DNA of 64,000 bases from NCBI GenBank assembly GCA_947500645.1, contig CANMSD010000003.1, positions 122,501 to 186,500 of the forward strand, in the 5' to 3' direction. A program made the position numbers and the translations under genes. Positions 1 to 64,000 of this stretch are shown here, in pieces. The notes under the pieces were generated by a model. The model searched no databases. It was given only the letters and a program-made list of their open reading frames with translations, and was not told the origin of the DNA. This stretch comes from an uncultured Erythrobacter sp. GTDB taxonomy: Bacteria; Pseudomonadota; Alphaproteobacteria; Sphingomonadales; Sphingomonadaceae. Positions within the stretch are counted from its first letter, which is position 1, and each line of letters opens with the position of its first letter.

Positions 1-2245
<2,245 letters not shown>

Positions 2246-2373
2246 AGAATCTGCACCATCAACGTCAGCCCTGCGTGGCTTTCATTGATTGGTAGAGAAT
2301 TTCTCAAGCCAGATACGCCCAAGAACACTAAACCAAGTACATCGATTTAAACCCGCATTCCGCAAGCTTCATT

Positions 2374-2489
2374 GCTTGGTGGTCATAGCGTCTGTGACCC
2401 ACCCGATCCCATCTCGAACTCGGCCGTGAAACCAGATAGCGCCGATGGTACTATGTCTTAAGGCATGGAAGAGTAGGTCGCCGCCAGGC
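2374..2489 (+). rRNA. 5S ribosomal RNA
   Basis: A 5S rRNA gene about 116 nt long, starting at GCTTGGTGG and ending near CCGCCAGGCA. The conserved internal block CCCGATCCCATCTCGAACTC (2403-2422) is diagnostic. The 5' and 3' ends can pair. The 23S-5S spacer (about 2246-2373) shows no tRNA or other gene. Ends are estimated to within a few bases. Confidence 0.95.
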
Positions 2490-2533
2490 ATTGCAGCTTG
2501 CGGAAAGCGCGGGGTGAAACCCATTCATAAGTC

Positions 2534-2564
2534 AAAGGGCTGATCCGAGAGGGCAGCCCTTTTG
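2534..2564 (+). terminator. Hairpin with T-run after 5S rRNA
   Basis: AAAGGGCTG (2534-2542) can pair with CAGCCCTTT (2554-2562) around an 11-nt loop, with the T residues at the 3' side of the stem. This has the form of an intrinsic terminator or attenuator between 5S and the initiator tRNA. Since rRNA operons are antiterminated and the tRNA lies 27 nt further on, it may be a processing hairpin. Confidence 0.5.
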
Positions 2565-2590
2565 GCGTCTCTAGGGACGTCGAACGGTGC

Positions 2591-2667
<77 letters not shown>

Positions 2668-2695
2668 CCGTCTCATTGAAATCATTAAATAATTC

Positions 2696-2725
2696 AGCCT
2701 CACTGCTTTCAGTGGGGCTGTTTTC
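2696..2725 (+). terminator. Intrinsic terminator of the ribosomal operon
   Basis: AGCCTCACT (2696-2704) pairs with AGTGGGGCT (2711-2719) with one G-T wobble across a 6-nt loop, followed by GTTTTCGTTT. Its position 28 nt after the tRNA makes it the likely terminator of the rRNA operon. The remaining sequence up to 2963 holds no supported gene. Confidence 0.75.
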
Positions 2726-2963
2726 GTTTGCGACTGTAAGCATATAGGAAGCAGTTTTGCGCGCATCACAGCGTATTGCGCAGTATCTCTACTCTCAGCT
2801 GGCACTTTACCGGTACGGCTGGCTTCTCGCATCGATACGAAAACCAACTTGCCAGCGGTCCAAGTAAAACTGCCACACTGCTTTGTGGAAACAGGTGCAA
2901 AAGGCTGAAGTATATTGCGCCCACCTCGCTGTGCGCTAAAAAGCATCAGGGGCCGCAGAATTC

Positions 2964-5174
2964 ATGACAGATTCGGACAATAATCCATCGGCGGATGTCG
3001 TCGATCAAGCATTAGCGAGCTTTGTGCTTCTTGCGCAGTTTCTTGGCGTGCCTGCTGAGCCTGCGCAAATCCATCATGACCGCGGCCAGGGCGATCGCCC
3101 TTATACCTTCGACGACCTGATCCGGATAGCGAAGAAACTCGACCTCATCGCGCGGCGTAAGAGCGCAAATGTCGCCGAGCTTTCCAAGCTGCCTTTGCCG
3201 GCGCTTGTTGCTCTCAACGATGGCGCTTCAGCAATCCTGCTGAAGATCGACGATACGGGCGATACCGGCACCCGTTATATGGTGTTGCGACCCGATAGCG
3301 AGCGCCCTGAAATCTGGGACGAAGAGCAGGTGGCGACCGACTTCGACCTGTCCGCCGGCAAGGCTGACCTGCTCTTGATGACGAGCCGCGAGCGCATTGC
3401 TGGCGAGAAGCGCGCCTTCGACATCAGCTGGTTCATCCCTGCTCTGGTGAAGTACCGAAAGGCGCTGCGCGATGTGCTGATCGGCAGTTTCTTCTTACAA
3501 TTGGTGGGGCTCGCCTCACCGATTTTCTTCCAGCTTGTGATCGACAAGGTGCTGGTCCACCAATCGATGACCACGCTTGAAGTGCTGGCGATTGGTCTCG
3601 CCACCGTTCTGGTATTTGAGACGATGCTGTCGGCGCTGCGCAATTGGCTGTTCGCGCACACGTCGAACCGGGTCGATGCGGAGCTATCCGCTTCGCTGTT
3701 CAAGCACCTTGTGGCGCTCCCGCTCAGCTATTTCGAAGCGCGGCGGGTGGGCGACAGCGTGGCGCGTGTGCGCGAGCTGGAGAACATTCGCAACTTCCTG
3801 ACCAGCAATGCCGTAACGGTCGTGATCGATCTGTTCTTCACGATCGTCTTTTTCGTGGTGATGTATTTTTACTCACCCATGCTGACCCTTATCGTTGCGC
3901 TGACCGTTCCGATCTACGTGCTGATCTCGGTCTTTATCACGCCACCTTTGCGCGCGCGGCTAGATGAGAAGTTCAAGCGCGGTGCGGAGAACCAAGCATT
4001 CCTGGTCGAGACCGTCACGGGTATTGGCACGCTTAAATCGATGGCGGTCGAGCCCCGTATGCGGGACCGTTGGGAAAAGCAGTTCGCGGGCTACATCCAG
4101 ACGGGCTGGGATGTCACGGTGCTGTCCAATTGGGGCAGTCATCTGATCCAGCTGGTCAGCAAGCTGACCACGGTCGCGATCCTGTTCTTCGGTGCGCAGG
4201 CGGTCATCGCTGGTGAGCTGACGGTCGGCGCGCTGGTGGCGTTCAATATGCTCGCTGGCCGCGTTGCACAGCCGATCCTGCGGCTCTCACAGCTGTGGCA
4301 GGATTTCCAGCAAGTGCGCATCTCGGTCGACCGTCTCGGCGATATCCTCAATGCGCCTGCCGAGCCCGAACACAATCCCAATCGCGCCAGCCTACCGCCA
4401 ATCACAGGCCAGGTTGAGTTCGACAAGGTGCGGTTCCGCTATCGCCCCGATGCGCCTGAGGCTTTGCGCGGGGTTAGCCTTGAGATCGCACCAGGCGAGA
4501 TGCTGGGCATTGTCGGGCCGTCGGGCTCAGGCAAGTCGACGCTCACGAAGCTGGTCCAGCGCCTTTACGTGCCTGAACAAGGCCGCGTGCTGGTCGATGG
4601 TACGGATTTGGCGCTGGTCGATCCGGCATGGCTGCGGCGGCAGGTGGGTGTGGTGCTGCAGGAGAATATCCTCTTCAACCGCACGGTGCGCGAGAATATT
4701 GCGCTCGCCAATCCCACCATTGCGATGGAGAAGGTAATCGCGGCGGCGGAGCTGGCCGGTGCGCATGAGTTTATTCTTACGCTCCCGCATGGTTACGACA
4801 CGATTATCGAAGAGCGTGGGAGCAACCTGTCTGGCGGTCAGCGCCAGCGGCTCGCTATTGCCCGCGCGCTTATCACTGATCCCCGCATCTTGATCCTGGA
4901 CGAAGCCACGAGTGCGCTCGATGCCGAAAGCGAGGAGATCATTCAGAATAACCTCGCTCGCATAGCCGAGGGGCGCACGGTGATGATCATCGCCCACCGT
5001 CTGTCTGCGGTGCGTCCTTGCGACCGGATCATCACGGTCGAAGCGGGCGAGATCACAGAGGCGGGCAGCCATGAGGAGCTGCTGAAGGCTGGCGGACGCT
5101 ACGCGCAGCTGCATGCGAAGCAGACCGGCCTGAACACGGGGATTCCGGGCGTGACAGAGGTGGCTCCGGCATGA
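2964..5174 (+). CDS. Type I secretion ABC exporter, HlyB family
   Basis: Inner-membrane ATPase/permease of a type I secretion system, exporting an unfolded protein substrate through a HlyD-TolC channel. The 736-residue layout is typical: a peptidase-C39-like N-terminal domain (about 1-150) that lacks the catalytic Cys near its start and so should be a CLD-type substrate-docking domain; six membrane segments between about 165 and 430; then the ATPase with Walker A GPSGSGKST (about 518), signature LSGGQRQR (about 622), Walker B ILILDEATSALD (about 642) and H-loop IIAHRLSAV (about 675). It overlaps the HlyD-like gene by 4 nt (ATGA). No RTX-type substrate gene lies beside it. Bacteriocin exporters share the architecture, but they keep an active C39 cysteine. 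Confidence 0.93.
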   Translation: MTDSDNNPSADVVDQALASFVLLAQFLGVPAEPAQIHHDRGQGDRPYTFDDLIRIAKKLDLIARRKSANVAELSKLPLPALVALNDGASAILLKIDDTGDTGTRYMVLRPDSERPEIWDEEQVATDFDLSAGKADLLLMTSRERIAGEKRAFDISWFIPALVKYRKALRDVLIGSFFLQLVGLASPIFFQLVIDKVLVHQSMTTLEVLAIGLATVLVFETMLSALRNWLFAHTSNRVDAELSASLFKHLVALPLSYFEARRVGDSVARVRELENIRNFLTSNAVTVVIDLFFTIVFFVVMYFYSPMLTLIVALTVPIYVLISVFITPPLRARLDEKFKRGAENQAFLVETVTGIGTLKSMAVEPRMRDRWEKQFAGYIQTGWDVTVLSNWGSHLIQLVSKLTTVAILFFGAQAVIAGELTVGALVAFNMLAGRVAQPILRLSQLWQDFQQVRISVDRLGDILNAPAEPEHNPNRASLPPITGQVEFDKVRFRYRPDAPEALRGVSLEIAPGEMLGIVGPSGSGKSTLTKLVQRLYVPEQGRVLVDGTDLALVDPAWLRRQVGVVLQENILFNRTVRENIALANPTIAMEKVIAAAELAGAHEFILTLPHGYDTIIEERGSNLSGGQRQRLAIARALITDPRILILDEATSALDAESEEIIQNNLARIAEGRTVMIIAHRLSAVRPCDRIITVEAGEITEAGSHEELLKAGGRYAQLHAKQTGLNTGIPGVTEVAPA

Positions 5175-6670
5175 GTTGGTTCTCTGATCGTTTCCCGACT
5201 CTGGCTAAGCATGCGGGTGTACTGCGCGAGAGCTGGCGCGGCCAGAACGAGGCCGACAAGGCTTTTAAGCCCAAAGACGAGCACGAGTTCTTGCCCGCCG
5301 CGCTTGAGATCATGGAGAAGCCCGCCAGCCCCGGCATGCGCTGGCTGATGCTGCTTACCTGCGGCCTGTTTGTGCTCGCCCTGATCTGGGCGATCTTCGG
5401 AAAGATCGATGTGGTTGCAACCGCTGCTGGCAAGACTGTGCCAGGCGGCAACGTGAAGATCGTGCAGCCGATCGAGATCGGGGCGGTGCGCGCGATCCAT
5501 GTGCGCAACGGCCAGTTCGTCAAAGCGGGGGATCTGTTGATCGAACTCGATCCGACGCTTGCAAGCGCAGACGAAGCGCAGAGCGAACAATCGCTGCTGT
5601 CTGCGCGCATTCTGCAAGCGCGCAACGATGCTTTGTTGGCGCATTTGAGCGGGCGCCCTGCGCGCTTTGTACCGCCGGAAGGCACGCCGCCAGACATCAT
5701 CCGCACCGAAGAAGCGTTCGTGCGCAATGCGGTCGCGCAATACCAGGCACAACGCGGCGCACTTACTCAGCAGCGGGCCGAAAATGAAGCTGACCTTGCC
5801 GGTGCGAACGCAGAAATCGCCAAGCTTGAAGAGGCGCTGCCTTACATCGATCAGCAGCTCGAAGCGCGAGCAGAGCTGGCGGAAAAAGGCTTCTTCTCAC
5901 GGCTCAAACTGCTCGAATACGAACAGCTGCGCGCCGAGCATATGCGCAATATCGAGGTGCAGCGAGCGAACAAGATGCGCGCGGAGGCCTCAATCGGCCG
6001 TATCGAGGCTGAGTTGGTCAGCTTGCGCGCTGGTTTTGGCCGGACGGCGGTGACCGATCTTGCCGAAGCAAACGACAGGGCAACCATGGCCAATGAAGAG
6101 CTGCGCAAGGCCGAACGGCGGCGCCAGTATCAGGAACTACGTGCTCCGGTCGATGGTGTCGTCCAACAGCTTGAGGTCAGCACGGTTGGCGGTGTGGTTC
6201 AGCCTGCACAGCCGCTGATGGTCATAGTTCCCTGCATCTCAGATGATGCTGCAAACGCGGCCAGCTGCAATGGCGGCATCACGGTCGAGGCTTTCGTGCA
6301 GAACAAGGACATCGGATTTATCAACGTTGGTCAGCGCGTGGCAGTAAAGCTGGAGGCCTTCAACTTCACCGACTACGGCCTGCTCGACGGCACGGTCACC
6401 AACATCAGCCGCGATGCAATCGACCAGGCGCAGCAGCCCGCGGGCAGCGTGCGTGACGAGAATGGCCGTCCGATCCAGCCGGGGCTCGTCTATGCTGCGC
6501 GCATCGAACTGTCCTGTGAGCCCGACAATCCGGAGCGCCATGCGCTATGTGACCGCATTCAACCCGGTATGTCGGTCCAGGCCGAAATCAAGACAGGCAA
6601 ACGCCGCATCATCCAATATCTGCTCTCACCCATCAGCCAGGCAGTGAATGAGGCAGGACGGGAGCGGTAG
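5171..6670 (+). CDS. Type I secretion periplasmic adaptor, HlyD family
   Basis: Membrane-fusion protein linking the HlyB-like exporter to an outer-membrane TolC-type channel. At 499 residues it is of normal size. A cytoplasmic N-terminus is followed by one membrane anchor (about 56-77), a half lipoyl/barrel-sandwich segment (about 90-130, including VRAIHVRNGQFVKAGDLLIE), a long coiled-coil hairpin rich in Glu, Ala and Leu (about 135-310), the second lipoyl half (ELRAPVDGVVQQLEV, about 320) and a beta-barrel domain to the end. The start codon overlaps the stop of the exporter, so the two are translationally coupled. No outer-membrane TolC gene follows; a genomic TolC probably serves. Confidence 0.92.
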   Translation: MSWFSDRFPTLAKHAGVLRESWRGQNEADKAFKPKDEHEFLPAALEIMEKPASPGMRWLMLLTCGLFVLALIWAIFGKIDVVATAAGKTVPGGNVKIVQPIEIGAVRAIHVRNGQFVKAGDLLIELDPTLASADEAQSEQSLLSARILQARNDALLAHLSGRPARFVPPEGTPPDIIRTEEAFVRNAVAQYQAQRGALTQQRAENEADLAGANAEIAKLEEALPYIDQQLEARAELAEKGFFSRLKLLEYEQLRAEHMRNIEVQRANKMRAEASIGRIEAELVSLRAGFGRTAVTDLAEANDRATMANEELRKAERRRQYQELRAPVDGVVQQLEVSTVGGVVQPAQPLMVIVPCISDDAANAASCNGGITVEAFVQNKDIGFINVGQRVAVKLEAFNFTDYGLLDGTVTNISRDAIDQAQQPAGSVRDENGRPIQPGLVYAARIELSCEPDNPERHALCDRIQPGMSVQAEIKTGKRRIIQYLLSPISQAVNEAGRER

Positions 6671-6976
6671 AAGTTGTTGCCGCAAGCCAGCTGTCAGAAA
6701 ACGAGCTTGCCGATGGGCGCGACCTTCCGAAAGAAGGGGTACAGAAAGATATAGTGCATTTGTCACTATTGGCTGCCTTAATGTATCTGACGAATAGACG
6801 AGAGTTGGGGGGCTTTTGGGGTTGCACAGTATCAGAGTTGGAATTGGCCACGCATCGCGACACGTGTTGTCGCGTGATCTCTGTTCACGACACCTGCTGC
6901 TTGCGGTTCCAATCCGAACCTTGGTGATGTTGAGGGGCCGCTCAAAGTTGGCATTGATTGGAGTTGGAGGCGATCG
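6671..6976. other. Intergenic stretch between secretion genes and accessory genes, with a hairpin
   Basis: No convincing gene. One frame stays open from 6652 to 6927 but lacks a credible start until ATG at 6781 and gives only a 48-residue unrecognised peptide. A perfect 7-bp hairpin, CGCGACA (6856-6862) and TGTCGCG (6868-6874) with a 5-nt loop, is nested inside a looser TTGGAA...TTCCAA pair (about 6838-6912). It has no T-run, so it is not a standard terminator. The promoter for the next gene set is probably here. Confidence 0.5.
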
Positions 6977-7486
6977 ATGATGGAGAGGGTGTTCGGTCCA
7001 CTAAAGTGTTTCAAAGTTGGATTGCTTCTGGTGCGGCGCATCCGGCTCTGTGTCGCAGCCTTGTTCGTGATTGGTGCCATGGCAAGTGCTTGCGCTAGCA
7101 CTGCCTCTCCATACTACGGCATCGATCTTTCTGCTGTATATGCCGATGCTTCAACTGAGACTGCGCAAATTCAGGCTCTCGCGCGCCGGGCAAAAGCTGG
7201 CGAGAAGCAGGCGCAATTGGCGCTGGGTATTCGCTTTGAGGAAGGGGAGGGCGTTCCTCGCGATTTAGAGGCTGCGCGAGCGCTGTATTCGCAAGCAGCC
7301 GAAGACACCCAGCTCAAGCATACGGCGTTCATTTCAGACGGAGGCGCGACGCGGGCCGAGACGGTCTACACCGGTGTGGAGAAGGGGCTTGAAGAAGCCG
7401 CTGATCGGTTAAGGCAGTTGGAACAGTCACTCACTGGCCAGCAATCTCGGCCTGCGGCCGGTGTAAACGACGCCGAAGAGAGTTGA
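6977..7486 (+). CDS. Exported Sel1-repeat-like protein
   Basis: A 169-residue protein with a basic N-terminus and a hydrophobic segment (about 17-37), probably a signal peptide; Cys38 follows a poor lipobox, so a lipoprotein is possible but not clear. Residues about 60-105 match one Sel1-type helical repeat: ALARRAKAGEKQAQLALG, then a glycine/proline turn and AARALYSQAAE. Sel1 proteins are adaptor or binding proteins and often sit near toxin-immunity genes. The stop overlaps the next gene's TTG start. ATG at 6977 or 6980 could be the start. Function unknown. Confidence 0.65.
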   Translation: MMERVFGPLKCFKVGLLLVRRIRLCVAALFVIGAMASACASTASPYYGIDLSAVYADASTETAQIQALARRAKAGEKQAQLALGIRFEEGEGVPRDLEAARALYSQAAEDTQLKHTAFISDGGATRAETVYTGVEKGLEEAADRLRQLEQSLTGQQSRPAAGVNDAEES

Positions 7487-8418
7487 GGGATTTGCTGCGG
7501 CGATTACTCTTCTGTGCATTGGCAAGCTTCGCCTTGACCGGAAATTCAATCAATCAGAAAACTGAAAGCGTTAATCTGATGACAGATAGCAAACAATTCC
7601 CGACCACCACTATGGCGCAGCGCGCGGCAAATCCGCCGGGTCCCAAGACGGTGACCGCGCTTTTGGAAAAGGTGGATTGGCCCAATGATTACACCCATAC
7701 GCCAGAAGGCGCTGGCGAGGTCGATAACCAATACTTCGCGGTCGATTTCTCCTATGAGTTCAGCGATCACTTTCCGAGAGCAGTGAATCGATTAGATTTT
7801 TCCTTCGATGCGCCGGGTGGACGGCATGGACGAGGGGGGAATTCGTGGCGCAAGATTGATGCTGTTCCGGTGGATCATTCTCAGCCTCATATCCTGACGT
7901 TTGAGGATATCGGCTCCGATGAGGAGTTGAGCGACTTGTACCGTTGGGCCGGAGACTTTTTCCTTATTTCTGACAAGCTGCGGCTCTTGATCGAGGAAAT
8001 TGATCCCGGGTCGATCGATTGCGTCGAAGCTACGAGCAATGACCGGGAATTGGGCGCGCCCTATTGGGCCTGCCTGCCCAGGCGGAATTTGGAAGCGGTT
8101 GATGCGACAAAGTCGCATGTGTGGGTTGAGCACAAGAATTATGGTGAACCAGGCGGCGAACCTTATTTTGTGCAATCGGTGCATATTAACCAGGGGGCTG
8201 TCTTTGACCCGGAAGTGACAAAAGGCGCGCACCATTTCTGGGATATTGATTTGAGGAAATGGTTTTGGTCACGTGAGCTGATTGCAAGGGCGCACGCAGC
8301 TGGCATTCAAGGTTTGGAATTCAAACAGGCCGGAATCGCGCGCGGAAGCCTAGTCTCCTCAAGCACAATGCGTGGGATTTACGCCGAGTTTCCCGAAGCA
8401 CTTGGAAGGGAGGGCTAA
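7483..8418 (+). CDS. Imm11-like (DUF1629-like) putative immunity protein
   Basis: A 311-residue protein beginning with TTG at 7483, which overlaps the upstream stop as TTGA; an internal ATG at 7576 (MTDSKQFPT) is an alternative that would remove a hydrophobic leader. The C-terminal two thirds show the pattern I associate with the Imm11/DUF1629 immunity family: DFFLISDKLRLLIEEIDPGS in the middle, a VDATKSHVW block, and WFWSRELIARAHAAGIQGLE near the end. Proteins of that family protect against polymorphic toxins. The neighbours are small genes of unknown function and no intact toxin is visible. The family call is from pattern memory, not a profile search. Confidence 0.6.
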   Translation: MRDLLRRLLFCALASFALTGNSINQKTESVNLMTDSKQFPTTTMAQRAANPPGPKTVTALLEKVDWPNDYTHTPEGAGEVDNQYFAVDFSYEFSDHFPRAVNRLDFSFDAPGGRHGRGGNSWRKIDAVPVDHSQPHILTFEDIGSDEELSDLYRWAGDFFLISDKLRLLIEEIDPGSIDCVEATSNDRELGAPYWACLPRRNLEAVDATKSHVWVEHKNYGEPGGEPYFVQSVHINQGAVFDPEVTKGAHHFWDIDLRKWFWSRELIARAHAAGIQGLEFKQAGIARGSLVSSSTMRGIYAEFPEALGREG

Positions 8419-8421
8419 GGC

Positions 8422-8568
8422 ATGTCTGACGATGACCAATCACAAAGACAGCGAGGGACAAGAACTGCCAGCAGCGAAAAGACGGTTGGAGGGGGTGGAG
8501 TGAGAATCTATCGTAATTGCGGCTCATCCACTTTGTCTGCACATAAATATTTGGAGCGGAAATTTTGA
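8422..8568 (+). CDS. Small unrecognised ORF, 48 aa, translationally coupled
   Basis: Begins with ATG at 8422, 3 nt after the preceding stop and just downstream of a purine-rich GGAAGGGAGGG that could serve as ribosome binding site. It encodes a hydrophilic 48-residue peptide rich in Ser, Arg and Gly with a Gly run at residues 23-26 and ending KYLERKF. Its TGA overlaps the TTG start of the next gene (TTGA), the same coupling seen elsewhere in this chain. It may be a true microprotein, a leader peptide for coupling, or the remnant of a longer gene. Confidence 0.4.
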   Translation: MSDDDQSQRQRGTRTASSEKTVGGGGVRIYRNCGSSTLSAHKYLERKF

Positions 8569-9038
8569 CTGGGATCGCTAGTAAGAACGGGCTGTCTAAA
8601 AAGTCGTCCTTGATCATCTCAGGTGCGATGATTGCTCTGCTTCTGTCGAACATTCTTTGGTTGTGTGCATTTCTCCAATTTCCTCCGAGCCTTGAATATG
8701 AAGGTGAGCGAGAATCTACTCGTGTTGGTGTTTTGCGCTTGAACGAAGAATGTAGATTCTTGGTTGATCCAGGGGCTTCGGATTATCGGCGCACTGGCTC
8801 TTTCGACTTCAACTTTGGCTCCCTGATTGAAAGCCATCAGGTTCTAGCATTCTCGCGTGCCAATGAATTTTACCACGCGAAGCAGCCCCTTTTTCAAAAA
8901 ATTAGAATTGCGGCCCTTGGTTATTCTGATTCGGATCGGCAAGGCGTACGCGAGGAGTTTAAGTATTGGGAGGAGCATGATGAAGCATTACATTACTCCA
9001 ATGCTTTATTAGATGCTTGTGGAGAGAATGTGCGATGA
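8565..9038 (+). CDS. Small membrane-anchored protein of unknown function
   Basis: A 157-residue protein starting with TTG at 8565, with GGAGCGGA (8553-8560) at the right distance upstream. An N-terminal hydrophobic helix (about 17-38) anchors a mainly charged domain of about 115 residues with two cysteines (CRFL and DACGEN). The codon choice and base composition are AT-richer than the flanking core genes. It overlaps the next reading frame by ATGA. Its layout (short cytoplasmic start, one helix, about 110-residue outer domain with Cys residues) resembles the protein at 9907-10347. Function unknown; a membrane-bound immunity role is only a guess from context. Confidence 0.55.
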   Translation: MTGIASKNGLSKKSSLIISGAMIALLLSNILWLCAFLQFPPSLEYEGERESTRVGVLRLNEECRFLVDPGASDYRRTGSFDFNFGSLIESHQVLAFSRANEFYHAKQPLFQKIRIAALGYSDSDRQGVREEFKYWEEHDEALHYSNALLDACGENVR

Positions 9039-9910
9039 GCCGTTTTGAGTACAGAGGTGTTCGTTATCGTCGCATTGACTCTGATTCGATCATCATTGAA
9101 CGGCAAATTGTCGACGGGATCAAAATTCCAGAAATTGAAGTGAATGTAAAATTTGAAGGGCAAGAATTCACAGTCGAAACTTCTTTTCAGTATATTATCC
9201 GGAACTTACTCCGGAGTCGGCAGGCCGACACTAAGACAGGCGAGTTTTACGACCACGCTTATGACGAAAGTTTGGAAGGTGAGATAAACTTCAGAGAATA
9301 TTCGTCTGACAGCAACGTAGGCGCCACCTTTGGGGTGAATCGTATAGTCAACGTGAGGGATGGTAAGGTAGTCGACTTTTTAGGTGATGACTATGTGATC
9401 GACATTAACGTCAATCTCGCGGAGTAGACGGTCCTACGCCAACAGGGTGCGATTTTCGATATTTTTCGTGGTCTTGATGAAGGGCGTTACACTCTCGATG
9501 GTACTAGGATAACCAATGACATCCTAGCGCAGGCTTACGCTGAGGCCTTCGATGCGCGCATTGCGATGTTACTCGCCCACGAGGCCGGTGGTCACGGTAA
9601 TTATCCCAATTTTGATCATGTAAGCGGAACTTACAGGCACGATGATGAGGTGTACATAATTGGAGTCAGGGATACTTTCCTCATGGGCTTTTCCTATGCC
9701 ACTTTGAAGAGTGTATTTGTTGGCGATGGGCCTCATTCAATTGATGGTTTGCTGCTAGGTTATTATTCCAATCCGGGCTCTCTTCCTGGAGCCGCTGGGC
9801 CGAATTCTCCGCCTGTGGCGGGTAGCTCGGGGCGGGTGCTCCCGCTCAATGGCGGCCCGAAGCAATACGGGCTGGCTGAGGCAAAGCGGCGGTTGGAGGG
9901 GATCAGGTGA
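9035..9910 (+). pseudogene. Interrupted gene: one reading frame split by a single in-frame TAG
   Basis: ATG at 9035 (ATGA overlap with the upstream stop) opens a 130-residue reading that ends at TAG 9425-9427. The same frame then continues without another stop for 160 residues to TGA at 9910. The sequence just after the TAG is good protein-like sequence (LRQQGAIFDIFRGLDEGR) with no ATG until 9566, so the second half has no natural start. The second half contains LLAHEAGGHGNYPNFDH, which resembles a zinc-protease helix but has HExxxH spacing instead of HExxH, and later a Gly/Pro/Ser-rich linker. The simplest reading is a nonsense-mutated gene of about 290 codons; stop readthrough or a sequencing error are alternatives. 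Family not recognised. The region is AT-rich compared with core genes. Confidence 0.65.
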
Positions 9911-10347
9911 AGAAGTACTGGACCTCAGGTCGGATAATCATAGCTTTTTTCGCGATCTTGCTCGTTGCGTCGGCATTTTTTGTTGCTGGTGCTTTTTGGA
10001 ATGGGGCTCCGTCACGTTTGAAGGAGAACGCCAGCTACACGACGGTAGTAGTTGAGTTTGAACAGGAAGTTCGGAGCTGCGCAAGGACGTATTGCGCCAT
10101 CGATTTTCTGGAGAATCAGCACTGCGTTGCAGCAGAGCTACTCCATCAAGAAATTCTCAGCGGTTCGAACTTCGACGGTCAAATGACACTTAGGCAGGCT
10201 GCTCGATACTACGCGGCCCGAGCCTATCACCAGAATACATACGCGCGAAGCTTAGAGCGCATCAGCGGCACATCACTTTTTAGCAATCATTACTGTGGGC
10301 GGGAGGAGTTGCAAAGGATTCCTCTTCCAAAAGGGGACTCGAAATGA
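9907..10347 (+). CDS. Small membrane-anchored protein with Cys-rich outer domain
   Basis: A 146-residue protein beginning with GTG at 9907, overlapping the previous stop as GTGA. A hydrophobic helix (about 10-30) is followed by a soluble domain with five cysteines (SCARTYC, QHC, HYC), suggesting disulfides outside the cytoplasm. Pattern resembles the 8565-9038 product in size and topology. Its own stop overlaps an ATG at 10344. Function unknown; periplasmic immunity proteins often have this form, but nothing proves that here. Confidence 0.55.
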   Translation: MKKYWTSGRIIIAFFAILLVASAFFVAGAFWNGAPSRLKENASYTTVVVEFEQEVRSCARTYCAIDFLENQHCVAAELLHQEILSGSNFDGQMTLRQAARYYAARAYHQNTYARSLERISGTSLFSNHYCGREELQRIPLPKGDSK

Positions 10348-10764
10348 GTGCGACCGTAACTAGGCGACAGATCACGCTGAATTGGGGTTGGGAGGCGCCG
10401 AGCATCGGGTGGTTCTATCCCGCTCCCTGATGCAGGTGACGAGGTATTTCTGCCTTTATCTGAGCATCTTCCCGCCAGTGAACAGGACGGTGCCGGCTAT
10501 CCGTCGGATGGGATTTTCATTCAAGTCGATGGTCAGCCGCCCATAATATTGGCTTATTCTCAGGCAAATGCGGAGATCGCATCACGGGTCGCCAATGCGC
10601 TTGAGTTGATACTTGCCGAGACCAATCAGTTCGGACTGAGTGAAGCGCTGAATGGTTATCTCAAAGTTCGGCCGGAACGGAGGCATCTCGGCCCTCTTGA
10701 AGCGTCTCCCCCTTCCACAATCGGTGTAGCCTGTCGCCAAGGATATCCCCCGGTCCGGAGGTGA
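10344..10764 (+). pseudogene. Frameshifted remnant at the edge of the accessory region
   Basis: ATG at 10344 overlaps the preceding stop (ATGA) and reads 28 codons ending NWGWEAPSIGWFYPAP before TGA at 10428-10430. Shifting the frame back by one base at about 10426 gives a continuous reading, PDAGDEVFLPLSEHLPASE and onward, to 10764. That downstream frame has no ATG. The join WFYPAP/DAGDEV looks natural, so a one-base deletion in a gene of about 140 codons is likely. The last part lies antisense to the 3' end of the Rieske gene (10661 on), so the original C-terminus was probably lost. Family not recognised. Confidence 0.55.
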
Positions 10765-11674
10765 AGCGCGGGTTGCCAAAATGGCTCATCGCTTCGTGCT
10801 GGCGCTCCAGCGCGCGGCGGTCCTGCGCGACCACCGGAGCAAGAAACAGCCTGATTGCTGCTTGTTTGAGCCAGCCCGGTGCCAGGTCCTTTGGCGTCGA
10901 AAACCGGGCGAAGGGCGTGAATGTGCCATCGGTTGCGGGCGTGAAGATCGCTGTGACGCAAAGGGTCAACTTGGACTCGCCTTCCCAGCGTGCCTGCACG
11001 GTTGCGGGCGTGTAGTAACGCGAAATGCTGCGCTCACGGTCACGCTCCAGGAAGCGCGACATAAGGCCCATGTCCGGCTGCGTCTGTTCGATCGCCATTT
11101 CGACCCCGTCGCCATGACTTGTGACTACCAAATTGACAGGCACCCGTTTGTCGCGGCGGCGGATAAAGCCGTGATGCAGGTGATTGGTGTGGAACGGGTC
11201 CATGACATTCTCGATCGCGTCGAAGGCGCGGCCCCGCCACGTGCCTTGCTGCCACCAGAAATGGTCGAGATCGGGATTGCCAAAATCTGGTGGGAGGTCA
11301 GGTTCTTCAGGCGCGCTGCCCGACAGAGTCACGAAGATCGCTCCGTCTCGCTCAAACACGCGCAGGCTGTCTGCGCGAAGGCGCTGATCATCCGTGGTGT
11401 CTGCAAGGCATCCCGGCACTTCGGTGCACGCGCCATCAGGAGCAAAGCGCCAGCCGTGGTAGGGGCATTCAAGCGCGCCTTTGTGCACGCGGCCTTCCGA
11501 CAAGGGGTAGTTGCGATGCGGGCAACGATCCACCAGCGCGCCAAGCCCGGCCTCGCTGCGAAAGAGCGCAACCGGTGTGTTGCAGAGCGTGACCTTGCGC
11601 ACCGATCCATGTTTCACATCGCGCGACAAGGCAACCATGTGCCAGGCATCTTGCACGGCTTTGGGAAAGCTCAT
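10661..11674 (-). CDS. Rieske non-heme iron oxygenase, alpha subunit type
   Basis: Last gene of a six-gene minus-strand operon. It encodes a 337-residue oxygenase that should use a Rieske [2Fe-2S] centre and a mononuclear iron to oxidise a small organic substrate. The Rieske ligands are Cys51-x-His53 and Cys70-x2-His73 (in CPHRNYPLSEG and ECPYHGW). The iron site is visible as Asn156-x2-Asp159-x2-His162-x4-His167 in NVMDPFHTNHLHH. The start at 11674 is chosen because it overlaps the ATP-grasp stop as ATGA; a longer frame to 11698 exists. No reductase or ferredoxin partner is encoded nearby. The substrate is unknown and presumably the product of the upstream genes. Confidence 0.88.
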   Translation of the reverse strand: MSFPKAVQDAWHMVALSRDVKHGSVRKVTLCNTPVALFRSEAGLGALVDRCPHRNYPLSEGRVHKGALECPYHGWRFAPDGACTEVPGCLADTTDDQRLRADSLRVFERDGAIFVTLSGSAPEEPDLPPDFGNPDLDHFWWQQGTWRGRAFDAIENVMDPFHTNHLHHGFIRRRDKRVPVNLVVTSHGDGVEMAIEQTQPDMGLMSRFLERDRERSISRYYTPATVQARWEGESKLTLCVTAIFTPATDGTFTPFARFSTPKDLAPGWLKQAAIRLFLAPVVAQDRRALERQHEAMSHFGNPRFTSGPGDILGDRLHRLWKGETLQEGRDASVPAEL

Positions 11675-12834
11675 TTTTCCAGCTCCTCGCCGTTCCACTC
11701 AATGTCGTGAGTGGTGGCTGCGTTGGTTGAGATATTGCGTTTCAGGCCCTTGAGAAAAAATCCGGCGGCGTCGGCCAGCGCGCCGGCGAAAGGTGCGCGA
11801 TCTTGGGGACGAGAAATCGCATCGTGACCGTTTGACAGGCAGGCGCGCCAGTCGCGTAGCCGTCCATTCGCAACGGCCTTTGGCAGGCCGAATAGCAGCA
11901 TGGCTGGCGCGAGATAGGCACTGCGCGATTGGCCAAGAGGTGCGTCTAGCCCGTCCGCAATGGCACGCGCCAGATGGCCTTTACCAACCATCAGGTGCAC
12001 CCCGCTGGTTGCGCGCGGATTGCATTCGATGAGGAAGGGAGCGCCTTCGCCATTGAGCATCACATCGCAGGCGAATTGCCCGTGCAGCTGAGCCCGCTGC
12101 GCGAGCCGCTCTGCGATGTCGCGGAGCACTTCGCTCTTCGTGTCTGGCAGATATTCAAACGCATAACGCGCGCCGCCGCCGAGCCGCCAGTCGGAACTAT
12201 AGGCGGCGAAGGCGACGAGCTTGCCGCGATGCGCAACACCTTGGAAGCACGCTTCCTCTCCGCGCACGTATTTCTGCGCCATCCACGGGCCGGCGTGGCT
12301 TGGCTTGATCCCTGCAAGTTTGGACTGATCCGGAGCGATCAAAGTGCTGTCTCCGAAGCGGCTGAAGCGGGGTTTGAAGACCCACTGGCGGGACGTTGCT
12401 GCGAATTTGGCGAGATCAGCGTTGCTCTCGATCGAGTGGCTCTCAGGCGCTGACAAGCCCCAGTCCTGCGCTGTGTGGGCGAACGCAAGCTTGTCGTGCA
12501 GCTGACGCAAGGCTTCCAGATCGGGTGCGAACAATCGCTCGCCTAAGGCCTCACGCAGGACCGGCGTGGCGAGGTGGAACACTTCCTCGCAAGTCGGCAC
12601 GACAAGCTCAATATCATGCTCAGTTGCGAGTTCCAGAATACGGGTGCGAAAGGCCGCACCTTGCTGCTTGGGAGGTGGATAGGAGTGGTGCCTCGCTGGT
12701 AGCGAAGACCAGCGCGCCATCCGCGATGTGATGCTGTCGGCCATATGCGGTTCCCAGCCGGCGTCGGCGAAATCGCGCGCCAGATCGAGCGCAGCTGCGG
12801 CGCGTGCGCCGGTAATGAGAACGCGCTTAGCCAT
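11671..12834 (-). CDS. ATP-grasp carboxylate-amine ligase-like protein
   Basis: A 387-residue ATP-grasp protein. The N-terminal RVLITGARAAAALDLARDF is the nucleotide-like first subdomain. The middle contains the grasp lid (RQWVFKPRFSRFGDST, WMAQKYVRGEEACFQG), and the C-terminal part carries the metal-binding FLIECNPRATSGVH, matching the E-x-N/P-R pattern of carbamoyl-phosphate synthetase-like enzymes. Such enzymes form an acyl-phosphate and join it to an amine or other nucleophile. The start overlaps the adenylating-enzyme stop by 8 nt. In context it probably joins two building blocks in the cluster's pathway; substrates cannot be read from sequence. Confidence 0.8.
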   Translation of the reverse strand: MAKRVLITGARAAAALDLARDFADAGWEPHMADSITSRMARWSSLPARHHSYPPPKQQGAAFRTRILELATEHDIELVVPTCEEVFHLATPVLREALGERLFAPDLEALRQLHDKLAFAHTAQDWGLSAPESHSIESNADLAKFAATSRQWVFKPRFSRFGDSTLIAPDQSKLAGIKPSHAGPWMAQKYVRGEEACFQGVAHRGKLVAFAAYSSDWRLGGGARYAFEYLPDTKSEVLRDIAERLAQRAQLHGQFACDVMLNGEGAPFLIECNPRATSGVHLMVGKGHLARAIADGLDAPLGQSRSAYLAPAMLLFGLPKAVANGRLRDWRACLSNGHDAISRPQDRAPFAGALADAAGFFLKGLKRNISTNAATTHDIEWNGEELEK

Positions 12835-14056
12835 CGTTCCACACCACTTTGCGACGCTTCAGGGCGAGGCGGGAGGGGAAATCTCGAGTCAATTCGACTG
12901 GCAATCCGGTGAGGTCGCCAAGCGCCATGGTCGCATCGTTTGCCATTGCTTCAGAACAGTCGGCGGCGACACGCAAGGTGACCGTATCACTGCTCGCTTC
13001 CGCCTGCCAATCTCGCGCACCGCCGAGTATTGTCTCGACCGCGCCGACGACCTGCGGTGGCGTGACTACGCGCTTTCCGAGGTGCCAGATATCGCGGACC
13101 CGTCCTTGTGGTGCACGAACCACCCGTCCACCATAACCGCACGGGCATGGCTTTGGATCGAGTTCGAGATAGTCGTCGCCGCGCAGCCGCACGATTGGCT
13201 GGCTGGTCCGGCGCAGATCGGTGATGACCGGACGAAATCCATCAGTGGCCGGAATCGACTTCAGCTCGAACTCGATGGCATGCTCGTTCAGATGCAAGCG
13301 GCCTTTGGGGCACTCCGCGCCAAGAAATCCCTCGGTCGCTTGGTAGATTGCGCCCGGACGCACTCCAAAAGCTTCAGTCAGAAACTCAGTTTCGGCTTGG
13401 CTAATCGGCTCGCTGCCGCAGAAGAGATGTCGCAGCGATGGTAGGCGCAGGCCGACCTTGGCATAGGCTATTAGTCGGTGCGGTGGCGCAATAAGGATAG
13501 TCGGATCGAACTGCATCAGGGCCGCTATTGTCTCTTCAAGAGAGGTCTCAAGCGGGAAATGTGCGAAGGCGAAACGACCGCGCTGCACATCGCGGTAGAG
13601 ATCGTTGTTGGCGCGCAAATGCAGCGCCAGGCGCTGGCGTTTGAGCAACGCGCGCGCGGGAAGGAGGCGTGCGAGGCTCTGGCCGATATAGTCGGCGCGT
13701 TCGGTGCTGCTCGCGACAAACAACCCGCGTGTGCCGCCCCCACTGCCGCTCGACCAACCGGCGGATAGGTCACCTACCGCATTCCCCGCCTCAGCGGCAT
13801 CGGCCAATGCGCGCAGCTCGGCATCGCTCATGTTCAGGCTGTTCCATGCGCCATAATCCGCGCGCATCTCCGCTGGATTGGTGACGGGAAACTCCGGAAA
13901 TGATCGCCCGCAATAATCCGCCAATGCGGGGGTGCGAGCCAGCGCGGGCTGTAGCTTTTGCCATTGGCGCGCGCGCCGTGCGGCCAATCGCTCAGCGGAC
14001 ATGCGCATAGCGCGCCGCGTTCGCAGCCACGAGGTGAAAATCAGATCAGGACGCAT
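12827..14056 (-). CDS. F390-synthetase-related adenylate-forming enzyme
   Basis: A 409-residue adenylate-forming protein of the phenylacetate-CoA ligase/coenzyme F390 synthetase type. The phosphate-binding loop is SAGWSSGSGGGTRGLFV, followed by conserved blocks LRHLFCGSEPISQAE, AIYQATEGFLGAECPKG, and a late RGDDYLEL with the cysteine pair PCPCGYGG typical of PaaK-like proteins. It should activate a carboxylate as an acyl-AMP. ATG at 14056 is chosen over longer frames because it overlaps the upstream stop (ATGCGTCCTGA) and starts directly before the conserved N-terminal helix. It belongs to the coupled six-gene operon; acceptor and acid are unknown. Confidence 0.82.
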   Translation of the reverse strand: MRPDLIFTSWLRTRRAMRMSAERLAARRARQWQKLQPALARTPALADYCGRSFPEFPVTNPAEMRADYGAWNSLNMSDAELRALADAAEAGNAVGDLSAGWSSGSGGGTRGLFVASSTERADYIGQSLARLLPARALLKRQRLALHLRANNDLYRDVQRGRFAFAHFPLETSLEETIAALMQFDPTILIAPPHRLIAYAKVGLRLPSLRHLFCGSEPISQAETEFLTEAFGVRPGAIYQATEGFLGAECPKGRLHLNEHAIEFELKSIPATDGFRPVITDLRRTSQPIVRLRGDDYLELDPKPCPCGYGGRVVRAPQGRVRDIWHLGKRVVTPPQVVGAVETILGGARDWQAEASSDTVTLRVAADCSEAMANDATMALGDLTGLPVELTRDFPSRLALKRRKVVWNDG

Positions 14057-14894
14057 TGGTCTTGCGAAACGCCTTTGCGCTGGCGGTGCAATGCGACGGC
14101 AGGATTGCGAGATCGCCATTGTTGCCTGCCGCTTGGCTGAGGAGATTGAGCGTCGCACGATAACTTTTAGTATTGCCGAGCAATGCGGTGGTGATGCGCG
14201 GCGGTGGACGGTGCTCCGTGATCGAACGGCCTGACCATACCGCGTCGGCGGCAAGTAGCACTGGCTGGCCTTCCTGCGTGGTGAAGGCGAGGCCCCAATG
14301 GCCGACGCAATGACCGGGCAGCTCAATCGCCAGCAGGCTGCTATCGCCAAGGATATCGTGACCCTCCTCGAACGGTGCAAATACACTGGGCAAGGGCAGG
14401 GCCGGTGCATCCTCGAAGAAGTTTGCATTTGCGTCGGCTTGCGGTGGGACAAGTGCCGAAAGCAGGCCTTGCCGCACCCGGCCAAATCGCCCGGGCTTGC
14501 GCAATTCTTCGAGGCCGGCGCGCGCGCAGTAGATCGGCTTGTCGGCGAGATTGCGCATGCCGGCGACATGATCGCCGTGAAAGTGCGAGATCACGGTGCC
14601 GGCGATCGCGTTTTCATCAATCTGGTTCGCGTGCAGCCAGGCCTGCCATTCCTGCCCCACGCCGATCTTAACGGGCGTGGTCCAGCGATAGAACCGCTCG
14701 GGGAAGGGCGTCGTTGCCTCGATAAAGGCCGGATCGTAGCCGGTGTCGAACAGGAATGTGCCGCGCGTCGGGTGCTCGATCACGCCGACTAGTGCAGGAA
14801 AATCGACCGAGCATAGGCTGCCGCCTGAAATCGTCATCAGTTCGGGGTGGCTGCAAGAGCCGCGCTCCAGCCAGCGAAATCCGACACGGGTCAT
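14046..14894 (-). CDS. Metallo-beta-lactamase-fold hydrolase, lactonase-like
   Basis: A 282-residue dinuclear zinc hydrolase. Metal ligands are in SHFHGDHVAGM (His104, His106, Asp108, His109), then GHCVGHWGL and LLAADAVWSG supply the later His and bridging Asp, and ILPSHC lies near the C-terminus. The arrangement with Asp-His after HxH and the bridging ADA block resembles acyl-homoserine-lactone lactonases and related esterases. It overlaps the SDR gene by ATGA and the ligase by 11 nt, so it is made with a biosynthetic set, where it may release a product by thioester or lactone hydrolysis. The exact reaction is an inference. Confidence 0.82.
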   Translation of the reverse strand: MTRVGFRWLERGSCSHPELMTISGGSLCSVDFPALVGVIEHPTRGTFLFDTGYDPAFIEATTPFPERFYRWTTPVKIGVGQEWQAWLHANQIDENAIAGTVISHFHGDHVAGMRNLADKPIYCARAGLEELRKPGRFGRVRQGLLSALVPPQADANANFFEDAPALPLPSVFAPFEEGHDILGDSSLLAIELPGHCVGHWGLAFTTQEGQPVLLAADAVWSGRSITEHRPPPRITTALLGNTKSYRATLNLLSQAAGNNGDLAILPSHCTASAKAFRKTNAS

Positions 14895-15901
14895 GATGCC
14901 TCTCCCGATCTAGCCATCTGGCGCGCTTCAACTAGCAACGTCGCGAGCGCATTGTGCTGTGGTTCGTAGCCAAGCAGGCGCCTTGCCGGCTCCAGGTCGA
15001 AGGTTTGAGAATAGGCGAGCGTCGCCAGCGTATAACGGGTGAGCATGGGCTCATCCATGGTGCCGAAGAGATGACCAAGACGCTCCAGCACGCTCGCAAG
15101 CAAGCGGGCAACACCGATGGGCAGCAAGACGAGGCGCGGGCTCTTGCCAAGTGCGTCAGCGACCTCGGTGGCGACGTGCCGTACTTGGCGGGGATTGCCG
15201 CCTGAAATGTTGATCGCGCGGCGAGCGATATTCTCCGCACGTTCTTCCGCTTCGCAGATCGCCCAGGCTGCATCGCGCAGATCGGTAAGTTCGATCAAGG
15301 CTTGGCCTCCGCGCGGCAGGGGCATCCTATTCCGTTGCGCGAGTTCAGCAAGCTTGGGCAGGATGACACGGTCGCCAGCGCCCACCAAAGCGCGAGGACG
15401 AATTGTGCAGCAGCACATCTTGTCGTCGCGAGCTGCAAGAACCAGCCTTTCGGCGGCCAGTTTTGTCCGTGCGTAATCGTTGAGCGGTTCGTCATTCGGC
15501 TCGTCATCTTCGCCAATGTTGATCCTGTCGCGAAGGCTCGCGAAGATCGAGGGAGAAGAGACGAACACGAAGCGGTTCACGCCTTCTTCTGCGGAGGCCT
15601 CGAGCAAGCGCTGCGTCACGTCGAAATTCGCCCTGATGAAAGCGGCGCGCGGTCCCCAGCTCGCCGACAGCGCGGCGGCGTGAACTACACTGTCGCAACC
15701 GCGCACGAGCTCGCGCAAGTCGACTTTGCGATGCTCAAGGGCGAGCGGAACAAACTCCGCGCCCAGCGTTTTTACTTGCTCGCCAGCAGGCAGGGATCGC
15801 CCAGTAGCGAGCACGTCATGTCCTCGCTTGAGTGCCTCGCGCACGAGTGCCATGCCCAGCCCGCCTGTGGCCCCGGTGATGAGGATGCGGCGCTCGCTCA
15901 T
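14891..15901 (-). CDS. Extended SDR oxidoreductase (3-beta-HSD/OleD-like)
   Basis: A 336-residue NAD(P)-dependent extended short-chain dehydrogenase. The dinucleotide site is TGATGGLG (9-16), the catalytic pair is Tyr143 and Lys147 in DYARTKLAAER, and the SS of VFVSSPSIF supplies the upstream serine. The 3-beta-hydroxysteroid dehydrogenase-like pattern resembles OleD of olefin biosynthesis, which reduces the beta-keto acid made by an OleA thiolase; a KAS III-like thiolase is indeed the gene directly before it. It overlaps both neighbours by ATGA. It more likely reduces a beta-keto product of that enzyme than a sterol. Confidence 0.8.
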   Translation of the reverse strand: MSERRILITGATGGLGMALVREALKRGHDVLATGRSLPAGEQVKTLGAEFVPLALEHRKVDLRELVRGCDSVVHAAALSASWGPRAAFIRANFDVTQRLLEASAEEGVNRFVFVSSPSIFASLRDRINIGEDDEPNDEPLNDYARTKLAAERLVLAARDDKMCCCTIRPRALVGAGDRVILPKLAELAQRNRMPLPRGGQALIELTDLRDAAWAICEAEERAENIARRAINISGGNPRQVRHVATEVADALGKSPRLVLLPIGVARLLASVLERLGHLFGTMDEPMLTRYTLATLAYSQTFDLEPARRLLGYEPQHNALATLLVEARQMARSGEAS

Positions 15902-16893
15902 ATCTTGATTACCATGGCGCTGGCGCTGATTCCGGCAGCGGTTCCGAGCAGCAGGATCTTGTCGCCGGGTTTGGCGCGTCCTGTATCCAGTGCGTGGGCA
16001 AGCGCAGTCGGGATCGACGCGGCGATCTGGTTTCCGGTGGTCGGGAAGATGTCGACCACGCGCTCGCTCGCTGGCTCGAACAGGCGTTTCACATGCTCGA
16101 CGCCGGGCGCGCTCGCTTGGTGGCAGATGACGCAGGCCAAATCGTCCTTGGTCACGTGAGCATCGGAAAGCGCACGTTCGATCACACCGGGCAGCGCCTT
16201 TGCTGCGGCCTTGAAGATGCCGAATGCATCCATCTCGAAATAGGAGCCAGCGACCAACGCCTCATGCCCCTCGGTCACACGCAGACGCGTGCCGCCAGAG
16301 CGCAATTGCGCCAGCTCGTTGTGTGCACCGTGCGTGACCGTGGCTGTCGAGATAAGGCCGTTCTCTGGGTTCGTGCTCGCTTCGATGGCGAGCGCCGCCG
16401 CGCCATCGCCGAAGATCGAGCGCGTCTTTGGCAGGTCCGGGTTGAGGCCCGCCGAAGCGATATCGCTCGCGAAAACAAGCGCGCGCTTCCAGCGACCTGT
16501 CGAGATCCCCATCGCGGCGATGTCGAGCGCTGCCATGAACGACAGGCAGGTCTGGTTGACGTCAAAACATGGCACGCCCGAGCTGCTAAGGCCGAGCTTG
16601 TCCTGCACCAATGTAGCTGTTGAGGGGATGGGTTGCTCCATCACGCCGCAGCCGCCGATGATAACATCGGGCAGAGCCTCGCCCCAATCGGCGCGTTCGA
16701 GTGCCTGTCGCGCAGCCGCCGCTGCCATCATCGAGGTCGTTTCTTCTGGGTCGGCGACATGACGTGATTCAATTCCGAACTCGCTTTGCGTCCAGCCGGC
16801 TTCATGCCCGTGGCGCCGGTCCATTTCGCGCGATTTCAGAACTGTTTGCGGGCGGTAAGCACCCCAGCCGGAAATGGTGAAATTGCTGATCAC
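15898..16893 (-). CDS. KAS III-like (FabH/OleA-type) thiolase-fold condensing enzyme
   Basis: First gene of the operon, 331 residues. It has the FabH-type catalytic triad Cys116 (VNQTCLSFM), His258 (CHQAS) and Asn288 (TTGNQIAAS), and the FGDGAAALAI block. It should condense an acyl thioester with a second acyl unit or transfer an acyl group. GTG at 16893 is chosen because GGAG lies about 9 nt upstream on the coding strand and the FabH-like sequence (ISNFTISGWGAYRP) begins there; the frame remains open further up to 16971 into the operator region, which is unlikely to be coding. Expression is probably controlled by the divergent TetR protein. Confidence 0.85.
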   Translation of the reverse strand: MISNFTISGWGAYRPQTVLKSREMDRRHGHEAGWTQSEFGIESRHVADPEETTSMMAAAAARQALERADWGEALPDVIIGGCGVMEQPIPSTATLVQDKLGLSSSGVPCFDVNQTCLSFMAALDIAAMGISTGRWKRALVFASDIASAGLNPDLPKTRSIFGDGAAALAIEASTNPENGLISTATVTHGAHNELAQLRSGGTRLRVTEGHEALVAGSYFEMDAFGIFKAAAKALPGVIERALSDAHVTKDDLACVICHQASAPGVEHVKRLFEPASERVVDIFPTTGNQIAASIPTALAHALDTGRAKPGDKILLLGTAAGISASAMVIKI

Positions 16894-16937
16894 AAACGGT
16901 TCTCCATTCGATTCGTCTATACACTTCCATATAATTT

Positions 16938-16973
16938 GACAGTGTTCAATTAAAAAATAGACAATGTTCAATT
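16938..16973. promoter_or_regulatory. Direct-repeat operator candidate between KAS III-like gene and TetR gene
   Basis: Two 14-nt copies, GACAGTGTTCAATT (16938-16951) and GACAATGTTCAATT (16960-16973), differ at one base and are spaced 22 nt, about two helical turns. The first is part of TTGA-N6-TCAA, a short palindrome. They lie in the AT-rich 95-nt gap between divergent genes, the usual location of a TetR-family operator controlling both promoters. Confidence 0.55.
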
Positions 16974-16988
16974 TATGCTTTATCCACC

Positions 16989-17651
16989 ATGTTCATGGGA
17001 AGACGCTCCGATCACACGCCTGATGAGCTGCGCGAGCTCCTGATTTCATGTGGGCACGAATTGATCGCTGAGCGCGGCTTTGCGAAATTCTCGGCACGCG
17101 AGGCGGCGCGGCGCGCGGGTTACTCGGTTGGCACGATCTATAATGTGTTCGGCGGTCTCGATAGCTATCTGATCGCGGTCAACAGCCGCACGTTTCGCCA
17201 TTGGAGCGAGTGGCTGGAAATGGAGCTGGCCAAGGCACCGGACGATACGGAGGGTCGGATCGAAGCGCTCGTGCGCGCCTATTTCGGCTTTGCCGAAGTC
17301 AACCGGAACGCCTGGATGGCTATCTACGATCACCGCATAGACCGCTCGATCGAGATTGCGCGGGAGGACGAAGCGGCCCGCGAAGCGCTAACCGGAGTCG
17401 TTGACCGCGAGGTGGCCGCCGCACTCGGAGCACACGACGAACAAGAGATACGGCGATTGGTTCGCTCACTTATTGCCACGGTGCATGGGCATTGTTCGCT
17501 GTGGCTAACCGGTAGCTACGCCTTGATGCGTGAGGAAGATCCAGCCGGGCAGGCATTGGCTCGTGTGTACGAGATTTTGCGCTGTCATGATGTCTTCCCG
17601 CCGCCCGATAGTCTGCCATCCACCCAATTGCAGAAGTCGGCTAATGAGTAA
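16989..17651 (+). CDS. TetR/AcrR family transcriptional regulator
   Basis: A 220-residue one-component repressor. The N-terminal HTH is complete: LISCGHELIAERGFAKFSAR, then EAARRAGYSVGTIYNVFGG with the recognition helix and the TIYNVF signature (about 37-50). The C-terminal ligand domain is variable, with HGHCSLWLTGSY near 165-177, as in TetR C-terminal WHG-type domains. It is transcribed away from the six-gene operon and probably represses it, and itself, through the repeats at 16938-16973. ATG at 16995 is an alternative start. The inducer is unknown. Confidence 0.88.
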   Translation: MFMGRRSDHTPDELRELLISCGHELIAERGFAKFSAREAARRAGYSVGTIYNVFGGLDSYLIAVNSRTFRHWSEWLEMELAKAPDDTEGRIEALVRAYFGFAEVNRNAWMAIYDHRIDRSIEIAREDEAAREALTGVVDREVAAALGAHDEQEIRRLVRSLIATVHGHCSLWLTGSYALMREEDPAGQALARVYEILRCHDVFPPPDSLPSTQLQKSANE

Positions 17652-17842
17652 CTGGCGTCCAACAAAAGCCGAATCCGCGTCTTTCCCGTGAGTTTGAGTT
17701 CAGCTTCGACATCCACACCGAGGTTGCGGGTGTATTCTTGATCCTGTCGTCGTCAGCACCAGGGGGCGAACTTTGATCGGATGATCGACAGCGTAATGTG
17801 GCTGCATCAACACGTGTGGCTGTCCCTGCTGGACCGACGCGC

Positions 17843-18628
17843 CTACTTCTTCACCGGAGGTTGTTTGCGTGTGAAGACCATCTCTTCGTCGTTCGATGCT
17901 TTGGCGTCGAAGGTATAGCCCTCCGCGTTGAAGTCCTTGAGCCCATCGGCACGGTCGACCCGGTTGCTCATGATCCAGCGTGCCATCAATCCGCGCGCGA
18001 ATTTGACGTGGTACATCAGCCGACGCGCTTCGCCGTCCTTCACGTTCAGGAACGAGGCAGTGATGACTGGTGCGGAGAGCGCATCTCTGTCCACCGCTTT
18101 GAAATACTCGTTCGAAGCAAGGTTGACGATCGTTCGATCAGCATGGCCAGAGAGATCGCCTTCCAAGGTTTCGCTGATCCGGCTGCCCCAGAAATCGTAG
18201 AGGGACTTGCCGCGCGGGTTGGCCATCTTAGTCCCCATCTCAAGGCGGTAAGGCTGGATCGCATCCATCGGACGTAGCAAGCCATAAAGGCCGGAAAGAA
18301 TGCGTAAGTGGTCCTGAGCATAGGACAGCGCCTCATCATCCAGGCTTCTGGCCTCCAATCCCCAATATACATCGCCGTCAAACGTCAGCGCCGCAGGCTT
18401 GGCAGAATTGCTGCGTCCTCCCAGATCAAAAGCCTTGAAACGCTCGGCATTCAGTTCGGCCAGATTGTCCGAAATTTTCATAAGCCGTTTTAGATCGGCA
18501 GCCGATTGCTGCTTGGCAACGCCAGCTATCTCTCGTGTGTCAGCCGACAGACGCGGGCTGGTCATCTCCAGCGGAGTGCTCAGTTCGTCGAAATTCAGCT
18601 TCTTTGCAGGAGAGAGCAAAGTGATCAT
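17843..18628 (-). CDS. yaaA: Peroxide stress protein YaaA
   Basis: A 261-residue protein matching the YaaA/DUF328 family throughout: MITLLSPAKKLNF at the start, DNLAELNAERFKAF, LSGLYGLLRPMDAIQPYRLEM in the centre and LNVKDGEARRLMYHVKFARG toward the end. In Escherichia coli YaaA limits intracellular free iron under peroxide stress and binds DNA. It stands alone on the minus strand between the TetR gene and the chemoreceptor. The 191-nt gap on the TetR side shows nothing else. Confidence 0.93.
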   Translation of the reverse strand: MITLLSPAKKLNFDELSTPLEMTSPRLSADTREIAGVAKQQSAADLKRLMKISDNLAELNAERFKAFDLGGRSNSAKPAALTFDGDVYWGLEARSLDDEALSYAQDHLRILSGLYGLLRPMDAIQPYRLEMGTKMANPRGKSLYDFWGSRISETLEGDLSGHADRTIVNLASNEYFKAVDRDALSAPVITASFLNVKDGEARRLMYHVKFARGLMARWIMSNRVDRADGLKDFNAEGYTFDAKASNDEEMVFTRKQPPVKK

Positions 18629-18808
18629 CGTCTGTCAGTTCCTCATGACGTGCGCGCGAAGTCGCAGCGATTCCTTCGCTGCGTTCGGCTACCGAACAAC
18701 GAAGCGACACAAATGGCAAGTCAATCAAGACGATGACAGTGAATGAGTTTTCCGAACAGGCTCGCCTGCTTCGGTGCTAGGCAACACGAGCCGGAACAGA
18801 GACGCGGA

Positions 18809-20674
18809 TCAGGCTTCGCGAACGCGCGTCAGGAAGTTCTGGACATGCTCGCTCAGCGTAGAGGCCTGCTCTTCAAGATCCGTCGCACTGGTCAGCACCT
18901 GGCTGGCAGCTGCGCCGGTCGATAGCGAAAGATCGCGGACGTCCTTGATATGACCAGAGACCTGCTCCGTACCGCGAGCAGCCATATCGATGCTGCGCGC
19001 AAGATCCTGGCCGGCGACCGATTGCTGATCGACCGCGCTGGCAATGGAGACTGCGGTGCTTTCAAGCTCGCGCACCTGACCTGCAATCGAGCGTAAAGCT
19101 GTGACGCTGGCACCCGTAGTATCCTGCATAGCGCGGATTTGATCGCCGATCTTCTCGGTCGCGCGGCTGGTTTGCATGGCCAGTTCCTTGACCTCGCTAG
19201 CCACGACCGCAAAGCCGCGTCCCGCTTCCCCGCCGCGTGCCGCCTCGATCGAGGCATTGAGTGCAAGAAGGTTGGTGCGCTGGGCGATCGACTGGATCAA
19301 CTCGACGATCTGGCCGACTTCTTCGGCTGAATTGGACAGTTCTGAGATTGTGGTGTCCGCCTTGACGGTCGCATCGGTTGCAAGTCGCGCCAGCTCGCTG
19401 GAGGATGACGCCTGACGGCTGATTTCACCGATAGAAAGGGCGAATTCGTCGCTCGCAGCAGCGGCAGCGGTCGCGCCAGATTTCGCGTCTTCCATGCTGC
19501 TTGCAACTTCGCTGGTGCGTTGGCTTGATTGCTCTGCGGAAGAAGCCATTTTGCTGGCGGTCACTTGGAGCTGGCTTGAGGCGGCTGCAACACCGCTCAC
19601 CACGTCGCCGATCGTGTTTTCGAATTGCTTGGCCATTTCATTGAGCATGACAGTCTTGCGATGCTCGAGTTCTTCGCGCTCGCGTTCGCGCTCTTCCTGC
19701 TCTCGAGCTTTCTCTTCGGCGCGTTGAGCGCGCTCTCGGGCCCAGTCTTCGATTTTGCGATTGGCGGTTTTGAACAGCTCAAGTGCGTTGGCCATTTCGC
19801 CAATCTCGTCCTTGCGCTCGTGTCCGGTCACCTCAAAGTCGCGATCGCCACGTGCGAGCTGGTTCATACCATCTGTGATTTGGCTCATCTTAGGTGCGAA
19901 ATCATGCGAAAGATTGCGCAGGCCAACGACGAGGACGATCAGCGCCAGAACAGCAAGGCTGCAGACGATCGCGATCATCGTGTAGAAATAGTTGAGCCCA
20001 TTTTGACGAATTTCCTCGCCATAGCGCGCGAGATCGATTGCAAACTCACGTGATTGGTCAAACAGGGAATCGCCCTGTTCTGAAAGCTCATAAGATAGAG
20101 CTACAGCACGCTCGCTTCGGCCTTCCGCTGCCAGCGTGTCCTTAAGTTCTTCGAAGGTTGCATTGTAGGTTTCGAGGTCGGTGTGGGTCTTCTCAAGCCG
20201 ATCGGTGAGTTGCGGCACGTGCTGCGAGATGATCCGGTTAACCATCGCGACTTGGGCCTTGGCGGCGCTGAAACTGTCACGTTGGCGCTCCAGTGCAACA
20301 GCTTCGCCGCCAAAGATGAAGCGGACTGTATTGTAGCGCAGCTCGCCTGTGGTGCCGCGCAGTTCGGTCGAGGCAACCAACGCATCTTCAACTTGAGTGG
20401 AAACCTGCTCGCGCTGCCATAGCTCGGTCATGCCAAGTACGAGGACCAGGGTGATGGCAAAGCTGACGCCAAAGAAGGTGCCGAAAATCGCGCGAATCTT
20501 ACCGGCTAGGCGGAGGTCGCGGAACCATGCAAGGCGGCGAAACAGCCCACCTGCTTGTGCATCTGATGGCGCTTCATACTCGCCCAGATCAACAGCGACC
20601 TCTTCCTGCATTTCGCGAGCGAAATCAGGCATCACAGATCTTTCAGGCTGTTGGTTCTGCGTCATCACGTTCAT
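18809..20674 (-). CDS. Methyl-accepting chemotaxis protein with periplasmic helical domain
   Basis: A 621-residue chemoreceptor. A cytoplasmic N-terminal tail (about 1-55) precedes TM1 (about 57-80), a periplasmic all-helical sensor of about 155 residues, TM2 (about 236-258), a HAMP linker ([20 protein letters not shown]), a coiled-coil rich in Glu/Arg and the signalling hairpin with its conserved tip ([20 protein letters not shown], about 475-510). The C-terminal residues end in [12 protein letters not shown], without the NWETF-type CheR docking pentapeptide. The signalling part is close to that of the next receptor, suggesting duplication. It sits at the end of the chemotaxis region. Confidence 0.92.
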
Positions 20675-20782
20675 TCCAGAAGTCCCCCTCCAGGGCCATT
20701 ACTTCCAGCTTCGATGAACAAAAATCCTTTATATTTTCTTCATGACGCAGTTTAGATCACTAGTTTTGTTCGCAAGTTTATT

Positions 20783-22246
20783 TCAGCGTGCGTGAACTTT
20801 AGTGAGGAAGCGATCAACGTGAGCGCGAAGCTTCGACGCCTGGCCTTCCAAAGTATCGGCGCTACTCAATACTTGGCTGGCTGCTGCGCCAGTTGAGAGC
20901 GACAATTCGCGTACGTCGGCAATATGGCTGGCAACGTTTTCTGTGCCTGTTGCAGCAAGTTCGACGCTGTGAGCGAGATCGCGTCCGGCGACCGATTGCT
21001 GATCGACAGCGCTAGCGATCGAAACCGCTGTTGTTTCAAGCTCGTGGACCTCACTTGCGATCGTTCGCAGCACCTTCACACTCGCGCCGGTTGTGCCTTG
21101 CATGGCACTGATCTGTTCGGAGATCTGCTCGGTGGCGCGGCTGGTCTGCATCGCCAGTTCTTTGACTTCGCTCGCAACCACAGCAAATCCGCGCCCTGCC
21201 TCTCCGCCACGTGCTGCCTCGATCGAGGCATTGAGAGCGAGCAGATTGGTGCGCTGAGCGATCGATTGGATCAACTCGACAATCTCGCCAACCTGATTGG
21301 CGGATTCAGAAAGCGCGGAGATTGTAGTGTCGGCTTCGACCACTGAATTGCTGGCCTTGCGCGCCATCTCTGCGGAGGAGGCGGCCTGGCGGCTGATTTC
21401 GCCAATCGACATTGCGAATTCATCGCTTGCAGCTGCAGCTGCGCTGGCGCCTGTATTGGCCTCTTCCATCGACTTTGCGACATCGCTCGTGCGCTCGCTG
21501 GCGGCGTTGGCCGTACGCTCCATCGCCTTGGAGGTGGATTGCAACTGGCTGGAAGCGGCAGCAACTCCGTTCGCCACTTCGCCGACCGTTTTCTCGAACT
21601 GATCGGCCATATCGCGTAGCATTTGTTCGCGTTCGCTCTGCGCTTCCTCGCGCTCTGCCTGTCGCCGAGCCTGCTTCTCGAGTTCGACCTTCGCCTGCTC
21701 CGAGCGTTCGCGGCTAAGCTCCAGCAGCTTCACACCGGCTAGGCGTAAATGCTCAATCTCGATGCTAATTTCGCCATATTCATCGATCCGGTTCCGGTAA
21801 GGAACCACAACATTGTGGTCGCCGGCCGAGATACGACGCATGCAGTCGAGCAATTGCCGACAGGTGCGGATAATGTCCGTCTTTAGGGCCTGGAACAGAA
21901 ACAGAGTGAATGCGAGGCTCGTCCCGATAGCAAGGATCATAATGTTACGGAGCAGTTGCACCTCTTCGGCTGCCGCCGCCATCGTGTGTGCATCCCCTGT
22001 ATGGAGAGCGGAGGCAATGTGACCCAATCCTACAAAAGCGAAGCCTGCCGTGATCAGGACCAACAGTAATGGCGCACCGACCGTCAGCAACGTTTTCTGC
22101 ATGGTACTGCGACGTCGAAACCAGCCTGTTAGTACACCTACGCTCTCGTCGTAAGTATACGGACCTGCCTGTTCGGATGTAGCTGTGTCGCCCACTCCAA
22201 CGTCCAGCGTTTCAGTATCGGTGACGATTTCATCTGCGGTGCTCAT
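20783..22246 (-). CDS. Methyl-accepting chemotaxis protein with minimal periplasmic loop
   Basis: A 487-residue receptor. Two hydrophobic helices (about 52-76 and 96-116) are separated by only about 20 residues, so there is almost no periplasmic sensor; it must sense within the membrane, the cytoplasm, or through partner proteins. A HAMP-like linker ([22 protein letters not shown]) leads to the signalling hairpin, whose tip [20 protein letters not shown] lies at about 330-365. ATG at 22246 overlaps the stop of the GGDEF-EAL gene (ATGA), so the two are co-translated. Confidence 0.92.
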
Positions 22247-23781
22247 GCCGCCGCTCCACTGCTTGAAAGAGGTGGGGAGTCTTGGCGGGCTGTTTTCTCA
22301 TCCAGCAGGCCGTCTATTTCTTGAGCGGGAAGAGCTTTATAGTAGAGCCAGCCCTGGATTTGATCACACCCCGCGGCGCGTACCAGATCCGCCTGCTCCT
22401 TGGTCTCGACACCCTCTGCCGTGACCGCCATTTTGAGCGCCCGCGCAACTGCGATGCTGGAAAGCATCATGGCGCGGCTGCCGTCGTCTTCGCCCGCTTG
22501 CACCACGAGGCTGCGATCGAGTTTGAGCTTCTCAAAGCGGAACTGACGCAGAAAACCAATCGATGCGTAGCCGGTGCCGAAATCATCCAGCGCGACATTC
22601 ACTCCGAAACCGCGAATGACATCGAGCGTGCGTTCGGCGACCACCGGGTCGAGCACCAGGCAGGTCTCGGTTATCTCAAGTTCAAGTTGGTGAGGAGGGA
22701 ATTCTGTCTCTTCCAGAATTTGACCGAGCTGGATCGGGAATTCCGGGTTGCGCAATTGCGCGGCTGAAATGTTCACAGAAAGTGTGATGTCGCCCCAGCG
22801 TTTGGCATCGTTTACCGCCTGGCGCAGCACCCAGAGGCCGATCGCATTAATCAAGCCAGATTCTTCTGCCACGGGAATGAAGACGTTGGGGCCGATGTTT
22901 TTGCCGTCAGGCCGTTGCCAACGGAGCAGCGACTCCACAGCGACGATGGCACCGCTATCGGCATTGACCAATGGCTGATAGGCGAGAGTGAATTCGTCGT
23001 TGGAAAGCGCGACGCGAAGCTCTTCCTCGAGCTCGCGTACGGCCTCGCGGCGACGGTCGAAATTTTCGCTGAACCAGGTGCAGCGCATTTTGCCCGCGCG
23101 CTTCGACATGTACATCGCGACATCGCTACGGCGCAGAAGCTCGGACGAGTTCGCCGGATCTTCTGGCGTGCAGCGCGATAGGCCGATGCTGGCACCAACG
23201 GGGATGCGACGTTCCTCAAGCGCGAGCGGCTTGGAAAGCTTTTCGAGCACAGATCGGCACATGCCTTCAAGGATTGTACCGGCCACTTGACCCGTCATCA
23301 GGATCGCAAATTCATCGCCGCCAAGACGATAACAGCGAGCCTCTGGCTCGCATGCAGATTTAATGATTTCCGCGCACTGCTGGATCAGCACGTCGCCGAC
23401 CGAGTGACCGAAATGGTCATTCACCTGTTTGAAGCTGTCGAGATCGACAATTGCGAGCGCGATCTCATCAGGAGAGCGCTGAGCGTGCTCAATGTCGGTG
23501 TGGAGTGCGCGCCGGTTCGGCATCTGGCACAGAGCATCGACGGTCGCGATCGTTTCAAGCTCGCGCGCCTGGGTTAGACCAAGACGACTAAGCAGGAAAA
23601 TAGTGGCTGCGTAGACGACAATGCCAGAGATCAACAGGGCCGAGGGCGACTTGAAAGCAATCGTATCGCTTGTGATGACGATCAACGAGATAACGCCGAA
23701 GATCAGCGATAGGACGACCAACGGCACGACCATAATCTTGGTCGGCGTCATCCGAAATGCTGTGCTCTTCTCAGCCACCAA
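22243..23781 (-). CDS. GGDEF-EAL cyclic-di-GMP enzyme, membrane-bound
   Basis: A 512-residue protein with two N-terminal membrane helices (about 15-60), a diguanylate cyclase domain with intact [10 protein letters not shown] (about 150) and a phosphodiesterase domain. The EAL signature reads ESLLR, and the metal and loop-6 blocks [12 protein letters not shown] and [13 protein letters not shown] are present with LKLDRSLV, so the phosphodiesterase may be active. It can therefore make, break or sense c-di-GMP. It lies inside the chemotaxis cluster and is coupled by ATGA overlap to a chemoreceptor, a direct genetic link between c-di-GMP and chemotaxis. The net activity cannot be read from sequence. 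Confidence 0.92.
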
Positions 23782-23979
23782 TCTTCCCCATTTGCACTCG
23801 TTGGTGCTTTTTGCGCCTTTTACGTTGTCAGGGTCCTAAAGATGATTGGCTAAGGAAGCGTAAACCTTGAGCGAGCAAACCGGGGGGAAAGCAAGGTTTC
23901 AGAGCGCTCAGAGATGATGAATGCGGACCTTGGTGTAAGCCCACATAAGTAGGGCGCGCTCTTTTAGCTTGTCGGCAGT

Positions 23980-24834
23980 TCAGCCGAACGCGACAAGTGG
24001 GGCGTTGGCGTTTGCACTCTGAACAGGTTGATACAGGCTGACCCGCTTGGAAACGGGTTTGAACGTTTCGGTCTGCCCCACCACCGTTTCACCTGCACCC
24101 AACATCAAATACCCATCTGGCGCCAGAGCGCTGCGCAGACGCTCAAATGCCGCCTGACGTGTCAGCGGATCGAAATAGAGCAGGACATTGCGGCACAGAA
24201 CCAGATCGAATTTCTGGCGGCTCGGTGAATCGTGCAGCACATTGTGTTGCTGGAACCGGGTGAAGGCGCGTACATTTTCGTGGATTTGCCAGCCCTTGTC
24301 AGTTTCGTCGAAGTGCCGCAGCATCTCCGTGACTCCGAGTCCGCGCTGAACCTCAAACTGGCTGTAATTGCCTTGCCGTGCCGCTGCGATGGCGCTGTGC
24401 GAGATGTCCGTGCCGAGAATATCGATCGTCCATCCATCCCAACGAGTACCTTGATCGGCAAACATCATAGCGATGGAATGCACTTCCTGGCCCGTCGAAC
24501 AACCCGCACTCCAGATCGAAAGACGCTTTGCCGAGGCGCGCTTTTGCGCAAGCTCGGGCAGGACATCTTCGGGCAATTGATCGAATGTCGGTTTGTCGCG
24601 GAAGAAATAGGTTTCGTTGTTGAGAAGAGCTTCGACAACGTCCTGCGCCAAGGCTTGCTGGCCCGGATTGGCGAGCAGGCAGACCAACTGATCGACATTG
24701 CTGATACCGTGCTCGCGGAACACGCCCGACAGCGCGGTGCCAACGCGCCAGCGACGACTTTCCGTCAATTGCTGGCCGGTGCGCGCCGCCAACAGGTCGG
24801 CGATAATCTGGTGGGAGGCTTCGCTTACTTCCAC
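23980..24834 (-). CDS. cheR: Chemotaxis protein methyltransferase CheR
   Basis: S-adenosylmethionine-dependent methyltransferase that adds methyl esters to receptor glutamates. Of 284 residues, the first about 75 form the helical N-terminal domain; the catalytic part has the SAM motif LSIWSAGCSTGQE, ILGTDISHSAI and FDLVLCRNVLLYFD. GTG at 24834 is chosen because it overlaps the end of cheB by 10 nt and the family's N-terminal domain starts there; the frame is open further upstream only inside cheB. It is the last gene of cheA-W-Y-B-R, with a 198-nt gap before the next minus-strand gene. Confidence 0.92.
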   Translation of the reverse strand: MEVSEASHQIIADLLAARTGQQLTESRRWRVGTALSGVFREHGISNVDQLVCLLANPGQQALAQDVVEALLNNETYFFRDKPTFDQLPEDVLPELAQKRASAKRLSIWSAGCSTGQEVHSIAMMFADQGTRWDGWTIDILGTDISHSAIAAARQGNYSQFEVQRGLGVTEMLRHFDETDKGWQIHENVRAFTRFQQHNVLHDSPSRQKFDLVLCRNVLLYFDPLTRQAAFERLRSALAPDGYLMLGAGETVVGQTETFKPVSKRVSLYQPVQSANANAPLVAFG

Positions 24835-25964
24835 GCCGCTGCACCAGCTTTCACAACGCCGGTGTGCGACAGCACCGCTTCGCGCAATTCTTCGGGTGGA
24901 GCGACGAGGCTGGCCAAGCCAGCCTTGGTGACAGCGCCGGGCATGCCCCAAACGGCACTGGTTTCAGCGTCTTGAGCGAAAACGTTACCGCCAGCGGCGA
25001 CCAGTTCTTCGGCGCCCTCGGCTCCGTCGCGGCCCATGCCGGAAAGGATCAAGGCGAGTGCGTGGCCTTCACAGGTCTTGGCAATGCTGGAGAGCATTGG
25101 ATCGACCGATGGCATGCAACCACTGCGCGCGGGAGCGGATGAGGTCTTGGTGACCAATTGGCTACCGCTCCGACGGACCAGCATATGGCCATGGCCGGTT
25201 GCAATCGCCACTTCGCCAGCGCGAATAACTGTGCCTTCTTCTGCGATATGCGTGGTCCGACCACTCGCCATTTCTATCTGGCGCGCGAACACCGGAATGA
25301 AGGATGCAGGAAGGTGCTGCGTAATCAGGATCGGCAGGTCGAACGCTGCGGGAAGATCGCGAAGCACTTGATTAAGCGCATGGATGCCGCCGGTCGATGC
25401 ACCGATGGCCAAGACTTCCGGGCGTTTGCGGGCTGGAGCAATCCTAGCTTTTGCAGGAGTTGCAGCAGCACTCTGCGCGGAGGCATCGCCGCCGTCGCTA
25501 GCGTCGCCGCCCAATGCACGAATCTTGCCCAGCAATTGCTCGCGATATTCATCGTTGAAACCGCCTGGACGCGGCTTGAGCATAGTGTCCGCCGCACCCA
25601 GTGAAAGCGCGGCAACTGTGTGCTCTGCGCCATCTTGTGTCAGCGACGAGACTACCAGAACTTGGGCGTCGGGGGCCGTTTCAAGAATCTCAGGCAGGGC
25701 ATCGAGTCCGCCAATGCCAGGCATTTCGAGATCCAGCAGGATAACGTCAGTCGGCGTGTTTTTGAGCTGTGCGATGGCGCGCTCAGCACTGCTGGCCGTA
25801 CCGGCAATCTTCAGGCCTCTGCCGCTTTCGACCATGCGCTTGAACACCGTTCGCACGGTGAGCGAATCGTCGACAATCATCACGCGAATGCCCGCATCCT
25901 GATGGTCAGCTTCAGGCTTCTCGGTGCTTGCGGCGGATCGGGATAGGGGAGACTGTGTGCTCAC
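24825..25964 (-). CDS. cheB: Chemotaxis methylesterase/response regulator CheB
   Basis: Receptor methylesterase and deamidase controlled by CheA. The 379 residues comprise a receiver domain (MIVDDSLTVRT, phospho-acceptor Asp78 in VILLDLEMPG), an unusually Ala/Ser-rich linker (about 155-180) and the esterase domain with catalytic Ser190 (AIGASTGG), His217 (ILITQHLPASF) and Asp313 (ILSGMGRDGAEG). The start is GTG at 25964, overlapping the cheY stop as GTGA. It works opposite to the adjacent cheR. Confidence 0.95.
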   Translation of the reverse strand: MSTQSPLSRSAASTEKPEADHQDAGIRVMIVDDSLTVRTVFKRMVESGRGLKIAGTASSAERAIAQLKNTPTDVILLDLEMPGIGGLDALPEILETAPDAQVLVVSSLTQDGAEHTVAALSLGAADTMLKPRPGGFNDEYREQLLGKIRALGGDASDGGDASAQSAAATPAKARIAPARKRPEVLAIGASTGGIHALNQVLRDLPAAFDLPILITQHLPASFIPVFARQIEMASGRTTHIAEEGTVIRAGEVAIATGHGHMLVRRSGSQLVTKTSSAPARSGCMPSVDPMLSSIAKTCEGHALALILSGMGRDGAEGAEELVAAGGNVFAQDAETSAVWGMPGAVTKAGLASLVAPPEELREAVLSHTGVVKAGAAAWK

Positions 25965-26326
25965 GCGAAGCCAACCAGCTGCAATTTGATCTGAAGCGTT
26001 TCGTGATCGAAAGGCTTCATCACATATTCGTCTGCACCGGCCTGAATGGCTTCGCGGATATGCGCGACGTCATTCTCTGTGGTGCAGAAGACAACCTTGG
26101 GCGCATCGCCACCAGGTCGTTTGCGCAGCTGGGTGATAAATTCGATACCGGTCATAACCGGCATGTTCCAGTCGAGCAGCACCACGTCAGGCATCTGCTC
26201 TTCACAGCGGTCCAGGCCCATCTGGCCGTTTTCGGCCTCATCCACGATAAAGCCGAGGGTCTCGAGAATATGTCTCGATACCTTTCGAATCACTCGCGAA
26301 TCATCAACAATTAGGCACGTTTTCAT
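25961..26326 (-). CDS. cheY: CheY-like single-domain response regulator
   Basis: A 121-residue stand-alone receiver. Acidic pocket Asp8-Asp9, phospho-acceptor Asp52 (LLDWNMPVMTG), Thr82 and Lys104 (YVMKPFD) are all present. It should take phosphate from CheA and act on the flagellar motor or serve as a phosphate sink. It is between cheW and cheB in the operon, with its stop overlapping the cheB start. Confidence 0.93.
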   Translation of the reverse strand: MKTCLIVDDSRVIRKVSRHILETLGFIVDEAENGQMGLDRCEEQMPDVVLLDWNMPVMTGIEFITQLRKRPGGDAPKVVFCTTENDVAHIREAIQAGADEYVMKPFDHETLQIKLQLVGFA

Positions 26327-26380
26327 TTGGACCCCTACTGGTTTTGATCCGTTGCATACGCCTTAGCCGTAATCATTTGA

Positions 26381-26821
26381 TTAAGCGGCCTGTCCGAAAC
26401 TCTCGGGTCCTTCGATCAACTTTGCCAAGTCGATCAGCAAGGCTGGGCCTGAGGCGGTTTCGGTCATTCCGGTCGTGATGCGTGTCCATTCCGGCCCAAA
26501 TCCGCCGCTGACGGTGCCGGGCTCGGAACTGGAAGTGGTTATGTCGTCTATGCGATCGACCACCAACGCATAGGGATGATTGCCAACCGTAACCACGGCG
26601 GCGCGATCGTCCGTCGGGAAGTCGTTGGTGTCGAGCCCCAGCGCCAGACGGCAATCGATCACCGTCATTGTCTGGCTGCGCATCGCGGTGATTCCGGCGA
26701 TGAAATCCGGGGTGCGTGGCACAGGCGTCACATCGCCCAGTTCAATAACGGAAGAGACATCATGCGCGTAAAGGGCGCAGCGGCGGCCGGCTATATCGAC
26801 CATTACCATCAGATCGTTCAT
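26381..26821 (-). CDS. cheW: Chemotaxis coupling protein CheW
   Basis: A 146-residue SH3-like adaptor linking receptors to CheA. Family blocks visible are RRCALYAHDVSSVIEL near the start, PDFIAGITAMRSQTMTVIDCR (about 38-58), and ALVVDRIDDI toward residue 90. It overlaps the cheA stop by ATGA and precedes cheY by 54 nt. Confidence 0.93.
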   Translation of the reverse strand: MNDLMVMVDIAGRRCALYAHDVSSVIELGDVTPVPRTPDFIAGITAMRSQTMTVIDCRLALGLDTNDFPTDDRAAVVTVGNHPYALVVDRIDDITTSSSEPGTVSGGFGPEWTRITTGMTETASGPALLIDLAKLIEGPESFGQAA

Positions 26822-29223
26822 CGGGCTCCTCCTGAGCGCGCGCGGCGCAGGGCATCGACCAATCCATCGCGGTCATAGCGGTAGATCGAGCCATCATCGT
26901 TGTTGGCATCCGGATGGCTGCGCAGACGGATCAAATCACCGTCCGTTGCGGCTGCATCCATGTCACTGTCATCCAGGACGATCGCCACATCGCCAGAAGC
27001 GTCGACCCCGCTCACGATTTCGTAGCCAGCAGCGCTTACCAGCGGGCCCAGGATCGTGCGGGCCCAGTCCGTATCTGGCAGATGACAGGTCGGCTTGGCG
27101 GTTTCTTCAGGCGGCTCGCCATAGCGAGCGAATAGTTCATGCCCATCCAGCAAAGCGACTGTCTGACCTTCGATAAGGGTAAGAGCTTCTATCAATGGAT
27201 CGTCGGCAACCGGCTTGAGTTCACTGTTAAGCTCAACAGCGTCATCGACTTCCCGCACCGCATAGAGCAGCTCGCAAGTCTTGTCGGACATGCGCAGGAA
27301 GCGAATTTTGCCATTTGGGCGCTCGTCTTCAGGCAGTCCGACCAGTGGTAGAATGACGCCATCGATAACCGCGCGCTTGCCATTGTCGGAGATTTCAACC
27401 GAGTCGGCCTTGGCCGTTTCGATGCGCTGCACCAGCTCAAGGCGCACCGCAGAGCGACGCCCGGCATAGTCGGTGAACAGCATCGCCCGCGCGACGTGAT
27501 CCTGAGCCGCCGAGGTGGTCTCGTCTTCACCCTTGCGGCGAATGCTCGCTCTCGCATCGGATACGAGGCCATTAGTGAAAGCGATTAGAGGCAGGTCGAG
27601 CACAAGGATGGGATTGCCATCGTCGAGCAGCGTCGTGCCGCCGTACAGGTTGGTGTCCATCACACTTGGAGACAGTGGCTTGACGACCAGATCGCCGTGG
27701 CTGTGAATCCGGTCTACGGCAAGAGCGAACAGATCGCCGCTTGCCAGGCGCAACAGCACCATCGTGTAGTCGTCTTCGGCGACGCTGTGTTCGAGGCCAA
27801 GCACATCGGCAAGCGAGAGGCATGGCGTGCGCAGACCACGGAAGGTTACGAGCGCTGTGTCTCCGACTTTGGTGTAGTCGATCGAGTCCGTGCCGATATG
27901 GATGATCTCTTCGATATAGGATTGCGGTATGGCAAACCTCTGGTCGCCAACTTCGACGGTCAGACCGGCAATGATGCTGAGCGTCAGCGGGATCTGCAGG
28001 TAAAAGAGCGTGCCTTCGCCTGGCTTGCTCGTCACCTTGATCGAGCCGCCAATCTTTTCAATGTTGTCACGAACAACATCCATGCCGACACCGCGACCGG
28101 AAATCTCGCTGATTTCGTCAGCGGTGGACAGGCCGGGTTCGAAGATCAGGGCCTGCACTTCGTCGCGCGACATGGCCTTGAGGTCGCTCTCGGTGACCAG
28201 TCCGCTGGACACTGCCTTCGCGCCGATCCGTTCGGCATCAAGTCCGCGGCCATCGTCGGTGACGACAAGAGAAATCTTGTTGCCGGACTGACGAGCCGCG
28301 ATCGACAGCATGCCAATCTCGCGCTTGCCCATCGCCAGGCGATCGCTTGGCATCTCGATGCCGTGATCGATGGCGTTGCGAATGATATGGGTCAGCGGGT
28401 CGCGAACGGTTTCGATCATTTCGCGATCGAGTTCGACGTCGCCGCCTTCGAGATCGATCATCACCTGCTTGCCAAGTTCAGATGACAAATCGCGCACCAG
28501 CCGCGGCAGGGCGCCAAACAGCGTTTCGATCCGCTGCATTCGCATCCTTGTAATAGCATCGCGAACGTCGGAAAGGATAGTGGTCAGGCGTTCGAATGGC
28601 CCGTCAATGGTTGGCTGATTGCCAGCTTCGCGCAGGCGGTGAGCCAGGTCATTGCGAGCCAGCACCATGTCGGAAACGCCGCTCATCACCCGGTCGAGCA
28701 GGTCTACCGGCAAGCGGATCGAGCGCTGTACGCCTGAGTTTTGCTCGGCGCGGCGAGGGGCTGCTTCATCCGAGGTGCCTTCGTCATCGGATTGGCCAGT
28801 TTCAAGGATGGCTGAAGCTGCCTCATGGGTAGGCGCGATACTTTCGTGACCATCGTCGTTTGGTTGCAGGGCCGCAATCAGATCATCATCGCTGCCTTCT
28901 GGAATCTCATCTCCGGCTTCGATGGCGTCGACCATGAACACAATCCGGTCGATCACGGCGAGAACAGCCGTTACCAACGCGGTATCGGGCTCACGCCGTC
29001 CGGCGCGCACATCGGAAAGTGCGTCTTCGGCAGCGTGGCTCAGCCCGGCGAGCCGGGGAAAGTCGAAAAAGCCGCAGTTGCCCTTAACGGTGTGCACGAA
29101 GCGAAAGATTGTATCTAGCCGCGCACGGTCGGCTGGATCAGCTTCCCAGGCGATAATCTCGCCTTCGCTTGCTTCCAGCATCTCCCGGGTTTCTGCGACG
29201 AAATCCGCCAGCAGGTCATCCAT
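26818..29223 (-). CDS. cheA: Chemotaxis histidine kinase CheA with extra C-terminal domains
   Basis: Central chemotaxis kinase, 801 residues. The Hpt domain has phospho-acceptor His44 in FRFVHTVKGNCGF. A low-complexity acidic linker follows, then dimerisation, the ATPase with N-box HIIRNAIDHGIE (about 280), G1 DDGRGLD, and G2 GRGVGMDVV, and a CheW-like domain (LTVEVGDQRFAIPQSYIEEI). About 250 further residues contain a second CheW-like stretch (LFTDYAGRRSAVRLELVQRI) and a terminal segment like a degenerate receiver (GYEIVSGVDASGDVAIVLDD). No separate P2 CheY-binding domain is clear. First gene of the che operon. Confidence 0.94.
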   Translation of the reverse strand: MDDLLADFVAETREMLEASEGEIIAWEADPADRARLDTIFRFVHTVKGNCGFFDFPRLAGLSHAAEDALSDVRAGRREPDTALVTAVLAVIDRIVFMVDAIEAGDEIPEGSDDDLIAALQPNDDGHESIAPTHEAASAILETGQSDDEGTSDEAAPRRAEQNSGVQRSIRLPVDLLDRVMSGVSDMVLARNDLAHRLREAGNQPTIDGPFERLTTILSDVRDAITRMRMQRIETLFGALPRLVRDLSSELGKQVMIDLEGGDVELDREMIETVRDPLTHIIRNAIDHGIEMPSDRLAMGKREIGMLSIAARQSGNKISLVVTDDGRGLDAERIGAKAVSSGLVTESDLKAMSRDEVQALIFEPGLSTADEISEISGRGVGMDVVRDNIEKIGGSIKVTSKPGEGTLFYLQIPLTLSIIAGLTVEVGDQRFAIPQSYIEEIIHIGTDSIDYTKVGDTALVTFRGLRTPCLSLADVLGLEHSVAEDDYTMVLLRLASGDLFALAVDRIHSHGDLVVKPLSPSVMDTNLYGGTTLLDDGNPILVLDLPLIAFTNGLVSDARASIRRKGEDETTSAAQDHVARAMLFTDYAGRRSAVRLELVQRIETAKADSVEISDNGKRAVIDGVILPLVGLPEDERPNGKIRFLRMSDKTCELLYAVREVDDAVELNSELKPVADDPLIEALTLIEGQTVALLDGHELFARYGEPPEETAKPTCHLPDTDWARTILGPLVSAAGYEIVSGVDASGDVAIVLDDSDMDAAATDGDLIRLRSHPDANNDDGSIYRYDRDGLVDALRRARSGGAR

Positions 29224-29268
29224 GACGCACTTGCCCCTAATTGTTTCCAGAGGCCTCTATGCGCCTTG

Positions 29269-29276
29269 ATGGTTAA
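29269..29276 (-). promoter_or_regulatory. CtrA half-site candidate upstream of cheA
   Basis: On the coding strand of cheA the sequence TTAACCAT, a classical CtrA half-site, lies 46 nt before the start codon. CtrA commonly controls motility and chemotaxis genes in alphaproteobacteria. A single 8-nt match is weak evidence alone. Confidence 0.3.
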
Positions 29277-29307
29277 CGAACGGTCACCATGACGTCATTT
29301 GGCGGGT

Positions 29308-30687
29308 TCAATTGTTCGTCTTGCTGCGCAGGACAAAGGCAATAATCACGCTGGCCGTTAACGCGCCGAACAGGTTGGCCGCGAGTTCGGCGGCATAGAT
29401 CGCCTCGCTGCCCCAGCTCGATTGCAGCGCCCAGGCGAAGGGAAGCATGACGAGGAATACGCGGGCAAAGGATTGAGCGAGAGCAAAGCTGGCCCTATCC
29501 ACAGCGTTCAAAATCCCATTGCCGACGATCAGCAAGCCGAACCCGGCATAGCCCCAGGCGGCAATCTGAAGATACAGAGCAAACTGGGCGATAACCTCCG
29601 GGTCTTCGGTGAAGAAATCGGCGAACCATTCGCCCGCAGCCACCATGGCTATCGCGATGGTCAGCCCCCAAACAATGCAGAAGCCGCCAGCGTAAAGGGC
29701 AGCCTCGCGCGCGCGTCCGAATTGTTTAGCGCCCCAATTCTGGCCGACAATCGCGCCGATAGAGCCCGACAGGGCGAGCAATGGCACCACGGCAAAGCTC
29801 TGCAAACGCCCCGCCGCACCAAAGCCAGCCACCGCTGCCTGACCTTCTGCTGCGATCAGAGCGGTCAGGACCGACAGCCCAATGGGGTTGATCGCATTGG
29901 AGCAAGCCGCTGGCACGCCGACGCGCAATATTGCCAGCGTCGGGTCGAGAATTTTGCCTTCCATGAGCATGCGCGGTTTGAAGATGATTTGGGTTTTGCT
30001 CAGCAGGAACGCTGCCATCGCCACGCCGAATACCCAGCCGATGATCGTCGCATAGGCCGCGCCGATAATGCCAAAGCCCTCAAATCCAAAGGCACCGGTG
30101 ATCAGTATCGGATCGAGCACCCAGTTCGCTGCCGCATAGGTGATCGAAACATAGCTGGTCTTGCGTGCCTCGCCTTGGCCGCGCAGCACCCCATTCAAGC
30201 CCATGATCACGAGGATCAGTGGAAATCCTGCAGCATAAGGCACCATGTAGGTCTTTATGATCGGCAGCAGATTTTCTTGCGCATTCATCAGCGCGAAGAT
30301 CGGGTCGAGCAGCAGATAAAGTGATGCCGCAATTACCAGGCCGATCGTGATGGCGAAGATGATGCCGAGATTGGCGCGGCGCATCGCCTTGTCGTGATCG
30401 CCTTCGCCGAGCGCTCTCGCGACGACTGAATTGATGCCGACCATGACGCCCACACCCAGACTGCTCAGTGCGACCGAGATTGGGAATATGAAGGAGATTG
30501 CAGCCAGCTCTGCGCTGCCCAGCTGGCCGATGAAGTATGAATCGACCAGGCCAATCGACATGATCGCGGCCACCCCGATAATCATCGGCAGGGTTTGCGA
30601 GACAAGATGTCCGGGAATGGAGCCGCTGGTGAGTTTGGCAGAGCCCTGGTTCGGCCCGTCGCTTTGCGGCATGTCGGTATCGCTCAT
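29308..30687 (-). CDS. MATE family multidrug efflux transporter
   Basis: A 459-residue, 12-helix inner-membrane antiporter that should expel organic cations by Na+ or H+ exchange. MATE features are visible: the first half starts LVSQTLPMIIGVAAIMSIGLVD, with FIGQLGSAELAAIS and VGINSVVARALGEGDHDKA; the second half repeats the fold with IGAIVGQNWGAKQFGRA. It stands alone, divergent from the aldolase-like gene. Confidence 0.92.
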   Translation of the reverse strand: MSDTDMPQSDGPNQGSAKLTSGSIPGHLVSQTLPMIIGVAAIMSIGLVDSYFIGQLGSAELAAISFIFPISVALSSLGVGVMVGINSVVARALGEGDHDKAMRRANLGIIFAITIGLVIAASLYLLLDPIFALMNAQENLLPIIKTYMVPYAAGFPLILVIMGLNGVLRGQGEARKTSYVSITYAAANWVLDPILITGAFGFEGFGIIGAAYATIIGWVFGVAMAAFLLSKTQIIFKPRMLMEGKILDPTLAILRVGVPAACSNAINPIGLSVLTALIAAEGQAAVAGFGAAGRLQSFAVVPLLALSGSIGAIVGQNWGAKQFGRAREAALYAGGFCIVWGLTIAIAMVAAGEWFADFFTEDPEVIAQFALYLQIAAWGYAGFGLLIVGNGILNAVDRASFALAQSFARVFLVMLPFAWALQSSWGSEAIYAAELAANLFGALTASVIIAFVLRSKTNN

Positions 30688-30800
30688 TGCCTATGCCGCG
30701 TAGCGGCACGCAAGGCTTGCGCATAGCGAAAACCTTGTGCGGTCCCCGCATATCATGCGATAAGCGTATCAAACGACAACTTACCCGAAGGAACGGCGCG

Positions 30801-31565
30801 ATGGCGACTCAGCTGAAACCAACGATCGAATGCAGCAAAGAAGAGTGGCAGGCGCGCCTCGATCTTGCCGCGTGCTATCGGATTTTCGATCACCTTGGAT
30901 GGTCGGAATCGATCTATAACCACATCTCGCTGAAAGTGCCCGGTGAGGAAGACACGTTCCTGATCAATCCGTTCGGCATGCTCTATGACGAAGTGACCGC
31001 GAGCAACCTTGTGAAGATCGATGTCGAAGGCAACAACGTCGGCGGCTCGCCTTACATGGTGAACAAGGCCGGCTTCACTCAACACGCCTATTTTCACAAG
31101 CATTTGGGCGAGAAGGCTGATGCGATCTGCCACGTGCATACCACTGCTACAATGGCGGTATGCAGCCACAAAGACGGGCTGATCCCGACCAATTTCTATG
31201 CCTGCAACTTCATCGATCAGGTTGGCTATCACGACTTCGAAGGCGTGACCGTACGCCCTGAAGAAGGTGAGCGGCTGGTCGAGAACCTTGGCGATCATTC
31301 GATCCTGATGCTGCGCAATCACGGGCCGGTTGTGATGGACAAGACGATTCAGGGCATGTTCGTGAAGATGTGGGCGCTTCAGCGTGCCTGCGAGATTCAG
31401 GTGGCGACGCTTGGCATGGGCAACCCCAATGTCGTCGCTCAGGAAGTGGTCGATGTGCACCAGCGCGACATCTCCGTGATGAGCAGCCAGGGCGGTGCTG
31501 GGATGTTCGATTTCGAAGCGTGGAAGCGCCGGGTCGACAAGATCGACGATAGCTGGCGCAGCTAA
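30801..31565 (+). CDS. Class II aldolase/adducin family protein
   Basis: A 254-residue protein of the class II aldolase/adducin fold. The zinc-binding pair HVHTT (in AICHVHTTATMAV) and the later His in LRNHGPVVMDKTI are present, and IYNHISLKVPGEEDTFLINP is the family's early block. ATG at 30801 is chosen because AAGGA lies 8 nt upstream; the frame is open back to 30687 without a ribosome binding site. Many members of this subgroup are of unknown substrate; an aldolase, epimerase or dehydratase role is possible. Confidence 0.88.
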   Translation: MATQLKPTIECSKEEWQARLDLAACYRIFDHLGWSESIYNHISLKVPGEEDTFLINPFGMLYDEVTASNLVKIDVEGNNVGGSPYMVNKAGFTQHAYFHKHLGEKADAICHVHTTATMAVCSHKDGLIPTNFYACNFIDQVGYHDFEGVTVRPEEGERLVENLGDHSILMLRNHGPVVMDKTIQGMFVKMWALQRACEIQVATLGMGNPNVVAQEVVDVHQRDISVMSSQGGAGMFDFEAWKRRVDKIDDSWRS

Positions 31566-31586
31566 GCGCGACTTTCCTACCAGCCT

Positions 31587-32888
31587 CTAGTTGGTGTTGA
31601 TCTGCTCCGCTGCCGCTTCGGGTGGCGGGCAGGTATACACGCCGTCTTGCTGCATTTGACCAGCCGGACCCAGCAAGTCGGCTAGAAACGACGTCTGCGT
31701 TTCTATCTGTTCGAGATAGGCGATGAATTCGTGCTTCTCGCGCTTGCTCTCCCGCTTGAAGTCGTAAGCGATCGCTTCAATCCCGCGGGCATTCAGGCGG
31801 GGATTGTCTGCGAGATATTCGCAATAATTCTCATAGCTTGAGGCCATGCAGGTCACGCCAAAGCGATCGCACCCGACAAACCCCTTTGTAATCACCTCGT
31901 CATCGGGGTTGATCCCGTAGAGCAGGCGGGCATTGCCAGAAAGCATGCCCTCATTGCTGCCCTCGGCGCTTCCGGAAAAGGTCTTCACGGTTGTTGCGGG
32001 CGCGAGCATGCCGATGGCTAGATCATCAAAGGTGGGCACGCGGTATACGCCATCCTTGGCCGAAGCATTGTCGGCGAAGCGTTGGTAGGCAAAGTCCCGA
32101 TCGTCCTCCAGCAGGGGCAATACGCGCGCCGGATTGCCTACCGTCGAGCCGATCACGAAGGCGCCAGAACTGTGCGACAACATGCGCACTTTCGCACGCG
32201 TGCCTTGCCTGTCCAACTCGTCATTCATCGCATTGAACATAGGGCGAAGATAAAATCCCACCAGCGGACCGCTCGCCTGAGCCTGCCCCCAGCAACGCAC
32301 CCCAAGCGGAACCGAGCAACCATCCCAGAACACTTCGACGAACAGCAGGTTTGCGGAGGTTGGACTCCGCTCGGTAATCATTCGGCGCGCTTTGGCGAAA
32401 TCCGGCACAGCTTCGGAAAAGCGCGTGTTGAAGCCATGGAGCAGGAAGACGATGGTCGGCTCCGACCCGTTGGCAACCGCACGTTTGGCAATTCTCTCAC
32501 CGCGTTCGCGCCAGATTGATAGCTGGCTGTCATACCAGGCGGAAAGTTCGGCATATTCAGCTGCGTCGCCGTTCAGCTCCGGCGCGGCGCGATTCACCGC
32601 CTCGCACAAATCGCGCACTTCGGAGGCCAGAAGCGCGGCGTCACACGGCGAGTTGCCGTCCGTGAAATGCTGGAACAGGCTGCCATCCCAATCGTAATCG
32701 GCGATCGCATTCGCAGCCAGCGGCTCGCGCGGATAGATGCTTCCAAATCCGTCGACATAGACGCGCATCACATTGTCTGCCGGCGCTGCAGCGATGGCAT
32801 CGAAATAGGAAATGCGATGCGTTGTCGAACAGGCAGAAAGCGCGAAAAGGAGCGGCGCGACTAGAGCAAGTCGCCAATTGGCAAGCAC
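31587..32888 (-). CDS. Alpha/beta-hydrolase lipoprotein (DUF900-like)
   Basis: A 433-residue predicted lipoprotein: signal peptide with lipobox LSAC (Cys20). The hydrolase core has the oxyanion segment FLLHGFNTRFSEA (about 149-161) and a nucleophile elbow LSHSSGAFV matching G/S-x-S-x-G. This pattern is like DUF900 esterase-type proteins. Several cysteine pairs in the later half suggest disulfides. Convergent with the aldolase-like gene. The substrate is unknown. Confidence 0.72.
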   Translation of the reverse strand: MLANWRLALVAPLLFALSACSTTHRISYFDAIAAAPADNVMRVYVDGFGSIYPREPLAANAIADYDWDGSLFQHFTDGNSPCDAALLASEVRDLCEAVNRAAPELNGDAAEYAELSAWYDSQLSIWRERGERIAKRAVANGSEPTIVFLLHGFNTRFSEAVPDFAKARRMITERSPTSANLLFVEVFWDGCSVPLGVRCWGQAQASGPLVGFYLRPMFNAMNDELDRQGTRAKVRMLSHSSGAFVIGSTVGNPARVLPLLEDDRDFAYQRFADNASAKDGVYRVPTFDDLAIGMLAPATTVKTFSGSAEGSNEGMLSGNARLLYGINPDDEVITKGFVGCDRFGVTCMASSYENYCEYLADNPRLNARGIEAIAYDFKRESKREKHEFIAYLEQIETQTSFLADLLGPAGQMQQDGVYTCPPPEAAAEQINTN

Positions 32889-33010
32889 TGTTGTGTTTCC
32901 TCGCTATGGCAGCTTTGGAGCAGGTTCTTGCCAAGGCCTACAATATCATCACCCCAAGTGAAGCATTTTTCTTGGCAAGGCGCGACGCCTCGTCTTAGGG
33001 TCCACGGTCT

Positions 33011-33589
33011 ATGCCGCGCATGACAGTCAATGAACGTCCGGTCGAGTTCGATATGGAGCCGGACACCCCGCTGCTTTACGCGCTGCGCGAGGCTGCGAAC
33101 CTGACTGGCACAAAGAGCTGCGGCGGCGGCGATTGCGTCGGTGCCTGCATGGTGTTGGTCGATGGTGCGGCGCTGCGATCCTGCCTGATCACGATTGCAG
33201 AGGCGGAAGGGCGCTTCATTACCACGATAGAGGGTCTGTCTCGCGATCGCTCACATCCTGTGCAGCAGGCAATGGTGGCTGAGCAGGCGATCCAATGCGG
33301 CTATTGCACGCCCGGAATTGTGATCGCGGCGGCCGCTCTCATCCAGCGCAATCCAGCGCCGAGCCGCCAAGAAATCGAGCAAGCCTTGCCGAATATGTGC
33401 CGCTGCGGGGTCTATCCTCGACTTGTCCGCGCGGTGCAGAGGGCGGGGCGTGTCGTCCAGCGTCAAGAGAGCATCAGCGCTGCCCCTGCTCCGGGGATTA
33501 GCGCAGCCGACGCGGCGGAGCGGGTTCCGGCGCTTAGAGTGCCGGAGGGTGAGCCTCAGGCTGCAGCATCAGACGAAACCGAAGAATAG
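33011..33589 (+). CDS. Orphan (2Fe-2S) small-subunit-like protein of molybdenum hydroxylases
   Basis: A 192-residue protein with the two domains of the small subunit of xanthine-dehydrogenase-type enzymes. The N-terminal plant-type ferredoxin has Cys37, Cys42, Cys46 and Cys58; the first three are spaced C-x4-C-x3-C, one residue more than the usual C-x4-C-x2-C. The helical second domain has the normal CGYC (96-99) and CRC (130-132). A 50-residue Ala/Pro-rich tail follows. Its usual large molybdopterin partner is not next to it; arsC follows after 18 nt. It may work with a remote partner or in a different electron-transfer role. Confidence 0.8.
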   Translation: MPRMTVNERPVEFDMEPDTPLLYALREAANLTGTKSCGGGDCVGACMVLVDGAALRSCLITIAEAEGRFITTIEGLSRDRSHPVQQAMVAEQAIQCGYCTPGIVIAAAALIQRNPAPSRQEIEQALPNMCRCGVYPRLVRAVQRAGRVVQRQESISAAPAPGISAADAAERVPALRVPEGEPQAAASDETEE

Positions 33590-33607
33590 ACATCTCGAGA
33601 GGCACAC

Positions 33608-33952
33608 ATGAAAGCGACGATCTGGCATAATCCGAAATGCGGCACTTCGCGCAAGACTCTGGCTATCCTAGAAGAGCAGCCAGGCGTTGATGTGACCGTG
33701 GTTGAGTATCTGAAAGAGGCGCCGACCCGTGCGAAACTCGACCAGCTCTACAGGGACGCTGGGATCAGGCCGCAACAGGGCCTGTGCATTCGCGGGACGG
33801 ACGCAAAGGAACGCGGTCTGCCCGACGCAGATGACGATATTGTAATGGACGCGATGGCGGCTGAACCGATCCTGATCGAGCGTCCGTTGGTCGAGACCGA
33901 CAAGGGCGTGCGCCTATGCCGCCCTCAGGATATTGTGCACGAGATTTTGTAA
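33608..33952 (+). CDS. arsC: Arsenate reductase, glutaredoxin-coupled (ArsC)
   Basis: A 114-residue ArsC/Spx-fold protein. The catalytic Cys11 sits in NPKCGTSRKTL and the family's conserved PTRAKLDQL, ERP and RPQDIV blocks are present (IERPLVETDKGVRLCRPQ). It reduces arsenate to arsenite with glutathione and glutaredoxin. No arsenite exporter or ArsR regulator is nearby, so this may be a housekeeping YffB/ArsC-type reductase instead of a resistance operon. It follows the 2Fe-2S gene closely and may be co-transcribed. Confidence 0.88.
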   Translation: MKATIWHNPKCGTSRKTLAILEEQPGVDVTVVEYLKEAPTRAKLDQLYRDAGIRPQQGLCIRGTDAKERGLPDADDDIVMDAMAAEPILIERPLVETDKGVRLCRPQDIVHEIL

Positions 33953-33982
33953 GCGGCAATGGGTGTTGGGTCTTTCTGAAAA

Positions 33983-35383
33983 TCACTTCTTATCGATGGT
34001 GAGATCAGCGTCGGCTTGTAGTGTCTTGGTCCCGATCAACAAAACCGCGACACAAAGCGCGATGACCAGGCCAAATCCGAGCCAGTCCGACATATTGTAG
34101 AGCCACACGCCCAATGCGGGGGCATAGATAAAGCTCGCGCCCGCAACCGAGGCGACAATGCCCGAGGCTTGACCTTGCTCGGCGCGCGTCACGGCTAGCG
34201 ATGTTCCCGCAGTGGTTCCGGGGCGGAACAGTCCGAAACCGAGCGACGCGATCGAATAAGCCAGCGCAATCGTGTGCAAGTCCTGTGCGCTACCGAGCAC
34301 TGTCACGCCCAGTGCGGCTATGGCGATGCCAGATAGAGTCGCTGCCCGCGGGCCGAGATTAAGCCGCGGGATCAGTCCCCATTGCGCGAGCAAGGTCGCC
34401 AAGGCTCCCGACATCAATACGATCCCCACCGGGCCAGCGCCTTCGGCTGGCGTTTCGCGCAGGCCCAAGCGATCGAGCACGAGGAAACCGGAAATGCCGA
34501 GGATCATGGCTTGTGCATGGCCACCGACCAATCCAGCGATCACCCAAGGACGCAGACGCGGCTCGAACCATTTTAGGCGTGGCGGCTCAGCAGCCGCATG
34601 TGTCGAGGCGGCAGTTTCCCTATCATCTTCATCATCGTCGCTGTCGCCGTGATCGCTGCCTGAGCCGGTCGCATAGGGCGCATCATATGTTCGTCCGCGC
34701 GCCGCGAATTGCGGTTCGTCATCCGGTAGGCGCAGCCGCAGCAGTATCAGCACAACCAGAGCCAGTAGCGCGAAACAGATAAATGGACCGGTGAGGCCGA
34801 TATCCATGAACGGCAGCACCATCAGCGGAGCGAGCGCGGGGCCGATCACCGTGCCGACGCCGAAGCTGGAGGCGATCAGCGATAGCGCATTGGTCCGCTC
34901 CGAGCGCGCCGTGCGCGAGGCGACATAGGCCTGCACAGCGGGCGGGGCGGCGCTGCCGAAACCGCCAAAAAGGCTGCGCGCAGCGGCAAAGGCGAGCAGC
35001 GTCCAGAATGCCGTCATCGCGCCTGCAAGCCCGGCCCAAAGTGCGACGCCGCATAGGGTCATGGACACCACAAAGCCGGTGAGACCCAGCGCCATCATCG
35101 ATTTGCGACCACGCTTGTCCGACCGACGAGCCCAGATCGGTGCGCAGATCACCCACAGCAATGCTGACCAACTGTAGGCCAGGCTGATCCACACGTCGTT
35201 GACTTCCAACGCGGTGCCGATCGAAGGCATGACCGATTGCATCGCCGTATTGCCCGCCGCCGTGACCAGCATAACCATGAACAGCAGGGCCAAGCGCCCG
35301 CGCGGGATGGCGCGAGGCTCGGAGCCGCTGCTTGAAGACGCGTGCTGATGTGCAGGTTCGAGATTGGGTTCAGCTTCAGCCAT
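33983..35383 (-). CDS. Major facilitator superfamily transporter
   Basis: A 466-residue transporter with about 12 membrane helices. The MFS loop 2-3 motif is seen as GAPIWARRSDKRGRKSM-like sequence (APIWARRSDKRGRK) after helix 2. A long charged cytoplasmic loop between helices 6 and 7 is rich in Asp and Ser (about 225-265: SDHGDSDDDEDD). Most like drug-efflux MFS proteins; the substrate is unknown. Convergent with arsC and divergent from the methyltransferase. Confidence 0.88.
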   Translation of the reverse strand: MAEAEPNLEPAHQHASSSSGSEPRAIPRGRLALLFMVMLVTAAGNTAMQSVMPSIGTALEVNDVWISLAYSWSALLWVICAPIWARRSDKRGRKSMMALGLTGFVVSMTLCGVALWAGLAGAMTAFWTLLAFAAARSLFGGFGSAAPPAVQAYVASRTARSERTNALSLIASSFGVGTVIGPALAPLMVLPFMDIGLTGPFICFALLALVVLILLRLRLPDDEPQFAARGRTYDAPYATGSGSDHGDSDDDEDDRETAASTHAAAEPPRLKWFEPRLRPWVIAGLVGGHAQAMILGISGFLVLDRLGLRETPAEGAGPVGIVLMSGALATLLAQWGLIPRLNLGPRAATLSGIAIAALGVTVLGSAQDLHTIALAYSIASLGFGLFRPGTTAGTSLAVTRAEQGQASGIVASVAGASFIYAPALGVWLYNMSDWLGFGLVIALCVAVLLIGTKTLQADADLTIDKK

Positions 35384-35498
35384 GGTTGATGGTCGCGCTA
35401 GGCCAGCGGAAGGCGGCTTGCAATTGTATAGCGCCTCTGCAAGGCGAGTTGACGACTATCATTTGCATCTCAGACATTGACGGCAATACGGACACGTT

Positions 35499-36152
35499 AT
35501 GGAATCCAGAGACTTGGCGATCGGGAAGCGCGGCGGATTGCGCGAGCGCTGGCAGCGTTACGCGGGCCAATGTGCGGTTTTCTTTCGCGGTTTTCTCGAG
35601 CATCCCCGGATGGTTGGCTCGATAATCCCCTCTTCGCGCTTCACGGTTCGCAAGATGCTGGAGCCGGTCGACTGGGGCAGATGTGAGGTGTTCGTTGAAT
35701 ACGGCCCGGGCATCGGCACATTCTGCCGCCCGGTGCTTGATCGGTTGCGCGGCGACGGGGCTTTGGTCGTGATCGACACCAATCCGCTCTATGTCGAGTA
35801 CCTCACCCGTACGATCCGCGATCCACGCTTCCACGCGGTGCTGGGATCCGCGGAGCATGTCGAGCAGCACCTTGCCGAGCTTGGCCTGCCGCAGGCCGAC
35901 TATGTCCTATCCGGCCTGCCGTTTTCGACCCTTCCAGCAGGCGTCGCACCAGCGATTGCAGCTGCAACCTATCGCGTTATCAAGCCGGGCGGGGCGTTTC
36001 TCGCCTATCAGTTTAGTTCGGTCGTGCGCGACGAATCCGCCAAATTCTTCGAACGTATTGAATCCGGGTTCGAGTGGCTCAATATCCTGCCGTGCAAGCT
36101 TTATTGGGCCTGGAAAGAACCCAAGGACCAGGGCGAGCAGACGGAGGCCTGA
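35499..36152 (+). CDS. PmtA-like SAM-dependent phospholipid N-methyltransferase
   Basis: A 217-residue class I methyltransferase. The SAM-binding motif is FVEYGPGIGTF (about 65-75), followed by VVIDTNPLYVEYL and the GLPFSTLP block typical of the PmtA group, which methylates phosphatidylethanolamine stepwise to phosphatidylcholine in alphaproteobacteria. The early segment FLEHPRMVGSIIPSSR also fits that family. The protein would act at the inner face of the membrane. Related rRNA adenine dimethylases share the fold but not the N-terminal block. Confidence 0.8.
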   Translation: MESRDLAIGKRGGLRERWQRYAGQCAVFFRGFLEHPRMVGSIIPSSRFTVRKMLEPVDWGRCEVFVEYGPGIGTFCRPVLDRLRGDGALVVIDTNPLYVEYLTRTIRDPRFHAVLGSAEHVEQHLAELGLPQADYVLSGLPFSTLPAGVAPAIAAATYRVIKPGGAFLAYQFSSVVRDESAKFFERIESGFEWLNILPCKLYWAWKEPKDQGEQTEA

Positions 36153-36174
36153 GACTCCCGGCCTGCGGCCAGAC

Positions 36175-37005
36175 TTATTCGAAAGTCTCGCTTACGTTTT
36201 CCTTCGTCGGTCCGGCGAGCTGGCCGTACATCGCGACGGTCAGTCCGCAAACCAGCATCCCGACGGCCATCGCCAGCAAGCCGTTGAACATACCGAGGAT
36301 CAGTGCGGAACCCGTCGCCCCGCTTGCCAGCGCTGCGATCACGCCGAACACACCGGCAACCAAAATCGAGATCACGAAATAGGCGATGAACAGCACCGCC
36401 CAGAAACCCAGCACGGGCCATTGCTTCGGACCGGTGATTTGCCACGATCGCTTCAAAGCCGTGAACGGATTGCCGACGCCTTCAAGCACGATGACAGGCA
36501 TCGTCATGGAGAAACGTGCCATGAGAAAAACGACAACGGCCAAGATAAGAATTGGGCCGATCACGGCAAAAATAGCCAAGTTTGCGACAGCGGCGAGAAT
36601 GCCGAATGGCAGCATGAGTATGAAGGCGACAACGAAATAGAGAATGAAGAACAGGAGCATTGCACCAATCACGGATGGCACCGATTTGAAGCCCGCCTTG
36701 ATCGCCTCGCCCACCGTAGGTCGAGTGCTGCCCACCAGCGCAATCATCGCTGCGTATCCAGCAAACTGGAACACCATCGCCAGCAGGCCCCAAAAGATCA
36801 ACGGGCCTGCCAATTCTGACATTTGCGCCATCATGACCTCTGGATCGGTGGTCGGATCGACGAACGAGGCAAAGTCGGGGATGGCCATATAGATAGCCAG
36901 CGACGGAATGAGAACGAAGACGGCCGCGATGATGGCAAGCAGCTGAAAGTTCTCCGCCACCAGCGCGGTCCCGCGCGACCAGGTGGTGTTCATGTTGAAT
37001 TCCAT
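36175..37005 (-). CDS. Multi-pass membrane protein of unknown function
   Basis: A 276-residue hydrophobic protein with about six membrane helices and conserved-looking segments FTALKRSWQITGPKQW and AMIALVGSTRPTVGEAIKAG, a pattern seen in uncharacterised membrane proteins related to the membrane domain of glycerophosphodiester phosphodiesterases. ATG at 37005 is chosen because GAGGGGAAA lies just upstream; the frame is open back to 37314 but into the lipB coding region. No enzyme motif is visible. Confidence 0.75.
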   Translation of the reverse strand: MEFNMNTTWSRGTALVAENFQLLAIIAAVFVLIPSLAIYMAIPDFASFVDPTTDPEVMMAQMSELAGPLIFWGLLAMVFQFAGYAAMIALVGSTRPTVGEAIKAGFKSVPSVIGAMLLFFILYFVVAFILMLPFGILAAVANLAIFAVIGPILILAVVVFLMARFSMTMPVIVLEGVGNPFTALKRSWQITGPKQWPVLGFWAVLFIAYFVISILVAGVFGVIAALASGATGSALILGMFNGLLAMAVGMLVCGLTVAMYGQLAGPTKENVSETFE

Positions 37006-37052
37006 GGCTCGTTTCCCCTCTTGCGAACGCTGCGCCGCTTTAAACTCGCCCC

Positions 37053-37790
37053 TTGATAAGCGCGTCAAACATCCCCACGCAATTGCCAATGGCCGAGATT
37101 GCCCAGACATCACCGGATTTGAGTCCAGAACTCGCCGCCATCGAGTGGCTGCATGAGCGTGAGCAAGTGCCCTATCGCCAGGCGTTGGAGGCGATGGAGC
37201 GCCGCAATGCCGCAATTGCTGCCGGGGATGAGCGAGAGCTGGTATGGCTACTCGAACATCCGCCGGTCTACACCGCCGGCACCAGCGCAGCCGAAGGCGA
37301 GTTACTGGATCCACGTTTTGAAGTCGTAAAAGCGGGGCGCGGCGGGCGCTATACTTACCACGGGCCGGGGCAGCGTGTGGGGTATGTCATGCTCAATCTG
37401 GCCAAGCGCGGTAAAGACGTGCGCTGCTTCGTCCATGCAATCGAAGGCTGGGTGATCGCTGCGCTTGCCGATTTCGGCGTGAAGGCCTGGAGTGTTGATG
37501 AGCGTGTCGGCATCTGGACCAAGGATATCGACGGGCGTGAAGCAAAGATCGGTGCGATTGGCGTGCGCGTGCGTCGCTGGGTTACGATGCATGGCTTTTC
37601 GGTCAATCTAGACCCTGACCTTTCGCACTTCACCGGCATCGTGCCATGCGGAATAGAGGAATATGGCGTCACCAGCCTAGCGCGTTTGGGGCTCGACATT
37701 TCGCCCGCACAATGGGACGAGGCGCTGATCGCCCATGCGGGCGAGTTTCTTGCAACGCTCGACAAATCAGAGACGAATTCTTGCCAATGA
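37053..37790 (+). CDS. lipB: Lipoyl(octanoyl) transferase LipB
   Basis: Transfers octanoyl from ACP to lipoyl domains of pyruvate- and 2-oxoglutarate-dehydrogenase complexes. All family marks are visible in 245 residues: [31 protein letters not shown], catalytic Lys in [15 protein letters not shown] and catalytic Cys in [18 protein letters not shown] at 37089 is an alternative start that would better match the usual length. Its stop overlaps the next gene's start (ATGA). Confidence 0.95.
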
Positions 37791-38122
37791 TCCGATTTGC
37801 ATTTCGCCCGCTCGTTTTGACTTCGTTCGCGCTGAGCATTGCGGCGTGCGGCGAGGAGGCCGAGGAGCCCGCGCGCGAGACCGAACTTGGCGGAGAGGCT
37901 AGCGGCGAGGTTTTGGGCGGCTCGATCAGTGACGACATGATCCCGCTCGAGCAATTGCGCTCGCAATCGCCGTCCGCCCCGCGCCCTACAAGTGCGTCCA
38001 ACGATGGTGGTTCAAGCAGCTCGGATGACGAGAGTGACGCCGAACCTGCTCCTGAACCGCAAGAGGCCGAAGCCTCCACAGAAGCTCCGGCCCCAGAACC
38101 TGCGGCTGAAGCCCCCGAGTAA
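37787..38122 (+). CDS. Small Ser/Glu/Pro-rich lipoprotein
   Basis: A 111-residue protein whose ATG overlaps the lipB stop. A signal peptide ends in the lipobox IAAC (Cys20), so it is a predicted lipoprotein. The mature part is low complexity: acidic, then Ser-rich, then repeated Glu-Ala-Pro. No family recognised; the composition suggests a flexible surface or periplasmic tether. Confidence 0.65.
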
Positions 38123-38135
38123 TCAGGCCGGGTGA

Positions 38136-39248
38136 TCAGGCGGCGTTGGCCGCCTTCTCTTCTTCCATAGTCGGGTAGTCGATGTACCCTTCGGCGATTG
38201 GGAAATACCAGCTTTTAGGCACGTCCTTGTTCGGGTTGAAAGGAGCGCCAACGGCGATCCGTTCTGCCAGATCGGGGTTGGAGATGTACGGCCGACCGAA
38301 GCTGACTGCATCGCAGCGTCCGCTCGACACGTCATCGTCGGCTTCCTGCGCGGTGTAATCGGAATTGAGGATCAGCGGGCCCTTGTAGTGCTCGCGGAAC
38401 AGCGGGTCTTGCTGCGGAACGTCGGTTTGTCCGAACGTTCCATCTGGGCCGGGCTGGCGCAGTTCGACAAAGGCGAGACCCAGATCGTCACACACTTTTG
38501 CCGCCGCGCCAAAGGTCGCCTCAGGATTGCTGTCGTCGGTCCCTTGGGAATCGCCATTGGGCGAGAGGCGAATGCCAACCCGGTCAGCGCCCCATACATC
38601 GATCAAGGCTTCGAGCACTTCGCGCATAAGGCGGGTGCGGTTTTCGGGCGAGCCGCCATAGTCATCTTCGCGCAGATTGGTTTTGTCGCGCAGGAACTGA
38701 TCGATGAAATAGCCATTCGCACCGTGCAATTGCACCGCATCAAAGCCAGCCTTCTTCGCGTTCTCCGCCGCGCGGTGATAATCATCCACCGTCCGCTTGA
38801 TATCGTCGAGCGTCGCAGGACGCGCTTCCACATAGGCCTGTTTGCCAATGGGGGTGTGCGCTTCGCCCGGCGCGGTGGTTGCACTCGCCGAAAGCGGTGC
38901 TTTGCCGTCGAGGAAGTAGGGGTGAACGATGCGCCCCATATGCCACAGCTGCATGGCGATCAGGCCGCCTTCCTCATGCACGCCTTCGACAATCGGCTTC
39001 CACGCTTCGGTTTGTTCGTCGCTCCAGATGCCGGGTGCGGATGGCCAACCAAGCCCCTCTACGCTGATGCCGGTCGCTTCGGTCAGGATCATACCCGCGC
39101 CAGCGCGCTGGCGGTAATAGGTTCCCATCAGTTCGTTGGGTGTAAACATCGGGTTGGCGGCGCGACCGCGCGTCAGCGGCGCCATGAAAATACGGTTCTT
39201 TGCAGTAAGCGCGCCCATGGTGAGCGGCTGGAACAGTGCGTCGTGCAT
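38136..39248 (-). CDS. Old Yellow Enzyme family alkene reductase (NemA-like)
   Basis: A 370-residue FMN-dependent ene-reductase. Typical blocks: KNRIFMAPLTRGRA, IAMQLWHMGRIVHP, DAVQLHGANGYFIDQFL with the catalytic region, and DDYGGSPENRTRLM. It reduces activated C=C bonds or nitrate esters with NAD(P)H. ATG at 39248 starts right before the conserved LFQPLTMGALTAKNRI, with AGAGGA upstream; a longer open frame further up is not coding-like. Tail-to-tail with the small lipoprotein gene. Confidence 0.93.
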   Translation of the reverse strand: MHDALFQPLTMGALTAKNRIFMAPLTRGRAANPMFTPNELMGTYYRQRAGAGMILTEATGISVEGLGWPSAPGIWSDEQTEAWKPIVEGVHEEGGLIAMQLWHMGRIVHPYFLDGKAPLSASATTAPGEAHTPIGKQAYVEARPATLDDIKRTVDDYHRAAENAKKAGFDAVQLHGANGYFIDQFLRDKTNLREDDYGGSPENRTRLMREVLEALIDVWGADRVGIRLSPNGDSQGTDDSNPEATFGAAAKVCDDLGLAFVELRQPGPDGTFGQTDVPQQDPLFREHYKGPLILNSDYTAQEADDDVSSGRCDAVSFGRPYISNPDLAERIAVGAPFNPNKDVPKSWYFPIAEGYIDYPTMEEEKAANAA

Positions 39249-39316
39249 GAAGGTCAGGTCCTCTTTTGCAATCCTTTGTAGTTCGCACTTGGCGTGTGGC
39301 GCGCTAAGGCGCAAGC

Positions 39317-40285
39317 ATGGATAATGTTGGGGGCCGAGAAGAAAACGCTGCAGCGCAGCCTGATGGCGCTCCCCGCAGCGCGCGTGGATTGCTGCTGATT
39401 GCAGCTTTGTTGGGTGGCAATATTGCTTTGGCGACGGGGCCATGGTTGGTCCGACTGGTCGATACTGGCCCTGTTTCGGCGGCGTTCTGGCGGCTGTTCC
39501 TGGCGCTGCCATTCCTGGTGGTGTTCGCTTGGGTGGCCGGTCAGCGGATCGGGGGTATGCCAAGGAAGACCTTGGTGCTGATTGCGATTGGCGCCACTGC
39601 CTTTGCGATGGACCTCGCCAGTTGGCACATCGGGATAGGCATGACGCGGCTGGGCAATGCGACACTGTTCGGCAATGCTGGCTCGATCATCCTGTTGTTC
39701 TGGGGCTTTATCATTGCGCGTATGATGCCGCGCGGGTTCGAATGGGTGGCGATTTTCTGCGCGCTGGGCGGAGCGGGCATACTGCTTGGGCGCAGCCTCG
39801 AAATCTCGACGACAACATTTGTCGGGGACCTGTTCTGCCTGACGGCGGGCGTGCTCTACGCGGTGTACTTGCTGACCTTGCAAGGTCAGCGCGCACGGTT
39901 TGGATCGTGGAGCCTGCTGGTGTGGGTGAGCATCTTCGCCTGCCCTGTGCTGTTGGCGTTGGCCATTGCGCTAGGCGAGCCGGTTTGGCCGACCGACTGG
40001 ACGCCGATCCTGATTCTATTCGTGAGCAGCCAGCTGATCGGACAGGGCCTGCTGGTCTATTCGCTGGGGCACTTCCCGCCGCTGATCATTGGTCTCGCGC
40101 TGCTGACACAGCCCGCAGTCGCGGCGGTGATCGGCTTTACGGTGTTTAGCGAAGTGCTGACTCCGCTCGATCTGGTGGGAATGGTGCTGGTCGGCGCTGC
40201 GCTGGTTGTGGCGCGGGCGAGTCAGATTTCGTCACCCCAGCGAACGCTGGGGTCTAGGGCTTCTGAGTCCGAGGAAGCCAAATGA
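39317..40285 (+). CDS. DMT superfamily (EamA) transporter
   Basis: A 322-residue protein with ten membrane helices in two EamA repeats, of the drug/metabolite transporter superfamily. The substrate is unknown. The last about 20 codons (VARASQISSPQRTLGSRASE) run through a palindromic repeat at 40231-40257, so the normal C-terminus was probably replaced when that repeat arrived. Its stop overlaps the start of the GIY-YIG gene as ATGA. Confidence 0.88.
   Translation: MDNVGGREENAAAQPDGAPRSARGLLLIAALLGGNIALATGPWLVRLVDTGPVSAAFWRLFLALPFLVVFAWVAGQRIGGMPRKTLVLIAIGATAFAMDLASWHIGIGMTRLGNATLFGNAGSIILLFWGFIIARMMPRGFEWVAIFCALGGAGILLGRSLEISTTTFVGDLFCLTAGVLYAVYLLTLQGQRARFGSWSLLVWVSIFACPVLLALAIALGEPVWPTDWTPILILFVSSQLIGQGLLVYSLGHFPPLIIGLALLTQPAVAAVIGFTVFSEVLTPLDLVGMVLVGAALVVARASQISSPQRTLGSRASESEEAK
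40231..40257 (-). repeat. REP-like palindrome, copy 1 (inverted, inside transporter 3' end)
   Basis: GTCACCCCAGCG-AA-CGCTGGGGTCTAG; on the minus strand it reads CTAGACCCCAGC-N4-GCTGGGGTGAC, the same consensus as copies 2 and 3. The stem ACCCCAGCG/CGCTGGGGT is perfect over 9 bp. It lies in frame in the last codons of the DMT transporter and faces copy 2 across the GIY-YIG gene. Confidence 0.85.
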
Positions 40286-40575
40286 AGCGCGGCGGCTTCG
40301 TCTATATCATGACAAACAAGCGCTACGGCGTTTTGTATGTTGGCGTAACATCGGATTTGGCTGCTCGTGTGAGCCAGCATCGCGCGGGCAAGGGTGGTGA
40401 GTTTACGTCCAAGTATCGTTGCACAATGCTCGTCTATGTTGAGGAGTTTCCGACCATCGAAGAGGCGATTGCGCGTGAAAAGGCGCTAAAGGCGTGGAAG
40501 CGCAAATGGAAGATCGAAGCGATTGAGGATCAGAACCCGTCATGGGATGATCTCTACCTGAAACTGCTCGCGTGA
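40282..40575 (+). CDS. Small GIY-YIG nuclease-domain protein
   Basis: A 97-residue protein made of one GIY-YIG endonuclease domain: GFVYIMTNKRYGVLYVGVTS carries the two motif halves (VYI...LYVG), then Arg in DLAARVSQH, and the catalytic-type Glu in TIEEAIAREKALKAWKR. Such stand-alone proteins are related to UvrC and homing-endonuclease catalytic domains. It starts at ATGA overlapping the transporter stop and lies exactly between inverted copies 1 and 2 of a palindrome, suggesting that gene and repeats arrived as a unit. Cellular role unknown. Confidence 0.9.
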   Translation: MKRGGFVYIMTNKRYGVLYVGVTSDLAARVSQHRAGKGGEFTSKYRCTMLVYVEEFPTIEEAIAREKALKAWKRKWKIEAIEDQNPSWDDLYLKLLA

Positions 40576-40580
40576 CCGCT

Positions 40581-40608
40581 CTAGACCCCAGCTTCCGCTG
40601 GGGTGACG
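40581..40608 (+). repeat. REP-like palindrome, copy 2
   Basis: CTAGACCCCAGC-TTCC-GCTGGGGTGACG: stem ACCCCAGC/GCTGGGGT with a 4-nt loop, 5 nt after the GIY-YIG stop. In inverted orientation to copy 1 and the same orientation as copy 3. Confidence 0.88.
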
Positions 40609-40610
40609 AG

Positions 40611-40778
40611 TTAGGGATCTAGTTTTATCACCACGTTATGCCGGCGCACGCTGGCATCTAGGACCACGAACGCCACCGCAATGGCAACAGCGCTAATCAT
40701 GCCAAGTGCGACTAAGCCCATCTTGGGTTTGCCCGCTCTGATGTAGGCGCGGACTATTTCCGAGGTGTGTTTGTTCAT
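40611..40778 (-). CDS. Small one-helix membrane protein, 55 aa
   Basis: ATG at 40776-40778 on the minus strand opens 55 codons ending at TAA 40611-40613. The product starts MNKHTSEIVRAYIRAGKPKM, followed by one good membrane helix (about 20-41, GLVALGMISAVAIAVAFVVL) and a short basic tail. It sits between palindrome copies 2 and 3. The clear charge-helix-charge layout supports a real small membrane protein of unknown function. Confidence 0.6.
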   Translation of the reverse strand: MNKHTSEIVRAYIRAGKPKMGLVALGMISAVAIAVAFVVLDASVRRHNVVIKLDP

Positions 40779-40833
40779 GCGCTCGAGAATAAAGCGCCCC
40801 GAACCAGTTTGCTATTCCGCTTCCCTAGCCGAC

Positions 40834-40860
40834 CTAGACCCCAGCATCGCTGGGGTGACG
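40834..40860 (+). repeat. REP-like palindrome, copy 3
   Basis: CTAGACCCCAGC-ATC-GCTGGGGTGACG, same consensus as copy 2 with a 3-nt loop. It ends 5 nt before the nadA stop codon on the other strand, so it could also act as a 3' stem-loop for that transcript. Confidence 0.88.
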
Positions 40861-40865
40861 GGGGT

Positions 40866-41867
40866 CTAATCCGCCGTAAACGCGACCTTGCCCAGATCGC
40901 CCAGGCCAACCGTGCCGCCGGCCATGCCCAGCATCCGGTCGAGGCTCTTCTTCGCCTTCAGGCGAAGGTCTTCCTCGATCTCGATGCGCGGCTCCAGATC
41001 GCGCAGCGCAACGTAGAGCTTCTCCATCGTATTGAGCGCCATGTACGGGCAGATATTGCAGCTGCAGTTTCCATCCGCGCCGGGTGCGCCGATAAAGTTT
41101 TTCTCCGGCAGAGCCTTTTCCATCTGGTGAATGATGTGCGGCTCTGTAGCGACAATCAGCGTGTCGCCTTCGAAGGTCTTGGCGAATTTCAGGATGCCGC
41201 TGGTCGAGCCGACATAATCGGCGTGGTCGATGATTGTTGGCGGGCATTCCGGGTGCGCGGCGATTGGCGCGTCGGGATGCTCTTCTTTCAGTTTCAGCAG
41301 CTCGGTCTCGCTGAACGCCTCGTGCACGATGCACACGCCTGGCCAGAGCAGCATTTCCCGGTTGAACTTGCGCGACAAATATCCGCCAAGATGGCGATCC
41401 GGCCCGAAGATGATCTTCTGGTCTTCCGGGATCTGTTGCAGGATTGTTTCTGCGCTGGAGCTGGTGACGATCACGTCGGACAGCGCTTTCACTTCGGTCG
41501 AGCAATTGATGTAGGTGAGCGCGATATGATCTGGGTGCGCCTCGCGAAAGGCGCGGAACTTGTCCGGCGGGCAGCTGTCTTCCAGGCTGCACCCGGCGTC
41601 CATATCCGGCAGCACGACGATCTTTTCAGGCGAGAGGATTTTCGCCGTATCGGCCATGAACTTCACGCCGCAAAAGGCGATCACATCTGCGTCGGTTTCG
41701 GCTGCCTGTTGCGACAGCTGGAGCGAGTCACCAACGAAATCCGCAATGTCCTGAATATCGGGCGTCTGGTAATAATGCGCGAGGATCACCGCATTGCGCT
41801 CTTTGCGCAGGCGATCGATCTCAGCGAGCAGGTCCTCGCCCGATGGCACTTTATTCTCAACGCTCAT
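40866..41867 (-). CDS. nadA: Quinolinate synthase NadA
   Basis: [4Fe-4S] enzyme that condenses iminoaspartate with dihydroxyacetone phosphate to quinolinate in de novo NAD synthesis. The 333 residues include early AVILAHYYQTPDIQDIADFV, GDSLQLSQQAA, and the three cluster-ligand regions DMDAGCSLEDSC, LWPGVCIVHEAF and CSCNICPYMALN. No nadB or nadC lies next to it; a single gene here is common. Confidence 0.96.
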   Translation of the reverse strand: MSVENKVPSGEDLLAEIDRLRKERNAVILAHYYQTPDIQDIADFVGDSLQLSQQAAETDADVIAFCGVKFMADTAKILSPEKIVVLPDMDAGCSLEDSCPPDKFRAFREAHPDHIALTYINCSTEVKALSDVIVTSSSAETILQQIPEDQKIIFGPDRHLGGYLSRKFNREMLLWPGVCIVHEAFSETELLKLKEEHPDAPIAAHPECPPTIIDHADYVGSTSGILKFAKTFEGDTLIVATEPHIIHQMEKALPEKNFIGAPGADGNCSCNICPYMALNTMEKLYVALRDLEPRIEIEEDLRLKAKKSLDRMLGMAGGTVGLGDLGKVAFTAD

Positions 41868-41967
41868 TCAGATGATCCCCAACTGCGGTGTCTTCAGGCG
41901 CTGATATAGGGTTTTTGCTGGGATTTGCGAGCGTTTTGACTAGCATGGGCGGCAGGGAGAGCGCGCC

Positions 41968-43575
41968 ATGTATGAATTGGAATTGAGCGAGGCCTATTGC
42001 CCGGCGCAGGCCGATACCGACTATCGCGAACGGACGATCGAAGAGGTGGTGCGAGAGCAGGCGGAAACGCGGCCTGACCGGAAGGCACTGCGCGAGTTGC
42101 TCGCTGATGGTTCGGTTGGGCGCGAATGGACCTATGCCGAGCTGCTCCACGACGCCGAGCGGTGCGGGCGCGCGCTCGCCGCCAGGCATCCGGCGGGCAC
42201 GCGGATCGCGCTCATGGCCGGAAATTGCCCTGAATGGGTGCTGATTCAGCTGGGTGCCGCAATGGCTGGCCTCACCATTGTAACGGTCAATCCGTCCTTT
42301 ACCCCGCGCGAAGTTCGCTATGTGCTGGAGCAGTCCGGTTCGGCGGCGGTTTACTACCAGCCGCATGTGCGGGGCTCCGCCTTGCGTCCCATCGTCGACG
42401 AGGCGTCGGCTGGTCTGGCAGCGGCGGAATATGTGATCGACGTCGAGGATCATGGCGATTTGTTCGCGGGCGAGGGCGATGGCGAGCTGCGCGAAACCAA
42501 GCCGCTCGATATCTGCATGATTCAATACACTTCCGGCACCACCGGCTTCCCGAAGGGAGTGCTGCTGCATCAACACGGTCTGGTGCAGAGCAATTACGAT
42601 GTGTTTGCGCGCTGGAACTTGCGGCCCGGTGCACAAGTGCTGTGCCCATTCCCGCTGTTTCATACGGCCGGGAGCGCGGTTTGCGTGCTTGGTTGCCTCA
42701 CCCATGGCGCAACAATCCTGCTGGTGACCCTGTTCGATCCCGCTGCGGTGGTGAGTGCGATTGCCCGGGAAAAGCCCGAGGTTGTGGGCGGCGTATCGAC
42801 CATGATCTTCGCCATGATCGAAGCCGCGAAAGCGACAGGCACGGATGTGCGCGGGGTGGAAACGATTGTGAGCGGCGGCGCCATGGTCGCGCCCGAACTC
42901 AACCGCGCGGCACAAGAGACGTTCGGCGTTCCGATCCTGATCGTTTATGGCCAGACTGAGACCTCACCAGCGATCACCGCCGCGTGGCCGAGCGATCAGG
43001 GCGCGGATCTGACCGAGACCATCGGCCAGCCATGCTCGCATATGGAGGTCTCTATCCGCCATCCTAGCGAGAACGCCGTCTGCGGGCCCGATGAGCAGGG
43101 CGAGATTTGCATGCGCGGCTTCAACATGATGGCGGGCTACAACGATAATCCCAAGGCGACGGCTGAGACGATCGATGCCGATGGCTGGCTACATACGGGC
43201 GATCTCGGCACGATGGACAGCCGTGGCTATGTAAAGATCACGGGCCGCGTAAAAGAGATGATTATTCGCGGCGGTGAGAACCTGTTCCCGGCAGAGATTG
43301 AAGCGGTGCTGCTCGAACACCCGGCGATTGCCGAAGTCGCCGTGGCGGGCGTGCCGGACGAGAAATGGGGCGAGATCGTCGCTTGCTTTATGCGTCTGCA
43401 GGAAGGCGTGGATCGGCCCGAGGATGGCGAGCTGCGCAGCTTCATCCGCGAGCGTCTGTCACCGCAAAAGACACCCGCCCATTGGGTGTGGATGAAGGAT
43501 TTTCCGCTTACCGGTTCTGGCAAAATCCAGAAATTTGTGCTGGCTGAGAGCTTTGCGAAAGGAGAATTGGCCTAG
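41968..43575 (+). CDS. Acyl-CoA synthetase (AMP-binding, FadD-like)
   Basis: A 535-residue adenylate-forming acyl-CoA ligase. Motif A3 is YTSGTTGFPKGVLL (about 190); A5 YGQTETSPAITAAWP; A7-A8 GWLHTGDLGTMDSRGY and GRVKEMIIRGGENLFPAEIE; the catalytic Lys is in TGSGKIQKFVL near the C-terminus. Overall it resembles medium- or long-chain fatty-acyl-CoA synthetases. Divergent from nadA; no beta-oxidation genes are adjacent. Confidence 0.9.
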   Translation: MYELELSEAYCPAQADTDYRERTIEEVVREQAETRPDRKALRELLADGSVGREWTYAELLHDAERCGRALAARHPAGTRIALMAGNCPEWVLIQLGAAMAGLTIVTVNPSFTPREVRYVLEQSGSAAVYYQPHVRGSALRPIVDEASAGLAAAEYVIDVEDHGDLFAGEGDGELRETKPLDICMIQYTSGTTGFPKGVLLHQHGLVQSNYDVFARWNLRPGAQVLCPFPLFHTAGSAVCVLGCLTHGATILLVTLFDPAAVVSAIAREKPEVVGGVSTMIFAMIEAAKATGTDVRGVETIVSGGAMVAPELNRAAQETFGVPILIVYGQTETSPAITAAWPSDQGADLTETIGQPCSHMEVSIRHPSENAVCGPDEQGEICMRGFNMMAGYNDNPKATAETIDADGWLHTGDLGTMDSRGYVKITGRVKEMIIRGGENLFPAEIEAVLLEHPAIAEVAVAGVPDEKWGEIVACFMRLQEGVDRPEDGELRSFIRERLSPQKTPAHWVWMKDFPLTGSGKIQKFVLAESFAKGELA

Positions 43576-43616
43576 GGCCGTTCGCCGCTTAGCATGGGAC
43601 CGGCTTGCCAACGACT

Positions 43617-44390
43617 ATGCGCACCAACTTCGAACCTGAGGAGCCTTCGCAAGCCTACCTCGATGAGGTGCTCTGCATTCTTCGTGACGCATTGAGCGGG
43701 GATTTGCTTGGTCTGTATCTCCATGGTTCCGCCGTGCAGTACGATTTTCGCTCAGAGACCAGTGATATTGATCTGCTGGGTCTTGTTTCCGGGCCGCTGG
43801 TCGAAGCCCGCAAGTTCGAGCTTGTCTCGCGCCTTGCTCACTGCGCGAAGCCGGTTCCGGCAGCGGGATTGGAGATCATCCTTGTTCCCGCTTCAGCGGT
43901 GAAGGAACCCGTATTCGATCTTCCGTTCGAATTCGCTCTTTCGACTGGAGTAAGCTGGCCGACGCAAAGCGAACCTTCGGCAACATCAAGCGATATCGTG
44001 ATCCATATCGAACTTTGTCGGCAATCCGGGCGCGCTCTGTTCGGTCCGTCGCCGAAAGAGGTTTTCGGGTCGGTGGATCGTGCGCTGCTTTGCCGCGCGC
44101 TGATCGAAGAGCTGCGCTGGCACAAGAAAGACCTTTTACGTCAACGCAGCGAATCCACATTGGAGAACGCGGTTGTGAATGCAGCCCGTTCCGTACTCGT
44201 GGCTGAATCCGGGCGGCTAGTGTCCAAAAGCGAAGGCGCGCGCGATTGGTTGCGGCGCTTTCCGAACGATGACCTCGTTTCGCGAGCGTTGGCGTGTCGG
44301 CTGGGCGAAGACTTCGCTCCGATCAACCAAGCCAGCGTTGAAGCGTTTCTCGACAAGGCTATTGAACTCGTATCCGATCGGCTAGACTAA
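43617..44390 (+). CDS. AadA-like nucleotidyltransferase
   Basis: A 257-residue protein with the polymerase-beta nucleotidyltransferase core LYLHGSAVQYDFRSETSDID: the GS motif and the D-x-D metal pair (SDIDLLGLV). The helical C-terminal part (about 160-255) resembles the DUF4111 domain of aminoglycoside (3'')-adenylyltransferases such as AadA. It could adenylylate an antibiotic or another small molecule. ATG at 43617 is preferred; a TTG at 43605 is the other choice. No integron or mobile element surrounds it, so it looks chromosomal and ancestral. Confidence 0.7.
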   Translation: MRTNFEPEEPSQAYLDEVLCILRDALSGDLLGLYLHGSAVQYDFRSETSDIDLLGLVSGPLVEARKFELVSRLAHCAKPVPAAGLEIILVPASAVKEPVFDLPFEFALSTGVSWPTQSEPSATSSDIVIHIELCRQSGRALFGPSPKEVFGSVDRALLCRALIEELRWHKKDLLRQRSESTLENAVVNAARSVLVAESGRLVSKSEGARDWLRRFPNDDLVSRALACRLGEDFAPINQASVEAFLDKAIELVSDRLD

Positions 44391-44415
44391 AACTGCGCTG
44401 ATAGGCGCCAAAGCG

Positions 44416-45288
44416 TTAAACCGTCCGCCAGACGCCTGCGTCCTGTGCGGCGAGCCCGCGCTTTTCCAGATCGATCAGATGCGCCTCGACGCTCATCTCC
44501 GCCGCCGGGATCAGGCGCTCGTCCAGCCCCTTGTACATGTGCGGAATGAAGTCGGGGATCGGCCGCGCGGCCTCGCCCATCAGGCGCAAAATCTGGTTCT
44601 CGCGCTGACGGCGGTGGCCAATCATGCCGCGCACCAGCTGCTGCGGCTTGGTGATCGCCGCGCCATGGGCCGAATGATAGACCGCATCGTCGCGCGCCAT
44701 CAGCCGTTCAAGGCTGCGCATGTAATCGCCCATGTCGCCATCGGGCGGGATCACAACGCTGGTTGACCAGCCCATCACGTGGTCGCCGGTGAACAGCGCT
44801 TTGCTTTCTTCGAGCGCGAAACACAGGTGGTTGGAGGTGTGGCCCGGCGTGTGCACGGCGGTTAGCGTCCACCCGGTGCCGCGCATTTGCTCGCCATCTT
44901 CCAGCACTCGGTCCGGCGCGTAGGTCGTATCGAATGCCTCGTCCGCGCGCGGGCGGTCCGTTTTCAGCACCAGAGGTGCGCAGCCGACGATTGGCGCGCC
45001 GGTGCGTTCTTGCAGGGGATCGGCGGCGGGCGAGTGATCGCGATGCGTGTGAGTGCACATGATCGCAGTAATTTTTGCCTCGCCCACAGTCTCAAGGATT
45101 GCCTCGATATGTGCTGGTTCATTCGGGCCCGGATCGATCACAGCCACATCGTCGCTCGCTCCGATCACATAGGTCTGTGTGCCGGTGTAAGTGTAGGGGG
45201 ACGGATTGGGAGCGAGCACGCGCCGGATCAGCGGGTCGAGCTGCTCAACGGTGCCCGTGGGCCACGGTTTCTCAGGTAGTCCTGCCAT
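44416..45288 (-). CDS. Metallo-beta-lactamase-fold hydrolase (LACTB2-like)
   Basis: A 290-residue zinc hydrolase: metal motif CTHTHRDHSPAA, later His in VHTPGHTSNHLCF, bridging Asp in ALFTGDHVMGWST and a C-terminal helical tail with HMYKGLDERLIPAAEMSVEAH, which is seen in the LACTB2 group of RNases/hydrolases. ATG at 45288 is preferred because the family sequence begins soon after; the frame upstream crosses an inverted repeat and looks non-coding. The substrate is unknown. Confidence 0.85.
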   Translation of the reverse strand: MAGLPEKPWPTGTVEQLDPLIRRVLAPNPSPYTYTGTQTYVIGASDDVAVIDPGPNEPAHIEAILETVGEAKITAIMCTHTHRDHSPAADPLQERTGAPIVGCAPLVLKTDRPRADEAFDTTYAPDRVLEDGEQMRGTGWTLTAVHTPGHTSNHLCFALEESKALFTGDHVMGWSTSVVIPPDGDMGDYMRSLERLMARDDAVYHSAHGAAITKPQQLVRGMIGHRRQRENQILRLMGEAARPIPDFIPHMYKGLDERLIPAAEMSVEAHLIDLEKRGLAAQDAGVWRTV

Positions 45289-45338
45289 AAGCTTGCATAT
45301 GGGGGTGTTTGAGTTCTCTGTCGAGAATTGCCTGGCCA

Positions 45339-45410
45339 GCCCGCACCCTCCACCCTTCAACCCGGATTTTATCCGAAACTGTTCCGGGTGGAAGGGTGGA
45401 GGGTGCGGGC
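45339..45410. repeat. Long inverted repeat (72 bp) between divergent genes
   Basis: The 20-nt arm GCCCGCACCCTCCACCCTTC (45339-45358) is repeated perfectly in inverse at 45391-45410; inside, ACCCGGA/TCCGGGT (about 45360-45366 and 45383-45389) continues the stem, with a short AT-rich loop. No T-run follows. It lies in the 215-nt gap between the hydrolase gene and glpK. Arm sequence is similar to that of the element at 55003-55075 (shared GGAGG-TG-GG and GGCT-CGG blocks). Confidence 0.85.
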
Positions 45411-45503
45411 GGCTCCGGTACGTAGAGAAAGATAGCGAAGTTCTGTCGCCCTTGCGGTCGCTGTGTGACCGATTAGGAGAAGCAAAAACGTTGAGGGATT
45501 TCC

Positions 45504-46973
45504 ATGTCCGATTACATTCTGGTTCTTGATGAAGGCACGACGTCCACGCGGGCGATGCTGTTTGACGGGACGGGCGCATTTCATGGCGCCGCTCAGGAAG
45601 AATTGACTCAGCACTATCCGCAGGCAGGCTGGGTCGAGCATGACGCGTCGGAGATCTGGGACAAGACTCTGGCCTGCGCGCGCGAAATGATCGCGAAGGC
45701 AGGCGGAGCGGATAAGATCGCCTGCATCGGCATCACCAACCAGCGTGAGACGGTGGTAGCGTGGGACAAGAATTCGGGCGAGCCGCTTGCCCGCGCGATC
45801 GTGTGGCAGGATCGGCGGACCGAGCCGTTCTGCGTCGATCTGCGCGCAGCGGGCCATGAGAAGGACGTGCAAGCGCGCACCGGTCTGCTGCTCGATCCCT
45901 ATTTCTCAGGCACGAAAATGCGCTGGCTACTCGACAATGACGAGAATGTCCGCGCGGCAGCGGAAAAGGGCACACTCGCGTTCGGCACGATTGAAAGCTG
46001 GCTGACCTTTAAGCTGACGGGCGGCGAGCATGTGAGCGATGCCAGCAATGCAAGCCGTACGCTGCTGCTCGAACTGGCGGGGGCGCAATTCGATGCTGGC
46101 CTGTGCGATTTGCTGGGCGTGCCGCATGCCGCACTACCGCAAGTGGTCGATATGTCGGGTGCGCTGGGCGAGACGTCAGCCGATCTGTTCGGCCGCGCAA
46201 TCCCGATCACCGGAATGGTCGGCGACCAACAGGCGGCCACGGTCGGGCAGGCATGCCTTGCGCCCGGCGAGACCAAGGCGACCTATGGCACCGGTGCCTT
46301 CGTATTGACCAATCAGGGCGCGACTATTCCAACCTCGAAGAACCGCCTGCTCGGCACAGTGCTGACCCAGATTGGCGGCGAGCGCACCTACGCTATTGAG
46401 GGCTCGGTGTTCGTTGCCGGGTCGCTGGTACAATGGCTGCGGGACTCTCTCGGCATTGTCGACGTCGCCAGCCAAACTGAAGAGCTGGCGCGGAGCATTC
46501 CGGATACGGGCGGGGTGACTATCGTGCCGGCGCTTGCAGGGCTCGGCGCTCCGCATTGGCGGGCCGAGGCGCGCGGGCTGATTTCGGGCTTAAGCTTCGC
46601 CAGTGGGAAGGCCGAGTTGGCACGCGCCGCGCTGGAGGCGATGGCGCATCAGACGCACGATCTCGCGACCGCATTTGCCGCCGATGGCACGGGCTGGGAA
46701 ACACTGCGGATCGATGGCGGAATGACGGCCAACAATTGGATGGCTCAGGATTTGGCCGACATACTCAATTTGACGGTTGAGCGGCCCGAATTCGTCGAAA
46801 CCACCGCTTTGGGCGCGGCGATGCTGGCGGCTGCTGGCGCGGGCATTCATCCGAATCTCGATACGGCGGCGCAGGCGATGCGCGGCAAGCTCCACAGCTT
46901 TGAACCAGCGATGGATGAGGATGTTCGTGAAGAACGGCTGACACGCTGGAAGAAGGCTCTCGCTGCGGCGTAG
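45504..46973 (+). CDS. glpK: Glycerol kinase
   Basis: Phosphorylates glycerol to sn-glycerol 3-phosphate. The 489-residue FGGY-family kinase shows ILVLDEGTTSTRAMLFD at the start (phosphate-1), GITNQRETVVAWDK, AIVWQDRRTEPFC, and the glycerol-kinase signature ALAGLGAPHWRAEARGLISG; DGGMTANNWMAQ... (RIDGGMTANNWMAQ) is the adenosine block. No glpF, glpD or regulator is adjacent. The long inverted repeat lies 94 nt before the start, inside its likely promoter or leader. Confidence 0.96.
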   Translation: MSDYILVLDEGTTSTRAMLFDGTGAFHGAAQEELTQHYPQAGWVEHDASEIWDKTLACAREMIAKAGGADKIACIGITNQRETVVAWDKNSGEPLARAIVWQDRRTEPFCVDLRAAGHEKDVQARTGLLLDPYFSGTKMRWLLDNDENVRAAAEKGTLAFGTIESWLTFKLTGGEHVSDASNASRTLLLELAGAQFDAGLCDLLGVPHAALPQVVDMSGALGETSADLFGRAIPITGMVGDQQAATVGQACLAPGETKATYGTGAFVLTNQGATIPTSKNRLLGTVLTQIGGERTYAIEGSVFVAGSLVQWLRDSLGIVDVASQTEELARSIPDTGGVTIVPALAGLGAPHWRAEARGLISGLSFASGKAELARAALEAMAHQTHDLATAFAADGTGWETLRIDGGMTANNWMAQDLADILNLTVERPEFVETTALGAAMLAAAGAGIHPNLDTAAQAMRGKLHSFEPAMDEDVREERLTRWKKALAAA

Positions 46974-47012
46974 TTTTATATTTCCGTACACCGGAAGGGC
47001 GGAAAAACGACC

Positions 47013-47465
47013 TTAGCCGAACTCGCGCCCGATCCGATCCTGAAATGCGCGCGCTGGAGACGTTGCGTCGATCTCTTGCCGCCAGGCCTCATCCAGCCGC
47101 TCAATGCGTCGGTGAAGGCGCACCGTATCCTGGATCAACTCACAAGTCGCAGGCTCCAGCATCGCCAATTGCCCTTCATCGACCGGGCGATCATCAGGCA
47201 GTTCTCCATGCTTGCGAACTTGATTTTCGGTAAGTTCGCCAGAGAAATACGCTCTCTGGTTCAGCAGCCACGCCAGCACATGCATCATGCGCGTTGTAGT
47301 TTTCAGTCCCTCGATAGACAGCGCCAGTCGCACTGCATCATTCTCGCCCATCCCCGGCTCCTTCGTGCCGAGTGCGAAGACGGCGCGCACTTCATCGGCG
47401 AGCACCAGAGCTTCTGAATAGAGGGCCTCGATTATTGGGCGAGAGAGGTTTGTTGCGCGATCCAT
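47013..47465 (-). CDS. rcdA: DUF1465 protein, RcdA-like
   Basis: A 150-residue helical protein with the DUF1465 pattern: LYSEALVLADEVRAVFAL, LALSIEGLKTTTRMMHVLAWLLNQRAY and LIQDTVRLHRRIERLDE. In Caulobacter this family is RcdA, an adaptor that helps deliver substrates including CtrA to the ClpXP protease during the cell cycle. The symbol rests on family resemblance; the role in this organism is inferred. It stands opposite glpK (convergent). Confidence 0.78.
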   Translation of the reverse strand: MDRATNLSRPIIEALYSEALVLADEVRAVFALGTKEPGMGENDAVRLALSIEGLKTTTRMMHVLAWLLNQRAYFSGELTENQVRKHGELPDDRPVDEGQLAMLEPATCELIQDTVRLHRRIERLDEAWRQEIDATSPARAFQDRIGREFG

Positions 47466-47600
47466 TTATGCATAAACCGCTACGCCCGCTGTCAAAAGAT
47501 CGCCAGCGAGGTAACCAGATTTTCCGGTCGAAATTGGCAATCCGTCCCGCGCTGACACAGAATCCCCTCTGGTTAACGTGTGCGGAGCCGACGAACGGCC

Positions 47601-47798
47601 TCAGGCGATGATATCGGGCAGCAAATTGTCTTCGATCGCCGAAATCTGATCCTTGAGCCGCAATTTGCGCTTTTTGAGACGCGCAATTTGCAACTGATCG
47701 CTTGATCCGGCTTCGGTCAGGGCAGCAATCGCTGCATCCAGATCGCGATGCTCGGAGCGCAGCAGCTCAAGCCGCTTCTCAAGTTCGGCTTCGTTCAT
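47601..47798 (-). CDS. YdcH-family DUF465 small protein
   Basis: A 65-residue helical-hairpin protein with the DUF465 signature: two amphipathic helices, LLRSEHRDLDAAIAAL then LQIARLKKRKLRLKDQI. It is common in alphaproteobacteria, usually of unknown function. A second DUF465 gene lies 318 nt away on the opposite strand. Confidence 0.88.
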   Translation of the reverse strand: MNEAELEKRLELLRSEHRDLDAAIAALTEAGSSDQLQIARLKKRKLRLKDQISAIEDNLLPDIIA

Positions 47799-48115
47799 GC
47801 GCGTCTATCGCTCGAATTGTCGTGCTTACAGTGCCGCAATTGCTTGATCCCTTCGGCCCGTTTGCCGGACTCTGACATGATATGCTCACCTGTTGTTTCA
47901 GCCTAGGTATGATTGCTTGCTAAATCGACCATAAATATTTTCAGGCGCGGGCCCAGACCAAGCGTTCATCTTGCATCTGCCACATGGTCTCGCATCCGTC
48001 GCAATGAAGTACTTTGCAATATTGCGATGTTGTGGTTTGATGACACTTCGCGGTTCGTCCGCGCTGGACGAGTCGCTCCACCCGGGGTTCATACCCCCTA
48101 CCTAGGAGACTCTTT
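47799..48115. other. Gap between two divergent DUF465 genes
   Basis: No supported gene. On the minus strand, one open frame from 48162 to 47941 ends with CKVLHCDGCETMWQMQDERL, a C-x5-C-x2-C stretch, but its start lies within the plus-strand DUF465 gene and no ribosome binding site is evident. The interval should carry the two divergent promoters. Confidence 0.5.
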
Positions 48116-48283
48116 ATGGCATCGTCCGCAGGATCATCCCACCGCAATGCGCTTGAAAGCAAACATGCAGGGCTCGAAGCCCAGCTTCGTGCCGAGATGA
48201 ACCGACCTGTACCGGATGCCGCGACAATCCAGGCGCTGAAAAAGCAAAAGCTGAGGCTGAAAGAAGAGATGGTCCGCGCTTAG
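48116..48283 (+). CDS. Second YdcH-family DUF465 small protein, 55 aa
   Basis: ATG at 48116, preceded by TAGGAG about 10 nt upstream, opens 55 codons ending at TAG 48283. The pattern RNALESKHAGLEAQL and IQALKKQKLRLKEEM is the two-helix DUF465 fold, including the diagnostic LKKQKLRLKEE segment. Its divergence from the first copy and opposite orientation suggest an old duplication. Function unknown. Confidence 0.85.
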   Translation: MASSAGSSHRNALESKHAGLEAQLRAEMNRPVPDAATIQALKKQKLRLKEEMVRA

Positions 48284-48408
48284 CGGCCCGCACCAGCGAC
48301 ACAATCATATCTATGGCAGCGCGCCGTTAAGCGGCACTGCCAAGTTGGAGCTAAAAGCGATTTGAGCGCTTTGCTTTTGCGCGGCGGTTTCTCTAACCCA
48401 GTCAGGTG

Positions 48409-50679
48409 ATGACAGCCGCCGCAGCCGCCCGCCAGATACTCATACGCCTTCACGAGGTGATGGCCTCGCGCATGCATGCGCAGGGGAAGCTGGATTCTGT
48501 GGTCGAGATTATCGGAGAGACCCTCGATAGCGAGGTTTGCTCGATCTACCTCCTGCGCGAAAGCATGCTTGAATTGTTTGCCACCAAGGGGCTGAACAAG
48601 AGCGCGGTTCACGTCACCCGCATGGCCATTGGCGAAGGTCTGACAGGAACGATCGCCGATCAGGTCGAGACGCTGAACCTTGCCGAGGCGAAGGCGCATC
48701 CGGATTTCCAATATCGCCCTGAAACGGGTGAGGAGAAGTTCCACTCTTTCGCAGGCGTGCCGATTGTCTATCGCGAGCGTGCGGTTGGCGTGCTGTGCGT
48801 CCAGCATGTCGAGCCGCGCCGTTATGAAGATGTCGAGATCGAGGCGCTGCAAACCACCGCCATGGTGCTTTCCGAGCTGATCGCCAATGCTGAACTGGTC
48901 GATGAGGAGGAAGCGCGGAGTCTGTCGGAAGGGCTGACCGGTACACAAACGCTGGATGGCCTCACCCTGGTAAAAGGGCTGGCATCTGGACTCGCGGTAT
49001 ATCACCAGCCGCGCGTTCAAATCGAACAGGTTATGGCCGACGATATCGAGGCCGAGCGTGCGCGGGTTTATCGCGCCTTCGACAAGATGCGCGAGCAAAT
49101 CGACAACCTCTCCAGCCAAGCGGAATTCGGGGTCGGCGGCGAGCACGAGGAAGTGCTCGAGACCTATAAGATGTTCGCCTATGACGAGGGGTGGTCGCGG
49201 CGCATCAACGAAGCGATCGACAGCGGGCTGACGGCAGAGGCGGCAATTGAGCGGGTTCAGCAGCGCACGCGGATGCGGATGCGCGAGATTGACGATGCGC
49301 TTTTGGCGGATCGGATGCACGATCTGGAGGATCTCTCCAACCGCTTGCTGCGGATTGTCTCGGGTCAGTTGGGAACGGCGGCGTCACAAGGCCTGCGGCG
49401 TGACACTATCCTCATTGCGCGCAATCTGGGGCCAGCCGAACTGCTTGAGTATGATCGGCGGCGTCTGAAGGGTGTGATACTGGAAGAAGGCTCGCTCACC
49501 GCGCATGTTGTGATCGTAGCGCGCGCCATGGGCGTGCCGGTGCTGGGCAGGGCGGCTGGCCTGCGCGGGATCATCCGCGAAGGCGATGAAATCCTGCTCG
49601 ATGCCGATCAGGCGACCGCAACCGTGCGCCCCAATGCGCAAATGGCCGAAGCGTTCGAAGCCCGCTTTGCCAAATCGCGAAAAAAGCAGGCGTCCTATGC
49701 CACGCTTCGCGATGTCGAACCCTTCACTCGCTGTGGCACGCGCATTCAGGTGATGATGAATGCGGGTTTGCGCGATGACATGAGCGCGCTTGCGACCAGT
49801 GGTGCAGATGGGGTCGGGCTGTTCCGGACCGAATTCCAGTTCCTCGTTTCTGCCACGCTCCCTCAGCGAGAGCGTCAGACCAAGCTTTATCGCGATGTTC
49901 TGGAGGCGGCGGGCGACAAGCCCGTGATCTTCCGCACGGTCGATATTGGCGGCGACAAGGCGGTGCCCTACCTCGCCAGCAACGAGGCCTCGAATGATGA
50001 GAACCCGGCGATGGGCTGGCGCGCATTGCGCCTCGCACTTGAGCGCGAAGGTTTGCTCAAGGTGCAGGCTCGCTCACTGCTCGAAGCCTCCGCAGGGCGG
50101 CCGCTTTATGTAATGTTCCCGATGGTGTCGGAACCGTGGGAGTTCGACGCGGCAAAGGCTGTGTTCGAAGATCAGCTCGCTTTTCTGCGCTCCAAGAAGA
50201 AACTGATCCCCGATGCGATCTATTACGGCGCGATGCTGGAAGTGCCTGCGCTTGCCGAAGTGCTCGATCTGCTATGCCCGAAATTAAGCTTCCTATCGGT
50301 CGGCACCAATGATCTGACACAATTCCTGTTCGCTGCCGATCGGGCCAATCCGCTGCTGGCGGAGCGTTACGACTGGCTCAGCCCCTCGATCATGCGGTTC
50401 CTGCGCCGGGTAACCCAATCGACAGCCGGTACCGAAGTTGACTTGGGCGTATGCGGCGAAATGGGGGGGCGCAGGCTGGAAGCGTTGGCATTGCTCGGTA
50501 TCGGTTTCCGGCGCCTGTCGATTACACCGGCGGCCGTTGGCCCGATCAAGGAATTGGTGCGCAAGGTCGACCTCGCGGAGATCAGCGAGGCGATGACTGG
50601 ATGGCTCGCAGACCCAAGTGTAAACTTGCGCGACGAAGTGAGCCGTTGGGCAACTGATCGCGGAATTGAAACCGATTAG
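48409..50679 (+). CDS. ptsP: PEP-protein phosphotransferase PtsP (GAF-EI-Ntr)
   Basis: First enzyme of the nitrogen-related phosphotransferase chain; uses PEP to phosphorylate NPr. About 756 residues: GAF domain (1-150, with SFAGVPIVYRERAVGVLCVQ), then the EI N-terminal region, the swivelling His domain with active-site His in GSLTAHVVIVARAMGVPVLG, and the PEP-binding barrel (GADGVGLFRTEFQFL, FRTVDIGGDKAVPYL, FLSVGTNDLTQFLFAADR, and Cys in LGVCGEMGG). ATG at 48409 follows GTG at 48406; either may be used. No lysC, ptsO or ptsN is adjacent. Confidence 0.95.
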   Translation: MTAAAAARQILIRLHEVMASRMHAQGKLDSVVEIIGETLDSEVCSIYLLRESMLELFATKGLNKSAVHVTRMAIGEGLTGTIADQVETLNLAEAKAHPDFQYRPETGEEKFHSFAGVPIVYRERAVGVLCVQHVEPRRYEDVEIEALQTTAMVLSELIANAELVDEEEARSLSEGLTGTQTLDGLTLVKGLASGLAVYHQPRVQIEQVMADDIEAERARVYRAFDKMREQIDNLSSQAEFGVGGEHEEVLETYKMFAYDEGWSRRINEAIDSGLTAEAAIERVQQRTRMRMREIDDALLADRMHDLEDLSNRLLRIVSGQLGTAASQGLRRDTILIARNLGPAELLEYDRRRLKGVILEEGSLTAHVVIVARAMGVPVLGRAAGLRGIIREGDEILLDADQATATVRPNAQMAEAFEARFAKSRKKQASYATLRDVEPFTRCGTRIQVMMNAGLRDDMSALATSGADGVGLFRTEFQFLVSATLPQRERQTKLYRDVLEAAGDKPVIFRTVDIGGDKAVPYLASNEASNDENPAMGWRALRLALEREGLLKVQARSLLEASAGRPLYVMFPMVSEPWEFDAAKAVFEDQLAFLRSKKKLIPDAIYYGAMLEVPALAEVLDLLCPKLSFLSVGTNDLTQFLFAADRANPLLAERYDWLSPSIMRFLRRVTQSTAGTEVDLGVCGEMGGRRLEALALLGIGFRRLSITPAAVGPIKELVRKVDLAEISEAMTGWLADPSVNLRDEVSRWATDRGIETD

Positions 50680-50854
50680 CGTGTTCGTGCGTTCATTGGG
50701 CGTGCACGCAGGCCATTCTATCGAAATCGCTCTGCGGCAAAGTGTTACCGCGCTTGACAGGGTGGCTCATCACAGATTTTGTGCAGTGCAACCCTAGAGG
50801 GCAAGAATATTGGCTCGCAAAGAGCCTGCAAACAAAGGTCGTTAGGTTCGGGTC

Positions 50855-51700
50855 ATGGACAACGAACAGGAAGCAGTTGCGGAAGAGCTGCCCCTCGAAG
50901 GCGTGGGGGCGCGGTTGCGCCGTGCGCGCGAGGAGCGCGGGCTGTCTCTAGCGCAAGTTACCGCTGAAACGCGTATTCCGGAGCGTCATCTCAAGGTGAT
51001 CGAAGCGGGCAATTTCGCCGATCTGCCCGCGCGCACCTATGCGGTGGGCTTCACACGCACCTATGCCCGCCTGCTCGAACTCGACGAGGCCGAGATATCC
51101 GAGCAAGTCCGCGCCGAATTGAACGAGGCCGAGGCGGAGCGGGAATATGTGCCCGCTGGAATGGAGCCGGGCGATCCGGCCAAACTGCCATCTTCCGGTC
51201 TTGCCTGGGCAGGCGCATTTGCTGCTATCTTGCTGATTGGTGGTATGGCGACTTTCTATTCGACCTACTACTCCTCAGGCGCAGGCCCTGCTTCCCTGAT
51301 CGACAATTCTTCGCCGCAAATCGCCGAAGGCGGCGAGGGTGCAGGTGGCGAAAGCACGACCACCCAGCAGGCCGCCACGGCACCGGGACAAGGACAAGTC
51401 GTATTCACCGCTCTCGAAGAAGGCGTGTGGGTCAAGTTCTACGATGTCGATGGCACGCAATTGTTGCAAAAGCAGATGGCGAGCGGCGAGCGGTTTGAAA
51501 TTCCGTCCGACGCGCAAGGGCCGCAGATATGGACCGGACGTCCTGACGCGTTTGCAATCACCATTGACGGCCGATCGGTACCCAAGCTGGCCGATGATGA
51601 CTTCATCATGCGCGACGTGGCAATTTCTGCCGAGGCCTTGCTGGCCCGCGCGCAGCAAGCCGGTCAAAACGGTGGGCAGGGCGCTTCGCCGGAAACATGA
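50855..51700 (+). CDS. RodZ-like membrane protein with HTH and DUF4115
   Basis: A 281-residue protein with a cytoplasmic Xre-like HTH (GARLRRAREERGLSLAQVTA and RIPERHLKVIEAGNFADLP, about 18-60), one membrane helix (about 112-132), a Ser/Gly/Thr linker and a periplasmic beta-rich DUF4115 domain (VWVKFYDVDGTQLLQKQM). This is the RodZ architecture; RodZ links MreB to the cell-shape complex. It precedes the CpoB-like gene. Confidence 0.85.
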   Translation: MDNEQEAVAEELPLEGVGARLRRAREERGLSLAQVTAETRIPERHLKVIEAGNFADLPARTYAVGFTRTYARLLELDEAEISEQVRAELNEAEAEREYVPAGMEPGDPAKLPSSGLAWAGAFAAILLIGGMATFYSTYYSSGAGPASLIDNSSPQIAEGGEGAGGESTTTQQAATAPGQGQVVFTALEEGVWVKFYDVDGTQLLQKQMASGERFEIPSDAQGPQIWTGRPDAFAITIDGRSVPKLADDDFIMRDVAISAEALLARAQQAGQNGGQGASPET

Positions 51701-51923
51701 GTTAGCCTAGTATCCGTATTTTGCCTTATCCAGGCGTCTTACCCACGGATTTCACCCCCTAGTCCCCTCGACTTGACGCCAGGAGCGCGGCAGAGATTCT
51801 GTCTACATTCATCCATGGTCAGCCAGTGCTGGTCATTTGCTGACGGCGGCGATCAAAGCTGTTTTAGCACTAGGGTCTGACCGCTTGGCGAAGCGGCACA
51901 TTGCAAGAGGGAGCCTGACCACA

Positions 51924-52913
51924 ATGCGCGCACTCATCCCTAACTCCATTTTCTCCGCCAAGGGCGCGAGCCGGCTGTTTGCGGCTGGGCTAGCCGCTGC
52001 GGTGGTGGCAACCACGCCGGTGCCTGCGCTGGCTCAGGAGAATTCCGAAGCGCGGCTGCGCAAGATCGAAGCGGAAATTCGCGCGCTCCAGCGCACCGTT
52101 TTTCCGGGCGGTGATGGCCGTTTCTTTGAACCGCAGATCACGCCGGGTACCACTCCCAGCACTGGACCCACGACGAACACGTCAACCACGGCAGTGACCG
52201 ATATTCTCGCGCGGCTCGATGCCATGGAGCTGCAATTGCAGCGCCTCACCGCTCTTTCGGAAGAGAACTTCAACTCGTTGAGCGAGGTCGAAACCCGGCT
52301 TGCTGCGCTCGAGACGGCGCAAACGACCATTCCCGGCGTTGGTCCCACAACTGGTCCAGCGGCGACGGGCAGCAGCGACACTGGCGCTTCGGACAGCAAT
52401 CTGAGCGCGATGAGCGGCGGTGCGTCTGACGCGAATAGCGCTGGTGACGACAGTACAGCTGTCGCGGGGCCGAGCGCAGAGCGGCTCGCCGCGGTGCAAG
52501 CGATCACAAAGCCGATCACCGATGACCCGGCGGATGACGAATATTCCTACGGCTTCCGCCTCTGGAATGCGGGCTATTACCCGGAGGCGCGCCAGCAGCT
52601 GAGCGGTTTTGTCGAGCAGTATGGCTCGCATTGGCGCGCGACCTATGGCCGCAACCTGCTAGGCCGGGCCTATCTCGATGACAATATGCCAGAGCAGGCC
52701 GCGCAATGGTTCCTGCGCAATTATCAAGCGGACCGTCAGGCGCCGCGCGCGGCCGATAGCCTGCTGTTTCTTTCCGAGGCGATGATCGCTCTTAACGACA
52801 CCAATCGCGCGTGCATTGCGTTGGCTGAATTCGGCGAGACTTATCCGGCGCTGGCTAGTGGACGGCTGTCCGATCAGTATGAGCGCAATCGCCAGAGAGT
52901 GACTTGTAATTGA
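51924..52913 (+). CDS. cpoB: CpoB/YbgF-like periplasmic TPR protein
   Basis: A 329-residue exported protein. A signal peptide (about 1-40, ending PALAQ) is followed by a coiled-coil (RLRKIEAEIRALQRTV), a long Thr/Ser/Gly linker, a second coiled-coil segment and TPR repeats at the C-terminus (YGFRLWNAGYYPEARQQLSG, WFLRNYQADRQAPRAADSLL). This is the layout of CpoB, which couples the Tol-Pal machine with peptidoglycan synthesis; tol and pal genes are not in view. ATG at 51924 is chosen because the signal peptide begins there. Confidence 0.82.
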   Translation: MRALIPNSIFSAKGASRLFAAGLAAAVVATTPVPALAQENSEARLRKIEAEIRALQRTVFPGGDGRFFEPQITPGTTPSTGPTTNTSTTAVTDILARLDAMELQLQRLTALSEENFNSLSEVETRLAALETAQTTIPGVGPTTGPAATGSSDTGASDSNLSAMSGGASDANSAGDDSTAVAGPSAERLAAVQAITKPITDDPADDEYSYGFRLWNAGYYPEARQQLSGFVEQYGSHWRATYGRNLLGRAYLDDNMPEQAAQWFLRNYQADRQAPRAADSLLFLSEAMIALNDTNRACIALAEFGETYPALASGRLSDQYERNRQRVTCN

Positions 52914-52974
52914 TAGCCGGGTTGATCCTGATCTAGTCGAGCGCTGGCGCGCGGACCTCCTCGCTCTGTGGCCG

Positions 52975-53928
52975 ATGGATGAGCGCCGCGGTGCGCTGGG
53001 CCTCGCCGTGTCTGGCGGACCGGACAGCGTCGCCATGCTCCTGTTGGCGCACGCCGCGCAAGATGGCGCGATTGCCGTCGCTAGCGTGAACCACGGATTA
53101 CGCGCTGAGGCGGCTAGCGAGGTGGCGCTGGTCGAGCGGATTTGCGCCGAACTGGGTGTGGATTTCACCGCGATTGAGGTCGAGATAGCGCCCGGGAACC
53201 TTCAGGCGCGTGCCCGCGATGCAAGGTACGAAGCTCTAGGTGAATGGGCAGCCGAAAAAGGGCTTGGCGCGGTGGCGACGGCCCATCACGCTTACGATCA
53301 GGCCGAAACGCTGCTGATGCGTCTCAACCGGGGAAGCGGACTCGCGGGACTTGCCGGAGTCCGTGCGGCGACGACAATGCCGGGGCGCGAGATCGCTCTG
53401 CTGAGACCGCTGCTGAATTGGCGCAAGTCGGAGCTGGAACAGGTTTGCGCGAATGCCGGGATCTTACCTGCCGCCGATCCGTCCAACCAAGATGAGCAAT
53501 TCGACCGGGCGCGGATGCGCGCGGCGCTGGCCGAGAATGACTGGCTCGACCCGCAGGCCCTCGCCGCCAGTGCGCAGCACCTGTCAGAAGCGTGGCGCGC
53601 GATTGAATGGTATGCGCAGGACGATTGGGAAACGCAGGTTTTTCGCGAGGAAAGTGGCGAAGGCCCACAATTCAAATACTACGCCAATGTTCCGCGCGCC
53701 ATCGCCATCGAGACGATCACCCGCATCATTGCAGAGTTAGGCGGTACGGCCACACGTAGCGAAGCGGGCCGGGCGTTTGATCGATTGTGGCAGTTTGAAA
53801 ACGCCTCTCTGTGCGGCGTGCTGATCACGCCTGGAACCGAGCGGATCGATAAACTTGGTGTTGAAATGCCAAGTATTGAAATGAGGGTGTGGCGGTTCGC
53901 CCCCGAGCCGCCCAGGCGCGCGCACTAG
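52975..53928 (+). CDS. tilS: tRNA(Ile)-lysidine synthetase TilS
   Basis: Modifies the CAT anticodon of tRNA-Ile to lysidine. The N-terminal ATP-pyrophosphatase loop is LAVSGGPDSVAMLLLAH (about 11-27), with VASVNHGLRAEAASE, ATAHHAYDQAETLLMRL and RPLLNWRKSELEQVC in order, and a shorter C-terminal domain. ATG at 52975 gives 317 residues. The same frame continues upstream with family-like sequence (VDPDLVERWRADLLALWP) back to a TGA at 52900, without ATG, GTG or TTG; an ATT at 52909 overlapping the cpoB stop could be the true start. Confidence 0.9.
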   Translation: MDERRGALGLAVSGGPDSVAMLLLAHAAQDGAIAVASVNHGLRAEAASEVALVERICAELGVDFTAIEVEIAPGNLQARARDARYEALGEWAAEKGLGAVATAHHAYDQAETLLMRLNRGSGLAGLAGVRAATTMPGREIALLRPLLNWRKSELEQVCANAGILPAADPSNQDEQFDRARMRAALAENDWLDPQALAASAQHLSEAWRAIEWYAQDDWETQVFREESGEGPQFKYYANVPRAIAIETITRIIAELGGTATRSEAGRAFDRLWQFENASLCGVLITPGTERIDKLGVEMPSIEMRVWRFAPEPPRRAH

Positions 53929-53963
53929 GCGCTCGCCCCGCGAGTTATCGCACACCCTTCACT

Positions 53964-54827
53964 TCAGATGATGGCGTCCCCCACGCCGATCATCTTCCCG
54001 CGTGTCACGATCACTTTGTCGCCGCGCTTGGCGATGGCGAACAGTTTCGCAGCGAATTCCTCTGGCACCCCGACACAGCCGTGGCTGGCATAGCCATTGG
54101 CCACGGGCGATCCGTGAATAGCGATGCCATCCCAGGTCATCCGCAGCGTGTAGGGCATGGGTGCGTTGTTATACTTCTCGGAAACATTGTCCTTTTCCTT
54201 GGTCAGGATCGGGAATGTGCCGAGCGGAGTTGGGTGTGACTTTGTGCCGAGCAGCGCGACTGCGGTGCCAATTTCATGGCCATCGCGGAACGCGCTGATC
54301 ACGCGTGCATCCAGATCGACCGTGATGACCAGCTTGCCCTTTGTGGGGGCACGGGACTCGTCCCAGAACCATTCGCCATAACGGATCGTCCCCTCAATCG
54401 GCAGGATACTCTTGACCGTGAAAGGATCTTTGCTCGCAGTGCGGCGCGTGTTGTTGGCGGAGGCTGGGGGCGTCGGTGGCACGTCCTGCACGACCTCGCG
54501 TGAGATCATGCGAGCGGCGGTAACGCCAGGCTCGCGGCCAGCGGCAATCTCCGGTGTATCTTCGCCAATCGACGGCAGGCCAGCAACCGTCTCGGCGACG
54601 TCTGTATTGTAAGGCGTCGGCAAGCTCGGATCGACGACCAGCGAGGGACCACCGGTACGTGGATCGATAGACTGGATCGCAGCTTGTTCCGCCGCATCAG
54701 CGACCTGCTCGGCGGCATCTGCTGCTTCATCGGCGGGCGTCTGGTTGTCCGCGAGAGTAGATGTGCCTGCGAGCGACACAAATGCGAGGGCGGCGGCCAT
54801 GCGAAGGGGCTTTGTGACCTGAATCAT
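53964..54827 (-). CDS. L,D-transpeptidase (YkuD domain), exported
   Basis: A 287-residue cell-wall enzyme. After a signal peptide (about 1-26) comes an Ala/Asp-rich linker and a Pro/Thr region, then the YkuD domain: KLVITVDLDARVISAFRDG, PTPLGTFPILTKEKD, and the catalytic HGSPVANGYASHGCVGVP (His and Cys). It cross-links peptidoglycan or attaches lipoproteins via 3-3 bonds. Tail-to-tail with tilS. Confidence 0.93.
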   Translation of the reverse strand: MIQVTKPLRMAAALAFVSLAGTSTLADNQTPADEAADAAEQVADAAEQAAIQSIDPRTGGPSLVVDPSLPTPYNTDVAETVAGLPSIGEDTPEIAAGREPGVTAARMISREVVQDVPPTPPASANNTRRTASKDPFTVKSILPIEGTIRYGEWFWDESRAPTKGKLVITVDLDARVISAFRDGHEIGTAVALLGTKSHPTPLGTFPILTKEKDNVSEKYNNAPMPYTLRMTWDGIAIHGSPVANGYASHGCVGVPEEFAAKLFAIAKRGDKVIVTRGKMIGVGDAII

Positions 54828-55002
54828 GCACGCATTATGCTGTAAAACAGCGTGAGTCGCCAGAGGCTAACGCATTGGCGTCCCTTCGCGAGACGATACC
54901 TCAGCCCATTCGTTAACAGTGGTGGGGCGATTTTAGATAACTGACGTCCAAGTTATGCTTGATTTTTCTCCGCAAGCGCATCCGTGTTCGCGATTGTTAC
55001 CG

Positions 55003-55075
55003 AGCCACCCACCTCCCCGCTCGGCCACCAAATCTCATAGGTGTCATTGGTGGCCGAGCGGGGAGGTGGGTGGCT
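55003..55075. repeat. Long perfect inverted repeat (28-bp arms)
   Basis: The arm beginning AGCCACCCACCTCCCCGCTC at 55003-55030 is repeated perfectly in inverse at 55048-55075 around a 17-nt loop. The 28-bp stem is much longer than a normal terminator and no T-run follows on either strand. It lies 22 nt beyond the stop of the ppc-like gene. Its outer sequence resembles that of the element at 45339-45410. Confidence 0.9.
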
Positions 55076-55096
55076 ACGGCCCTACGACAAACAGCC

Positions 55097-57886
55097 TTAC
55101 CCGTGCGCGCCGAACTCATTGGCAATCGCCGTCGTCAGGCGCAGCATCAGCGCATAGGAACGCTCGATCGGATCGATGTAATCGCGCCCGATCTGGGCAT
55201 AACCTTCATTATCGCCATCGGGATAGTCGCTCGCTTCATCGACTGCGAAATCCTCTGGCTGGGGAAACGAGGTTGGGAAGGCGCGGCGGAGCTGCGCGAG
55301 CGCATCCTCAATCCGAAGTGAAAACACCATCTCGAGCACGTCATCGCGGCTGATATCATTCGCGCGGCTAAAGGCCGGGATTGAGACGGCGCGCAGGAAG
55401 ATATGTTGCATTAGCGCCAGCCGGAGCGCTTGAGCCGCGCCGATAGTGCGGCGGGTGTTCTCGCGATCCTCCAGCGGGGCTTCGTCCGGGATCAGATCGA
55501 GCAGGCGGTGGAATTTGAGCGCATCGACCCGCAGACGCGAGGCGAGGCGGCGGAACACTCCGGTCCGGTCATCCTTGGTAAGATATTCGGCCAGCACTTC
55601 GCAGGCGCCCGACAGATGGCTCTCCGTTCCGCGATAAGGGCGGCTGGCCCAGTATGCGGAGTTGAACAGCTCGCCATGCGCGGCCACCGTCTTGATGCTG
55701 GCCAGCGCGTTGGAGGCGCGCGCCAGCCGGATCAGTTGCCGCCCACGCGGGCTTTCGTTGATCAGAGCCGCCAGCTCTTCGTAATTGCCATCCGCCGCGC
55801 TGCCGATGCCGGAGATGATGTTCACCGGATAACCGAGCTGTTGCAGGATCGAATTGTGCGGGATCGCGCGGATCTGGCGCAGCGACATGTCGCGATCGGC
55901 GGAAATGTCGGATTGACGGCGCGAGACACGGCTGCCGGTGGAGTTGAGCAGGCCCAGGCCGAATGCAGTGACGGCGCGCGAGTAAGTCTGGCTGCGCAAA
56001 TGTTGCCGCTGATTGGTGCGGATCGCGCGGTAGAAATCCAGGCTGATATCCGTGCGGTGATAGAAGGGATCGTCTGCCGCCGCCGGATCATCCATCGGCG
56101 CGGTCGCAATCCGCGTAAGCGTTGCACGAGCCAGCTCGGGTGTGGCGAAGAACATATAGCCATCGCCGCCTTGGAAGCTGACCTCAGGCTCGAGCGTGAT
56201 GTCTTTGGACGCGAAACGCGTGCGAGCCCAGGGGCTGAGCGGCCATGCGAGCCGGTCGTCAAAGCCGCTGGGATGTGCGCCGCGCCCCATGCTCTCGCCG
56301 TGGGTGTTGAAGATCAGCGCGACGACATCGTCCAGCCCGCTCTTGGCCATCGCCTGTGCAAGCCGCCCCTGCAGGCGTTCGATCGCAAGGCTGGCGGGGA
56401 TTTGCCCGACGAACCGCCCAGCATCGGAAAAGCCGGTCTGGATACACACGCGGCCGCGCGCGCGGGCATAAGTCTGATATTCTTGTTCCGCACACAGCGC
56501 ATCGAGGAAGCGCCCGCCGTGCTCGAGCGCGCTTTCGGTTTCGAACAGCGGCGAGACATCGACCTTGTCCTCAATCCCGAACAGCTTGGCGAAGTAGAGC
56601 GCAGCGAGGATGGTTGAGGGCTGTTCGCATTCGGCGATCAGCATGCGGATCGGTGTGTCGGCGTCCACATGGTGCAGAATCTGCGTCATCGCCAGGAATT
56701 GCCGGATCGCGGTTGAGCTTTCGATGGCGAGCGAGGCGAAATTCGTCCGCAATGGCTTCACTTCGCCCAGCAGCTTGCGGAGCGTCGCCATCGCACCCTT
56801 GCTCGCGAGGTCGAGCGTGTTGTCAGGGTCGATCCGGCGGCGAATGCCGTTGTGCAGCTGCTTGGCGTTCACGCGGAAGTGGATATGCGCCATGCCGAGG
56901 CCATCGGCGCGCATGGCAGCGGCCAGGGTCTTTAGCGCGACGGCGCGGTCATCTGCGGCTTCGCTCGCCTCTGCCTCCAACTGATCGATCAGCGGGTTGA
57001 GAGAGAGCAGCTTCGCCGGGTTGTCCGCCGTCAGTCGGTTGGCCGCGAGTGAAAGTGCCTCGGGAGAAGATAGGTCGCTGGTGAACTCGCGGGCGCTCAG
57101 CGCTGCCTGCGATTGCGCATCGCGCAGGGTCGCGATCAGGCTGTGCTCGGGATCAATCGCAGCAAGGCTTTCTGCATAGCGACCCAGGCGCTCGGCCTTC
57201 TCGGCCAGGCGGAAGCCAATCGAGGTGTACCATTTGATATCGGTCCGCCCGTCCATGTCGTATCCGACCCAGGTGGCAAAGCGGAACGGAACGGGCGCGA
57301 GCTCCTGCCATTGATCGGGCCAGGTGGCCTGCGCGTGGCCAAGTACATCGCTGACGATTGCATCGCGCGCGTCCTGTGCATGGCCGATGGCGCGCATGGC
57401 GCGGCCATGTTCGTATTGCAGCGTAATCGCCGGGCGCTCTGTGCCGGTGACGCAGACTTCTTCGCCAATATCACCATCACCGCCCGCCGCCTTGGCCACC
57501 GCATCGCTTTGCTCCGGTGTCAGCAGGAATGTGGGATGCGCGGTAAAGACCGCATGCAGCGAGGGCGTCTCCCAACTGGTACGAAAGGCATCGAAGCTGC
57601 TGGTTTCGGCGAGGCTCGTCTTCAATGCATCGCGGTTCGCATCTGTAGAAACAGGAGCGACCATCCGCCGCAGGCGCGAGGCGCGCGATTGCAGGCTATT
57701 GCATTCGAGCTCCGCCACCATCGATTCCAGCTGGTCGAGATCGGTTTTGCCCCCTTCAAGAGCGCGCGACAGGTCAAGACCCAGCTGAAATACCGGGTTG
57801 AACAGCGGCGTTTCCTGCGTTTTCTGGTGAAGCTCGCGCAGGCGCGTGTGCAGATCGGGGACGGTTTTCATGTGAGTCTCGCTCAA
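55097..57886 (-). CDS. ppc: Phosphoenolpyruvate carboxylase homologue with altered active-site blocks
   Basis: A 929-residue protein of normal PEPC length and overall pattern, last gene of the zwf-edd-glk operon, starting at ATGA overlapping glk. The catalytic His block is VFTAHPTF (His117), where the usual TAHPTE glutamate is Phe120. The usual GYSDS-x-KD block reads GFSDAGRFVG, with no lysine, and the first arginine of FHGRGG-x2-GRGG is absent (NTHGESMGRGAH); the second, in GRG, is kept. It may be a divergent active carboxylase, a form with changed chemistry, or an inactive regulator. Its position suggests a link between Entner-Doudoroff flux and anaplerosis. Confidence 0.8.
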   Translation of the reverse strand: MSETHMKTVPDLHTRLRELHQKTQETPLFNPVFQLGLDLSRALEGGKTDLDQLESMVAELECNSLQSRASRLRRMVAPVSTDANRDALKTSLAETSSFDAFRTSWETPSLHAVFTAHPTFLLTPEQSDAVAKAAGGDGDIGEEVCVTGTERPAITLQYEHGRAMRAIGHAQDARDAIVSDVLGHAQATWPDQWQELAPVPFRFATWVGYDMDGRTDIKWYTSIGFRLAEKAERLGRYAESLAAIDPEHSLIATLRDAQSQAALSAREFTSDLSSPEALSLAANRLTADNPAKLLSLNPLIDQLEAEASEAADDRAVALKTLAAAMRADGLGMAHIHFRVNAKQLHNGIRRRIDPDNTLDLASKGAMATLRKLLGEVKPLRTNFASLAIESSTAIRQFLAMTQILHHVDADTPIRMLIAECEQPSTILAALYFAKLFGIEDKVDVSPLFETESALEHGGRFLDALCAEQEYQTYARARGRVCIQTGFSDAGRFVGQIPASLAIERLQGRLAQAMAKSGLDDVVALIFNTHGESMGRGAHPSGFDDRLAWPLSPWARTRFASKDITLEPEVSFQGGDGYMFFATPELARATLTRIATAPMDDPAAADDPFYHRTDISLDFYRAIRTNQRQHLRSQTYSRAVTAFGLGLLNSTGSRVSRRQSDISADRDMSLRQIRAIPHNSILQQLGYPVNIISGIGSAADGNYEELAALINESPRGRQLIRLARASNALASIKTVAAHGELFNSAYWASRPYRGTESHLSGACEVLAEYLTKDDRTGVFRRLASRLRVDALKFHRLLDLIPDEAPLEDRENTRRTIGAAQALRLALMQHIFLRAVSIPAFSRANDISRDDVLEMVFSLRIEDALAQLRRAFPTSFPQPEDFAVDEASDYPDGDNEGYAQIGRDYIDPIERSYALMLRLTTAIANEFGAHG

Positions 57887-58866
57887 AGGTGTTGTCTTGC
57901 GAAGGCTGCTGCCGCGCCAAGCAGGCCGGGTTGCGGGTGACTGACGATCTTGACCGGTATGCTGGCCATCAATTCCTGATAGCGGCCCTTGTGCCGGAAA
58001 CGCCCGGCAAAACCCGATGACGCCAAGGTTTCGCGGATGCGGAAGCCAAGCCCGCCCGCAATAACCACTCCGCCAAAGCCGCCTTGCGCGAGTGCAATAT
58101 CGCCCGCAACGCTGCCGAGCGCCATGCAGAAACGGTCAACCGCGGCGGCGGCCAGGCTGTCTTCGCCCGCCGTACCCTTGGTCCAGATCTCGATGTCGTC
58201 GCATTCGGGAACGGTCCGGTTCTCCATCGCCGCGAGCGTCTGATAGATGTCGACAATGCCGGGGCCGGACACGACCCGTTCAACCGAGACACGGTTGTGC
58301 CGCTTGCGCAGGCGCGCAAGGATCGCATCCTCGATTGCGTCGACGGGCGCGAAGTCGATGTGCCCGCCTTCGGTCGCCTGGACCCGAAAATCACCCCCAG
58401 AGCCACGCCACAAATGCGCCACGCCCAGCCCCGTGCCTGGGCCGAGTACCGACAGCGTACCCGTCGGCGCGAGCGGCTGATCCGGGCCGGTCAGATGGAC
58501 GAAATGTTCTTCGCCAAGGCGCGCGACGGCATAGGCGACCGCCTCGAAATCGTTGACGATCGTGTGATGCGCCGTGCCGAGCTTGTCGTTCACGAGCGCG
58601 GGGCGGATGATCCATGGATTGTTGGTGAAGCGGATGACATCGCCCGTGATCGGCCCCGCAATCGCTAGCGCAACATTCTCGGGCAGCGTGCCGCCGGAGC
58701 GCTCGCGATAATCTTCCCACGCGGTCTGGAAACTCACATGATCGTCGGTGTGAAGCGTGGTCGGCTCGCCTAGTTCGATCGTGCCATCTTGGCCGACCTT
58801 CGCAATGGCAAAGCGAGCATGCGTGCCGCCAATGTCGACCGCGACGATCTCGGTTGTACCGCTCAT
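57883..58866 (-). CDS. glk: Glucokinase
   Basis: A 327-residue glucokinase of the Glk family: ATP-binding VAVDIGGTHARFAIAK at the start, glucose-binding NDFEAVAYAVARL with catalytic Asp, and GPGTGLGVAHLW and EGGHIDFAPVD. It feeds glucose 6-phosphate to the adjacent zwf and edd products. Its stop overlaps the start of the ppc-like gene. Confidence 0.94.
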   Translation of the reverse strand: MSGTTEIVAVDIGGTHARFAIAKVGQDGTIELGEPTTLHTDDHVSFQTAWEDYRERSGGTLPENVALAIAGPITGDVIRFTNNPWIIRPALVNDKLGTAHHTIVNDFEAVAYAVARLGEEHFVHLTGPDQPLAPTGTLSVLGPGTGLGVAHLWRGSGGDFRVQATEGGHIDFAPVDAIEDAILARLRKRHNRVSVERVVSGPGIVDIYQTLAAMENRTVPECDDIEIWTKGTAGEDSLAAAAVDRFCMALGSVAGDIALAQGGFGGVVIAGGLGFRIRETLASSGFAGRFRHKGRYQELMASIPVKIVSHPQPGLLGAAAAFARQHL

Positions 58867-58869
58867 GTC

Positions 58870-60678
58870 TTAGAGTCCCGCGCTGGCGAGCATGGCCGAT
58901 GCGCCTTGTTCGGCTCCGTCGGCCTGCGATTGCAGCATGCGGAATAGCTCGCGGCCCACGCCCCATTCCTGCGCTGGATCGGGAGCGGCTTCGCGTGCCG
59001 ACAGGTCGGCGCTGGTCGATAGTTCGCCAGTCTCCGCGCAGACCCGGAGGATATCGCCATCCTGCAGCTTGGAGAGCGGCCCGCCGCCTTTCGCTTCGGG
59101 TGTGATGTGGATCGCCGCAGGCACTTTGCCGCTTGCGCCCGACATACGTCCGTCGGTGACGAGCGCGACCTTGTGGCCGCGGTTCTGCAATACCGTGAGT
59201 GAGGGTGTGAGCGCGTGCAGCTCTGGCATGCCATTGGCGCGGGGCCCCTGGAAACGGACCACCACCACCACGTCCTTGTCCAGTTCTCCTGCCTTGAACG
59301 CAGCAACCACATCGGCCTGGGTCTGGAACACACGGCACGGGGCTTCGACCGTCCAGCGTTCGCGCTCGACAGCGGAGGATTTGAAGCAGGCGCGGCCAAG
59401 ATTGCCGGTGAGCAGTTTCATCCCGCCGTCGGGCTGCACAGGGTCGCTAGCAGGGCGCAGCATGTCGAGATCGCGGCTTTCAGGCACGTCGGACCAGCCG
59501 AGCGACTGCTCGGTGCCGAGCACTGGTTCCTTGGTGTAGGCTTCAAACCCGCCGTCCCACACGGTCAGGATATCGCCGTGGCACAGTCCTGCCTCTAGCA
59601 GAGTGCGCGCGACATAGGCCATGCCGCCTGCGGCGTGGAACTGGTTCACATCGCCCGAGCCGTTCGGGTAGACGCGCGCCACCAATGGCACCACGCTGGA
59701 GAGTTCGGCCAAATCATCCCAGTCGAAAATCACGCCAGCCGCCCGCGCCATTGCCGGTATGTGGATCGCGTGATTGGTCGAACCGCCGGTTGCGAGCAGA
59801 CCGATCGCCGCGTTGATGATCGCTTTCTCGTCAACCACTTGCGCCAGTGTGCGCTCGGTCGTGCCAGAAAGCTGGGCAAGGCGATGCATCGCCGCCCGGT
59901 CCAGCTCCTGCCTCAGCTTGGTGCCCGGCGTGACAAAGGCCGATCCAGGAATATGAAGACCCATCATCTCCATCATCATCTGGTTCGAATTGGCCGTGCC
60001 GTAGAACGTGCAGGTGCCAGGCGAGTGATAGCTGCCAAGCTCGCTTTCGAGCAGCTCGTCACGCCCGATCTCTCCAGCGGCGTATTTCTGGCGGGTTTCC
60101 TGTTTTTGCTTGTTCGAAATGCCCGATGGCATTGGCCCTGATGGCACGAACACTGCGGGCAGATGGCCAAAGCGCAGCGCGCCGATCATCAGGCCCGGTA
60201 CGATCTTGTCGCAAATGCCGAGGCAGGCGATCCCGTCATACATCTGGTGCGAGAGTGCGACGCCGGTGGAAAGCGCGATGATATCGCGGCTGAACAGCGA
60301 AAGCTCCATCCCGTCCTCGCCCTGCGTTACCCCGTCGCACATCGCCGGAGTGCCGCCGGCGACCTGCGCGGTGGCGCCGACTTCGCGCGCGTAGATCTTC
60401 AGCCGCTCGGGATAGCGGCCATAGGGCTGGTGCGCGCTGAGCATGTCGTTGTAGGCGGTGACGATGCCGACATTCGGCCCGCGCCCCGCCTTCATTGCGT
60501 CCTGGTCTTCCAAGGCTCCGGCAAAGGCGTGGGCGAGGTTGGAGCAGGCGACATCCTTATGCTCGGGCCGCCGATCGCCCTCGCGCTTCATCAACTCGAG
60601 ATAGGCCGAGCGGCTGGCGTGCGAGTTTTCTATCACCCGCTGCGTCACGCGGTGGATCACATCGTGAAGATTACTCAT
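58870..60678 (-). CDS. edd: 6-phosphogluconate dehydratase
   Basis: Makes 2-keto-3-deoxy-6-phosphogluconate in the Entner-Doudoroff path. It is 602 residues, as usual for Edd. Family blocks: VGIVTAYNDMLSAHQPY, GGTPAMCDGVTQGEDGMEL (a cluster Cys), FVPSGPMPSGISN, CTFYGTANSNQMMMEMMG (second cluster Cys), GGSTNHAIH and VTDGRMSGASGKVPAAIH. It overlaps zwf by 8 nt. The aldolase eda is not in view. Confidence 0.96.
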   Translation of the reverse strand: MSNLHDVIHRVTQRVIENSHASRSAYLELMKREGDRRPEHKDVACSNLAHAFAGALEDQDAMKAGRGPNVGIVTAYNDMLSAHQPYGRYPERLKIYAREVGATAQVAGGTPAMCDGVTQGEDGMELSLFSRDIIALSTGVALSHQMYDGIACLGICDKIVPGLMIGALRFGHLPAVFVPSGPMPSGISNKQKQETRQKYAAGEIGRDELLESELGSYHSPGTCTFYGTANSNQMMMEMMGLHIPGSAFVTPGTKLRQELDRAAMHRLAQLSGTTERTLAQVVDEKAIINAAIGLLATGGSTNHAIHIPAMARAAGVIFDWDDLAELSSVVPLVARVYPNGSGDVNQFHAAGGMAYVARTLLEAGLCHGDILTVWDGGFEAYTKEPVLGTEQSLGWSDVPESRDLDMLRPASDPVQPDGGMKLLTGNLGRACFKSSAVERERWTVEAPCRVFQTQADVVAAFKAGELDKDVVVVVRFQGPRANGMPELHALTPSLTVLQNRGHKVALVTDGRMSGASGKVPAAIHITPEAKGGGPLSKLQDGDILRVCAETGELSTSADLSAREAAPDPAQEWGVGRELFRMLQSQADGAEQGASAMLASAGL

Positions 60679-62140
60679 GCCAGCTCACTCCGTCGCGTTC
60701 GGCAAGTGCAATTGCGGCGCTCGGACCCCAGGACCCGGCCGTGTAGGTTTTCGGCGTCAATCCATCGGCATCCCATGCGGCGCGGATCGCATCGACCCAC
60801 TGCCACTGCGCCTCCACCTCATCGCGGCGCACGAACAGCGTCTGGTCGCCGTCAATCAGGTCAAGCAGCAGGCGCTCGTATGCGATCCGCCGGTGCTGCC
60901 CGACGAAAGCATCGGGCATGGCGATATCGAGGGGGACTTCGCGCAGGCGCACGCCGTCCCGGCCCAGGCCGGGCACCTTCGCCATCAGCGAAAGCGATAT
61001 GTTCTCTTGCGGCTGAATCCCGATCACGAGGCGATTGGGCAGCATTGTCGCGCCCATATCCTCAAAGATCGAGTGCGGGACGCAGCGGAATTTGACGACG
61101 ATTTCGGTCACACGCTCTGGCAGGCGCTTGCCGGTCCGCAAGTAGAAGGGCACGCCCTTCCACCGCCAATTGTCGACATGCGCCTTGATCGCGGTGAAGG
61201 TTTCGGTGTTGGAGTCTTTGCCGTCTTTGGGCCCAAGCTCCTCGTCGTAGCCGGGCACGGCCTGACCCTGGATCGCGCCCGCGCGATATTGCCCAGTGAC
61301 AGTCTCGCTCGCCTGCACTTCGCGAAGAGCGCGAAGCACCTTCACCTTTTCATCCCGCACGGCGGTCGCATCGAAGCTGGTCGGCGGCTCCATCGCCACC
61401 AAGGCAAGCAATTGCAGCATGTGGTTCTGAACCATGTCGCGCAGCGCACCGGCATCGTCATAGAAAGCAACGCGACCCTCCAGACCGACCGTTTCGGCGA
61501 CCGTGATCTGCACATGGTCGATGTAGTTCGAATTCCAGATCGGCTCGAACAGGATATTGGCAAAGCGCAGCGCGAGCAGGTTCTGCACCGTCTCTTTGCC
61601 GAGATAATGGTCGATCCGGAAAATCCGGTCTTCCGGGAAGGCGTCCGCGACCGCATCATTGATGACGCAGCTGCTTTCGAGATCGGTGCCGAGCGGCTTT
61701 TCCAGGCACATGCGGACATTGTCGCCGGTCAGCCCGGCATGTTTGAGGCCGGCGATGGTTGGGCCGAACAGGCTCGGCGCGGTCGACAGGAAGATGGCGA
61801 GGCCATGCTCACCGGGGCCGTTCTCGCGGACTTTCTCGGCAAGCTTGTCGAAACCGTCGAGCGTGCTCGCATCGAGCGGTTGATAGCTGAGGCGGTTGAG
61901 GAAATCGGCCATGCCGCCGCGTCGCTCGCTAGGCAGATATTGTTCCAGCGCCTCGCGCGCCATATTGCGAAACTCGGCATCGTCCATGTCGCTGCGCGCG
62001 GTGCCGATGATCTTGAGATCGGGAGAGAGCAGCCCGTCGGCATCGAGTGCGCACAGGCTTGGCAATAGCATCCTGCGCGACAGATCGCCGGTCGCTCCAA
62101 ACAGGAGCAAGCGATCGGCAGAGAGCTTGGGTTCTGGCAT
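60671..62140 (-). CDS. zwf: Glucose-6-phosphate 1-dehydrogenase
   Basis: First gene of the operon; oxidises glucose 6-phosphate to the lactone with NADP+. The 489-residue protein has the dinucleotide loop LLLFGATGDLSRR (about 11-23), EKPLGTDL, and the active-site signature RIDHYLGKE (about 180-188). ATG at 62140 is taken because it immediately precedes the nucleotide-binding strand; the frame is open much further upstream (to 62827) only because it lies antisense to the LacI gene. Confidence 0.96.
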   Translation of the reverse strand: MPEPKLSADRLLLFGATGDLSRRMLLPSLCALDADGLLSPDLKIIGTARSDMDDAEFRNMAREALEQYLPSERRGGMADFLNRLSYQPLDASTLDGFDKLAEKVRENGPGEHGLAIFLSTAPSLFGPTIAGLKHAGLTGDNVRMCLEKPLGTDLESSCVINDAVADAFPEDRIFRIDHYLGKETVQNLLALRFANILFEPIWNSNYIDHVQITVAETVGLEGRVAFYDDAGALRDMVQNHMLQLLALVAMEPPTSFDATAVRDEKVKVLRALREVQASETVTGQYRAGAIQGQAVPGYDEELGPKDGKDSNTETFTAIKAHVDNWRWKGVPFYLRTGKRLPERVTEIVVKFRCVPHSIFEDMGATMLPNRLVIGIQPQENISLSLMAKVPGLGRDGVRLREVPLDIAMPDAFVGQHRRIAYERLLLDLIDGDQTLFVRRDEVEAQWQWVDAIRAAWDADGLTPKTYTAGSWGPSAAIALAERDGVSWHE

Positions 62141-62275
62141 GCGTCTATTTCTCCCGAGTGCCGCAGCTATGGATTGCGACGATTGAGTTCTAGCGCGAAG
62201 CGCAATGGTGGGCCATAGGTTCGCATAGCTATTCGTGCAGCTCGCGCAGCGCGGGGCGGCGACCGAAGGAGGCAA

Positions 62276-63295
62276 TTGTTGGATACGGCGCGCAAACAGC
62301 AGCGGGTCACCAGTTTCGACGTGGCAGAGCGGGCGGGTGTGAGCCAGTCCACGGTTTCGCGCGCTCTTTCCGGATCGGCTGTTATCAGCGAGGCGACGCG
62401 CAACCGCGTGCTCGAAGTGGCGAGCGAGCTTGGCTATTTCGTTGACGAGCGTGCTGCGCGGCTCCGGCGCGGGCACACGGGCACGCTGGCAGCCGTAGTC
62501 ATAACCAAGCCGGGTGGCAGCGCGCGCGACGTGAACCCATTCTCCTACGCACTTTTGGGCGGCATTTGCGCAGCCGCAGCCGAGCATGGCCTCGAAGTGC
62601 TGGTCTCGCTGCAAGGCGAGGGGGACAAGCTGTTTGGCCATTATGTCGAGCGCGGTCAGGCGGAGGGGCTGATCGTGATCGGCACCACGCTCAACCGTCC
62701 CGCGTGGGACTATTTCCGCGGCATTGGCGAGACCAGCGAGCCGGTGGCTTATTGGGGCTCGCCATTGGGCGATCTCGACTGGGTATCCTCCGACAATGAC
62801 GCGGGCGCGCGGATGGCCGCAGAACATCTCGTCGAAGCCGGGTGCAAGGAGCTTGTTTGCATCGGTTCACGCGGCGGCACGCAGCGACAATTTGGAGAGC
62901 GGGCGGACGCGTTTCTGGCGCGGGCAAAGGAACTGGGTGTTGCCGCGCGGCTAAGCGAGATCGGCGATGAAGACGATCGCCACGACCAAGGCGTCGCCGC
63001 AGGAGAGCGCTTGCTGGCCGAGGGCAATGTCGACGGCGTGTTTGCGGTGTGTGATGCGCTCGCCTTTGGCGTGTTGGAAGCGTTCAACACAGCGGGACGC
63101 TCCGTGCCGGGTGAGATCAAGCTGATCGGCTTTGACGGGTTGCAGGCGGGCGAATTGTCGAACCCCCCGCTGACCACCATCGAGCCGGATCTGGATCAGG
63201 CGGGCCGGTTGCTGGTCGAAGCGGTCACCGCTGGCGGGCCGCATTCGGGCATTCGCCGGGTTCCGGTGAGGTTGCTGACACGCGGGAGTGTGTGA
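62276..63295 (+). CDS. LacI family regulator, divergent from zwf operon
   Basis: A 339-residue repressor. The HTH and hinge are SFDVAERAGVSQSTVSRALS and VLEVASELGYFVDERAARL (about 10-55), followed by a periplasmic-binding-protein-like ligand domain (LIVIGTTLNRPAWDYF, FAVCDALAFGVLEAF). The start is TTG at 62276 or 62279; AAGGAGG at 62266-62272 is a near-perfect ribosome binding site and no ATG is near. Its position, divergent from zwf-edd-glk-ppc, suggests it controls that operon in response to a sugar phosphate or sugar acid; this is inference. Confidence 0.9.
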   Translation: MLDTARKQQRVTSFDVAERAGVSQSTVSRALSGSAVISEATRNRVLEVASELGYFVDERAARLRRGHTGTLAAVVITKPGGSARDVNPFSYALLGGICAAAAEHGLEVLVSLQGEGDKLFGHYVERGQAEGLIVIGTTLNRPAWDYFRGIGETSEPVAYWGSPLGDLDWVSSDNDAGARMAAEHLVEAGCKELVCIGSRGGTQRQFGERADAFLARAKELGVAARLSEIGDEDDRHDQGVAAGERLLAEGNVDGVFAVCDALAFGVLEAFNTAGRSVPGEIKLIGFDGLQAGELSNPPLTTIEPDLDQAGRLLVEAVTAGGPHSGIRRVPVRLLTRGSV

Positions 63296-63334
63296 GGTTC
63301 TTGATTTGGGGCGAAGCGAGCTTGCAATGCCCTC

Positions 63335-64000
63335 TTAGCTTCTCTCCACGTTGACACTCGAGCTCAGAAAGCTCGCGGGGCCGAATGTCGTAAGGAAGCT
63401 TACATCGGCGGCATCGCGGCCCACTCCAATCTTGGCGATTTCTGCCGGATCGGCCATGCCGGTTGCATCGACCAGATGCCACGCGCCGCCGTCTTCGACG
63501 CTAGGGTCGGCAAGGAAAACCTCGGCGACCGCATGGAAATCCTGCGGCGTAACATCTGGCGCATAGCAGGCGACATAGCGCGCCGGGATTACCGAGGCGC
63601 GCGCCATCGCCACCAGAACATGCGCGTAATCGCGGCAAATCCCGCGCCGCTCGATAAAACTATCCGCTGCGCCTGTCTCCGCTCCGCTTGCGCCCGGCTC
63701 ATAGGTGAAGTGGTCTGCGATCCAGCTATGAATGGCTGCGATCCGCGCGCCGCCCGAGGTGCCAGCAAACTCGCTATCGACGAAGTTGTGGAATCGCCCG
63801 ACCTGGCAATAGCGCGAACCGAAAAGATATTCAGTCACTTCGCCCGGGATCAGATGAGCGGGCAGCGCCGGCAAAGTGGCAATATCGGCCAACTGCCGTT
63901 CGAGCGTGATATCCGCGCGGTAGCTCACTTCGAACTCGCCGTTCCCGCGCACCCAGATCCGCTCGCCGATATCGTCATGTGCCGCGACCCTCGCGCAATG
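63335..64000 (-). CDS. Transglutaminase-like cysteine protease-fold protein, 5' end beyond window
   Basis: The frame is open from its stop at 63335 through the right window edge, so the N-terminus lies outside. The catalytic triad is visible: Cys in RRGICRDYAHVL, His in DFHAVAEVFL and Asp in WHLVDATGM. The N-terminal part, HDDIGERIWVRGNGEFEV, is like the Bgl-type N-terminal extension found in bacterial transglutaminase-like proteins. Many act as peptidases or amidases; the role here is unknown. Tail-to-tail with the LacI gene. Confidence 0.88.
   Translation of the reverse strand, partial: HCARVAAHDDIGERIWVRGNGEFEVSYRADITLERQLADIATLPALPAHLIPGEVTEYLFGSRYCQVGRFHNFVDSEFAGTSGGARIAAIHSWIADHFTYEPGASGAETGAADSFIERRGICRDYAHVLVAMARASVIPARYVACYAPDVTPQDFHAVAEVFLADPSVEDGGAWHLVDATGMADPAEIAKIGVGRDAADVSFLTTFGPASFLSSSVNVERS

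Follow-up and report, generated by a model that had tools for sequence, protein, structure and literature searches.

We propose that a small GIY-YIG protein encoded in the 64-kb window (the whole stretch of DNA analyzed here, from an uncultured Erythrobacter sp.) is probably the dedicated cognate nuclease of the CGTC-tagged REPs, and that its gene, together with the palindromic repeats on either side, would form a mobile unit working like the REP/RAYT systems. The proposal draws on the anatomy of the locus, an association that spans several phyla, the prevailing orientation of the repeats, their cognate pairing with the protein, the conservation of its active site, and the presence both of dispersed copies and of sites that lack the element. 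The locus contains the following features:

39317..40285, plus strand: EamA/DMT transporter (open reading frame and Pfam match); residues 305-322, about the last 18, are encoded by REP copy 1 and spacer
40230..40258, plus strand: CGTC REP copy 1, with CGTC tag, loop GAAC and tail CTAGG on the gene side
40282..40575, plus strand: GIY-YIG nuclease gene, 97 residues (open reading frame and Pfam PF01541)
40580..40608, minus strand: CGTC REP copy 2, in inverse orientation to copy 1, its tag pointing outward
40611..40778, minus strand: small open reading frame of 55 codons, whose 3' part runs through the degenerate REP
40634..40662, plus strand: degenerate fourth REP, identified by eye, with tag CGTT and one stem mismatch, facing copy 3
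40833..40860, minus strand: CGTC REP copy 3, oriented like copy 2
40866..41867, minus strand: nadA, the neighbor that served as reference for the site comparison in congeners

The initial annotation had described three palindrome copies near a GIY-YIG gene, the first two facing each other across it and the first embedded in the end of the transporter, and this description proved accurate in each respect. All three copies share the stem ACCCCAGC/GCTGGGGT, with a 4-nt loop in copies 1 and 2 and a 3-nt loop in copy 3. Copies 1 and 2 form an inverted pair with 32-nt arms that are 91% complementary and 317 nt apart, with the GIY-YIG reading frame inside; the transporter frame reads through copy 1, and its stop overlaps the nuclease ATG. 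The window holds 3 occurrences of the core CCCCAGCN{2,6}GCTGGGG, where shuffles predict 0.01, which rules out chance as the source of the palindromes; the 3.375-Mb genome has the core at 5 places. The small minus-strand reading frame is a second local case of a REP extending a reading frame, and at the congener locus L057 a REP lies at about the same place as the degenerate copy.

CGTC repeats beside small GIY-YIG genes

CGTC-tagged REPs were described in 2013 as a superfamily found in five phyla and, according to the available text of that survey, apparently without a dedicated transposase, the identity of the mover being left open (PMC3733652). The same text defines them by an unpaired CGTC at one end, a stem of 8-9 bp with complementary A-T at positions 1 and 2, and a loop of 4-5 nt; the tail of most, not all, of them fits CCA, and the Neisseria dRS3 repeats are CGTC-1 REPs (PMC3733652). 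As judged by sequence, the window palindromes belong to this superfamily: they carry the unpaired CGTC tag at one end, form facing dimers, and have an 8-bp stem and, in copies 1 and 2, the 4-nt loop. The first stem pair is A-T, but the second is C-G, and the loop of copy 3 is shorter than the described range. Their tail, CTAG, departs from the CCA consensus, and CCA tails are present at many related loci. The genome also falls short of the many copies usual for such repeats, having 8 REPs under our pattern, where relatives have up to 226.

The superfamily as described in the available survey text has no dedicated transposase (PMC3733652), whereas the repeats analyzed here have a recurrent GIY-YIG partner gene. 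We found no report of a link between GIY-YIG genes and REPs in the literature searched, which left preprints and most subscription papers outside, nor in the available text of PMC3733652, PMC12306157, PMC6006769, PMC5082802 and PMC5896051. The suggestion that a nuclease-linked REP system would be largely undescribed needs a correction as to the repeats themselves, which belong to the described CGTC superfamily. Genes of about 95 residues may have escaped notice partly because the intragenic REP count of the survey omitted hypothetical proteins shorter than 120 residues (PMC3733652, available text).

The genome of the window has three small genes with a GIY-YIG domain, and 7 of its 8 pattern-matched CGTC REPs are no more than 546 bp away from one of these domains, the eighth being an orphan; the outcome named beforehand as refuting, palindromes placed regardless of GIY-YIG genes, did not appear. 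At one of the two other genes (L007), a facing REP pair with stems TTCCCGC and CTCCCGC is found upstream and none downstream; the other (L008) lies between inverted REPs with the stem ATCCTGAA, which the superfamily pattern missed. Since the stems differ among the three loci, the association is with the class of REP and not with one sequence.

Relatives of the gene (E 1e-6) are carried by 138 of 199 genomes of the family, at 1-11 copies each. We analyzed 112 loci, comprising 2 from the genome of the window, 30 from the family search and 80 taken in rough score order from the matches listed, skipping a number of entries on short contigs or with internal stops. Most tagged REPs within 100 bp had their tags outward (66 in plus and 10 in minus orientation upstream, 66 in minus and 16 in plus orientation downstream), and from 300 bp outward their number dropped to 0-3 per 100-bp bin. 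A first detector, which required GTCA, found a REP within 200 bp on either side of 75 of the 112 loci and on both sides of 61. A tag-free scan for hairpins within 120 bp finds more because many REPs carry GTCG or diverged tags: 105 loci upstream, 98 downstream and 91 on both sides, counts that also include hairpins other than REPs, such as the sole hairpin at L039, which is not a CGTC REP. The corresponding values in 662 windows shifted by 700-1100 bp were 8.2%, 8.8% and 0.6%, so that the statistical linkage called for in the initial annotation is evident. Around 29 UvrC genes, which encode the same domain in the same family of organisms (one of 30 loci was dropped at a contig end), hairpins were found upstream of 5, downstream of 5 and on both sides of 2, and 2 of the 29 had some nearby hairpin holding GTCA or TGAC.

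These controls bear on whether the hairpins might simply serve a small gene as terminators or regulatory stems. REPs do lie near gene ends, and many are plausibly transcribed according to the available survey text (PMC3733652), as terminators would be. Against this, UvrC genes and shifted windows, the two sets used as controls in place of other small genes, mostly have no hairpins, and those at the GIY-YIG genes flank the gene on both sides, usually in inverted orientation with the tags pointing outward, and vary in step with the protein. Terminators are ruled out as the main reading by the two controls, and we regard this explanation as extremely unlikely.

The association between nuclease gene and CGTC REPs extends beyond the family. 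Among at least 579 relatives in named genomes, the best 80 belong to Alpha-, Beta-, Gamma- and Deltaproteobacteria and, judging from record titles, to Planctomycetes, Nitrospinae, Nitrospirae, Ignavibacteria and others; many of the records represent metagenome-assembled genomes, in which contigs can be misplaced. In the 76 loci scanned (4 were dropped at contig ends), a hairpin was found upstream in 66, downstream in 55, on both sides in 46 and on either side in 75, compared with 9.4% upstream, 9.1% downstream and 0.9% on both sides in 427 control windows. Inspected by eye, nearly all of these hairpins are CGTC REPs; the hairpins at L197 and L206 are exceptions, and none is present at L163. 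Together with L039, these are loci with no clear CGTC REP beside the gene, and we count them against the proposed pairing. In a Neisseria gonorrhoeae record (L166), the GIY-YIG gene adjoins CGTC-type REPs.

Repeat type, repeat number and protein lineage

The two sides of a locus carry similar repeats: over 91 loci, the median distance between upstream and downstream REPs was 2 edits, compared with 10 for REPs of different genomes and 9 for those of different loci in one genome. Across genomes, protein distance correlated with REP distance (Mantel r 0.489; the largest of 2000 permutations gave 0.134). For 53 pairs of diverged genes within one genome, which are not independent of each other, the REPs matched those of the nearest foreign relative better than did the swapped REPs in 51, worse in 1 and equally well in 1. 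On the protein tree, which has few columns and many open forks, the distribution of REP stem types implies 27 changes, compared with a mean of 66.9 after shuffling, and 0 of 200 shuffles were as low. The stem types CCAGC, CCCCGG, CCCGC and CTGAAC were each clustered beyond all 500 shuffles; CCTGC was weakly clustered (9 changes, 4 of 500 shuffles as low) and CCGGC barely so (10 changes, 25 of 500), both being counted against the pairing. The Mantel, pair-swap and tree results suggest that REP type tends to follow the protein, not the host.

The number of REPs also rises with the number of GIY-YIG genes (Spearman 0.645 over 199 genomes), as judged by counts that are rough, the pattern missing some REP types. 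The median is 0 in the 61 genomes without the gene, 32 of which have no REP under the pattern, and 44 in the 23 genomes with five or more copies. Two groups count against the proposal: 17 of the 138 gene-bearing genomes have no pattern REP, and 6 of the 61 without the gene have 10 or more. Scattered REPs had their best match among the REPs flanking GIY-YIG genes of the same genome in only 3 of 7 genomes, the GIY-YIG genes being incompletely sampled; this comparison left out REPs beside GIY-YIG genes, one odd match in G186 and 10 of the 20 listed REPs of G129. In a genome with a single GIY-YIG gene (G053), many REPs by eye share the stem and tail of the REPs at that gene, and others do not.

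The nuclease and the window site

The 97-residue protein matches PF01541 with an E value of 2.7e-19 and has a weak match to T5orf172; Pfam returned no HUH tyrosine transposase. Tyr8, Tyr19, Arg29, Glu66 and Asn85 are present, and over the 112 loci the first four are conserved in 112, 112, 110 and 110, respectively. The protein thereby has both the domain and the conserved Tyr, Tyr, Arg and Glu of the GIY-YIG superfamily, which we take to be its catalytic residues. An internal stop was found in 4 of 112 loci, a figure that understates decay because entries with such stops were among those skipped and the matches extend beyond those listed. A search of NCBIfam profiles gave no specific family for the small protein, and the records annotate its gene as "GIY-YIG nuclease family protein", "excinuclease ABC subunit C" or "hypothetical protein". 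The closest solved relatives by sequence are the UPF0213 structures PDB 1zg2 and 1ywl; 1zg2, as aligned, lacks both tryptophans of the W-R-W-K stretch that typifies the REP-linked proteins. A phage origin was considered and rejected on the basis of the related L007 protein from this genome, for which 50,697 phage records gave no hit at E 1e-6.

We compared the window site in 22 congeners that have the transporter, one of which is truncated by its contig. Three of the 22 carry at the same site a 77-80% identical GIY-YIG gene flanked by REPs, in one case oriented as in the window and in two reversed. A further congener has a single REP of another stem, and six have neither gene nor REP, their transporter ending no more than about 300 bp from nadA. 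Among the sequences compared, the repeat-free congeners have other transporter tails, extending 1 to 23 (once 67) codons beyond the aligned part, and none has the REP-encoded tail; the comparison of transporter 3' ends proposed in the initial annotation thus did not yield the same C-terminus in relatives without repeats. The reversed genes (L055 and L059) would have arisen by inversion between inverted REPs or by independent insertion. Comparison of the window gene with each of two congener genes gives dN/dS of 0.09 and 0.10, and comparison of those two with each other gives 0.20, values that rest on three sequences (the gene of L055 being left out) with dS near saturation.

The shared site, the low dN/dS and the conserved residues together suggest that the unit is old here and has been kept. 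On these comparisons, the window unit is an old resident that has been retained, and both orientations occur in congeners. The locus had initially been called a candidate non-autonomous or domesticated mobile system; a mobile unit is what the data favor, non-autonomy finds no support, and the site shows age and purifying selection, not a fresh insertion.

Purifying selection and long residence at the transporter site would also be expected of a host nuclease that had been domesticated to remove or repair hairpins formed by REPs, with those next to its own gene serving as a sensor. Such an enzyme would not readily account for a patchy distribution (138 of 199 genomes, 1-11 copies) or for dispersed and internally deleted copies, and we consider this role very unlikely.

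Dispersed copies, element-free sites and proposed movement

The reading of gene and REPs as a mobile unit is consistent with near-identical copies of an element at different sites in one genome (G071). In six copies, compared over regions of about 4.5 kb on the same strand, similarity stops 21-102 bp to the left and 42-58 bp to the right of the element; copy 1058k was compared but not delimited. Long-segment copying gets no support from these flanks. Two copies share one internal deletion, leaving a 254-bp unit, and two others share another (344 bp), so that deleted copies occupy four places; a copy without these deletions measures 390 bp. Such dispersal of copies whose gene is broken would follow if an intact copy acts in trans.

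Several groups have sites that lack the element. In a congener (G139), the L115 element is missing along with roughly 240 bp of its surroundings; in two congeners of G111, the L064 element is missing along with more of the adjacent DNA. The ends of the unit are only approximate, because similarity passes the tags and element-free congeners also lack some nearby DNA. No target-site duplication was established at the element-free sites, where junctions are too diverged or ambiguous; those in Shinella were too diverged for junction reading.

Three aligned records of Sphingobium plasmids have the element between fnrL and the gene of a response regulator. All that TomTYG64 has at this site is one symmetric palindrome flanked by CGTC and GACG; TomTYG74 has the same palindrome with two substitutions, and TomTYG72 and TomTYG65 have neither element nor palindrome. 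Pattern matches to such CGTC/GACG symmetric palindromes occur in 98 of 199 genomes, and further cases are L236, L238, L092 and L194; it is possible that they are targets or excision scars.

Free-standing GIY-YIG homing nucleases, enzymes that cleave an unoccupied allelic site and are then copied there, are known. One of these could use REPs as safe insertion sites while the REPs spread by other means, and the palindromes on the two Sphingobium plasmids, one perfect and one substituted, where sister plasmids carry the element, fit a target as well as a scar. The present system resembles such homing endonucleases in its small, apparently selfish GIY-YIG gene and differs from them in its cognate flanking palindromes and in the absence of phage matches to the L007 protein at E 1e-6. 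A hitchhiker of this kind is at odds with the rise of REP number with gene number, with the dependence of REP type on protein lineage and with the genomes without the gene, most often free of REPs and seldom rich in them; CGTC REPs are moreover apparently without a transposase in the available survey text (PMC3733652). Based on these observations, we judge this alternative unlikely.

We therefore return to the small GIY-YIG protein as the probable cognate nuclease of the CGTC REPs. The minimal mobile unit would be CGTC-palindrome-tail, gene, tail-palindrome-GACG, and gene-less REP dimers and internally deleted copies would be its non-autonomous relatives. Gene-less dimers do exist, and 3 of 4 fetched from G087 share a spacer by eye. 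The enzyme would recognize palindromes of its own type, probably in hairpin or cruciform form, and nick or cut at or near it; host replication and repair would then copy the unit into new, mostly intergenic sites, and an intact copy could act in trans on other copies.

RAYTs are enzymes paired with a REP type. REPtrons and REPINs likewise place an enzyme gene between inverted cognate REPs, include gene-less dimers and consist of small dispersed intergenic repeats. They differ in their GTAG tag and HUH tyrosine transposase, as given in the available text of PMC3733652, from the CGTC tag and GIY-YIG nuclease seen here. The initial parallel with REP/RAYT, drawn for a nuclease of another fold, now extends beyond the locus through linkage, orientation, covariation, copy number, dispersed and deleted copies and element-free sites.

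More tentatively, we suggest that the system may represent a new class of transposable element, whose sole enzyme is a GIY-YIG nuclease of about 95 residues, which moves itself and palindromic REP dimers via a hairpin or symmetric-palindrome intermediate and is responsible for CGTC REPs across many phyla. With a small GIY-YIG nuclease as cognate partner, a second, unrelated enzyme family would enter REP biology, and the system would illustrate how small the protein requirement of a self-spreading bacterial element can be. The question of what moves CGTC REPs becomes amenable to biochemical test given such a partner, and a function would be suggested for a gene now annotated only generically.

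Two further arrangements concern the surroundings of individual elements. At L251 (G188), the GIY-YIG gene lies between a complete REP dimer and a half dimer with nearly the same spacer, in direct order. In one genus, elements at nine loci (L031, L071, L077, L080, L083, L110, L112, L114 and L115) adjoin, by eye, an intergenic repeat with GCGGAC-type motifs, possibly a preferred target.
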